From Planctomycetota bacterium (GTDB lineage Bacteria > Planctomycetota > Phycisphaerae > Phycisphaerales > SM1A02): a stretch of 38,185 nucleotides of DNA. Position 1 is the first letter of the stretch. Each line of letters begins with the position of its first letter. The notes under the pieces are model-generated. The model did no database searches, was not told where the DNA came from, and worked only from the letters and a program-made list of their open reading frames with translations. Below, piece after piece: positions 1 through 38,185 of the stretch. The stretch lies in assembly GCA_003671055.1 (NCBI GenBank), contig QWPV01000006.1:1-38185 (forward strand), given 5' to 3'. The position numbers were made by a program, and so were the translations under genes.

Positions 1-18
1 GCGCTCCACTACGCGCTC

Positions 19-52
19 AACAGCACAGCCGCTTGATGGCGGCTGTGCTGTT
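19..52 (-). terminator. Hairpin downstream of tRNA-Gln
   Basis: A perfect 14-bp inverted repeat (19-32 with 39-52, loop of 6) lies 6 bases beyond the tRNA 3' end on the minus strand. Its position fits an intrinsic terminator or 3' processing barrier for the tRNA transcript. There is no clear U-run after the stem, so termination efficiency is uncertain. Confidence 0.5.
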
Positions 53-58
53 GTGTAG

Positions 59-129
59 TTGGGGATCCTAGATTCGAACTAGGACAAACTGAGTCAGAGT
101 CAGTTGTGCTACCGTTACACCAATCCCCA
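59..129 (-). tRNA. tRNA-Gln, anticodon CTG
   Basis: Reading the minus strand, the acceptor stem TGGGGAT pairs with ATCCCCA. This includes the weak U1-A72 pair typical of bacterial tRNA-Gln. The anticodon stem ACTGA/TCAGT carries the loop CTCTGAC, giving anticodon CTG, which reads CAG (Gln). The T arm contains GTTCGAATC with a CCTAG/CTAGG stem. The discriminator base is A, and the CCA end is not encoded (the next bases are AC on the minus strand), so CCA must be added by nucleotidyltransferase. The gene stands alone, with no adjacent tRNA in the window. Confidence 0.93.
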
Positions 130-189
130 AAGGCATGCGCATCGTAGCCGTTTTGCGCGGCTCTTCAAAGAGGGATGTTCACCGCAGTT

Positions 190-1266
190 TTATGAGGAAA
201 TTCGTGCAGTCGCGCGCGCGGCCGTGTGCGTTTCGCTGAACCGTTCGAGCAAGCATTCGGCGATTTCCACAGCATCAAGTGCCGCGCCCTTGCGAAGTTG
301 ATCGCCCGCAACAAACAGCATCACGCCGCGATTCTCAGGAACGCTTGGATCCATGCGAATGCGTCCGACCAATACATCGTCGCCGCCCGTTGCATCAAGT
401 GGTTCTGGAAATCGGTTCGCCGCGCGATCGTCCACCACACGCACGCCCGGCGCATTGCGAAGCAGTTCGCGAACTTCCGCTTCGCTCGTGGGTCGAGTGA
501 ACTCAAGGTGAATCGATTCGGCATGCGCGCGGAGCACAGGCACTCGAACGCAGGTTGCAGCGACGCGCATCGTGGGCGCGTTCCAAATCTTCCGCGTCTC
601 GTGCAGTAGCTTTCGTTCTTCTTCGTTGAAGCCGTCTTCGCCAATCGCGCTGTTATGACTGAAGAGATTGAAGAGATACGGGCGACCAAAAATTGGCGTC
701 TCGAAGGGCTTGCCCGCGGCAAACGCATGTGCTTGCTGTTCGAGTTCCTGCATTGCAGCCGCGCCCGCGCCACTTGCTGCTTGGTAGGTACTCACAATCA
801 TGCGCTCAACATTGAGTGCGCGATGCAGAGGAGTGACCGCAACAAGCGCGATGATCGTCGAGCAATTTGGAACGGCAACGATGCCGCGCTCCTTCATGTC
901 TTTGAGAACGATCGCGTTGACTTGCGGGATGACCAGCGGAACCGCGTCGTCCATGCGGAAGCAGCTCGAGTTGTCCACCACGAACGCGCCCGTTTGCACA
1001 AACTTCGGCGCCCACTCACGGCTGATCGGTTTACCTGCGGAGAAGAGTGCGATGTCCACGCCTTGTGCGCAGTTGCCTTCGAGAGCTTCAATCGTGACGG
1101 TTCCGCCTTGAAACGGAAGCGTCGTCCCAGCGCTTCGTGCGCTCGCGAAGAGTCGAAGTTTGGAGAGGGGAAACTTGCGCGACTCAAGGATCGACAACAT
1201 TTCGCGGCCAACAACACCCGTAGCGCCAACGACTGCAACAGTGGGTAGGGAAGGGAGCGGAATCAT
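190..1266 (-). CDS. asd: Aspartate-semialdehyde dehydrogenase
   Basis: This 358-aa cytosolic enzyme reduces L-aspartyl-4-phosphate to aspartate semialdehyde with NADPH. The product is the branch point to lysine/diaminopimelate, threonine and methionine. The N-terminal Rossmann motif GATGVVG is at residues 14-20, and the catalytic cysteine is Cys135 in VPNCSTI. The basic substrate-binding region CVRVPVLRAH and a histidine follow near residues 235-245. The length is slightly above the usual 330-345, with a short extra tail after residue 340. The start at 1266 puts the Rossmann strand at the normal distance from the N-terminus. No Shine-Dalgarno is visible; a -10-like TACCCT lies 9 bases upstream. 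asd is divergent from apaG. dapL at the other end of the window uses the same pathway. Confidence 0.96.
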   Translation of the reverse strand: MIPLPSLPTVAVVGATGVVGREMLSILESRKFPLSKLRLFASARSAGTTLPFQGGTVTIEALEGNCAQGVDIALFSAGKPISREWAPKFVQTGAFVVDNSSCFRMDDAVPLVIPQVNAIVLKDMKERGIVAVPNCSTIIALVAVTPLHRALNVERMIVSTYQAASGAGAAAMQELEQQAHAFAAGKPFETPIFGRPYLFNLFSHNSAIGEDGFNEEERKLLHETRKIWNAPTMRVAATCVRVPVLRAHAESIHLEFTRPTSEAEVRELLRNAPGVRVVDDRAANRFPEPLDATGGDDVLVGRIRMDPSVPENRGVMLFVAGDQLRKGAALDAVEIAECLLERFSETHTAARATARISS

Positions 1267-1275
1267 GGAGGCTCA

Positions 1276-1281
1276 AGGGTA
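1276..1281 (-). promoter_or_regulatory. -10-like hexamer of asd
   Basis: TACCCT on the minus strand ends 9 bases before the asd ATG, so transcription would begin within a few bases of the start codon. No convincing -35 is visible. The short divergent spacer (1267-1327) must hold the promoters of both asd and apaG. Confidence 0.35.
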
Positions 1282-1311
1282 GCGGCGAAGTGTTTCGAAC
1301 GAAGTCGGAGC

Positions 1312-1317
1312 TATGCT
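1312..1317 (+). promoter_or_regulatory. -10-like hexamer of apaG
   Basis: TATGCT (4 of 6 to TATAAT) lies 10 bases before the ATG at 1328. The upstream ATG at 1313 falls inside this hexamer, which argues that translation starts at 1328. Confidence 0.4.
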
Positions 1318-1327
1318 TCCATTCGCC

Positions 1328-1744
1328 ATGAACTCACTCACCCAACCCGCCGCAACTGCGCTTTCCCAGCACGCCTCGGAAACGGTGACGGAAGGCATTC
1401 GAATTCTGGTCGAGCCAACCTATCTCGCGTTGAAGTCGAAGCCTGCGCTCGGGCATTGGGTATTCGGCTATCGCGTGACGATCACGAATGAGTCCGTAGA
1501 TGAAGTGCGACTCACGGCGCGGCAGTGGACCATCGTGGATGCAGATGGCGATGTGGACTCGGTGAGTGGCGAAGGCGTCGTCGGGCAGCAACCAGTGCTT
1601 CGCAGCGGCGAGAGTTTCGTCTACTCGAGTTTCGCGCAGCTTGAGACTTCATGGGGAACCATGGAGGGCGCATTCGCATTCGAGCGCCTCGATGGTGCAA
1701 CACTCCGCGCGGCGATTAATCGCTTCTATCTTGTAAGCGCCTAA
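1328..1744 (+). CDS. apaG: ApaG domain protein (DUF525)
   Basis: This 138-aa single-domain protein belongs to the ApaG family, an immunoglobulin/fibronectin-like beta fold. The family signature is seen in GHWVFGYRVTITN, the RQWTIVDADG strand, GVVGQQPVLRSGESFVYSS and SWGTMEGAF. The family was named for its link to cobalt/magnesium resistance and to apaH in enterobacteria, but its biochemical role is not settled. No apaH or ksgA lies nearby. The frame is open from an ATG at 1313, but that codon lies in a -10-like hexamer, so 1328 (MNSLTQ) is preferred. The gene converges on trpC with a 13-base gap. Confidence 0.9.
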   Translation: MNSLTQPAATALSQHASETVTEGIRILVEPTYLALKSKPALGHWVFGYRVTITNESVDEVRLTARQWTIVDADGDVDSVSGEGVVGQQPVLRSGESFVYSSFAQLETSWGTMEGAFAFERLDGATLRAAINRFYLVSA

Positions 1745-1757
1745 CCCTCGTGAGCGC

Positions 1758-2585
1758 TTAGTCGATGTGCATCGGTGTTCGTTCAAGCAACTCCGCAAGC
1801 GCAACACCGGGATCTGGTTGTCGCATGAGATGCTCGCCAACGAGTGCGATGTTGATGCCATGCTCACGCAATCGGCGTAAATCGTTGGCGGTGCGAATTC
1901 CAGATTCGCTCACCAATACGCTTGTATCTTCGATCAATTCCGCGAGTCGAAGGGAGTGCTCGAGTTTCGTTTCCATCGTGCGAAGGTCGCGGTTGTTGAT
2001 ACCGAGAAGTGAGTAGCTCGCGTGCGGGAACCCAACGATGTTGACGGCGCGTAGAAGATTTTCGACATCGTGCACTTCGAGCAAGACCGTCATGCCGAGT
2101 TCGGTCGCAAGAATCTGGAAGTCGATGATGTCCCGCTCTGGCAACGCCTCAGCAATGAGGAGCACCGCATCCGCGCCAGCCGCGCGCGCTTCCCAGAGTT
2201 GATAGCGGTCGATGATGAAATCTTTTCTGAGCACGGGAAGTTTTATGGCATCCCGAATCTGATGGATGTACTCAAGGCGACCGCCGAAATCCACTTCATC
2301 AGTGAGGCACGAAATCGCGCACGCGCCGTTAGCCGCGTACTGGCGCGCGATACGCACAGGATCAAAGTCCTCGCGTATGACACCAGCACTCGGACTCTTT
2401 CGCTTTACTTCCGCGATCACATGTGTTCGCGGAGGATTTCTGCGATCCACGAGCGCGCCGAAGAAATTGCGAGGGCGACCGAGTTCTCGAATACGCTTCT
2501 TGAGTTCGCGCATCGGCACAGCAGCCTTGGCCGCTTTTACTTCGAGCCGCTTTCGCGCAATGATGGTGTCGAGCACAGCACTCAT
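1758..2585 (-). CDS. trpC: Indole-3-glycerol phosphate synthase
   Basis: This 275-aa TIM-barrel enzyme of tryptophan synthesis converts CdRP to indole-3-glycerol phosphate with loss of CO2 and water. Family blocks are visible in order: VIAEVKRKSPSAG (substrate-binding/catalytic lysine), LPVLRKDFIID (second catalytic lysine), ADAVLLIAEAL, LLEVHD, LLGINNRDL and VSESGI (phosphate-binding). The length is typical (about 260-275). No other trp biosynthesis gene is adjacent, though trpS lies nearby on the other strand, so the trp pathway appears dispersed. Its ATG (2585-2583) overlaps the divergent start of the membrane protease. Confidence 0.96.
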   Translation of the reverse strand: MSAVLDTIIARKRLEVKAAKAAVPMRELKKRIRELGRPRNFFGALVDRRNPPRTHVIAEVKRKSPSAGVIREDFDPVRIARQYAANGACAISCLTDEVDFGGRLEYIHQIRDAIKLPVLRKDFIIDRYQLWEARAAGADAVLLIAEALPERDIIDFQILATELGMTVLLEVHDVENLLRAVNIVGFPHASYSLLGINNRDLRTMETKLEHSLRLAELIEDTSVLVSESGIRTANDLRRLREHGINIALVGEHLMRQPDPGVALAELLERTPMHID

Positions 2586-3393
2586 GATGGATCTTCAAGC
2601 AGAAAGAACAAGTCTCGCGCGCCGCGCCACACAACGCCTTCGTCGTCTTATATCGGTCAGAGATGACCTCGGCTACCGACCGGTTGTCGCAGAAACGGGC
2701 GTTCTGCTCTTTATTTTATTTATCTTCGTCGGCGCGATGAGTTCAGCGATCGCCGGAGCAACGCTGCGCGCGGATTTCGTCGGGCAAGGTTGGGGAGCGA
2801 GCCTGCCGCTCACGATCGCGGCGCTCACGCAAGTGCTCTACGGCTTCCTCGTGTTTCGTTCGCGTGCGTATTTCGGAGGAAGCGCGCAGGCATGGCTGTT
2901 GCAGGTCGGATTGTTCGTGCTCGGCGTCTTCTCGTTGCTCGTGATGTTGCCCGTGTTGGTAGGAGCCGCATCGCTTGTCGAATCGGTTCGCGGTGCGTTC
3001 GGATTGATGCCGTCGCCAGTCGTTGCGCATCAAACACTTGAGCGCCTCCGCGATGCAGGATGGGGGCTCGAAGCAACAGTCATATGCATCAACGCCGGCT
3101 TGCTCGTTCCCATCGCCGAAGAATTCGGTTGGCGCGGAATGCTCTTGCCGACGCTGCGACGGTATCGATTTAGTCCACTCGCTGCAAACATCGTGACGGC
3201 AACCCTGTTCACCGCAGTGCATCTTGCGGTCCTCACTGATGGGGCGATGATGCAAGCGGTGGCGCTGCTGTTCATCCTTTCCCTCGCGCTCGGCTGGCTG
3301 CGCTTGCGCACAGGATCGCTCGCAGCGTCAATCGGATTGCACGCCGCTTTCAATCTTTTCAACCTGCTCTCCGTCCTCACATCTACCGCCTAG
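2584..3393 (+). CDS. CPBP (CAAX-type) intramembrane metalloprotease
   Basis: This is a membrane protein of about 269 aa in the CPBP/Abi family. Several hydrophobic helices are clear, for example around GVLLFILFIFVGAM and VGLFVLGVFSLLVMLPVLVG. The family motifs appear in order: EEFGWRG (the EExxxR glutamates and arginine), then a helix with TAVHLAV (histidine), then LHAAFN (HxxxN). These residues form the metal site in characterised relatives. The substrate is unknown; bacterial members act in bacteriocin self-immunity or membrane-protein processing. The frame stays open upstream into antisense trpC, but the first sensible start is ATG 2584 or 2587. Start 2584 overlaps the divergent trpC start codon. 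No Shine-Dalgarno is seen. Confidence 0.85.
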   Translation: MMDLQAERTSLARRATQRLRRLISVRDDLGYRPVVAETGVLLFILFIFVGAMSSAIAGATLRADFVGQGWGASLPLTIAALTQVLYGFLVFRSRAYFGGSAQAWLLQVGLFVLGVFSLLVMLPVLVGAASLVESVRGAFGLMPSPVVAHQTLERLRDAGWGLEATVICINAGLLVPIAEEFGWRGMLLPTLRRYRFSPLAANIVTATLFTAVHLAVLTDGAMMQAVALLFILSLALGWLRLRTGSLAASIGLHAAFNLFNLLSVLTSTA

Positions 3394-3419
3394 ACACGCC
3401 GCACGCACAGCGTTTCGCC

Positions 3420-3425
3420 TATCTT
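3420..3425 (+). promoter_or_regulatory. -10-like hexamer of trpS
   Basis: TATCTT lies 7 bases before the trpS ATG, a spacing that would give a leaderless or nearly leaderless mRNA. No Shine-Dalgarno is present. Confidence 0.4.
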
Positions 3426-3432
3426 TCACGCC

Positions 3433-4518
3433 ATGACTGCAGTTCCCGCGCGCGAAGCCCGACCCCGCATTCTGACTGGCGACACGCCGACAGGCAGTTT
3501 GCATCTTGGGCATTGGGTTGGAAGCGTGAAGCGCAGGGTCTCGCTGCAGGACTCGCATGACTGCTACTTCATCATCGCGAATGTGCACGCGTACACAACA
3601 CGGCTGCACAAGAGCGCGGAGATCAAGCGCGACACGATTGAGATCGTTCGCGACTATCTCGCGATGGGCATCGATCCTGCACGCGCGACGATATTTGTGC
3701 AGAGTGAGATCCCTGCGATCGCAGAATTGACGTTCCTCTTCGCGATGCTCATTCCATTCAATCGCGTGATGCGCAATCCAACGCTGAAGACGGAAATCGA
3801 ATTGAAGGGGCTCGGCGACACATACTCGTTCGGCTTCCCACTTTACGCAGTTGGTCAAACAGCCGACATCCTCGCGTTTCGACCCACAGGTGTTCCTGTC
3901 GGCGAAGATCAAGTGCCACACCTCGAGATGACGCGCGAAGTTGCGCGACGATTCAATCAGATCTTCTGCAACGTCGACGAGCATGCGGAGGATCACGAGC
4001 ATGTCGCGCTTGGCGGCGTGTTCCCAGTACCGCATGCAGATGTCGGCGAGGTCGGGCGTTTACTCGGCGTCGATGGCACGAACAAGATGTCGAAGTCGTT
4101 GAACAATGCGATCTTCATCAGTGATCCGCCGAAGGAAGTCGAGAAGAAAGTCAAGAAAATCTTCACCGGTCGCGCAAGTGCCACCGAACCTGGCGACACG
4201 AAGAACGCGCTGTTTCAGTACGTGCGGACATTCATTCAAGACAAAGCGCGCGTCGCGGAACTCGAAGACAAGTACACGCGCGGCGACAACATCGGCGACG
4301 GTCACATCAAAATCGAAGTCGCTGAAGCAATCAACGCATTGCTCGCGCCGATGCGAGAGCGACGCGCTGCATACGAAGGTCGCGACGATCTCGTGCTCGA
4401 GATTCTGCGAGAGGGCACCGCACGCGCAAATCGCACCGCGGAGGCCACGCTGGCTCTCGCGAAAGAGCGGATGAATCTGATTTCGTGGCCGCGGTCGTGT
4501 TTGACCGTTCGCGACTGA
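3433..4518 (+). CDS. trpS: Tryptophanyl-tRNA synthetase
   Basis: This 361-aa class I aminoacyl-tRNA synthetase charges tRNA-Trp in the cytosol. The HIGH-type signature is GDTPTGSLHLGHW near residues 16-28, and the KMSKS loop is intact in GTNKMSKSLNN at about residue 215. The Rossmann fold is followed by a helical C-terminus (EVAEAINALLAPMRERR). The length is slightly above the usual 330-345. The start at 3433 gives the normal spacing to the HIGH motif. The gene follows the CPBP protease by 39 bases but has its own -10-like element. It converges on the flagellar operon. Confidence 0.96.
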   Translation: MTAVPAREARPRILTGDTPTGSLHLGHWVGSVKRRVSLQDSHDCYFIIANVHAYTTRLHKSAEIKRDTIEIVRDYLAMGIDPARATIFVQSEIPAIAELTFLFAMLIPFNRVMRNPTLKTEIELKGLGDTYSFGFPLYAVGQTADILAFRPTGVPVGEDQVPHLEMTREVARRFNQIFCNVDEHAEDHEHVALGGVFPVPHADVGEVGRLLGVDGTNKMSKSLNNAIFISDPPKEVEKKVKKIFTGRASATEPGDTKNALFQYVRTFIQDKARVAELEDKYTRGDNIGDGHIKIEVAEAINALLAPMRERRAAYEGRDDLVLEILREGTARANRTAEATLALAKERMNLISWPRSCLTVRD

Positions 4519-4562
4519 CCGCGCGTTGTCTCAAGCTCACCACCGTCGATGCAAGCGCGCGG
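4519..4562. terminator. Possible terminator between convergent trpS and flgH
   Basis: CCGCGCG (4519-4525) can pair with CGCGCGG (4556-4562) immediately after the trpS stop codon, followed by a short T-run (TTTCG). The loop is long and the U-tract weak, so this is only a candidate. The rest of the 110-base convergent spacer shows no gene. Confidence 0.3.
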
Positions 4563-4628
4563 TTTCGCTCACTCCAGTACGGCGCACCTGAGTGAATCGG
4601 GCAGCGCCTGAGCCACCTCCCGCTCAAA

Positions 4629-5429
4629 CTAAAACGCGAATATTGCGTCGAGAACCTTTGCGACGATGCCTTTTTCGCCGGTGTCGCGGAGCATGCCGGC
4701 GTTGATCTTCTTGATGCTTGCGTCGGCGACGCGATGGGAGGGCACCTGATTGTTCGTGTCGACGTCTTCGGGTCGGCAGACGCCGGTGAACATGATCGTT
4801 TGCTCTTCTTCGTCTTGCACGACGGTGCGATGCGCTTCGAGCACGAGGAGTCCGTTGGGTTTGATCTCCACGATTTCGGCAGTTACGCGTGCGGTGAAGT
4901 CATCTGCGCGTTGATAGTCAGCCTTGCCTTCGAAGTCTTTCTGGGTCTCGAGGGTGAATGCTGGGAGATCACCGGGTGAGATGATGTCGCTCGTGAGCCA
5001 GTCTTGAATGCCCGCATCAAGTTCGTAGGCCTTCTTCGCTTTCGATGTCTGCTTGCTCTTGCCGCGGCTTGACTCGCTGATGACGATCGTCACGAGATCA
5101 TGAATCGCGAAGAGTTTGGGTTCGGGATCAGAGACGGCGAACAAACAACCGTAGTCATTGCGCGTGCCGTCTTCCGCGAACGCGGGCTGGGATGTAATCA
5201 TCTGCGCCATCAAACTCTGCGTCGCTTGCGGTGGCGGTGCTTCATCTTTTCGAAGCACGCGTCCGCTGTATTCCTTGGGAGAAGCAGTCGGCGCGACGGC
5301 AACACCAACGGGCGGCGTTGGTTTTGTTGCTGGAGCTTGCGCGATCGTCGTCGCGGTGGGCAGAGCAAGTCCGAGCGCGAGGACAGTGCGTGCGAGAGTA
5401 ACGGTGGAATTCTTTTGGCAGTGCATCAT
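4629..5429 (-). CDS. flgH: Flagellar L-ring protein FlgH
   Basis: This 266-aa protein forms the outer-membrane L ring around the flagellar rod. The family core is clear: HDLVTIVISESSRGKSKQT, then FEGKADYQRADDFTARVTAEIVEI, then PNGLLVLEAHRTV, ending near RVADASIKKINAG. The N-terminus is a signal peptide with a likely type I cleavage after TIAQA (residues 28-32). Unlike enterobacterial FlgH there is no lipobox cysteine. A proline/alanine-rich linker of about 60 residues precedes the core. Its ATG overlaps the flgA stop (ATGA), with GGAG just upstream, so translation is probably coupled. It is the last gene of the operon; flgI is absent. Confidence 0.93.
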   Translation of the reverse strand: MMHCQKNSTVTLARTVLALGLALPTATTIAQAPATKPTPPVGVAVAPTASPKEYSGRVLRKDEAPPPQATQSLMAQMITSQPAFAEDGTRNDYGCLFAVSDPEPKLFAIHDLVTIVISESSRGKSKQTSKAKKAYELDAGIQDWLTSDIISPGDLPAFTLETQKDFEGKADYQRADDFTARVTAEIVEIKPNGLLVLEAHRTVVQDEEEQTIMFTGVCRPEDVDTNNQVPSHRVADASIKKINAGMLRDTGEKGIVAKVLDAIFAF

Positions 5430-6553
5430 TGTGCTCCTTGCAGTGCGACGGCAGTTCGCGCGGACTCGGTCGATGGGCCGCGAAGAATCGCAGTTCCTGG
5501 TCCAGTGATTTCGGCAATGAATTCAGCGGGCTTTGCGTTGCGTGCACCGCGTGTGGACTTTCCAGTCGAGCGCAGCGTGATGCGATCTCCCACCGCGCCT
5601 TCTTCTGCTGCGATGGCATCGAGCTCGATAGCGATCAGTCCAACTTCGCGTCGCACGATGACCTTGTCATTCTTGTGCACGACGACTTCGTCCTTCACTT
5701 GCGTTGAGAGCAGCGCTGTTCCCGCAGTGACGCTGTTTCGAGCGATGCGTCCAGCGGCGTCATGCAGTGTGAGCGTGTGCTCACTTGCTTTGGGCGACAG
5801 CCAGCGGAGTTCAGTGCGAAGGTCGCTTGGCGCGATTCGTGCGCCGCGCTCGAGCGGCATCACCACCACGCCGCATGCGGTCTGCAGTTTCGGTTCGATA
5901 CGCACATGATCCCGCGCGATCACTCGTCCATCACGTCGGAAGATCAACTCGACATCCACAACCTCATCTTCAAGCGAGTTTCGAGGAAGCACATCTGCGG
6001 ACTGTCCCTCACGCGGCGCGAATTTCGCAAGGTCTTCTGGCGAGCACTCGAGGCGAAGCGGAAGTCCGCGGACGCTCAGTCGTGCGACGAAAAGTTGCGC
6101 ACACACACCAAGCGGCGTGGAGTCATCGATCACCGTGAGTGGATCAATGATCGCCTTGTTGCTTTCTGGAGCAGTGATTCGAGCCTTTTCCGCAGCAACC
6201 TTCGGTGCTTGCGCGATGGCGACGACGGTCGCACTCGGTCGCACGATGCACACACGGCCAGAGAGATCGATTTTCGCGAAGTTGGCATGCGCAGCACTGA
6301 GTGCATCGCGCACAGCATCGAGACGGAGTTCGAACGGGCTCGTCGAGGCATCCGCAACTTTGACTTCCGACAACGCGCGCGCGTCGACTCCATCGAGCGT
6401 TGCGATGTCGGCGAGTTTCACCACGGTTGCACCTTGCGGTAGCCGAATCGCGCTCTTGAGCACGATCGTGTCTGCCGCAAGCGGTGCACTGAGCGCGCTG
6501 AGTGCGATACTGAGCGTGGCCATGAGAGAGTGCGGTGTGAGCGTGAAGTGCAT
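5426..6553 (-). CDS. flgA: Flagellar P-ring formation chaperone FlgA
   Basis: This periplasmic chaperone for P-ring assembly is about 375 aa. The N-terminal signal peptide ends near SAPLAADT. The middle contains two beta-rich domains, and the C-terminal SAF-type domain runs from VVVMPLERGARIAPSDLR through VTAGTALLSTQVKDEVVVHKNDKV to VGDRITLR (family hallmark). The protein is longer than enterobacterial FlgA (about 220 aa), with an additional N-terminal domain, as in other long FlgA proteins. The frame opens at a GTG at 6568, but ATG 6553 follows a GGAAG and begins the signal peptide, so it is preferred. It lies 24 bases after flgG and overlaps flgH by 4 bases. Confidence 0.9.
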   Translation of the reverse strand: MHFTLTPHSLMATLSIALSALSAPLAADTIVLKSAIRLPQGATVVKLADIATLDGVDARALSEVKVADASTSPFELRLDAVRDALSAAHANFAKIDLSGRVCIVRPSATVVAIAQAPKVAAEKARITAPESNKAIIDPLTVIDDSTPLGVCAQLFVARLSVRGLPLRLECSPEDLAKFAPREGQSADVLPRNSLEDEVVDVELIFRRDGRVIARDHVRIEPKLQTACGVVVMPLERGARIAPSDLRTELRWLSPKASEHTLTLHDAAGRIARNSVTAGTALLSTQVKDEVVVHKNDKVIVRREVGLIAIELDAIAAEEGAVGDRITLRSTGKSTRGARNAKPAEFIAEITGPGTAILRGPSTESARTAVALQGAQ

Positions 6554-6577
6554 ATGCGGTTCTTCCACGAATCAGGA

Positions 6578-7384
6578 TCAGTACGCGCGGAGCTGTGCGA
6601 TCTGACGGAGTGTTTCGCTGGTGCTCTCGATGACCTGCGAGTTGAACTCGAACGCGCGCTGCGTCTTGATGAGTCCCACAAGTTGGATGACTGGATCAAC
6701 ATTCGATGCTTCGAGCGTGTTGCCTTGCAACATGCCCATGCCGTTTTCACCAGGCGTGTTCTCGAAGGGCTGGCCACTTGCAGCGGTCGGTGCGTAGATA
6801 TTCGAACCGACGGTTTCGAGACCAGCAGGGTTCACGAAGTTCGCGAGCATGATCTGTCCGAGCACAGTTGGTTCAGTTTCGCCCGGCAACATCGCGGTCA
6901 CCTGACCATTCGGCTGCACAGTGATGCTGGACGCGTCTTGCGGAACGGTGATCTCCGGCTCGAGCACATAGCCTTGCGAGTTCGACATCACGACTTGACC
7001 ATTCGCATTAAGTGTGAATGCTCCAGCGCGTGTGTAGCCAATGCCATCACCAACATCTTGCGCAATCACTTGGAAGAATCCTGAACCAGTGATTGCGATA
7101 TCGAGAGGTTGACCTGTTGGTTCAGGCGCGCCCTGCGTGAAATTCAGTTGCGTTCCACTCACTTGCACACCGAGTCCAACATAGAGACCTGTTGGTCGCG
7201 TGTTACCGTCGCCCTCAGGAATGCCAGGCTGCGCATACTCCTGATAGAAGTAATCCTCGAAGTTCACGCGCGAGCTCTTGAAGCCCGAGGTGTTCACGTT
7301 GGCGAGGTTGTTGGCGATGACATCTAAGCTTGTCTGCATTGCAGACAGGCCGCTGGCGGAAGCATTGAGGGAAATTGCGCTCAT
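6578..7384 (-). CDS. flgG: Flagellar distal rod protein FlgG
   Basis: This 268-aa axial protein forms the distal rod, exported through the flagellar type III system without a cleaved signal. The N-terminal rod signature VIANNLANVNTSGFK is near residues 22-36. The D1 region has GLGVQVSGTQLNFTQGAPEPTG and ITGSGFFQV, and the C-terminal helix is QLVGLIKTQRAFEFNSQVI. The length is typical (about 260). The start at 7384 gives MSAISLNASASGLSAMQ, a normal FlgG N-terminus. No good Shine-Dalgarno is seen. It is second of the four recognised flagellar genes, with a 41-base gap to flgF upstream. Confidence 0.97.
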   Translation of the reverse strand: MSAISLNASASGLSAMQTSLDVIANNLANVNTSGFKSSRVNFEDYFYQEYAQPGIPEGDGNTRPTGLYVGLGVQVSGTQLNFTQGAPEPTGQPLDIAITGSGFFQVIAQDVGDGIGYTRAGAFTLNANGQVVMSNSQGYVLEPEITVPQDASSITVQPNGQVTAMLPGETEPTVLGQIMLANFVNPAGLETVGSNIYAPTAASGQPFENTPGENGMGMLQGNTLEASNVDPVIQLVGLIKTQRAFEFNSQVIESTSETLRQIAQLRAY

Positions 7385-7425
7385 GGTGTGGCTCTAAGGA
7401 ACTGTGCGTATTGATCAACTCATGA

Positions 7426-8205
7426 TCAACTCATGCGGCCAAAGGTCTGAAAGAGTCGACCGGTCATTTCGTCTTGCGTTCTCATCATTTGCGTGCCGAA
7501 CTCGAGGGCACGGGTGGTTGCGATCATTGAGGCGAGCGTGCGAACCGGATCCGTTCCGCTTCGTTCGAGCGCGCCTTGTTGAATCTCAGATGCTCCACCG
7601 ATCATCGAGAGAATTTTTCCGCCGCGTACACGGAAGGCGTTGTGTCCGTCCTTCACCATCGTGTCCGCGCGGGCGGGCTTCACGATTGCGAGTTGCGCGA
7701 TAGCACTGCCGTCTTGCGAGACGGTGCCGTCGTTGCCGACCAGAATTTTTTTGGTGGGATCGATTTGAATGCGCGCACCATCTTGATCAAGCACAGCCTG
7801 CCCGCTCGTGGAGAGGACGAGGTGTCCCTTCGTGTTCACTTCAAAGTTGCCGTTGCGGGTGAGGAACTTGTCCGAGGACTTCGAGTCGCGGCTCTCAAGC
7901 ATGAAGAATCCTTCGCCCTTGATCGCAGCATCGAGATCGCGACCGGTGGGTTCGATCGCGCCTCCCGAGAAATCGGTTTGCGTCGGGAGGAACAGCTTTC
8001 CGCCACCGAGGCGCTCTAAGAGTGCATTTGGCTCAATGCCAGCGGAGTTGGAATTCTCAAGTCGCTCGGGCTTGCGATCGACCGCAACGAGGAAGTCTGG
8101 CTTGAAACCGACGGTTTCCACGTTCGCGAGATTGTTCGCGATCACGTCAAGCTTGCGCATCTGCGTGATGACGCCTGCAGTCGAGAGGTGAAATCCATAG
8201 TTCAT
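7426..8205 (-). CDS. flgF: Flagellar proximal rod / hook-basal body protein FlgF
   Basis: This 259-aa protein belongs to the flagellar rod family. The N-terminal motif VIANNLANVETVGFK is near residues 21-35. It continues through FSGGAIEPTGRDLDAAIKGEGFFML and TRNGNFEVNTKGHLV and ends with RTLASMIATTRALEFGTQMM. Its place directly before flgG and its length fit FlgF rather than FlgG. The frame is open 106 codons further upstream, but ATG 8205 is the proper start: it gives the conserved N-terminal helix and has GGAG at 8215-8212 with 6-base spacing. Its ATG overlaps the TGA of a small upstream frame (ATGA), suggesting coupled translation. Confidence 0.92.
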   Translation of the reverse strand: MNYGFHLSTAGVITQMRKLDVIANNLANVETVGFKPDFLVAVDRKPERLENSNSAGIEPNALLERLGGGKLFLPTQTDFSGGAIEPTGRDLDAAIKGEGFFMLESRDSKSSDKFLTRNGNFEVNTKGHLVLSTSGQAVLDQDGARIQIDPTKKILVGNDGTVSQDGSAIAQLAIVKPARADTMVKDGHNAFRVRGGKILSMIGGASEIQQGALERSGTDPVRTLASMIATTRALEFGTQMMRTQDEMTGRLFQTFGRMS

Positions 8206-8600
8206 GACGCGCTCCGTTCTTGCAGCACAACTAGTCGAGGGAATGACTGCACAGCGCGTGCCTGCGTGGGCGCGGATTCTGCTTCTGGCCGTCGCGCACG
8301 GTCGAGAGACGCCGCGATCGAACCGAATCGCACAATTTCTCGGCCCAATGCAAGGATGGAAGGAAGCGGGAGCCCATTGATGACACCGCCTTCGGCAGGA
8401 ACTGCCGAGCGGCTTATGAGGTGGTGCGCAATGCTGTCGAGTCGCTGCGTCATGTTCGGCAATCCTTGCCGTGAATCGATCACTCCGGATCGAGCGGGCG
8501 ATGAGCCCACGGTGTCCATGCAATCACGATGCCAAGCGCTCATGACTCGACGGAATGTCGGACCTTCACGCTGCGTCCACAGCGAAGGAATGTGCCGCAA
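8202..8600 (-). CDS. Small protein of unknown function upstream of flgF
   Basis: This is an open frame of up to 132 codons on the minus strand whose TGA overlaps the flgF ATG by 4 bases. Internal starts at MSAWHRD and MTQRLDS are possible; the latter gives about 83 aa. The part from MTQRLDS onward has codon use like neighbouring genes and a plausible helical segment (LPSILALGREIVRFGSIAASLDRARR). No signal peptide or membrane helix is obvious. I do not recognise the family. The overlap and the flgF Shine-Dalgarno inside its end support a real first gene of the flagellar operon. The exact start is not settled. Confidence 0.45.
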   Translation of the reverse strand: MRHIPSLWTQREGPTFRRVMSAWHRDCMDTVGSSPARSGVIDSRQGLPNMTQRLDSIAHHLISRSAVPAEGGVINGLPLPSILALGREIVRFGSIAASLDRARRPEAESAPTQARAVQSFPRLVVLQERSAS

Positions 8601-8720
8601 GAAGAGTGGAGCGACCGATGAACACCAACCCTATGTCGCTTGAAGACAGCACGGATTTTTGCCCTCATCTAGAGCGCGGCGACGCTCGCTGTAGCGCACA
8701 CCTCAGACTCGGTCATCTCG

Positions 8721-9842
8721 ATGAAGCCTTCTCGAATTGTTGCGGCGACTTCCACGCCTGCCCCGCCTTCGACGCGATCGAAGGCAGCGCGCGCAGCAAT
8801 CGCAGTGGCTCCTTCCTCAGACTCTCCTTCGCGAGCGATCTCCGCATCGTCGCGGCGGCAGCAGCGGTCGCAGTCGCAGTCAGTGTCGACACAGGCTCCG
8901 CGCAAACAAGCGACTGCGACGGAACTACCGGAGAGTTTCAGCACAGCGCTGCGGAGTTTCCTCACGCATCTCAAAGTTGAGGCTGGTCTAGCAAAGTTGA
9001 CGCTTGAAGCGTATGAGCGTGATCTGCGTGACCTCTTCGTCGATTTGAGCGCACGCGGCGTGACCTCGATTGCAGCAGTGGGACCAGAAGCGCTCTTCGA
9101 ACATGTGCGATGGCTCACGACGGAGCGCGCGCTTGATCCCAACAGCATCGGACGACACGTCGTCACCGTGCGCGTGTTTTTTCGCTATCTCCACGCGACG
9201 CAGAAACTCGCCAATGATCCTGCGCGATTGCTCGAGCGCCCAACCCGGTGGAAGAAATTGCCGCACGTGCTTTCGCCTGGCGACATGCGCAAACTCGTCG
9301 AGGCGCCGTTGCCAGAGCACGGTGATCTCTGGCTTCGCGATCGTGCGATTCTCGAAACGATGTACGCGAGTGGATTGCGTGCTTCCGAGGTTGGGTCGCT
9401 GCGATTGAATCAATTCAGCGAAGTCGCTGGTGCATTGCATGTAGTGGGCAAAGGGTCGAAGCACCGCATGGTTCCGGTCGGCGAGCACGCGCTACGTTGG
9501 ATTTCGCGATGGCTGCAAGAATCGCGCGCGAGTTTCGTGCAAGCGGATGAAGGGCGCGCGGAGTTTCGCCTCTTCGTGAGCGTGCGCGGAAAGCCGCTTG
9601 AGCGAGTTGCGGTGTGGCAACTGGTCAAGAAGTACGCAGCAATCGCCGGACTTTCGAGAGTGCATCCACACGTGCTTCGCCATTCATTCGCGACGGATCT
9701 GTTGCGTGGTGGCTGCGACCTTCGCACTGTGCAGGAGTTTCTCGGACATGCCAGCGTTGTCACCACCGAGGTGTACACGCACGTCGATCGGTCAAAATTC
9801 AATGAAGTGCTGCGGAAGTTTCACCCGCGCGCGACGGGTTAA
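8721..9842 (+). CDS. xerD: Tyrosine recombinase XerD/XerC family
   Basis: This is a site-specific recombinase of the type that resolves chromosome dimers at dif. The SAM-like N-terminal core-binding domain starts near FSTALRSFLTHLKVEAGL. The catalytic domain has the full active-site set: Arg in SGLRASEVGSL, Lys in GKGSKHRMVP, HxxR in HVLRHSFATDLL, His in LGHASVVTT, and Tyr in EVYTHVD. ERPTRWKKLPHVLS resembles XerD more than XerC. The frame is 373 aa, but Xer proteins are about 300. The first roughly 70 residues are a low-complexity Ser/Arg/Ala/Gln segment, and a GTG at 8883 would give about 319 aa, so the start is uncertain. No integrase-type context is present. Confidence 0.9.
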   Translation: MKPSRIVAATSTPAPPSTRSKAARAAIAVAPSSDSPSRAISASSRRQQRSQSQSVSTQAPRKQATATELPESFSTALRSFLTHLKVEAGLAKLTLEAYERDLRDLFVDLSARGVTSIAAVGPEALFEHVRWLTTERALDPNSIGRHVVTVRVFFRYLHATQKLANDPARLLERPTRWKKLPHVLSPGDMRKLVEAPLPEHGDLWLRDRAILETMYASGLRASEVGSLRLNQFSEVAGALHVVGKGSKHRMVPVGEHALRWISRWLQESRASFVQADEGRAEFRLFVSVRGKPLERVAVWQLVKKYAAIAGLSRVHPHVLRHSFATDLLRGGCDLRTVQEFLGHASVVTTEVYTHVDRSKFNEVLRKFHPRATG

Positions 9843-9878
9843 GGATTGTTCCCCGAAGAGAGCGGCGCCGAATCATCC

Positions 9879-9884
9879 GATACT
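9879..9884 (+). promoter_or_regulatory. -10-like hexamer of zwf
   Basis: GATACT ends 8 bases before the zwf ATG. The spacer between xerD and zwf is only 50 bases and contains no Shine-Dalgarno. Confidence 0.4.
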
Positions 9885-9892
9885 CTCCCTCT

Positions 9893-11395
9893 ATGCAATC
9901 GCCTGATCCCTGCACACTCGTAATCTTCGGTGCTTCTGGCGATTTGACCTCGCGCAAGTTGATCCCTGCGATGTACGAGCAATTCGCGCGCGGCGCGTTG
10001 CCCGAGTCCACCGCGATTCTCGGCGTGAGTCGCACGGTGAAGACCGACGAAGAGTGGCGCGCGGAACTGAAGCCGTGGGTCGCAGCAAACGCAGATGGTT
10101 ACGTGGAGTCGACATGGGAGGTTTTTGCATCGCGCGTGCATTACTTCGCGGGCGACGCGACGAAAGCGGAGTGCTATCCACCATTGCGCGCGCGGCTCGA
10201 TGAGATTCAAGCAGTGCGAAAACTCCGCGACAACTTGCTCTTCTTTCTGTCGGTTGCACCATCACTCTACGAACCGATTATTGCGCAGATCGATGCCGCG
10301 TCCTTCGTCACAGAAGGAAAGCGCTGGTGCTCGATCAGCTCAGTCGCGAAGTCGTGGCAACGCATCATCGTTGAGAAGCCATTTGGTCACGACATTTCGA
10401 GTGCGGAGAGTCTGAATCGTGCGCTCGGCCGTGCGTTCGAAGAAGAATCCACCTATCGCATCGATCACTACCTTGGCAAAGAAGTTGTGCAGGCGCTACT
10501 GGTCTTCCGCTTTGCGAACGCGATCTTTGAACCGATTTGGAACTGCCAGTACATCGATCATGTGCAGATCACCGCTGCTGAAACAGTCAGTGTTGGTCAA
10601 CGCACAGCGTTCTTCGATCAAACAGGCGCACTGCGCGACATGATTCAGTCGCACCTGTTTCAGATTCTCGCATTCGTTGCGATGGAGCCGCCGTCGAGTT
10701 ACACCGCGGACAATGTTCGCGCGGAGAAAATCAAAATCGTTGATGCGTTGCAGGTTCCGACTGCAGCCGAGGTGATGAGCCACTGCGCGCTCGGACAGTT
10801 CGCGGCCGATGCGAAAGAAGGCGCGTATCACGAACTTGCAGGTGTTGCGAGTGGATCGACAACAGAGACGTTCGCCGCGGTAAAACTGCATTTCGATAAC
10901 TGGCGCTGGGCAGGCACGCCGTTCTTTCTGCGCACGGGTAAGAAGCTCGCGAAGAAGAAGACGGAGATCGTTGTGCAGTTCAAGCCGCCAGTAGCAAATC
11001 TCTTCCGCACGATCATGCCCAACGCGCCCGAAGCGAATCGCATCGTGATTGAGATCGCGCCGGGCGAAGGATTCTCATTGCGTTTCTGCGCCAAAGTTCC
11101 GGGTCCTGGCATTCACATTGATGCTGCGGACATGCGTTTGGATTACGCGAGTCAGTTCAAGGCGGATCCGGTCGAAGCCTATGGTCCACTCATCCTCGAC
11201 GCGATGCGCGGTGATCAAACGCTCTTCAAGCACAAGACCGAAGTCGAGCGTGCGTGGAATGCGGTGATGCCATTTCTCGATGCGCGTTCAGCAGAAGCGC
11301 GCGCGAACATTCATGCGAACTACGCGTGCGGCTCGTGGGGACCCGAGAGTGCAAACGCGTTACTCGGTGCTGGTCGTCGCTGGAATGACGCGTAG
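9893..11395 (+). CDS. zwf: Glucose-6-phosphate 1-dehydrogenase
   Basis: This 500-aa cytosolic enzyme oxidises glucose 6-phosphate to 6-phosphogluconolactone with NADP. It is the first step of the oxidative pentose phosphate (and Entner-Doudoroff) route. The coenzyme loop FGASGDLTSRK is at residues 12-22. The substrate-binding/catalytic signature RIDHYLGKE is at residues 189-197. EKPFGHD (161-167) and the C-terminal FKADPVEAYGPLILDAMRGDQTLF block are also typical. The length is normal. pgl, the next enzyme of the pathway, follows after 36 bases. Confidence 0.97.
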   Translation: MQSPDPCTLVIFGASGDLTSRKLIPAMYEQFARGALPESTAILGVSRTVKTDEEWRAELKPWVAANADGYVESTWEVFASRVHYFAGDATKAECYPPLRARLDEIQAVRKLRDNLLFFLSVAPSLYEPIIAQIDAASFVTEGKRWCSISSVAKSWQRIIVEKPFGHDISSAESLNRALGRAFEEESTYRIDHYLGKEVVQALLVFRFANAIFEPIWNCQYIDHVQITAAETVSVGQRTAFFDQTGALRDMIQSHLFQILAFVAMEPPSSYTADNVRAEKIKIVDALQVPTAAEVMSHCALGQFAADAKEGAYHELAGVASGSTTETFAAVKLHFDNWRWAGTPFFLRTGKKLAKKKTEIVVQFKPPVANLFRTIMPNAPEANRIVIEIAPGEGFSLRFCAKVPGPGIHIDAADMRLDYASQFKADPVEAYGPLILDAMRGDQTLFKHKTEVERAWNAVMPFLDARSAEARANIHANYACGSWGPESANALLGAGRRWNDA

Positions 11396-11418
11396 ACAAT
11401 CACTACACGCTGAACGGG

Positions 11419-11424
11419 TAGGCT
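11419..11424 (+). promoter_or_regulatory. -10-like hexamer of pgl
   Basis: TAGGCT ends 7 bases before the pgl ATG. It might allow pgl to be transcribed apart from zwf, although the 36-base gap would also suit a shared transcript. Confidence 0.28.
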
Positions 11425-11431
11425 GCGCTCC

Positions 11432-12250
11432 ATGACGGAATCCGGCGACGCCCATCTTGATGACAACGAACCCTACGCGGTCGATGAGTCCACAGCGACC
11501 GCGCCTTTGCTTCGAGGGAAGGTGCATCTCGCACGCAATCGTTTCGATGTGTACGACGCGCTGATGGCCGACCTCGTCATGCATGCATCGCAATGCGTTC
11601 GGCAGTTCGGCGATTTCCATCTCGCGCTCTCGGGTGGCTCCACGCCGATGCCGTTCTATGAACAACTCATGACGGATCCGCGCGCGCGTGGATTTCCGTG
11701 GGCGCGCACGCATCTCTGGATGGTGGACGAGCGATGCGTTCCCTTCGATCATGAGAAATCGAACTGGCGGCAGATCGAAGAGATTCTCGTGGAGGCTTCA
11801 GACATCCCGAAGGAACAAGTGCATCCGATGCTCGCGTATCTGCCGGATGCCGATGTGCTCTACGAGAAGGAACTCCGTGATGTGCTCGGCTGGAGAGAGA
11901 AGGGCCACGATCGACTCGATTTCGTGCTGCTCGGCATGGGCGATGAAGGACACACTGCAAGTCTGTTCCCACATTCCGAAGCGCAGGATGCTGACGATCG
12001 ACTCATTGTCTTCAATCGCGGCGCGACAGTTGTTCCACCGGATCGATTGACGATGACCTACTCATTACTCAACGCATCGCGATTCATCGCGCCACTCGTG
12101 TTGGGCGCGGGCAAGGCGTCGATGCTCGCGCGCATTGCGAAAAACGTCGACGACTTTCACGAGATTCCGATTATGGGCATCAAGCCACTCGCGGGCGAAC
12201 TCAAGTGGTTCATCGACTACGCGAGCGCGGGCGGCGCCAACGCGGACTGA
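11432..12250 (+). CDS. pgl: 6-phosphogluconolactonase
   Basis: This 272-aa enzyme of the DevB/Pgl (sugar isomerase-like) type hydrolyses 6-phosphogluconolactone. The family blocks FHLALSGGSTPMPFYEQL, WMVDERCVPFDHEKSN and LLGMGDEGHTASLFPHSEA are intact. An N-terminal extension of about 40 acidic residues precedes the domain. Placement right after zwf supports the assignment. Its 3' end overlaps the convergent uvrD gene by 34 bases, so the two transcripts must be antisense there. Confidence 0.95.
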   Translation: MTESGDAHLDDNEPYAVDESTATAPLLRGKVHLARNRFDVYDALMADLVMHASQCVRQFGDFHLALSGGSTPMPFYEQLMTDPRARGFPWARTHLWMVDERCVPFDHEKSNWRQIEEILVEASDIPKEQVHPMLAYLPDADVLYEKELRDVLGWREKGHDRLDFVLLGMGDEGHTASLFPHSEAQDADDRLIVFNRGATVVPPDRLTMTYSLLNASRFIAPLVLGAGKASMLARIAKNVDDFHEIPIMGIKPLAGELKWFIDYASAGGANAD

Positions 12251-14370
12251 GCGAACGCGAGTTCGCAGCCACGCCGCGCGACGGAAGAACTCTCGAGTGC
12301 AGCGAGCATCACGCGCAGGATCGGCGCATCAATCGGCGTTTGGTCTGCAGCACGCTTAAATGCGTCGAGCGCTTGTTGTGTTTCTTCGATGAGCGCGTCG
12401 TCAATGAATCGACTTCGCGCCGTCGCGTCGCCGCACGAAATCCAGCAACACTCCGATGCGCGAGTGACTGCAACGTAGAAGAGTCGGCGTTCACTCTCGA
12501 GTGCACTCGATCTTCCATCGGTCTTCGAAGCATCCTTCGTATCGAAACATTCGCTCTGCGCTTCGCTCAAGATGGGCATCCGACCTTCATCGCACTCGGG
12601 GACAAAGACGTGCTTCCATTCAAGTCCCTTCACGCGGTGGACTGTCGTCACGCGAAGGCACTCATGCGTTGGCACGCCTTGTGTTGTGTCCACAGCGCGC
12701 ACGATCTCGTCGAGCGCGCGCAGCGTGCATGCGCTCTCACGCGCAAACCCTTCGAATACTTCGTACGCGCGCAAGCATGCCGCAACCGACTCTTCACTTC
12801 GAAATGCCGCCAGCGCTTCGCGAAATTCAATCTCGCGTCGCAACATACGAATGACCACCGCCGCGCCGCAAGGTTCTTCGGCGAGTCTCGATGCCTTCAT
12901 CAACACGCTGCCCATGTGCCGAAGCGCGGCCGACGCTGCAGGGAAAATGCCTGCGAGTTTGTGCGCGGCTTCATCGAAGAGCACATCCGCAATGCTGCCG
13001 CCAGTCGTGCGAACTCCTTCGATGACTTTCACGATGCCTTGCTTCGTGACTTTGCGAAAGGGGCGATTCACAAGCACGCCGAGCATGCGCGCAGTTGCAT
13101 CGTCAAGAGGATCTCGAAAGCGCTCCACGAGGGTGAGGTACTGCCGAAGCAGCGCAAGCGAAGGATCCTCCACAAACGCGTTGTGTTGATCGACCGTGAA
13201 CGGAATCTCCGCAGCGAGCAGTCGCCACTGCATACCGAGCAATTGCGTCCAACTTCGACCGAGCACCACCATGTCGCAAAGTGGCACATGCGTAGCGCGA
13301 AGAGATTGGATGTCATCAATGAGCGCATCCGCTTCCGCGAGATTGACTTCGGGCTCCTCGCTCGTTTCTTCTGGCGCGGTGCGCAGCACGATGCGCGATG
13401 GCTTGCGCGGATCATGCGCGAACAAATCTTTTGGCACGCGCTCAGTGGAGACCGCTATCGCGTTCCAGGCGCATTGGGCGATCGCTGCGCCGAATCGAAA
13501 GGATCGCGTGAGTGGAAGCGTGAGATGCGGATGTGTGCGAAAATGGCGTGCGAATCCTCCGCGAATGAAACCGCTGCGTGCGCCGCGCCATTCGTGAATC
13601 GTCTGATCGTCGTCACCGACAACCGTCACGCGCGCGCGACTGCTCGCGAGCAGCGTGAGCAGTCGAAACTGTGCGAGATCAACATCTTGGAACTCATCGA
13701 CGACGATGTGCTCAAAGCGCGCGGCGAATGCACTTTCGCCGCGCGGAGTTTCAAGTAATCGCACAGCATCTGCGGTGAGATCATCGAAGGTGCGAAACCG
13801 CTCACTCGCGCGACGCTTTTCGAAGCGCGAATAGACATCCACTAGGAAGTCATCGTCAGAGTGCCCCGCATGACTCGGCAACACGAGCATCGATTTCCAT
13901 TCGCGAATCGCTTCGAGGCAACTCTCCGCGTCACGCCCGTCGTCCTCTTCGGGCTTCTCGCTGCGATCCGCGAGCGCCTCGCGTGCGCACTCGCCGACTG
14001 CGCGAAGGATCGAGATCTGATCAGTGAGTAACGGCGCCTCGTCAATCATCCCTTGGCGTTCTGCTGCGCGAATCAACGCGTAACTGAGTGCGTGCCAGGT
14101 CTGCACTTTTGCGGCATCGGTCGATACACGCAGCGCATTCAACTTTCGTTCGAAGTGCAACTGCGCAGCCTTGTTGAACATCACTGCGCGAATCTGCGCG
14201 GGCGGCACTTCATGTTTCTTCACGAGGTGCGCGATGCGGTGCGCCATGGTGGTCGTCTTCCCGCTGCCCGCAACCGCGAGCACGGTGAGGTGCGCGCTCG
14301 GTGGAGCAGCGAGGACGGCCTGCTGTTCAGCAGTGAGTTGCAGCGCCGAGGCTGCGGGCGCGCTCGTCAC
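12217..14370 (-). CDS. uvrD: UvrD/PcrA-family SF1 DNA helicase
   Basis: This 717-aa ATP-dependent 3'-5' helicase acts in repair and replication restart. All SF1A motifs can be read: Q-motif LTAEQQAVL, Walker A AVAGSGKTTT (33-41), Walker B IVVDEFQDVD, motif III VVGDDDQTIHEWRGA, motif IV LTRSFR, motif V TVHRVKGLEWKHVFVP, and motif VI RRLFYVAVTRA. The GTG start overlaps the ruvX TGA (GTGA), so it is translated after ruvX. The C-terminal roughly 60 residues beyond motif VI lack the typical PcrA tail, so it may be a divergent UvrD-like helicase. Confidence 0.93.
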   Translation of the reverse strand: MTSAPAASALQLTAEQQAVLAAPPSAHLTVLAVAGSGKTTTMAHRIAHLVKKHEVPPAQIRAVMFNKAAQLHFERKLNALRVSTDAAKVQTWHALSYALIRAAERQGMIDEAPLLTDQISILRAVGECAREALADRSEKPEEDDGRDAESCLEAIREWKSMLVLPSHAGHSDDDFLVDVYSRFEKRRASERFRTFDDLTADAVRLLETPRGESAFAARFEHIVVDEFQDVDLAQFRLLTLLASSRARVTVVGDDDQTIHEWRGARSGFIRGGFARHFRTHPHLTLPLTRSFRFGAAIAQCAWNAIAVSTERVPKDLFAHDPRKPSRIVLRTAPEETSEEPEVNLAEADALIDDIQSLRATHVPLCDMVVLGRSWTQLLGMQWRLLAAEIPFTVDQHNAFVEDPSLALLRQYLTLVERFRDPLDDATARMLGVLVNRPFRKVTKQGIVKVIEGVRTTGGSIADVLFDEAAHKLAGIFPAASAALRHMGSVLMKASRLAEEPCGAAVVIRMLRREIEFREALAAFRSEESVAACLRAYEVFEGFARESACTLRALDEIVRAVDTTQGVPTHECLRVTTVHRVKGLEWKHVFVPECDEGRMPILSEAQSECFDTKDASKTDGRSSALESERRLFYVAVTRASECCWISCGDATARSRFIDDALIEETQQALDAFKRAADQTPIDAPILRVMLAALESSSVARRGCELAFAQSALAPPALA

Positions 14371-14828
14371 TCGTCGCCTTCATCCTGCGCATCGCACGCA
14401 GTCTCGCCACGCTTCATACGCAGGTGGTCTTCCAAGATCGCGCAGGCCGCGAGCGCATCACGCAACGCTTTCTTTTCGCCGTGCGTGCGTCCAGTGCGAT
14501 TGAGTCTGTGCTCAGCATCGAAACTACTCAGTCGCTCATCTTGAAACGCCAACGCGACGCGAGGCAACTTCGGAAGACGCGCAAGAAGTTCGGTCGCAAA
14601 CGTCCGCACGAGCGCAGCCCGCGGGCCTTCCGTGCCGTCCATGTTGTAGGGAAGTCCGACAACCACGCAGTTCGGGCCGTATTCATCGATCATCGCGAGT
14701 GCGGCGACCACTTGCGCCTCCGGTGTAGATGCCTGCACAACTTCGAGTGGCTGCACGATGCCTACGACATCATCGCCGGATGCGAATCCAGTGCGACGAT
14801 CGCCAAGGTCGATGCAGAGGTAACGCAT
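14367..14828 (-). CDS. ruvX: RuvX/YqgF-family RNase H-like nuclease
   Basis: This 153-aa protein has the YqgF RNase H fold. It is annotated as a putative pre-16S rRNA 5'-end nuclease or Holliday-junction resolvase. The N-terminal DLGDRRTGFA block carries the catalytic Asp7. VVVGLPYNMDGTEGP, ALAFQDERLSSFDAE and KKALRDALAACAILEDHL give the remaining acidic residues. The length is normal. It lies 3 bases after manC and overlaps uvrD by 4 bases, so manC-ruvX-uvrD behaves as an operon. Confidence 0.92.
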   Translation of the reverse strand: MRYLCIDLGDRRTGFASGDDVVGIVQPLEVVQASTPEAQVVAALAMIDEYGPNCVVVGLPYNMDGTEGPRAALVRTFATELLARLPKLPRVALAFQDERLSSFDAEHRLNRTGRTHGEKKALRDALAACAILEDHLRMKRGETACDAQDEGDE

Positions 14829-14831
14829 GTG

Positions 14832-15932
14832 CTATCGAACGGAGAGCGGTGCACGCTCCGCGGCTTCTTTCACTCGTTCACTCATCGCTGCGGGACAGAC
14901 AAGCGTTGCGTCCTTTGTGTGCACGATGACGAGATCCTCGCAGCCAACAGTCGCGATGACATGCGTCGGATCATCACTGAGCACAAGGCAATTTTTCGAT
15001 GCGACATTTGTCCAATGCGCATTCGATCGATTGCCCTCCGCGTCAGCTTCGAGCACTTGTGCGTAACTGGGGTAACTGCCGATGTCGAGCCACTGCAGAC
15101 TCATCGGAAGCACGCACACGCTGAAACTATGCGTGCCATCACGCTTCGAGGCTGGCTCCATCACCGCGTAGTCAATCGAGATTTTCGGCAGGGTTGGGTA
15201 GACGCGCTCAAGTGATTCGTGCTGCGCGGGCGTATCCCAGTCCTTCGCGAGCGCGCTGATTCCCGCATGATTTTCCGGTCTAAACTGCTCGACCGCGCGA
15301 AGAAACGCGCGCGCCGAGAAAACAAACATACCGCTGTTCCATCCGAAAGCGCCGCTCGCGAGATACTGCTCCGCGCGTGCCTTGTCGGGCTTCTCTACAA
15401 AGCGCGTCGCTTGAAACGCTGCATCGAATCCAACGATCGCGTCGCCTCGCTCCACGTATCCATACGCAGTCGCGGCGTAGGTTGGCGTGATCGCGAAAGT
15501 AACGAAGCGCGTTGGATCCGCTTCCACAACTTTGAATCCCTCTTCGAGCCGTTTGCGAAACGCTTCACTCGGCTCGATGATGTGATCGCTCGTGAGCACC
15601 GCGAAGATCGCATTGGGATCTCGCTTCGCAAGTACCGCCGCAGTCAGCGCAACTGCGTTGAGTGTGTCGCGACCCATCGGCTCGCCGAGATAGTTGTCGT
15701 TGCAGAGTCCACGCAGCGCATCGGCGATCGGCTGACGAAATCCTTCCGCGCTGCACACAAGACGATGCGATGCAGGAATCAAACCTTCGAGCCGATCCCA
15801 TGCCATCGCAAGCAGTGACTGCCCGCCAAGAATCGGAAGAAGTTGCTTCGGATGCGCTTTGCGAGAGAGCGGCCACAAGCGCTGACCGCTTCCGCCGGCC
15901 ATGATCATCGCGTAGCGAGGTGACTGATGCAT
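14832..15932 (-). CDS. manC: Mannose-1-phosphate guanylyltransferase
   Basis: This is an enzyme of about 366 aa forming GDP-mannose from mannose 1-phosphate and GTP, for glycan or lipopolysaccharide synthesis. The nucleotidyltransferase signature AGGSGQRLWPLSRKAHPKQ is near residues 12-30. Later blocks are VLTSDHIIEP, TAYGYVE, FVEKPDKA, GAFGWNSGMFVF and the Asp/Glu-rich DIGSYPSYAQVLE. There is no fused isomerase domain, so it is the single-function type. The frame opens at a TTG at 15941, but ATG 15932 (MHQSPRYAMIM) sits 7 bases after a TATCTT and is preferred. It heads the manC-ruvX-uvrD unit. Confidence 0.93.
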   Translation of the reverse strand: MHQSPRYAMIMAGGSGQRLWPLSRKAHPKQLLPILGGQSLLAMAWDRLEGLIPASHRLVCSAEGFRQPIADALRGLCNDNYLGEPMGRDTLNAVALTAAVLAKRDPNAIFAVLTSDHIIEPSEAFRKRLEEGFKVVEADPTRFVTFAITPTYAATAYGYVERGDAIVGFDAAFQATRFVEKPDKARAEQYLASGAFGWNSGMFVFSARAFLRAVEQFRPENHAGISALAKDWDTPAQHESLERVYPTLPKISIDYAVMEPASKRDGTHSFSVCVLPMSLQWLDIGSYPSYAQVLEADAEGNRSNAHWTNVASKNCLVLSDDPTHVIATVGCEDLVIVHTKDATLVCPAAMSERVKEAAERAPLSVR

Positions 15933-15939
15933 GAGTGGC

Positions 15940-15945
15940 AAGATA
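15940..15945 (-). promoter_or_regulatory. -10-like hexamer of manC
   Basis: TATCTT on the minus strand ends 7 bases before the preferred ATG (15932). It overlaps the alternative upstream TTG, which makes that start unlikely. Confidence 0.4.
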
Positions 15946-15953
15946 CGGCAGCG

Positions 15954-16598
15954 TCAGGTTGTTCCGCGAAGGCGGAGCGCTTTGGTGACGAGCAATTGCG
16001 CGCTAGCGACTTCTGGGTCGATCGCGAGAATCCGTTCGACGAGATTCTGCGCGGCCGAACGGTGTTCGCCGAGTTGAAGGAGCACGAGTACGGCGTCCTC
16101 CGCGAATGGGTGACTTGACGCGGCGTGTCCACCGGCAGCGGAGCCAGAAGCGCCGCTTGAGCGAGTGGTCGACAGAAACCCGTCGACCTTGCCCTTCAGT
16201 TCAACCACGATGCTCTCGGCGGTTCGCTTGCCGATTTCCGGAAGCGTTGCGAGGAACTTCGGGTCTTGCTGCACGATCGCCTCGGCTACTCGGGAGGGCG
16301 AGACTTGCAGCGCGCGAAGAGCCTTCCGATTTCCGATTCCCTTGACCGTGGTGAAGACTTTGAAGAACGCTCGATCGCTGCGGGACTGGAATCCGATCAA
16401 CTTTGGAACAAAGCTTGACCCTTGCCCCTGTCCTTCAAGGTAATTTATGGTGAAAAAGCCGACATCTGCACCGATCTGCATCGAAAGCGATGGGATGTCG
16501 TATCCAGGCACCGCGACTTCGTAGACGAACGAGCCGACGGAAAGTTCGGCGTTACCGTCTTCAATAGCGAGGAGTGTGCCTGTGAGTTGGCTGATCAT
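15954..16598 (-). CDS. ruvA: Holliday junction branch-migration protein RuvA
   Basis: This 214-aa protein binds four-way junctions as a tetramer and directs RuvB. The N-terminal OB domain begins MISQLTGTLLAIEDG. Two helix-hairpin-helix motifs follow (FTTVKGIGNRKALRAL and LATLPEIGKRTAESIVVELKGK). A flexible Ser/Gly/Ala linker leads to domain III (AEDAVLVLLQLGEHRSAAQNLVERIL), which contacts RuvB. The length is near the usual 200. ruvB and ruvC are not in the window. It is followed by manC in the same direction after 21 bases. Confidence 0.95.
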   Translation of the reverse strand: MISQLTGTLLAIEDGNAELSVGSFVYEVAVPGYDIPSLSMQIGADVGFFTINYLEGQGQGSSFVPKLIGFQSRSDRAFFKVFTTVKGIGNRKALRALQVSPSRVAEAIVQQDPKFLATLPEIGKRTAESIVVELKGKVDGFLSTTRSSGASGSAAGGHAASSHPFAEDAVLVLLQLGEHRSAAQNLVERILAIDPEVASAQLLVTKALRLRGTT

Positions 16599-16625
16599 TT
16601 TTGCTGATTTTCTCTGAAGATCGAC

Positions 16626-16631
16626 TCTATA
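16626..16631 (-). promoter_or_regulatory. Possible ruvA -10 element in AT-rich spacer
   Basis: TATAGA on the minus strand lies in the AT-rich 52-base gap between plsC and ruvA, 27 bases before the ruvA ATG. This would give a short leader of about 20 bases. No clear -35 is seen, and ruvA may also be read through from plsC. Confidence 0.3.
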
Positions 16632-16650
16632 TCGTGCATTTTCGATGTAA

Positions 16651-17466
16651 CTAGAGGACTTCAGCGTGCCGGCGCGCGTAATTCTGAATCATGGCTAAGT
16701 TACGATTCACAACAGCAGGATCCACTGGTTCTATAGGAGTTGGGTTGTCAGGGTAGCCGAGGACGCTCTGCATCTGTTGCCGGATCAAATCACCAACGTC
16801 TTTGCCATGCGGCGTGACAGTTGGATCGATGTACGCAATGTAGCGAACCAACGGTCTCGTACGGCGCAGAACCGAAGCAAACGCACCCACAGGCGGCGAC
16901 GAAGAGTCCACACCTTCGAGATCGATGGACGCAACCAGGATTGGGCATTTCGCTCGTCGCGCGATGAGCTGAAGCCCACCCACGAACGGCCGAAGTTGCT
17001 TGGCAGGGCGCTCGATCGCGCCTTCAGGAAAAACTCCAAGCACACCACCGGTCGCGAGATGTTCGATGGCAGTTCGAACGGCAGTCGCATCTCGGGCGTC
17101 GTAACAGACGGGAATGATCCGCTCCTGCCTCCAAAACCATCGCAAGCTCGGCACCATCATGTCGGCTGCCATCATCCACCGAATATGCGTGCGCAGAGGA
17201 AGCTGCAGGAGCAGCGGATCGATGCCGCTCACATGGTTCGAAACAAGGATCATCCCTCGCGGGTCCATCGTCTTCGGAATGAGCTCAAGCCCCGCGTACC
17301 GCGCGCTCTGGAAATAGCGAAGGTAGTACTTCCCAACGAAGCACCAGATGGCGGTCCCCGCCGGTGCCTCGCAAAGGCGACGCAAAAAAGGGCGCACAAC
17401 GAGCCAAAACGCGCCCACAGCTACGACCCACGCCAGAAGTACAAGAAGAATTGGCCACGCACCCAT
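16651..17466 (-). CDS. plsC: 1-acyl-sn-glycerol-3-phosphate acyltransferase (PlsC family)
   Basis: This membrane-bound acyltransferase of about 271 aa probably makes phosphatidic acid. An N-terminal hydrophobic helix (WPILLVLLAWVVAVGAFWL) anchors it. The acyltransferase motif SNHVSGIDPLLL is the NHxSxxD type. FPEGAIERPAKQLRPF provides the second block, and residues around CPILVASIDLEG the last. The frame stays open 55 codons further upstream, through the repeat cluster. ATG 17466 fits the hydrophobic start and has TATGAT 9 bases before it. The C-terminus has an extra roughly 50-residue tail. Confidence 0.9.
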   Translation of the reverse strand: MGAWPILLVLLAWVVAVGAFWLVVRPFLRRLCEAPAGTAIWCFVGKYYLRYFQSARYAGLELIPKTMDPRGMILVSNHVSGIDPLLLQLPLRTHIRWMMAADMMVPSLRWFWRQERIIPVCYDARDATAVRTAIEHLATGGVLGVFPEGAIERPAKQLRPFVGGLQLIARRAKCPILVASIDLEGVDSSSPPVGAFASVLRRTRPLVRYIAYIDPTVTPHGKDVGDLIRQQMQSVLGYPDNPTPIEPVDPAVVNRNLAMIQNYARRHAEVL

Positions 17467-17475
17467 CGTGCAATG

Positions 17476-17481
17476 ATCATA
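17476..17481 (-). promoter_or_regulatory. -10-like hexamer of plsC
   Basis: TATGAT on the minus strand (5 of 6 to TATAAT) ends 9 bases before the preferred plsC ATG and supports that start over the longer frame. Confidence 0.42.
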
Positions 17482-17509
17482 CTGACGAGCAGAATCGACG
17501 CCCAAGCCC

Positions 17510-17645
17510 CCAATCAAGGACAGGCACATGTCTCCGACAGAACTGTGATCTTGGCTTGCCTGTCTAATGCGCTCTGTGTCTGGCTTGCCTGTCCAATGCG
17601 CTGTGTCCAACGCGCTGGACCTGCACGCCAATCGAGGACAGGCAC
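17510..17645. repeat. REP-like inverted-repeat cluster upstream of plsC and carB
   Basis: The divergent plsC-carB spacer (17467-17818) contains no gene. It holds four copies of GACAGGCA: two on the plus strand (17519-17526, 17637-17644) and two inverted (17557-17564, 17586-17593). The outer copies sit in an 18-base direct repeat CCAATC(A/G)AGGACAGGCAC at 17510-17527 and 17628-17645. The inner copies are in tandem 28-29-base repeats (17552-17580, 17581-17608) differing by one substitution and a 2-base gap. The set can fold into two hairpins. The remaining 17646-17818 shows only a weak GGGGG/CCCCC hairpin (17766-17785) before carB. Confidence 0.7.
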
Positions 17646-17818
17646 CTACTGACGTTCGCTCAATTCACTGAACTCCTTCAACTGAAGCGCCCGCATAAGG
17701 GGTGTCGCCCTTACACTGCGGCCGATTTTGCCCCGAACTTCCCGAGCGCGCGCTGATGCGAGTTCGGGGGGTGCGGGATTCCCCCAGTGCACGCCCAATA
17801 GGACTGAGCCACGACCGC

Positions 17819-20800
17819 ATGCCGCGCCGCGACGATATCCACACAATCTTGATTGTCGGTTCCGGTCCCATTGTGATCGGGCAGGGCTGTGAATTTGATT
17901 ACTCCGGAACGCAGGCGTGTAAGGCGCTTCGGGAAGAGGGCTATCGCGTCGTCCTCATCAATTCGAACCCCGCGACGATCATGACTGATCCTGCGTTCAG
18001 CGATCGCACCTACATCGAGCCGATCACGCCAGAGGCCGTCGAGAAAATTATCGAGAAGGAGAAGGCGCTCGGGAATCCGATTGATGCGCTGCTTCCAACG
18101 CTCGGTGGTCAGACCGCGCTGAATTGCGCGTGTGTACTTTGGGACCGCGGCATCTTGCAGAAGCACGGCGTCGAAATGATTGGCGCCGATCGTCGCGTCA
18201 TTCAACGCGCTGAAGATCGCGAAGAGTTTCGCGTCATTGTCGAAGCGCTCGGACTTAAGCAGCCACCTTCGCGCACCGTCACGAATCTTGAAGACGCGCG
18301 CGCCTTCCTCGCAGTGATTGGATTGCCCGCAATCATTCGGCCAGCATTTACGCTCGGTGGAACTGGCGGCGGCATTGCGTACAACCGCGATGAATTCGAT
18401 GACATCATTCGTCGCGGCCTCGCGGCCAGCATGATCGGTCAAGTGCTCATTGATCAATCCGTGCTCGGTTGGAAAGAGTACGAACTCGAAGTTGTGCGCG
18501 ATTCGAAGGACAATTGCGTCATCGTGTGCGGCATCGAGAACATCGATCCGATGGGCGTGCACACTGGCGACTCGATCACCGTTGCGCCGATCCTCACGCT
18601 CAGCGACAAGGAATATCAGCGCATGCGCGACGCAGCGTTCGCGATCATGCGAAAGGTTGGCGTCGACACTGGTGGTTCAAATGTGCAATTCGCGATCAAT
18701 CCCGCCGACGGCGAGATGGTCGTTGTCGAAATGAATCCGCGCGTGTCGCGCAGCTCGGCGCTGAGTTCGAAAGCCACCGGCTTCCCCATCGCGCGTATCG
18801 CAGCGAAGCTCGCAGTTGGCTACACGCTCGATGAGTTGCAGAACGACATCACAGGCAACACTAGCGCGTGCTTCGAGCCAAGCATCGATTATGTCGTCGT
18901 GAAGATGCCGCGATGGACATTTGAAAAGTTCCCTGAAGCGGACGAGACGCTCACCACGCAGATGAAGTCTGTCGGTGAAGCGATGTCGATTGGTCGCACA
19001 TTCAAAGAGGCGTTCCAGAAAGCAATTCGCTCGATGGAAGTGAAGCGCTTCGGCTACGGTCTCGATCAAAACGATCGCTGGCTCGCTGCCACGCGTGTTG
19101 CAACAGCGGAGCAAGCGACGACTGCAACCACCGCGGATCGCGCCAAGGTTGTATGGCCAGTGCCAGAAGACATGCTCGTGCGCAAGCTCGCGGTGCCTTC
19201 GCAAGGACGACTCTACTACGTTCGTTACGCATTCAAGATGGGTTGGTCGATCGCGCGCGTGCATGAACTGACGCGCATCGATCCTTGGTTCCTCCGCGAA
19301 CTTTCTGAACTCGTCGCGTTCGAAGACACACTGTGCGCAGTGAAGTCGCTTGAATCACTTTCGCGCGAGACGATGTTTGAAGCGAAGCGCCTCGGTTACA
19401 GCGACGCGCAACTTGCGAATCTTTATCTCGGCGAAATCTCCCCGACGACCATTCTCAAAGTGCGCGCGTATCGCAAGCGCCTCGGCATTCAGCCGGTCTA
19501 CAAACTCGTCGATACGTGCGCAGCGGAGTTTGAAGCAGCGACGCCGTACTACTACTCCACGTACGAAGCACCATTCACGATCAACGGCGAGCTGTGCGTG
19601 GACGATGAGATTCGTGTTTCCGCGCGAGAGAAAGTCATCATTCTCGGTGGCGGACCCAACCGCATCGGACAAGGCATCGAGTTCGATTACTGCTGCTGCC
19701 AAGCCGCATTCGCCACGCGCGACATGGGCTTCGAGTCGGTGATGATCAATTCGAATCCTGAAACAGTGTCGACCGATTACGACACCAGCGACCTTCTCTT
19801 CTTCGAACCGCTCACGCTTGAAGATGTGCTCAATGTTGTCGAGCGACTCAACGGCGGTGACAAAAATGTTTCCACGCGCAGCGGCAAGGTTGTCGGCGCG
19901 ATCGTGCAGTTCGGTGGACAGACCCCGCTCAATCTCGCGCATGGACTCGCAACTGCAGGCGTGCCGCTCGTGGGCACTGGACTTGAATCCATCGACCTCG
20001 CAGAAGATCGCGATCGATTCAAAGCGCTGCTCGAGCAGATGGGCTTGAAGCAACCGCCGAGTGGAATTGCGCGAAGCCTCGAGCAAGCGGTCGAGTGCGC
20101 GACGCGTATTGGATACCCAGTGCTCGTGCGTCCGAGCTATGTGCTCGGCGGTCGCGGCATGGAGATTTGCTCTGATGAAACAGCGCTTCGCACGTACATG
20201 ACGACCGCCGTCAATGTGAGCGACCTCGCGAATGCACCTGTGCTCATCGATCAATTCCTGAACGATGCAACGGAAGTTGATGTTGATGTCGTTGCAGACT
20301 TCGAACCCTTCGAAGCCACGCGCGCGCAGATGATCGCGCACGATGCTGATCGAGCACAGGCCGTTGTGTGCGGCGTGATGGAGCACATCGAAGAAGCGGG
20401 CATTCACTCCGGCGATTCGACCGCGATCTATCCGCCCTTCTCACTTCCTGCGCACACGATTGAAGAGATTAAGCATGGCGCGCGACAACTTGCGGAGAAA
20501 CTGCGCGTGCGTGGTTTGATGAATGTGCAGTTCGCTGTGAAGGATGGCGAAGTGTTCGTGCTCGAAGTGAATCCGCGCGCATCGCGCACCTCGCCGTTCA
20601 TCGGAAAAGCAAACGGCATCGCGTGGCCCTACATCGCCGCGCAAGTCATGCTCGGACGCTCGCTCGCGCAACTTGGCGTGCAAGAACTCAGCAACCCTGG
20701 CTTCTACTCCGTCAAAGAGAGCGTGTTCCCGTTTAGTAAGTTCCCTGGCGTCGATGTTGTGCTCGGTCCAGAGATGCGCTCCACAGGCGAAGTCATGGGC

Positions 20801-21304
20801 GCAGATCGTTCGCTGCCCATCGCATTTGCGAAGGCGCAGATGGCAGCGGGCGTAAGTCTGCCCATCGTGGGCAATGTGTTTCTCTCGGTGCGCGAAGGTG
20901 ATCGCGACGACGCACTCATCGTCGCGCGCGGACTCGTCGACATGGGCTTCACCGTGTTCACCTCACGCGGCACGCACGCGTACTTACTCAGTCATGCAGT
21001 CGAGACACGACAACTCGCAAAGCTCACCGAAGGCGCGCGTCCCAACGTGCTCGACATGTTGCAGAACGGCGAGATTCAACTCGTCATCAACACGCCGACA
21101 AAGAAGGGCGCTGGTACCGATGAAGGTCGCATCCGAGCAACTGCAGTGCGACTTGGCATTCCGATGATCACAACCATGGCTGCTGCGAAAGCAACAGTGC
21201 ACGCGATCGCCGCGCTCAAAGCCGGCGCATGGACCGTCACCGCAATGCAAGATTATTTCCCGGCGCTGAAACCAACTCGCACGCTTCGTCCGATGCCCGT
21301 CTAA
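17819..21304 (+). CDS. carB: Carbamoyl-phosphate synthase large subunit
   Basis: This 1161-aa synthetase makes carbamoyl phosphate from bicarbonate, ammonia (from CarA) and two ATP, for arginine and pyrimidine synthesis. The two homologous halves each carry a GxGPxxIGQGxEFDY block (near residues 13-28, and again at [15 protein letters not shown]). Each also has an ATP-grasp core ([24 protein letters not shown]) and an NPR motif ([24 protein letters not shown]). The C-terminal MGS-type allosteric domain ends near [15 protein letters not shown]. It is about 90 residues longer than E. coli CarB, with short insertions after FGYGLDQN, after VVERLNGG and in the second ATP-grasp ([11 protein letters not shown]). 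A GTG at 17702 is open in frame, but ATG 17819 is conserved-like. carA is not adjacent. Confidence 0.97.
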
Positions 21305-21355
21305 GTTCGACTTGCGCACATCGCCCGCGCGAGTTTCACCGCGTGCGCAATCCTC

Positions 21356-21361
21356 TACACT
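21356..21361 (+). promoter_or_regulatory. -10-like hexamer of nuoH
   Basis: TACACT ends 9 bases before the nuoH ATG, in the 66-base spacer after carB. No Shine-Dalgarno is seen. Confidence 0.4.
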
Positions 21362-21370
21362 TCGAAATCT

Positions 21371-22696
21371 ATGGACCTGTCCCCGTATCTGCCGCTTCTT
21401 GATCCATCGACTGCGCAGGCGCTTGTGGGCGTGCTGCTCGTCGTTGCGATGTTGCACGTCATTCTTGGTGGTTGTGCATATGGCGTCATGCTTGAGCGCA
21501 AGTTGAGTTCGTGGATGCAAGACCGCGTTGGACCGAATCGCGTTGGTCCGCGCGGGCTCTTTCAGCCGCTCGCAGATGGTTTGAAGTTCATGATGAAGGA
21601 GGACTACAACCCAGCAGGGGTTGATCGTGCGCTCTTCATTCTTGCGCCAGCATTCATTGTCGTTCCCGCGTTCATCGGGTTCGTGATCATGCCGTGGGGC
21701 GGCGAAGTTGACATCACCGCGATCGTGCAATTCTTCGGTCTCGCGCAGCCCAACGCGACATATCCCGTTCGACTCATCGCAGCAGACATCAACGTCGGCG
21801 TCGTCTATCTGCTTGCCACTGGCGGTCTCGGTGTGTACGGCGTCGCGCTCGGTGGTTGGGCATCCAACAGCAAGTGGTCGTTCCTCGGTGGACTCCGCGC
21901 TGGTGCGCAGATGATCTCTTACGAAATTCCGATGGGACTCACGCTGCTCTGCGTGGTGCTCGCCGTTGGTTCATTCAATCCCTACGACATTGTTGGCGCG
22001 CAACTCGCAGGCCAGTGGAACATCGTGCAGCAACCGCTTGCCGCGATCATCTTCTACACGTGCCTTCTTGCTGAAGCGAATCGCGCGCCGTTTGATCTTG
22101 CGGAAGCAGAGAGCGAACTCGTCGGTGGCTATCACACCGAGTATTCCTCGATGAAATTCGCGCTGTACTTCCTTGGCGAGTATTTCCATCTCATTACTGG
22201 CTCCGCATTCTTCACGATGCTCTTCCTCGGCGGCTGGTCGTTGAATCCATTCACCGGCTACGACTTGCCGTTCGCAGCAACGCCGCTCGTTGCGTTGCTG
22301 CAAGTTGCTGTTGTGATGGGCAAGATCACCTTCATGGTGTCCTTTGCGATGGCGATTCGCTGGACGATCCCGCGCTTCCGCTTCGATCAACTCATGCGCC
22401 TTTCATGGGAAGGGCTCATTCCTGCGTCGCTCATTCTTCTGCTCATGGTCGCATTCGCCGTCTACTTCGACGCGCTCAACTACCTGTGGGCTGGTTCGAT
22501 TCTCTGCGGCGTCCTCATCTATATGTTCAGTTGGATCATGCCTTCGAGCAGCGAATCCAATCGCCGCATCAAGATGATCGGTAGTCGCTTCTCGCCGGTG
22601 GTGGATGGCGAAGGGACACTCGCTGGACGACCCGCAGTTGCGCTCGACGACCGCGCAATGCCCGATCCACGCCAAGGTCCGATCTCGATCCATTGA
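21371..22696 (+). CDS. nuoH: NADH-quinone oxidoreductase subunit H (complex I)
   Basis: This 441-aa integral membrane subunit of complex I helps form the quinone site. The signature GVMLERKLSSWMQDRVGPNRVGPRGLFQPLADGLKF is near residues 38-73. The Glu-rich quinone-loop region AEANRAPFDLAEAESELVGGYHTEYS also matches. At least eight hydrophobic helices are visible. It is longer than E. coli NuoH (325 aa), with an added hydrophilic C-terminal tail of about 50 residues after FSWIMPSS. It is the only nuo gene here, flanked by carB and radA, whereas nuoH is usually inside a nuoA-N operon. Its TGA overlaps the TTG start of the next small gene. Confidence 0.96.
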   Translation: MDLSPYLPLLDPSTAQALVGVLLVVAMLHVILGGCAYGVMLERKLSSWMQDRVGPNRVGPRGLFQPLADGLKFMMKEDYNPAGVDRALFILAPAFIVVPAFIGFVIMPWGGEVDITAIVQFFGLAQPNATYPVRLIAADINVGVVYLLATGGLGVYGVALGGWASNSKWSFLGGLRAGAQMISYEIPMGLTLLCVVLAVGSFNPYDIVGAQLAGQWNIVQQPLAAIIFYTCLLAEANRAPFDLAEAESELVGGYHTEYSSMKFALYFLGEYFHLITGSAFFTMLFLGGWSLNPFTGYDLPFAATPLVALLQVAVVMGKITFMVSFAMAIRWTIPRFRFDQLMRLSWEGLIPASLILLLMVAFAVYFDALNYLWAGSILCGVLIYMFSWIMPSSSESNRRIKMIGSRFSPVVDGEGTLAGRPAVALDDRAMPDPRQGPISIH

Positions 22697-22890
22697 ACTT
22701 ACTCTCGTCACTCCTCGGACTGCTCCGCCTCGGGATCGCGACGCGATTCCGAGTGCGCGGTAGATATTGGAAGTGGCGCGAGGAGACAGCGTTTGGATCC
22801 GATCGATCCAAGTGGCCAAGCGCGAAGATTCGGCGTCACGCGATGCTCGAATACGCGCGCTGGGCTTGGCGTATGCGCCGCACGCTTTAA
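22693..22890 (+). CDS. 65-aa Trp/Arg-rich small protein coupled to nuoH
   Basis: This is a 65-aa frame starting at a TTG that overlaps the nuoH TGA (TTGA). It begins with a short hydrophobic stretch (LLSSLLGLLRLGIATRF), followed by a basic, tryptophan-rich body: RGRYWKWREETAFG, then MLEYARWAWRMRR. The spacing of WKW, ETAFG and the terminal RWAWRMR looks like a conserved small-protein pattern rather than noise. From memory, similar short proteins occur in planctomycetes; no function is known to me. It may be a peripheral membrane protein. It is probably cotranslated with nuoH, and radA follows after 74 bases. Confidence 0.7.
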   Translation: MNLLSSLLGLLRLGIATRFRVRGRYWKWREETAFGSDRSKWPSAKIRRHAMLEYARWAWRMRRTL

Positions 22891-22952
22891 GAATCTCTGC
22901 ACGAAGTTCCAGAACTTCGGCAGCGTTTCTCGATTGCGCTCCGCCGCGCGGG

Positions 22953-22958
22953 TAGATT
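22953..22958 (+). promoter_or_regulatory. -10-like hexamer of radA
   Basis: TAGATT ends 6 bases before the radA ATG, the shortest such spacing in the window. It implies a transcript starting at or next to the start codon. Confidence 0.35.
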
Positions 22959-22964
22959 CTTCGC

Positions 22965-24467
22965 ATGGCGAAAGCGAAGATCGAATTCCTATGCAACGCA
23001 TGCGGCGCGAATCATCCAAAGTGGCTCGGGAAGTGCCCTGATTGCGGCGCGTGGGATTCGCTAGAAAAATTCGTGGTTGAAGCAGGGGTTGCGGGAGTTT
23101 CGAGCGCGCCGTGGGATCCGAATGCAGTTGGCGTGGGCGCAAGCGCAGCACGCGTAGGGGTAGCTTTGGGCTCGACGCCGATTGAACAAGTCAGCGATGT
23201 CGACTTCTCGCGCATCTCAAGCGGCGTTGCGGAACTCGATCGCGTCCTCGGTGGCGGCTTCGTCCCTGGCAGCGCGATTTTGCTCGGCGGTGATCCTGGC
23301 ATTGGAAAGAGCACGCTCCTGCTTCAGGCTGCCGCAGCACTCGCCCGCAGTGGCAAGCATGTGTTGTATGCGTCGAGCGAGGAAAGCCCGCAGCAGTTGA
23401 AGTTGCGCGCAACTCGGCTTGCGGGCGAATTGGGGCTTGCGCCGCTTGGTGGAAGGCTGCACGCGATGTGCGAGTCGAGCGTGACGCGGATTGCAGAAGC
23501 GGCACGCCGGCTCTCGCCCGCGCTTGTCGTTGTGGACTCGATTCAACTGGTGTCGCGTCCGGACCTCACGGCAGCACCTGGCTCGATCACGCAACTTCGC
23601 CGTTGCTGCTTTGATTTGGTGACTCTCGCAAAGACGACGGGCGCTGTCGTGCTCATCGTTGGACATGTGACGAAGGACGGCGTGATCGCGGGACCGAAAT
23701 TGCTCGAGCACCTTGTGGACGTCGTGCTGAGTTTCGAAGGCGATCGGCACACTGCACTCCGCATCGTTCGCGGCGTGAAAAATAGATTCGGATCGACGCA
23801 CGAAATTGGCATCTTCGAGATGCAAGCCGAAGGGCTGATCGAAGTGGAGTCCACAACACTCGGCACGGATGCGAGCGGTCCACGCAGACCAGGATGCGCA
23901 GTCGCTGCAGCAGTGGCGGGTACGCGCGGACTTCTCGCAGAAGTGCAAGCACTCGTTGCGCCTGGATTACTCGGTGCCGCGAAGCGTCGCGCGAGTGGCA
24001 TTGATACCAATCGACTTGCGATGCTCGTGGCTGTGCTTGAACGACACGCGGGATTACGACTTGCTGATCAAGATGTCTTTGTGCAAACCGTTGGCGGAAT
24101 GAAACTCACCGAGCCCGCACTCGACCTCGCTGTTTCTCTCGCGATTTCAGGTGCTTTTCTCGGTCGCGTGCTCGCACCTTCCACGGTTGTCATCGGTGAG
24201 GTTGGTCTCACTGGTGATGTGCGAAGCGTTGCACAACTCGAGCAACGCATCGCCGAAGCTGAGCGTCGCGGTGCAGGCTGCGTCATCATTCCATCGCGTG
24301 CGCAACGACCCGCACATGCGCGTGATGGATGCGAAGTGAAGTGTGTTGCAACGGTGGCTGAGGCTCTCTTACTTCTCGAGCCACGCAGCAATGCATCGAA
24401 CGACATGGGCTCGATAACGACACGTCAACGTGCATCGCGAGAGCATCAATCAGAGCGCGCGTCGTGA
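22965..24467 (+). CDS. radA: DNA repair protein RadA (Sms)
   Basis: This 500-aa RecA-like, DnaB-type branch-migration helicase acts in recombination. The N-terminal C4 zinc finger has Cys10, Cys13, Cys24 and Cys27. The Walker A motif GDPGIGKST is at residues 109-117. Later come the family-specific KNRFG motif (VKNRFGSTHEIGIFEM) and the C-terminal Lon-protease-like domain (LTEPALDLAVSLAISGAFLGR, GEVGLTGDVRSV). The length is slightly over the usual 455-460 because of a Ser/Ala-rich linker after the zinc finger and a polar C-terminal tail. There is no terminator hairpin with a U-run directly after the stop. Confidence 0.97.
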   Translation: MAKAKIEFLCNACGANHPKWLGKCPDCGAWDSLEKFVVEAGVAGVSSAPWDPNAVGVGASAARVGVALGSTPIEQVSDVDFSRISSGVAELDRVLGGGFVPGSAILLGGDPGIGKSTLLLQAAAALARSGKHVLYASSEESPQQLKLRATRLAGELGLAPLGGRLHAMCESSVTRIAEAARRLSPALVVVDSIQLVSRPDLTAAPGSITQLRRCCFDLVTLAKTTGAVVLIVGHVTKDGVIAGPKLLEHLVDVVLSFEGDRHTALRIVRGVKNRFGSTHEIGIFEMQAEGLIEVESTTLGTDASGPRRPGCAVAAAVAGTRGLLAEVQALVAPGLLGAAKRRASGIDTNRLAMLVAVLERHAGLRLADQDVFVQTVGGMKLTEPALDLAVSLAISGAFLGRVLAPSTVVIGEVGLTGDVRSVAQLEQRIAEAERRGAGCVIIPSRAQRPAHARDGCEVKCVATVAEALLLLEPRSNASNDMGSITTRQRASREHQSERAS

Positions 24468-24638
24468 GTTGCGTAGACTTTTTTCGCGCGGCGAGCGCAG
24501 GATTTTTCAGGTCGATGGCTTGCCGACGAGGCCAAGAGATGCGCGCAGGCTGCGTCGTTAAACTATTCCCTGTGCTAGACTTGCGTCATCAGCCCCGCGA
24601 CGGGTCGTTTCTCCTTGACTTCCCCAGCAACCTCCGAG

Positions 24639-24668
24639 TTGCACCCTTGCGCGGGATCGGCTTATACT
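24639..24668 (+). promoter_or_regulatory. Sigma70-type promoter of porin 1
   Basis: TTGCAC (24639-24644) and TATACT (24663-24668) are separated by 18 bases, the best -35/-10 pair I can see in the window. Transcription from about 24675 gives a leader of about 145 bases before the ATG at 24820. The rest of the 352-base gap (24468-24638) holds no recognisable gene. Confidence 0.6.
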
Positions 24669-24712
24669 CCTGTTTCATCAGATTGGCGGCATGCTGCCGA
24701 TGGATGAGTTGA

Positions 24713-24756
24713 CCGTTCGGCTCGAGCCTGTAGGTGGCTCGAGCACAAACGAACGG
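24713..24756 (+). promoter_or_regulatory. Long hairpin in porin 1 leader RNA
   Basis: A perfect 9-bp stem (GCTCGAGCC 24720-24728 with GGCTCGAGC 24736-24744, 7-base loop) is extended by CCGTTCG/CGAACGG (24713-24719 with 24750-24756) across a 5-base one-sided bulge (24745-24749). It lies in the predicted 5' UTR. There is no U-run, so it is not a terminator; mRNA stability or translational control is possible. Confidence 0.55.
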
Positions 24757-24819
24757 GTGGATGACCTAGGAATCTGTGGCCGAAGCACCACAATTCCGCT
24801 AGTACGGAGAGTTCCAAGA

Positions 24820-26127
24820 ATGAGTTTGACTAAGACCATCGGCCTCGTCGCCGCCACCACCTTTGCCTCTGTGGCATTCGGCGCCGTCGAAACAAGCAAC
24901 GACACACTCGCACAGATCGCTGAACTCCGAGCTGAGCTCGCATCGATCAAAGCGCAGAACGGTGGCGAGCAATGGCTCACCGAGCAGCGCGCAACCCAAA
25001 TCCGCGGCATCGTCCAAGACGTGCTCGCTGATTCCGAAACCCGCCAAAGCCTTCAGGCTTCCGGCGCGACCTCGGGCTACAACGGCGGTTTCTTCATCGG
25101 CAGCGCTGATGGAAACAACTCGCTCAAGATCAACATCCTCGAGCAAGTGCGTTTCACGTACAACAACAGCACAAGCACCGGCGACAGCGACACGAGTACC
25201 TGGGGCTTCGAGAACAAGCGCACGCGCATGACCTTCTCGGGCAACATTGTGGATTCAAGCTGGACCTACAACGTCAGCACGTACTTCGCGTACGACAATA
25301 ACGCTGAGTTCGCGGGCGAACTCGCCAACGCGTACGTCAACAAGGATTTCGGCAACGGATTCAGCGTCACCGCTGGTCAGTTCCAGGATCAATCCGGCGC
25401 TGAGCAGGGCACCGATGCTGGTAACCTCCAGTTCATCGAGCGCTCGACCGTCAGCTACCTCTTCGGCCTTGGCTACACCCAGGGTATGGCGCTGCACTAT
25501 GCGTCTGATCAGTTCCGCTTGACCACGACATTCAACAATGGCGCGTTCACCGCAAATGACTCATGGGGCGCTGGATCGCCAGACACCGATGCATCTTTCG
25601 GTGGCCGCTTTGAGTACAAGTGCGCAGGCACCTGGGCCCAGTTCGCTGATCAACAGTCATGGCGCGGCGAAGAGTCCGGCTTCCTCCTCGGTGGTGGTAT
25701 CGCCAATGAGACGAACTCGACTGCTGCCGATGACTCGGTGATGACCTGGACCGTGGACGGAACGTACGAATTCGGTGGTGGAAACATCGCTGCTGCGTAC
25801 TTCGCTCGCGACTTTGGCGATGCAACTCCAGACCAGACCGGCTACACCGTCAGCGGCGGTTTCTTTGTCTCTGACGACATGGAACTCGTTGCTCGTTACG
25901 AGTGGGCATCGAGCGACGGCGCTCCAAGCGACCAGGACTGGTCAGCGATGACTGCAGGTATGAACTGGTACTTCTCGAAGAACACCGCGAAGTTGAACAC
26001 TTCCGTCGGTTACTCGTTCAACGGAATCTCATCTTTCTTGGATGTCGCAGCCGCAGAGAGCAATTGGCTCGCGGACGACGAAGATGGTCAGTGGACCATT
26101 CAGGCTCAGCTCTCGTTCAGCTTCTAA
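24820..26127 (+). CDS. Outer-membrane porin with coiled-coil N-terminus (porin 1)
   Basis: This exported beta-barrel protein of about 435 aa probably forms a diffusion pore. The signal peptide MSLTKTIGLVAATTFASVAFGA is followed by a short coiled coil (LAQIAELRAELASIKAQ), then the segment EQWLTEQRATQIRGIVQDVLADS, then a barrel of alternating strands (FEYKCAGTWAQFADQ, WTVDGTYEFGGGNIAAAYFARDFG, ELVARYEWASS). It ends in Phe (QLSFSF), the usual BAM recognition end. The barrel resembles the phosphate-selective OprO/OprP porin group, but the solute is not predictable. The start at 24820 is fixed by the signal peptide and a GGAGA about 10 bases upstream. The frame is open further upstream through the leader hairpin. 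A paralogue follows. Confidence 0.88.
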   Translation: MSLTKTIGLVAATTFASVAFGAVETSNDTLAQIAELRAELASIKAQNGGEQWLTEQRATQIRGIVQDVLADSETRQSLQASGATSGYNGGFFIGSADGNNSLKINILEQVRFTYNNSTSTGDSDTSTWGFENKRTRMTFSGNIVDSSWTYNVSTYFAYDNNAEFAGELANAYVNKDFGNGFSVTAGQFQDQSGAEQGTDAGNLQFIERSTVSYLFGLGYTQGMALHYASDQFRLTTTFNNGAFTANDSWGAGSPDTDASFGGRFEYKCAGTWAQFADQQSWRGEESGFLLGGGIANETNSTAADDSVMTWTVDGTYEFGGGNIAAAYFARDFGDATPDQTGYTVSGGFFVSDDMELVARYEWASSDGAPSDQDWSAMTAGMNWYFSKNTAKLNTSVGYSFNGISSFLDVAAAESNWLADDEDGQWTIQAQLSFSF

Positions 26128-26154
26128 GTTGAAGGATCGCAAGATCCCCTCAAC
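26128..26154 (+). other. 3' UTR hairpin after porin 1
   Basis: GTTGA (26128-26132) pairs with TCAAC (26150-26154), and GGATC (26134-26138) with GATCC (26143-26147), around a GCAA tetraloop just after the stop codon. There is no U-run, so it may stabilise the mRNA 3' end rather than terminate. Confidence 0.45.
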
Positions 26155-26216
26155 GCAGAACTGATGCGATAGACAGCATCCACCCGACGACTAGCAATCT
26201 GCTATCAACGGCTCAG

Positions 26217-26252
26217 CCGGCCGGACCCGCAAGGTCCGGCCGGTTTGTTTTT
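26217..26252 (+). terminator. Strong intrinsic terminator of porin 1
   Basis: A perfect 11-bp GC-rich stem (26217-26227 with 26233-26243, loop CGCAA) is followed directly by TTTGTTTTT. It is the clearest rho-independent terminator in the window and separates the two porin genes into distinct transcripts. Confidence 0.93.
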
Positions 26253-26367
26253 GCCGCGAGCCCATTTCTACGGCGTACGCTTCCTGCGGACCGATATCGG
26301 GTTCAAGCGTTGGATGCGCTTGCGGATGCGGTTTGCGTTCGTTTCCACCTATTGGAGCAGTGGCAGG

Positions 26368-27969
26368 ATGCCCACCAGAACCTCAATTTCGTCATGTATT
26401 GCGCCGCTTTCTTTGAGCGTCGCGGTGTTGTGTTGTGCGCCGATATTTGCGTCGCCGCAGTCGTCCTCTTCGCCCCCTTCTGCGCAGGATGTGCAGGCGC
26501 TGCTTGAGCGCGTGTCGCAACTCGAGCAGTCGAATTCCACGCTGCAGAATCAGGTTGCGGAGTTGAAGTCTGCGCCTGGGGAGCAGTGGCTCACGGAGCA
26601 GCGCGCGTCGGAGATTCGTGCGATTGTGGCGGACGTGCTCGCGGATTCTTCCACGCGCAATACGCTCCAAGATGGAGGCCTCACCGCAGGTTGGGACAAC
26701 GGATTTTTCCTGAAGAGTCCAGACAGTCGCTTCACGCTGAATGTCGGCGGCATGATTCAAGCGCGCTGGATGGGTTCTTACATTTCTGGCAGCGGATCGA
26801 ATCGATCAGGCATTACCGAACCGACTGTGTGGGCGCTCGACAATGCGCAAAAGGTGTACGGCTTTGATGTCTCGCAGACGCAGTTGTGGGTGCAAGGAAA
26901 TCTGTTCGGTCCCGACCTTGAGTACAAGATCAAAGGAAACTTCGCGTCGACCGACGAGTACGGAATCTCCGGCGCACCGTTCCTCAACACGGGGCCGAGC
27001 TCGGGCGACTTCATGTTGCTCGATGCGTATGTGCGATGGCACTTGATGGACGAATGGTCGCTGCGCGTCGGGCAGTTCAAGTTGCCGTTCATGCGCGAGA
27101 CGCTCGTCGAAGATCAGAATCAACTCGTGCTCGAGCGTTCTGCCATCAGCGAGCATCTCGGTGTTGGTCGTTCGCAGGGCATCGAACTCACGTACATGGA
27201 CGCGGACTTCCGCTGGTCCCTTGCCTTCAGTGATGGCGGCGAAGATAACGTCGCGGGACAGATGCAATTCTTCGGCTCACAACCGCTCAATTCGCCGTGG
27301 GATCAAATTTCCACGGACTACGCGTTTACAAGTCGCGCTGAATGGAAGTTCGCAGGTGGATGGAATCAGTTCACGCACATGACGAGTCCCATCGGCGATG
27401 AGTACGCGTTGCTCGGCGGCGTTGGCACGCACTATCAGCAGGGCGATCCCGACACGGGCACCGAATCAAACTCCGGCGACGCCAACACGTGGTTCGCGCT
27501 CACTGGCGATGTCAGCGCGATGTACGGCGGCGCGACGCTCTTCGGCTCGTTCACCTATGTCTACGGCAGTTCCCCATCTGCAACCATTATGAACTCCGCG
27601 AACTTAGGAACACCCACGCCCTTTGATCTTGGACGCAGCGACAGTTGGGGCACCGTGATCCAAGCGTCCTACTACATCGATCCAAAGTGGGAGCTCTACA
27701 CACGCTGGGAATACGGCCTGACGAGTGTGGAGGATCCAAGCGCGATCCCTGGTCAGTACCAGAACCAGATTTTGAAGTCGAACCACCTCTCGTTGATCAC
27801 CACTGGTGCAAACTGGTATCTCGACGGCGAGGATGTGAAAGTCTCCTTCGACTTCGGCATCACCACCACGGCTACCGATGCGAATTGGTACACGCCCAAT
27901 GCCGCGCTGCGTGCATCGGATCAGCAGGACGAAATGATCTTCCGAACGCAACTGCAGTTGGTGTTCTGA
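26368..27969 (+). CDS. Outer-membrane porin with coiled-coil N-terminus (porin 2)
   Basis: This is an exported porin of about 533 aa and a paralogue of porin 1. The signal peptide ends near CCAPIFA|SPQ. A Ser/Pro-rich stretch leads to a coiled coil (VQALLERVSQLEQSNSTLQNQVAELK), then EQWLTEQRASEIRAIVADVLADS, then a longer barrel. The LNVGGMIQARWM entry strand and the region LLDAYVRWHLMDEWSLRVGQFKLPFMRE are typical of OprO/OprP-type porins. It ends in Phe (LQLVF). The frame is open from 26245, inside the upstream terminator, so ATG 26368, which begins the signal peptide, is chosen. No strong Shine-Dalgarno is present. Substrate unknown. Confidence 0.88.
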   Translation: MPTRTSISSCIAPLSLSVAVLCCAPIFASPQSSSSPPSAQDVQALLERVSQLEQSNSTLQNQVAELKSAPGEQWLTEQRASEIRAIVADVLADSSTRNTLQDGGLTAGWDNGFFLKSPDSRFTLNVGGMIQARWMGSYISGSGSNRSGITEPTVWALDNAQKVYGFDVSQTQLWVQGNLFGPDLEYKIKGNFASTDEYGISGAPFLNTGPSSGDFMLLDAYVRWHLMDEWSLRVGQFKLPFMRETLVEDQNQLVLERSAISEHLGVGRSQGIELTYMDADFRWSLAFSDGGEDNVAGQMQFFGSQPLNSPWDQISTDYAFTSRAEWKFAGGWNQFTHMTSPIGDEYALLGGVGTHYQQGDPDTGTESNSGDANTWFALTGDVSAMYGGATLFGSFTYVYGSSPSATIMNSANLGTPTPFDLGRSDSWGTVIQASYYIDPKWELYTRWEYGLTSVEDPSAIPGQYQNQILKSNHLSLITTGANWYLDGEDVKVSFDFGITTTATDANWYTPNAALRASDQQDEMIFRTQLQLVF

Positions 27970-28005
27970 GCCGTAATTGAGCGGTTTTGCAGCGTGGCAA
28001 AGAGC

Positions 28006-28011
28006 TACACT
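28006..28011 (+). promoter_or_regulatory. -10-like hexamer of purL
   Basis: TACACT ends 12 bases before the purL ATG at 28024. It lies inside the alternative longer frame that begins at GTG 27994, which argues for the shorter start. Confidence 0.3.
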
Positions 28012-28023
28012 TGGCGATTCGCC

Positions 28024-31000
28024 ATGGCAGTTGTGACCACGCAACCGGAACTACCCAATCGCACCACTGGGTTGAGCGCATTGCCGCCCATCCATCGGGT
28101 TGAAGTGCGCCCGCGTCGTGGACAGGTGGACTCTCGCGGCGCGAGTGTCGCGCGATCGATCGAAGCACTTGGCCTTGAGCGCAAACCAAAGCGTGTAGAT
28201 CACGCGCTCGTCTACCTCATTGAAGGTGAGCTCACCAACGAGGAATTGCACCGCATCGCGGATGAACTTCTCGCGGATCCAGTCACGCAAGTTGCGGAAG
28301 TGCACAGCACCTCACGAGCCTCGCGACCGAGTGCAGCGCCCGGCGTGAGCGTTGTCGAAGTGCATCCGCTTGCGGGTGTGACCGATCCCGCTGCGGAGAG
28401 TGTGCAAGCGGCGGTCCTTGCGCTCACTGGTCGCACTGTTCGTGTGCGCACTGGTCAGCGCATTGATCTTCATGGCGTGGACAAAGCGCTCGCGAAGAGC
28501 GTGGGCGATCGCTTGCTTGCAAATCCTGTCATTCACGCGATTCACACGGAGCCGTACTTTCCTTCGTCGTTTCCAGAAGGGAAGCCGTATGAACTTGTCG
28601 TGCGTGAAGTGCGCATGTCGAAGCTCAGCGACAAAGATCTTGAAGTGCTCTCGCGCGAAGGACATCTCTTCCTCTCGCTTGATGAGATGCACGCGGTGCA
28701 GGCGGAGTATCGACGACTCGGTCGCGAGCCACGCGAGATTGAACTTGAGACGATCGCGCAGACGTGGAGTGAACACTGCGTCCACAAGACGCTGAAGAGC
28801 ACCGTTCGATATCGCGAACTGCAGTCCGATCCAGCGTTCGCCGGGCAGTTCTCGCTGATGCGCAACACCGCAGGTCGACCGTTGACCGAAATCGCGATTG
28901 ATGGAAGTGTCACGATCAAGAATTTGCTGAAAGGCACAGTTGCCGCAGCAACACACGAGCTCATGAAGGACGGCATCGATTGGTGCTTGTCGGTGTTCGT
29001 CGACAACTCTGGCGTGGTTGCTTTCGATGATGAGCACGCAGTCTGCTTCAAGTGTGAGACACACAATCGACCGAGTGCGATCGAACCCTACGGTGGCGCA
29101 GCGACGGGCATCGGTGGCTGCATTCGCGATGTGATGGGTACTGGTCTCGGTGCGAAGCCGATTGCTGCGACTGATGTGTTCTGCGTTGCGTATCCCGATA
29201 TTGCAGAAGTACCGACGGGATGTTTGCATCCACGCCGCACGCTTACGCAAGTTGTTGCAGGTGTTCGCGATTACGGCAATCGCATGGGCATTCCAACGCT
29301 CAATGGCGCGGTGTGGTTTGATGACAACTACGTGGGCAATCCACTTGTCTACTGTGGATGCATCGGACTCATGCCGCGTTGGGCGGTGAAGGGCGTTGTG
29401 AAGCGCGGTGATCGCATCGTTGCACTCGGTGGACGGACTGGTCGAGACGGCATTCACGGCGCAACATTCTCAAGCGCGGAACTTACCACCACGCACGCCG
29501 ACGAATTCAGTCACGCAGTGCAGATTGGTAACGCGATCACAGAGAAGACGACGCTTGACGCAATGCTTGCGATGCGTGATCACAAGGACGGATGTCTTTA
29601 CAGCGGCACCACCGATTGCGGCGCGGGTGGATTCTCGAGTGCTATCGGCGAGATGGGCAGCGAAATCGGCGCGAGTGTATTTCTCGATCGCGCGCCAACG
29701 AAGTACGGCGGCTTGTCGCCCACGGAAATTTGGATCAGTGAAGCGCAAGAGCGCATGGTGCTCGCAGTGCCGAGCGAGAAGCTTGCGAAGATCGCAGAGA
29801 TCGCAGCAGATCACGGTGTCGAGTGGTGCGACCTCGGCGAGTTTGGTCGCGAAGACAATCACATTGTGTTGTCATGGCATGGAACGGAAGTGGGGCGACT
29901 CTCCACCGAGTTCCTCCACCAAGCGATTCCAATGCCTACAAAAGAAGCGATTTGGGATGCATCGTGGGCGCAGCAACAGCGCATGAGTCGACGACCTGCG
30001 AAGTTCAACACGGGTGGACGATTCAAGACAGGTGCGTCGAGCGCAGATGCGCTGAAGGTGTTGGAAGAGTTGCTCGCGCATCCGAATCTCGCAAGTAAGG
30101 CGTGGATCATTCGCCAGTACGACCACGAAGTGCAAGGTTCGAGCGTGCTCAAGCCGCTCGTGGGTGTTGCAGTGGGATCAAGTGGCGGTGGACCTGGTGA
30201 TGCTGCAGTGATTCGTCCGAAGGCGTCGTCGACGCGCGCGCTCGCGATTGCGAACGGACTTGCCACTGGACTCGGTGCAGATCCGTATGTGATGGCGCTC
30301 GCGGCAATCGATGAGTGCGTGCGCAATCTTGTGTGTGTTGGTGCTGATCCCACAAAGATCGCGATCCTCGATAATTTCAGCTGGCCGAGTTGCAAGGATC
30401 CGCGCAACATGGGCGCACTCGTGCGTGCATGCGTCGGTTGCTACGACGCGGCGAAGGCGTTTCGCACGCCGTTCATCAGCGGCAAGGATTCGCTCAACAA
30501 TCAGTTCGTCACCGAAGATGGTCGAACGATTCAAATTCCGCCCACGCTGCTCATCTCAGGTTTCGCGCCAGTTGTGGAAGCGTCGCGTGCGGTGTCGATG
30601 GATGCCAAGCGTGCGGGATCACAGCTCGTACTTGTCGGCGATACGAGTGATCGTCTCGGCGGATCGCATCTCGCGCTGCTCATGACGCTTCCGTCCGGCA
30701 CGTCATCGCTTCCTGCGCCGAGCCTTGTGCACGGACCGCGTAACGCGCACGCTGTTGCAGCGGCAATCGCGCAGGGGATTGTGTTGAGTTGCCATGATTG
30801 TTCCGAAGGAGGATTGCTCGTCGCTGCGGCGGAGATGGCATTCTCTGGCGGGCTCGGCCTTTCACTCAATCCCTTGGCTGCACCAACTGTGGGTGACGTG
30901 AGTTTCCTCGCGCGATGCTTCGCGGAAGATGCGTCGCGTTATCTGATCGAAGTCGATGCATCGCAACTTGATGCACTCTCGAAGACGCTCGCTGGTGTTC

Positions 31001-31122
31001 CACATGCAGTTGTTGGAACGTTTGATGGCACGGGGAAATTCTCCGTGACCGATGGAACTGCTCCAGCGCAGGTGTTGAGCAGCACACTCGGCGAGCGTTG
31101 GTCAGGAGGTCTCTCGTGGTAA
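28024..31122 (+). CDS. purL: FGAM synthase PurL with two N-terminal PurS-like domains
   Basis: This 1032-aa enzyme converts FGAR to FGAM in purine synthesis, using ammonia from PurQ. About 190 N-terminal residues form two successive PurS-like units, near 23-95 (HRVEVRPRRGQVDSRGASV through DPVTQVAEVHS) and 110-178 (VVEVHPLAGVTDPAAESV through NPVIHAIHTEPYF). The small-type PurL catalytic part follows: TWSEHCVHKT (catalytic His), CFKCETHNRPSAIEPYGGA, GGCIRDVMG, DCGAGGFSSAIGEMG and GKDSLNNQF. The glutaminase is separate (purQ, overlapping by 7 bases). Ordinary small PurL proteins are about 720-780 aa with a separate purS. A GTG at 27994 is open in frame, but ATG 28024 is preferred. Confidence 0.94.
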   Translation: MAVVTTQPELPNRTTGLSALPPIHRVEVRPRRGQVDSRGASVARSIEALGLERKPKRVDHALVYLIEGELTNEELHRIADELLADPVTQVAEVHSTSRASRPSAAPGVSVVEVHPLAGVTDPAAESVQAAVLALTGRTVRVRTGQRIDLHGVDKALAKSVGDRLLANPVIHAIHTEPYFPSSFPEGKPYELVVREVRMSKLSDKDLEVLSREGHLFLSLDEMHAVQAEYRRLGREPREIELETIAQTWSEHCVHKTLKSTVRYRELQSDPAFAGQFSLMRNTAGRPLTEIAIDGSVTIKNLLKGTVAAATHELMKDGIDWCLSVFVDNSGVVAFDDEHAVCFKCETHNRPSAIEPYGGAATGIGGCIRDVMGTGLGAKPIAATDVFCVAYPDIAEVPTGCLHPRRTLTQVVAGVRDYGNRMGIPTLNGAVWFDDNYVGNPLVYCGCIGLMPRWAVKGVVKRGDRIVALGGRTGRDGIHGATFSSAELTTTHADEFSHAVQIGNAITEKTTLDAMLAMRDHKDGCLYSGTTDCGAGGFSSAIGEMGSEIGASVFLDRAPTKYGGLSPTEIWISEAQERMVLAVPSEKLAKIAEIAADHGVEWCDLGEFGREDNHIVLSWHGTEVGRLSTEFLHQAIPMPTKEAIWDASWAQQQRMSRRPAKFNTGGRFKTGASSADALKVLEELLAHPNLASKAWIIRQYDHEVQGSSVLKPLVGVAVGSSGGGPGDAAVIRPKASSTRALAIANGLATGLGADPYVMALAAIDECVRNLVCVGADPTKIAILDNFSWPSCKDPRNMGALVRACVGCYDAAKAFRTPFISGKDSLNNQFVTEDGRTIQIPPTLLISGFAPVVEASRAVSMDAKRAGSQLVLVGDTSDRLGGSHLALLMTLPSGTSSLPAPSLVHGPRNAHAVAAAIAQGIVLSCHDCSEGGLLVAAAEMAFSGGLGLSLNPLAAPTVGDVSFLARCFAEDASRYLIEVDASQLDALSKTLAGVPHAVVGTFDGTGKFSVTDGTAPAQVLSSTLGERWSGGLSW
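31104..31109 (+). promoter_or_regulatory. Shine-Dalgarno that fixes the purQ start
   Basis: AGGAGG lies 6 bases before the GTG at 31116, inside the end of purL. It selects GTG 31116 rather than the upstream in-frame TTG at 31098. Confidence 0.7.
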
Positions 31123-31943
31123 ACAATTCTAAGAAGCACGCATCGAAACTGAAAGCACTTGTCATCACCGCGCCAGGCATCAACTGCGATGCTGAGTTGT
31201 GTGAAGGCTTCGCGCTCGCAGGCTGCACAGTCGAGAGCGAACTTCTCGCGCGACTCTCGCGCGATCCATCGCGTATCGATGCGTTCGATCTCATCGGCCT
31301 TCCTGGTGGATTTAGTTACGGCGATGACATTGCTGCAGGTCGCATCATGGCTGCGCTCATTCGTCAGTCCATCTATCCAGCACTCGCGCACGCAGTCGAG
31401 CGTGGTTGCCCGATCTTGGCACCGTGCAACGGATTCCAAATCGCTGCGCAAGCGGGACTGCTTCCTGGTCCTGAAGTTGGAACCGAGTGGCCTGCAGAGC
31501 CAGCGATTTCGACGATCGCGCTTGCGCCTAACGAGACCGGTCGATTCAACAACATCTGGGTTGGCATGGAAGTTCCCGTGGAAACGAAGTGCGTGTGGAC
31601 GCGCAATCTCGAATTCTCCCGCGCAACAGGATTGATTCCATGCGCACACGGTGAAGGGCGATTTGTTGCGGATGACGAAACGATCGAGCAACTCGAAGCG
31701 AATGGACAGATCGCGATGCGCTACAGCGCAGCAGATCACTTCAACGGTTCGCGCAATCGCATCGCGGGAATTTGTGATTCCACAGGACTTGTGTTCGGCC
31801 TCATGCCGCACCCTGAGCGGTACTTGCATTGGACGCAGCATCCGCGCTGGACACGATTGACTGAAGCGGAGCGCAGCGTGGTTCCGCCAGGCTTGCAGAT
31901 GTTCCAGAATGCTGTTGAGCACGCGCTGCAAACAATTGCGTGA
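31116..31943 (+). CDS. purQ: FGAM synthase glutaminase subunit PurQ
   Basis: This class I glutamine amidotransferase of about 275 aa delivers ammonia to PurL. The motifs are intact: ITAPGINCDAE, LPGGFSYGDDIAAG, nucleophile Cys in ILAPCNGFQIA, and the His-Glu pair in GLMPHPERYLHW. The length is at the upper end of the family, closer to the glutaminase domain of large PurL than to short B. subtilis PurQ (227 aa). The start is a GTG with a good AGGAGG, overlapping the purL TAA by 7 bases, so the two subunits are translationally coupled. The nfo frame follows after 9 bases, so a longer operon is likely. Confidence 0.95.
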   Translation: MVNNSKKHASKLKALVITAPGINCDAELCEGFALAGCTVESELLARLSRDPSRIDAFDLIGLPGGFSYGDDIAAGRIMAALIRQSIYPALAHAVERGCPILAPCNGFQIAAQAGLLPGPEVGTEWPAEPAISTIALAPNETGRFNNIWVGMEVPVETKCVWTRNLEFSRATGLIPCAHGEGRFVADDETIEQLEANGQIAMRYSAADHFNGSRNRIAGICDSTGLVFGLMPHPERYLHWTQHPRWTRLTEAERSVVPPGLQMFQNAVEHALQTIA

Positions 31944-31952
31944 GAGTCGTCC

Positions 31953-33962
31953 TTGGCGAAACCATCCACCACAACCCCCAGCAATTCCTCGAGTGCGCCG
32001 ACTGCGGAGTCGCTGTGGGTTGGCGCACATCTTTCCGTCGCGGGCGGGCTTCATCTTGCGGTGGAAGAAGCGAAGGCGCTGCACTTCGGTGGCTTGCAAG
32101 TCTTCACACGCAATCAACGCGTGTGGGTAACGCCGCCGCTTGAAGCAGACGAGGTGACGGCGTTTCGTGCAGCGTGCGCGAGCTCGGTGTTTGAAGAGCG
32201 CGGGCGCATCGTGAGCCACAACAGTTACCTCGTGAATCTCGCGAGTCCTGATGATGCAGCGCGCGCCAAATCAATTGACTGTGAGTGCGCGGAGCTCGAG
32301 CGATGTGAGCAACTCGGCATTGCAGCGAGTGTCGCGCATCCTGGCGCGCACCTCGGAACGCCGCGAAAGCCGAAGGACCCCAATGACTTGTTGTCTGAGC
32401 CCACCGCGGATGAACTCGGTGGACTGCGACGCATCGCCGCGTCGATTGACGCGATTCATGCACGGCTGCGTGGCTATAAAGTGCGCATCGCGCTCGAAAC
32501 GACAACCGGCAGTGGAACGAATCTCGGCTACGCGTTTCGACACCTCGCCATCATTCGTGAACTCGTGAAGGCACCCGAGCGTGTTGCGTTCTGCATCGAC
32601 ACCTGTCACATCGTGTCGAGTGGTTACGCGCACGCGACGGCGAAAGATGCGGATCGAACACTCGCAGCATTCGATGAAATCTGCGGGCTGCAGCATGTCG
32701 CAGTCATGCATATGAACGATTCTGAAGCGCTACCGGCATCCAGACGGGATTTACACGCGCACATTGGTCATGGAACCTGCGGCAAGCCGATCTTTACGGC
32801 TGTGATGCAGCATCCGAAACTCGCCCGCGTACCAAAGACCCTTGAAACCGAAAAGGGCGATACGCCGAATGGAAAGCCATGGGATCTCGTGAACGCGCAA
32901 GCACTCCTCGCGATGGCGAAGAAGTTGCCGCTCGCGCGTGCGAGCAAACTCGCGTGCATGCTCTTTGCGGTGAGCCTGCTCGTCGGTTGCACTGGTCAGT
33001 GGTTCAAGCGAACGCAAGTGACGAAAGCCGGGCAACCCGTTGTGCTTCGCACGGAGCCAACTGTTGACGAAGCCGACGTTCTCATCGCGGCGGATCGCGC
33101 GATGGCGCATGAAGACTACGACACCGCGCTGCGGCTTTTCCGCGATCTGCTCAACGACAACCCAACTCTCTCGCCTGCGTACCTCGGCATGGGACAAGCG
33201 CTCATGGCCGAAGGTGATCCGCAGCGCGCAGAGACGGCGTTCGCGCGTGCAGTGAAGTTGACGCCCGCGAGTTTCGCATCGCAATTCGGGCACGCGGAAG
33301 TGCTCTCCGTGTTAGGGCGATTCTCTGATTCCATTGACGCGTTCCGTCGCGCGCTTTCGATTCGACCGATGGACTTCGCGACGAATCTCGCGCTCGCGAA
33401 GACCTATCTCGAAATCGATCAGTCAAGCAACGCTCTGATTTTCGCGCGGAAGGCAGCGGAGATTGATCCGACAAGTGCAGCAGCGCAAGTGCAACTCGCA
33501 GAAGCATGGACGAAGGCGGGCAACGGCAGTGAAGCGGTTCGCGCGTATGAGACCGCGATTGAATTGGCTGAACCATCGAAGGAACTCTTGCTCGCGCTGG
33601 TTCAAGCGTACGGCGCGGAGAAGCGATTCGAAGAAGCAGTCAACACCGCGCAAGCACTGCTTCTCATCGCGCCCGATGCAAATGCAGCTGAGCGACTTGG
33701 TTGGGCGCGCTTTCGACTCGGACGATTCGAGGAAGCACTCGCTGCATATGAGCAAGCACTCACCATCGATCCGAACCACTGGCCGAGTTTGAATGGCGTC
33801 GGCGTATTGAAACTCAACGTGTGGATCAAGTCGGAAAAGAAACTCGATGCAGCCCGTCACGAGGCACGCGCGGCGTTTCAGCAGTCGCTCATGATCAATG
33901 GTGATCAGCCCAAGGTGACGGCAGTGCTTATCAAGTATCGATTGAGCGACGACCCTCGGTAA
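31953..33962 (+). CDS. nfo: Endonuclease IV fused in frame to a TPR lipoprotein
   Basis: This is one open frame of 669 codons from a TTG start. Residues about 20-320 are endonuclease IV, an AP endonuclease with a TIM barrel. It begins LWVGAHLSVAGG, and the metal-site residues are all present: His in VSHNSYLVNLA, His in VAHPGAHLG, Glu in ALETTTGSG, Asp and His in CIDTCHI, His in VMHMNDS, Asp and His in DLHAHIGHG, and Glu in LETEKGD. The domain reaches its natural end at about residue 320. The frame then runs, without a stop, into a signal-peptide-like stretch with lipobox LVGC (Cys346) and seven or eight TPR units to residue 669. It could be a true fusion, two products through an internal start, or a lost stop codon. 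Confidence 0.85.
   Translation: MAKPSTTTPSNSSSAPTAESLWVGAHLSVAGGLHLAVEEAKALHFGGLQVFTRNQRVWVTPPLEADEVTAFRAACASSVFEERGRIVSHNSYLVNLASPDDAARAKSIDCECAELERCEQLGIAASVAHPGAHLGTPRKPKDPNDLLSEPTADELGGLRRIAASIDAIHARLRGYKVRIALETTTGSGTNLGYAFRHLAIIRELVKAPERVAFCIDTCHIVSSGYAHATAKDADRTLAAFDEICGLQHVAVMHMNDSEALPASRRDLHAHIGHGTCGKPIFTAVMQHPKLARVPKTLETEKGDTPNGKPWDLVNAQALLAMAKKLPLARASKLACMLFAVSLLVGCTGQWFKRTQVTKAGQPVVLRTEPTVDEADVLIAADRAMAHEDYDTALRLFRDLLNDNPTLSPAYLGMGQALMAEGDPQRAETAFARAVKLTPASFASQFGHAEVLSVLGRFSDSIDAFRRALSIRPMDFATNLALAKTYLEIDQSSNALIFARKAAEIDPTSAAAQVQLAEAWTKAGNGSEAVRAYETAIELAEPSKELLLALVQAYGAEKRFEEAVNTAQALLLIAPDANAAERLGWARFRLGRFEEALAAYEQALTIDPNHWPSLNGVGVLKLNVWIKSEKKLDAARHEARAAFQQSLMINGDQPKVTAVLIKYRLSDDPR
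32913..33962 (+). other. Probable internal start: TPR lipoprotein within the nfo frame
   Basis: ATG 32913 (codon 321) opens MAKKLPLARASKLACMLFAV, a textbook lipoprotein signal peptide with a basic n-region, hydrophobic core and lipobox ending at Cys (32988-32990). The mature part of about 325 aa consists of tandem TPR units (for example YDTALRLFRDLLNDNPTLSPAYLGMGQALMAEGD, and FEEALAAYEQALTIDPNHW), so it is probably a periplasm-facing scaffold. A lipoprotein signal cannot work in the middle of a cytosolic nuclease, so a separate 349-aa product from this ATG seems likely. No Shine-Dalgarno precedes it. A Tad/pilus-type TPR lipoprotein is one comparison, but no pilus genes are nearby. Confidence 0.5.
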
Positions 33963-34035
33963 GGGGCACCGAATTTAGCCAAATCTGTGCTACTCACGAA
34001 CAGCAGCCCGCACAGGCGCGTTCTATCACTGTTCA

Positions 34036-34153
34036 GTGCTGGGTCGCCCGAAGGGACACGGGCGACTCCGCACGGGACGAAGACTCTCCTCCTCAGCACA
34101 GCAATCTCCTCTGTACGCACTCAGCCGGGACGCAACCGGCGAGTTGCGTTTTT
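34036..34153 (+). ncRNA. Candidate structured RNA ending in a terminator
   Basis: The gene-free stretch 33963-34264 is not featureless. GTCGCCCG (34043-34050) pairs perfectly with CGGGCGAC (34059-34066) around an 8-base loop. GTGCTG (34036-34041) can pair with CAGCAC (34094-34099) to enclose it. The segment ends at the intrinsic terminator 34130-34153. It could be a small RNA, a leader, or simply the 3' UTR of the preceding gene. I do not recognise a known riboswitch class in it, and no clear promoter precedes it. Confidence 0.3.
34130..34153 (+). terminator. Intrinsic terminator
   Basis: ACGCAAC (34130-34136) pairs with GTTGCGT (34143-34149), loop of 6, and the T-run 34149-34153 follows. 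It ends plus-strand transcripts from the purL-purQ-nfo side, about 110 bases before the next gene. Confidence 0.7.
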
Positions 34154-34216
34154 GGCGTTTGCGCCAGTTCGCGGGCTTTCACGGCAACCCAAGTTGAGGC
34201 ACAATGGAAAACATAT

Positions 34217-34238
34217 CCCGCGTTCACTCGAGCGCGGG
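34217..34238 (+). promoter_or_regulatory. Leader hairpin and possible promoter before the large exported protein
   Basis: CCCGCG (34217-34222) pairs with CGCGGG (34233-34238) about 26 bases before the preferred start at 34265. A possible promoter lies just upstream (TTCACG, 17 bases, then ACAATG around 34200). Both are weak readings. Confidence 0.3.
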
Positions 34239-34264
34239 TCGTCCGACAGCCAATGGAGTTCCAT

Positions 34265-36871
34265 ATGCGCATTCTGAGATCCCTTCGTTCGGTGCAGTCG
34301 CGTCTCGCTTCGTTCACCGCGGTTGCGGTGCTCTCGATTGGTTGCATGAGTTCTTCTGCGAACGCGCAACAGCGTGAAGTGCCGCCACCAGTGCCGAGCA
34401 CGGAAGTCATCTCGTTGCTTGAACGCGCGGGACTTTCGAACGCTGATGCTGCACTCGCGGTCGCAGCGCACGAGGTTTACTTCGAACGGTATCGAGACTT
34501 CGAGCGCGCAGAAGTTGACCGTTGGCTGAGGAGTCGTGAAGGAAGTTTCGCAGGCATGTTGCAAGGCGGCGGAAGTGCTGCGGAGGTTGAGAAGGATGTC
34601 ACGACACGCCGACGGCTCATCGCTTCCGCGAAGCAACTTGATGATCAACTCGCGAGTGAGATTGCGGCAAAGCTTCCTGCAGAGAAGCAGCAAGTTGCGG
34701 ATGCGTTGCGGGATGCGCTTGCTCGTCGTCGCGCGTCAATTGTCGTGCGCGCATTTGGTGGCGGCTTCGAATCGCGGCCGTTCTCGCTTGCGGACTTCCC
34801 AGACTTTGCCACGATCGCTCCGGAAGCGCGCGCGCAAGTACAGCCCATCCTTGCGGTCTACGAGCAAGAGTTGACGCGGCTTTGGGATCGCGCGTTGGTG
34901 CTGGCGATTGACCGCCCACTGCGCATCGCAGAATTGCGCGCGAACAGAGGCATTGCGGCGCCAGTCATGCCCGCGCCCGCTGCAGAAGGTGAAGCAGCAC
35001 CAGCATTAGATCAAGCGGCGTTTGAACAGTATTGGCGATCGCTCCAGGATCTTCGTCGCGAAGCGAGTGCAGACGCCGATGCAGCGCGTCGCAAAGTAAA
35101 GGACTTTCACCGACTCACGCTTGCGCAACTCGAAGCGGTGCTCGATGCAAATGCCGCGCGCAATGTGCGTCGCTGGATGATTCGCGAAAAATATCCGTTA
35201 CTCCATGAGAAGGGCACGCCTGAACCACTCTTTGCGGAAGCCGCCGAGTTGCATGATGCAGACAAGCTCGATGATGCAGCATGGGGCAGTGTCGAAGCTG
35301 AGCGGGCTGCGTATGACGCGGAAGTGCACCCGATCGTTGATGAAGTGATGAAGTTGAGCGATGCGGACAGCAACAGCGGCATGATCATGTTCTTCGAAGC
35401 CGGGCAGCAACAGAGTGACAAACAGGCCATCCTCGAGCGGAAGTCGCTGGTCGATGCACGAAGCGTTGAACGGATGCGCGCGATTCTCGGCAAGCCCGCG
35501 GATGAAGTGACGCCGCCGCAAGTTGCGCAAGGAGGCATGTCGTTCACCATCGATGGTGGGACGATTGATCTTGGCGAGGCACTCGGTGAGGCTGTCACCG
35601 CATCGGTCATGATCGGGTTTGGCGATCGTAACGGCGAGATGATCATTGTCAGCGGCGACGAGTTCAGTGGTGGCTCGTTCGCGAGCATGGGCTATGGCGG
35701 AGGAGATCGTCGCATCGCAAAGGCGATGAGCCGCGCAGATGCAGACGCGCTTGCGAAGCGGTTGTCGATCTCTGAAGCAGAGCGCGTGGCGTTCGACGCA
35801 GTGTTTGAGGATTACGCGTTGAACGGAAAGAATATTGAAGCATCGTTTTCGCCCAAGAGTGACGACAGCGCGGAGGACTCGCCGCAAGTGATGTTCGGCG
35901 CGATGCGTGCAATGCAGGGGAAACTCGCTGAGTTGCGCGGCGCGATCGAAGCTGCTGACGCGAGTTTCTTCGCAGATCTTGGTGTGGTGTGTCCAACGGC
36001 GATGGAGTCGGGCGCTCTTGCGGCCGCTGAGCAGGCGCGTGCGCGGGCACTTGCAACGAGTGGAGAAGCCCCAAGCGCCGCAACCGCCGACATTGCCGAA
36101 GCGTTCATCGCCGCGGAAGTGAGTGCGGAAGGTCGTGCCTCTGCGTTGGAGTCCGTCACAGCGTGGGAGCAAGAAGCGTCGCCACAATTCACGAGCCGTG
36201 CGCATGAGTTGGATGCGATTGCGCGGCAACAGATGCAGCTCGAGAATGAGATGCAAATAGAGATGACGCATTCGACGTCCGCTGGCGTCGCGTCGCAGTC
36301 CACAACCATGACAGTCACGGGCGACAATGAGAAGATTTTGGAAAAGATGCTGACGCTTGAAGCGCGTCAGGCTGCTTTGAGTGTGAAGGCAGAGAAATCC
36401 AACCTCGCTGCACTTGGCAACATTTGTGCTGCGCTCCCTGAGGTCGACGGCACGAAGTTGCGTCGTGCGTGGCAACGACTTGCGTACCCGCGCGTGTACG
36501 ACGCAGGGTCGTCGGCAGAGGGGATCTTTGTGAAGGCGCTCGCGCTTCGTGAGTTGAGTGCGGAGCAACGCGCAGCGATTGAGGTGATGAAGTCGGAGTA
36601 CAACGAAGCGGTGGAAGCACTCGCAGGAGAGTTCATCGCGCGTCCCGCGCCAGCTCGCGCAAATCTTGGTGATGGGTCAGAAGGATTGAACATCGTCGCA
36701 ATGCAGACAGCCGAGCGCGAACGCAAGCGCCTCACGGCTGACCGCGAGGAGTTGAACCAAAGCGCAGTGCGTCGTTTGAAAGAAACACTCGGTGCTGAAC
36801 TTGGTGCGAAGGTCGGCGATCTTCCGGTGAAGAAGAAGCGATCACCCATGCAATTCCAAATCGGCGGCTGA
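34265..36871 (+). CDS. Large exported helical protein of unknown function
   Basis: This is an 868-aa protein with an N-terminal signal peptide ([16 protein letters not shown], then [18 protein letters not shown]). Cleavage after SANA is likely; a poor lipobox (SIGC) is an alternative. The mature part is Ala/Glu-rich and mostly helical. A helix-Tyr-helix module seems to recur near residues 49-81, 320-360, 494-528 and 755-790 (for example [25 protein letters not shown]). These segments recall the LTxxQ helices of Spy/CpxP-type periplasmic proteins. A Gly-rich strand-forming stretch lies near 415-475. ATG 34265 is preferred over 34253 because GGAG sits 6 bases before it. I do not recognise the family, and neighbours give no functional clue. 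Confidence 0.8.
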
Positions 36872-36893
36872 CGCAGCGTTGTGCCGCGCTCGG

Positions 36894-36899
36894 TACGAT
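36894..36899 (+). promoter_or_regulatory. -10-like hexamer of dapL
   Basis: TACGAT ends 9 bases before ATG 36909. It lies inside the longer frame that opens at 36879, which argues for the shorter start. Confidence 0.4.
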
Positions 36900-36908
36900 C
36901 CGCGCCCT

Positions 36909-38150
36909 ATGGCGTTTGTCAATGAGCACTATCTGAAGTTGTCGGCGGGGTACCTCTTTCCAGAAATCGCGCGGCGGGTTAGTGCGTTTATGGCGGAGTG
37001 CCCTGCGCATGCGAGCGAAGTTATTCGTTGTGGCATTGGCGATGTCACGGAACCACTTCCGCAAGCGGCGGTCGACGCGATGAAAGCAGCAACGGAGGAA
37101 CTCGCGCATCGCAGTTCATTCAAGGGATACGGACCGGGTACTGGCTACGATGATGTTCGTCACACGATTGCGGAAGGAGACTTTCGCGCGCGAGGGATCG
37201 CCATCAGCGACGACGAGATCTTTCTCTCCGACGGATCGAAGGGTGATTGCTCCTCGATCATGGAGCTCTTCTCGCACACGAATCGCATTGCGATCACGGA
37301 TCCTGTGTATCCAGCCTACGTGGATGGCAACGTGATGTTCGGGAACACTGGGGACGCGCTCGATGGTGGCGGATACGAAGGGCTCATCTATCTTCCGTGC
37401 ACCGAGAGCAACGGCTTTCTCGCAGAGATTCCTGCAGCGCCCGTCGACATTGTCTACCTCTGCTCGCCGAGCAATCCCACAGGGACCGTGATCAATCGCG
37501 CGCAACTCGAAGCGTGGGTCGCCTACGCGCGCAAGCATCACGCGATCATTTTCTACGACGCTGCCTACGAGGCATACATTCAGGATCCATCGCTTCCGCG
37601 CTCGATCTTTGAGATCGAAGGCGCGCGCGATTGCGCAGTGGAGTTCCGTTCTTTCTCAAAGTCTGGTGGCTTTACAGGCGTGCGCTGCGGCTACACCGTG
37701 TTGCCCAAGTCGCTGTGCGCAACGACTGCGAGCGGCGCGCAGATTCCCTTGCATCCACTTTGGACGCGTCGATGGAACACACGATCCAACGGCGTGAGTT
37801 ACGCAGTGCAACGCGGCGCGCAAGCGCTCTACTCCGACGAAGGAAAGCAGCAAGTCGCTGCACTCGTCAAGCATTATCTCGGTAACGCGACATTGCTTCG
37901 CGAAGGATGTGCGCAGAAAGGGCTGCAAGCATGGGGCGGCATTAACGCGCCGTATGTGTGGGTGCGCGTGCCTGCGCCCTTCGATAGTTGGGGTTACTTC
38001 GAACACATTCTTCGCAACGCGCGAGTCGTCGTCACGCCAGGCGCAGGCTTCGGTCGCTGCGGCGAAGGATTCATTCGCATCAGCGCATTCAACTCACGCG
38101 CGAACGTGATCGAAGTCGTCCGTCGCCTAGCAATGTTGAACGACGCATAG
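36909..38150 (+). CDS. dapL: LL-diaminopimelate aminotransferase
   Basis: This 413-aa PLP enzyme converts tetrahydrodipicolinate directly to LL-diaminopimelate with glutamate, bypassing the succinyl/acetyl routes. The product feeds lysine and peptidoglycan synthesis. The N-terminus [22 protein letters not shown] is characteristic of Dap[37 protein letters not shown] and YDAAYEAYI follow. The PLP lysine lies in [15 protein letters not shown], and the C-terminal [13 protein letters not shown] carries the substrate-carboxylate arginine. The length matches the family (about 410). The frame opens at 36879, but ATG 36909 gives the conserved N-terminus. Together with asd at the window start, it indicates the DapL branch in this organism. 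Confidence 0.96.
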
Positions 38151-38161
38151 TTCAGGCGAAT

Positions 38162-38182
38162 GCCGGCTCCGCCGGCGAGCCG
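38162..38182 (+). terminator. Palindromic hairpin after dapL, at the window edge
   Basis: GCCGGC (38162-38167) and GCCGGC (38171-38176) can pair across TCC. The overlapping CGGCTC (38164-38169) can pair instead with GAGCCG (38177-38182). It sits 12 bases past the dapL stop. The window ends before any U-run could be seen, so terminator versus repeat cannot be decided. Confidence 0.3.
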
Positions 38183-38185
38183 TAC

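Follow-up and report, generated by a model that had tools for sequence, protein, structure and literature searches.

A conserved reading frame joining endonuclease IV to a TPR lipoprotein in relatives of the Phycisphaerales, with a predicted lipoprotein signal at its junction

The window, by which we mean the whole stretch of 38,185 nucleotides that was analysed, contains a single uninterrupted reading frame that runs from a TTG at 31953 (a mechanical call, so that the actual start may lie some codons off) to the TAA at 33960-33962 and encodes 669 amino acids without any internal stop. It had originally been predicted that this one open frame, 31953-33962, holds an endonuclease IV (Nfo), a lipoprotein signal and a TPR domain, and the frame itself, the Pfam matches and an AlphaFold2 model all bear this out. 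The features of the frame and its upstream neighbours are listed in Table 1.

Table 1. Position of the fused frame, its parts and its upstream neighbours in the window.
Feature	Position	Strand	Remarks
purL	27994-31122		precedes the purQ-like gene
purQ-like GATase, upstream neighbour	31098..31943	+	directly 5' of the fusion
whole fused frame	31953..33962	+	669 aa; open across the junction in orthologues too
endonuclease IV (Nfo) catalytic domain	32016..32873	+	residues 22-307, nine metal ligands present
C-terminal helix of Nfo	32880..32918	+	residues 310-322, contains ATG 32913 (Met321)
in-frame ATG, candidate internal start	32913..32915	+	codon 321; Shine-Dalgarno-like match weak or absent
internal signal sequence	32919..32987	+	basic n-region KKLPLARASK, then hydrophobic stretch (predicted helix 327-343)
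lipobox LVGC, Cys346	32979..32990	+	predicted Lgt lipidation and LspA cleavage site
linker behind Cys346	32991..33062	+	residues 347-370; pLDDT <50 at 345-364
TPR solenoid	33063..33935	+	residues 371-661; Pfam and AlphaFold2 model

Judged by its sequence, the N-terminal part of the fused frame is a complete endonuclease IV, for which AP-endonuclease activity is predicted. The Pfam family AP_endonuc_2 (PF01261) matches residues 37-307 with an E-value of 3.6e-39, and the NCBIfam subfamily model TIGR00587 (nfo) scores 219.8 bits, above its curated cut-off of 129.65; the narrower 'deoxyribonuclease IV' equivalog models NF002199, NF002197, NF002196 and NF002198 all match below their own cut-offs, the best of them being NF002199 with 225.5 against a cut-off of 315. 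Alignment to 1qtw revealed that H89, H129, E182, D216, H219, H253, D266, H268 and E298 are all present, nine positions that correspond to the metal ligands of E. coli Nfo, and all nine are invariant across 40 aligned fused proteins, in agreement with the original prediction of a complete enzyme with its expected ligands. Foldseek returned 4k1g (E. coli Nfo, 34% identity) as the best match of this part. The whole domain, the metal ligands and the fold are hence common to known Nfo and the fused protein, whereas the Nfo chains matched in the PDB comprise about 250-325 residues and the fused frame extends through an internal signal into the TPR part. In the window genome, the fused gene is the sole place that matches the Nfo part at E ≤ 0.001.

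The AlphaFold2 model of the fused protein (mean pLDDT 89, pTM 0.52) consists of the Nfo barrel, the helix 310-322, the helix 327-343, a low-confidence stretch and the TPR solenoid, and TPR families of Pfam were matched at about residues 380-610. The ATG at 32913 had been expected to lie at the C-terminus of Nfo and to open a lipoprotein signal. A signal leading up to LVGC, with its Cys at codon 346 (32988-32990), is found there, whereas the ATG sits, according to both the model and the alignment of Nfo C-termini, within the last helix of Nfo rather than downstream of it, and codon 321 forms the last hydrophobic position of that helix. As in lipoproteins, a lipobox Cys stands at the end of a basic and then hydrophobic signal; in the long frame this signal begins after about 320 residues, and it would be N-terminal, as in an ordinary lipoprotein, only if an internal start were used.

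The family was searched in 181 genomes, 166 of which gave a Nfo match at E ≤ 1e-25, and near relatives were searched as well. Junctions were read at 113 loci with Nfo, 112 of them inside the family and one (L011) from another family, f3; L032 gave no nfo match and was dropped. At 50 loci, representing 49 genomes as G027 has two copies, the Nfo part is fused to the TPR part, at 19 a stop separates the two within one frame, at 42 they lie in different frames, and two loci (L080 and L086) are without a detected TPR part. L080 is open across the junction and stops at the contig end, and with this locus included the junction is open in 51 loci from 50 genomes and six genera, six of which (L067, L070 and L080-L083) run off the contig end within the TPR part. 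The window's own genus, g1, is fused in 4/4 genomes, and fusions were found elsewhere in g6 (3 genomes), g25 (11 genomes, 12 loci), g52 (17, plus L080), g60 (13) and g62 (1). Every genome with a readable junction in these six genera is fused, a count outside which stand G188 as well as G134, G136, G143, G190 and G197 (no match at E ≤ 1e-25), G079 and the second Nfo match of G078 (contigs ending before the junction), and the second Nfo match in G070. None of the 29 other genera of read loci, often represented by one genome each, is fused. Besides, no uninterrupted fusion outside the family occurred among the matches listed for an order-wide sample of 400 genomes (E ≤ 1e-70) or a phylum-wide sample of 392 genomes (E ≤ 1e-60), strict cut-offs that could miss a weak or distant fusion.

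These results bear on the lost stop codon or assembly error that the original prediction had put forward, and the window does come from a draft genome of 100 contigs. However, the frame stays open in many other genomes whose junctions have diverged. The genus g1 proteins are 76-83% identical to the window protein over the full chain, and their signal of about 26 residues has diverged nearly throughout, including one in-frame gap of six codons. Since the open junction, diverged in sequence, is present in all g1 genomes and in 46 genomes of five other genera, it is neither an assembly error nor a local mutation, and the chance that it reflects an error of assembly, a stop lost in one strain or a frame open by accident is practically negligible. 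Two separate genes in all close relatives had been named beforehand as the outcome that would tell against the fusion, and the genomes of genus g1 gave the opposite. The fusion is a conserved arrangement shared by several genera, all of aquatic bacteria related to Phycisphaerales. Among the entries listed by a literature search of open-licence papers, none reports a fused Nfo-TPR lipoprotein. Two different fused copies, L010 on contig C11 and L075 on C4, were observed in G027, which are either paralogues or the product of a mixed assembly.

In the unfused state, the two parts form a gene pair with nfo first and a homologous TPR lipoprotein gene adjoining it, behind a stop or in another frame. 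The TPR lipoproteins of these relatives share with the fusion a homologous TPR domain, a lipobox before the TPR and the order of the genes, whereas they are encoded in a separate frame or after a stop and have their own start, and the TPR part of the fusion follows Nfo in frame. The 61 unfused rows represent 57 genomes, with L012/L100, L015/L107, L023/L112 and L025/L113 as doubles, and the candidate TPR start varies in position, from a few bases within nfo to more than 300 bases past the nfo stop. In g17 (L012, L097 and L100, the first and last of these being one genome), g28 (L017) and g26 (L096), the candidate start and the nfo stop share 4 bases, an overlap suggesting that two separate genes are translationally coupled. 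At seven g18 loci (L008, L046, L051, L052, L055, L062 and L063), the TPR gene lies in the frame of nfo with one or two stops between, and an ATG follows 27-33 bases past the nfo stop, close to the fused arrangement. At the unfused locus L099 (G155, g17), the Nfo frame is apparently broken by an early stop.

A quick tree of both domains, computed from 63 of the 111 rows that have both parts, joins the long branches of g25 and g17, and this bears on the placing of these two genera. Genus g1 clusters with the unfused g59 and g26 (SH-aLRT 98-99), and the remaining fused genera belong to a group next to it, together with the unfused g17 and g2. A single clade of all 22 fused rows was ruled out (AU p = 1.57e-5). 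One clade of the 18 fused rows outside genus g1 was not rejected (p = 0.33). The minimum number of changes between the fused and the unfused state on the tree is 4; among the shortest accounts is one with two fusions that are followed by two splits, and a single gain that is split four times afterwards would cost 5 changes when counted by hand. On the evidence of these trees, two gains of the fusion would be favoured over a single old gain, and the fusion may have arisen twice in the family.

Another explanation proposed at the outset was that one frame gives two proteins. In genus g1, an internal start at ATG 32913 would yield, in addition to the full-length chain, a TPR lipoprotein whose 25-residue signal peptide looks like that of a textbook. 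The ATG at codon 321 and the Ala-Lys/Arg behind it are kept in 4/4 genus g1 genomes while the subsequent signal diverges, and codons 313, 315, 321 and 322 are identical in all four. Silent differences are low at codons 313-322, with a pS of 0.37 compared with 0.50-0.75 in the other stretches examined, an apparent dip that spans ten codons picked post hoc, and an internal start would produce low pS here as well. However, the Shine-Dalgarno-like match at this ATG amounts to 3, 0, 4 and 4 bases, respectively, across the genomes of the genus.

Met321 was also considered as proof of an internal start, and was rejected as such, as the column is mostly L, M, F or I in unfused Nfo: the 58 distinct unfused rows have L 29, M 18, F 6, I 3, W 1 and gap 1, and the 18 rows with Met span seven genera. 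Since Met is common enough at this column in proteins encoded by separate genes, Met321 requires no function as a start codon. The 49 fused rows (L066 is absent from this alignment) have L 16, I 16, M 9 and others 8. On the other hand, 12 of the 18 unfused Met rows belong to g18, and the sister genus g59 has Met in only 1/12, so that Met at codon 321 appears to be an unusual residue in the branch of genus g1. Because most of these Met rows come from one genus and Met is rare in the sister genus, we rate an internal start slightly higher, and a single cut chain slightly lower.

Outside genus g1, a comparable ATG is mostly missing. When a plausible start was defined as an ATG that is followed by a basic residue and lies 12-35 codons upstream of the Cys, 12/50 fused loci had one (g1 4/4, g6 1/3, g25 0/12, g52 4/17, g60 3/13, g62 0/1) compared with 52/61 unfused rows (48/57 distinct genomes), and Fisher p-values on such counts overstate the evidence, as the rows are related by descent. 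A limit of 30 codons gave 9/50 fused and 44/61 unfused, and a limit of 40-45 codons, at which g25 contributes ATGs from within the catalytic motif of Nfo, gave 25/50 and 56/61. With GTG and TTG also allowed, plausible starts were found in 27/50 fused and 55/61 unfused, and alternative starts of this kind may be available to about half of the fused loci. As a general explanation of the fused loci, an internal ATG is weak. Two proteins from an internal start are possible in genus g1, given its four conserved ATGs, and they are neither needed to explain the frame nor general among the fusions; even for genus g1 we consider them unlikely.

Cys346 is invariant in 16/16 and in 40/40 fusions aligned. 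The 40-row alignment omits L060, L066, L067, L070, L072, L077, L079 and L081-L083 for shortness or closeness, and these ten fused loci likewise have a Cys behind a hydrophobic stretch. Almost nothing else is conserved around it: residues 326-346 have a pN/pS of 0.85 in genus g1, compared with 0.14-0.18 in the domains, the silent sites being close to saturation. An invariant Cys in such a fast-changing stretch is the pattern of a signal with a required Cys, and from this invariance we infer that Cys346 is lipidated. The window genome also encodes the two enzymes concerned, LspA (PF01252) being matched in one place and Lgt (PF01790) in two, with the main one on C13. The second, weaker Lgt-family match lies at G000:C33:9043-9702 (L119).

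The lipobox itself is more variable. Residue -3 is one of L/V/I/M/F/A in 27/49 fused rows compared with 46/61 unfused rows, the fused L041, which carries an Asp inside its lipobox, having been excluded from lipobox and stretch scoring by the charge filter. This residue falls outside the set in 8/16 g52, 8/13 g60 and 3/3 g6 fusions, compared with 15/61 unfused rows; the lipobox of these three genera is thus looser than that of unfused relatives, with the Cys still kept. The uncharged stretch before the Cys is long in g52, where the genus median of 23 is closer to a plain membrane anchor; it resembles that of a signal peptide in genus g1, where it measures 13, 16, 16 and 16, and in g25, where it measures 17, with an unfused median of 15. 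A comparison of genus medians showed no significant difference in its length between fused and unfused genera (Mann-Whitney p = 0.15).

A membrane-tethered nuclease, as suggested by the original prediction, comes close to the reading that we consider best, which adds a probable cut at Cys346. In a strictly uncut version, Nfo would stay inside and the TPR part outside in one chain that is never cleaved, whether Cys346 is lipidated or not. The long hydrophobic stretches of g52 and the loose boxes of g52, g60 and g6 would fit such an anchor, and cleavage may have been lost or weakened in these three genera, leaving the chain uncut. However, a plain anchor would not need the Cys that is invariant in the 40 aligned fusions, and genus g1 combines a short hydrophobic stretch with a canonical residue -3 in 4/4 genomes. 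We regard a chain that is never cleaved as rather improbable.

The balance of these observations tips modestly towards a single translation product whose Nfo part is cytosolic and whose TPR part lies outside, with Cys346 as the site of lipidation and of a probable cut. According to this proposal, an old gene pair of nfo and the TPR lipoprotein would have merged into one gene, from which the ribosome would produce one chain. Nfo would fold in the cytosol, with its basic C-terminal tail acting as the n-region of the signal sequence, and Sec would insert the hydrophobic stretch before Cys346 with the N-terminus inside, such that the TPR part is exported. Lgt would then lipidate Cys346 and LspA would probably cut before it, which would yield two products: an endonuclease IV that carries a short membrane tail at its C-terminus, and the TPR lipoprotein as a protein of its own. 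A single chain is likely to be the main product in g25, and probably also in genus g1; the direction of the signal and the location of DNA point to Nfo in the cytosol and TPR outside; and the chances of an LspA cut at Cys346 are about even. In its fullest form, the proposal describes a polyprotein matured by the lipoprotein pathway, in which Nfo serves as a 320-residue n-region and Lgt and LspA release both parts 1:1, and this we put forward tentatively and with some doubt. Candidate benefits would be a fixed stoichiometry or a nuclease kept at the membrane.

It had been argued that a cytosolic repair enzyme joined to an exported lipoprotein makes no sense as a single product. By analogy with known proteins, however, a cytosolic domain, one membrane-spanning signal and an exported domain would be an allowed topology. 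PknB-type kinases have a large cytosolic N-terminal enzyme, one membrane helix and an exported repeat domain, and thus share with the fusion an enzyme inside and repeats outside, but they are not known to have a lipobox or to undergo such cleavage, whereas a lipobox is predicted in the fusion. Another comparison is with FbcH of Bradyrhizobium, a polyprotein of cytochrome b and cytochrome c1 that is processed by signal peptidase. Like the fusion, it comprises one gene, two domains and an internal signal; FbcH is cut into two proteins, as is proposed for the fusion. The two parts of FbcH are members of a single membrane complex, and the cut is attributed to signal peptidase I, whereas the fusion combines a cytosolic DNA-repair enzyme with a predicted LspA-type site. 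The parts of the fusion are ordinary, and FbcH would provide a precedent for the maturation of a gene fusion by a signal peptidase.

If the fusion is indeed made as one chain, endonuclease IV would be anchored on the membrane's inner face, an unexpected location for this enzyme, and the lipoprotein pathway would handle a signal with a folded enzyme ahead of it. Best-domain annotation of such a chain could, in addition, name one half and hide the other. The fused and unfused relatives together offer a natural comparison for the question whether Lgt and LspA accept long cytosolic n-regions.

Downstream of the fusion lie a large frame without Pfam match and then an aminotransferase, and six parts of the neighbourhood occur in identical order in three near relatives (L120-L122). 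The large frame (34253-36871) encodes 872 residues with a signal-like start, as judged by eye, and is also found 3' of the fusion in these three relatives.
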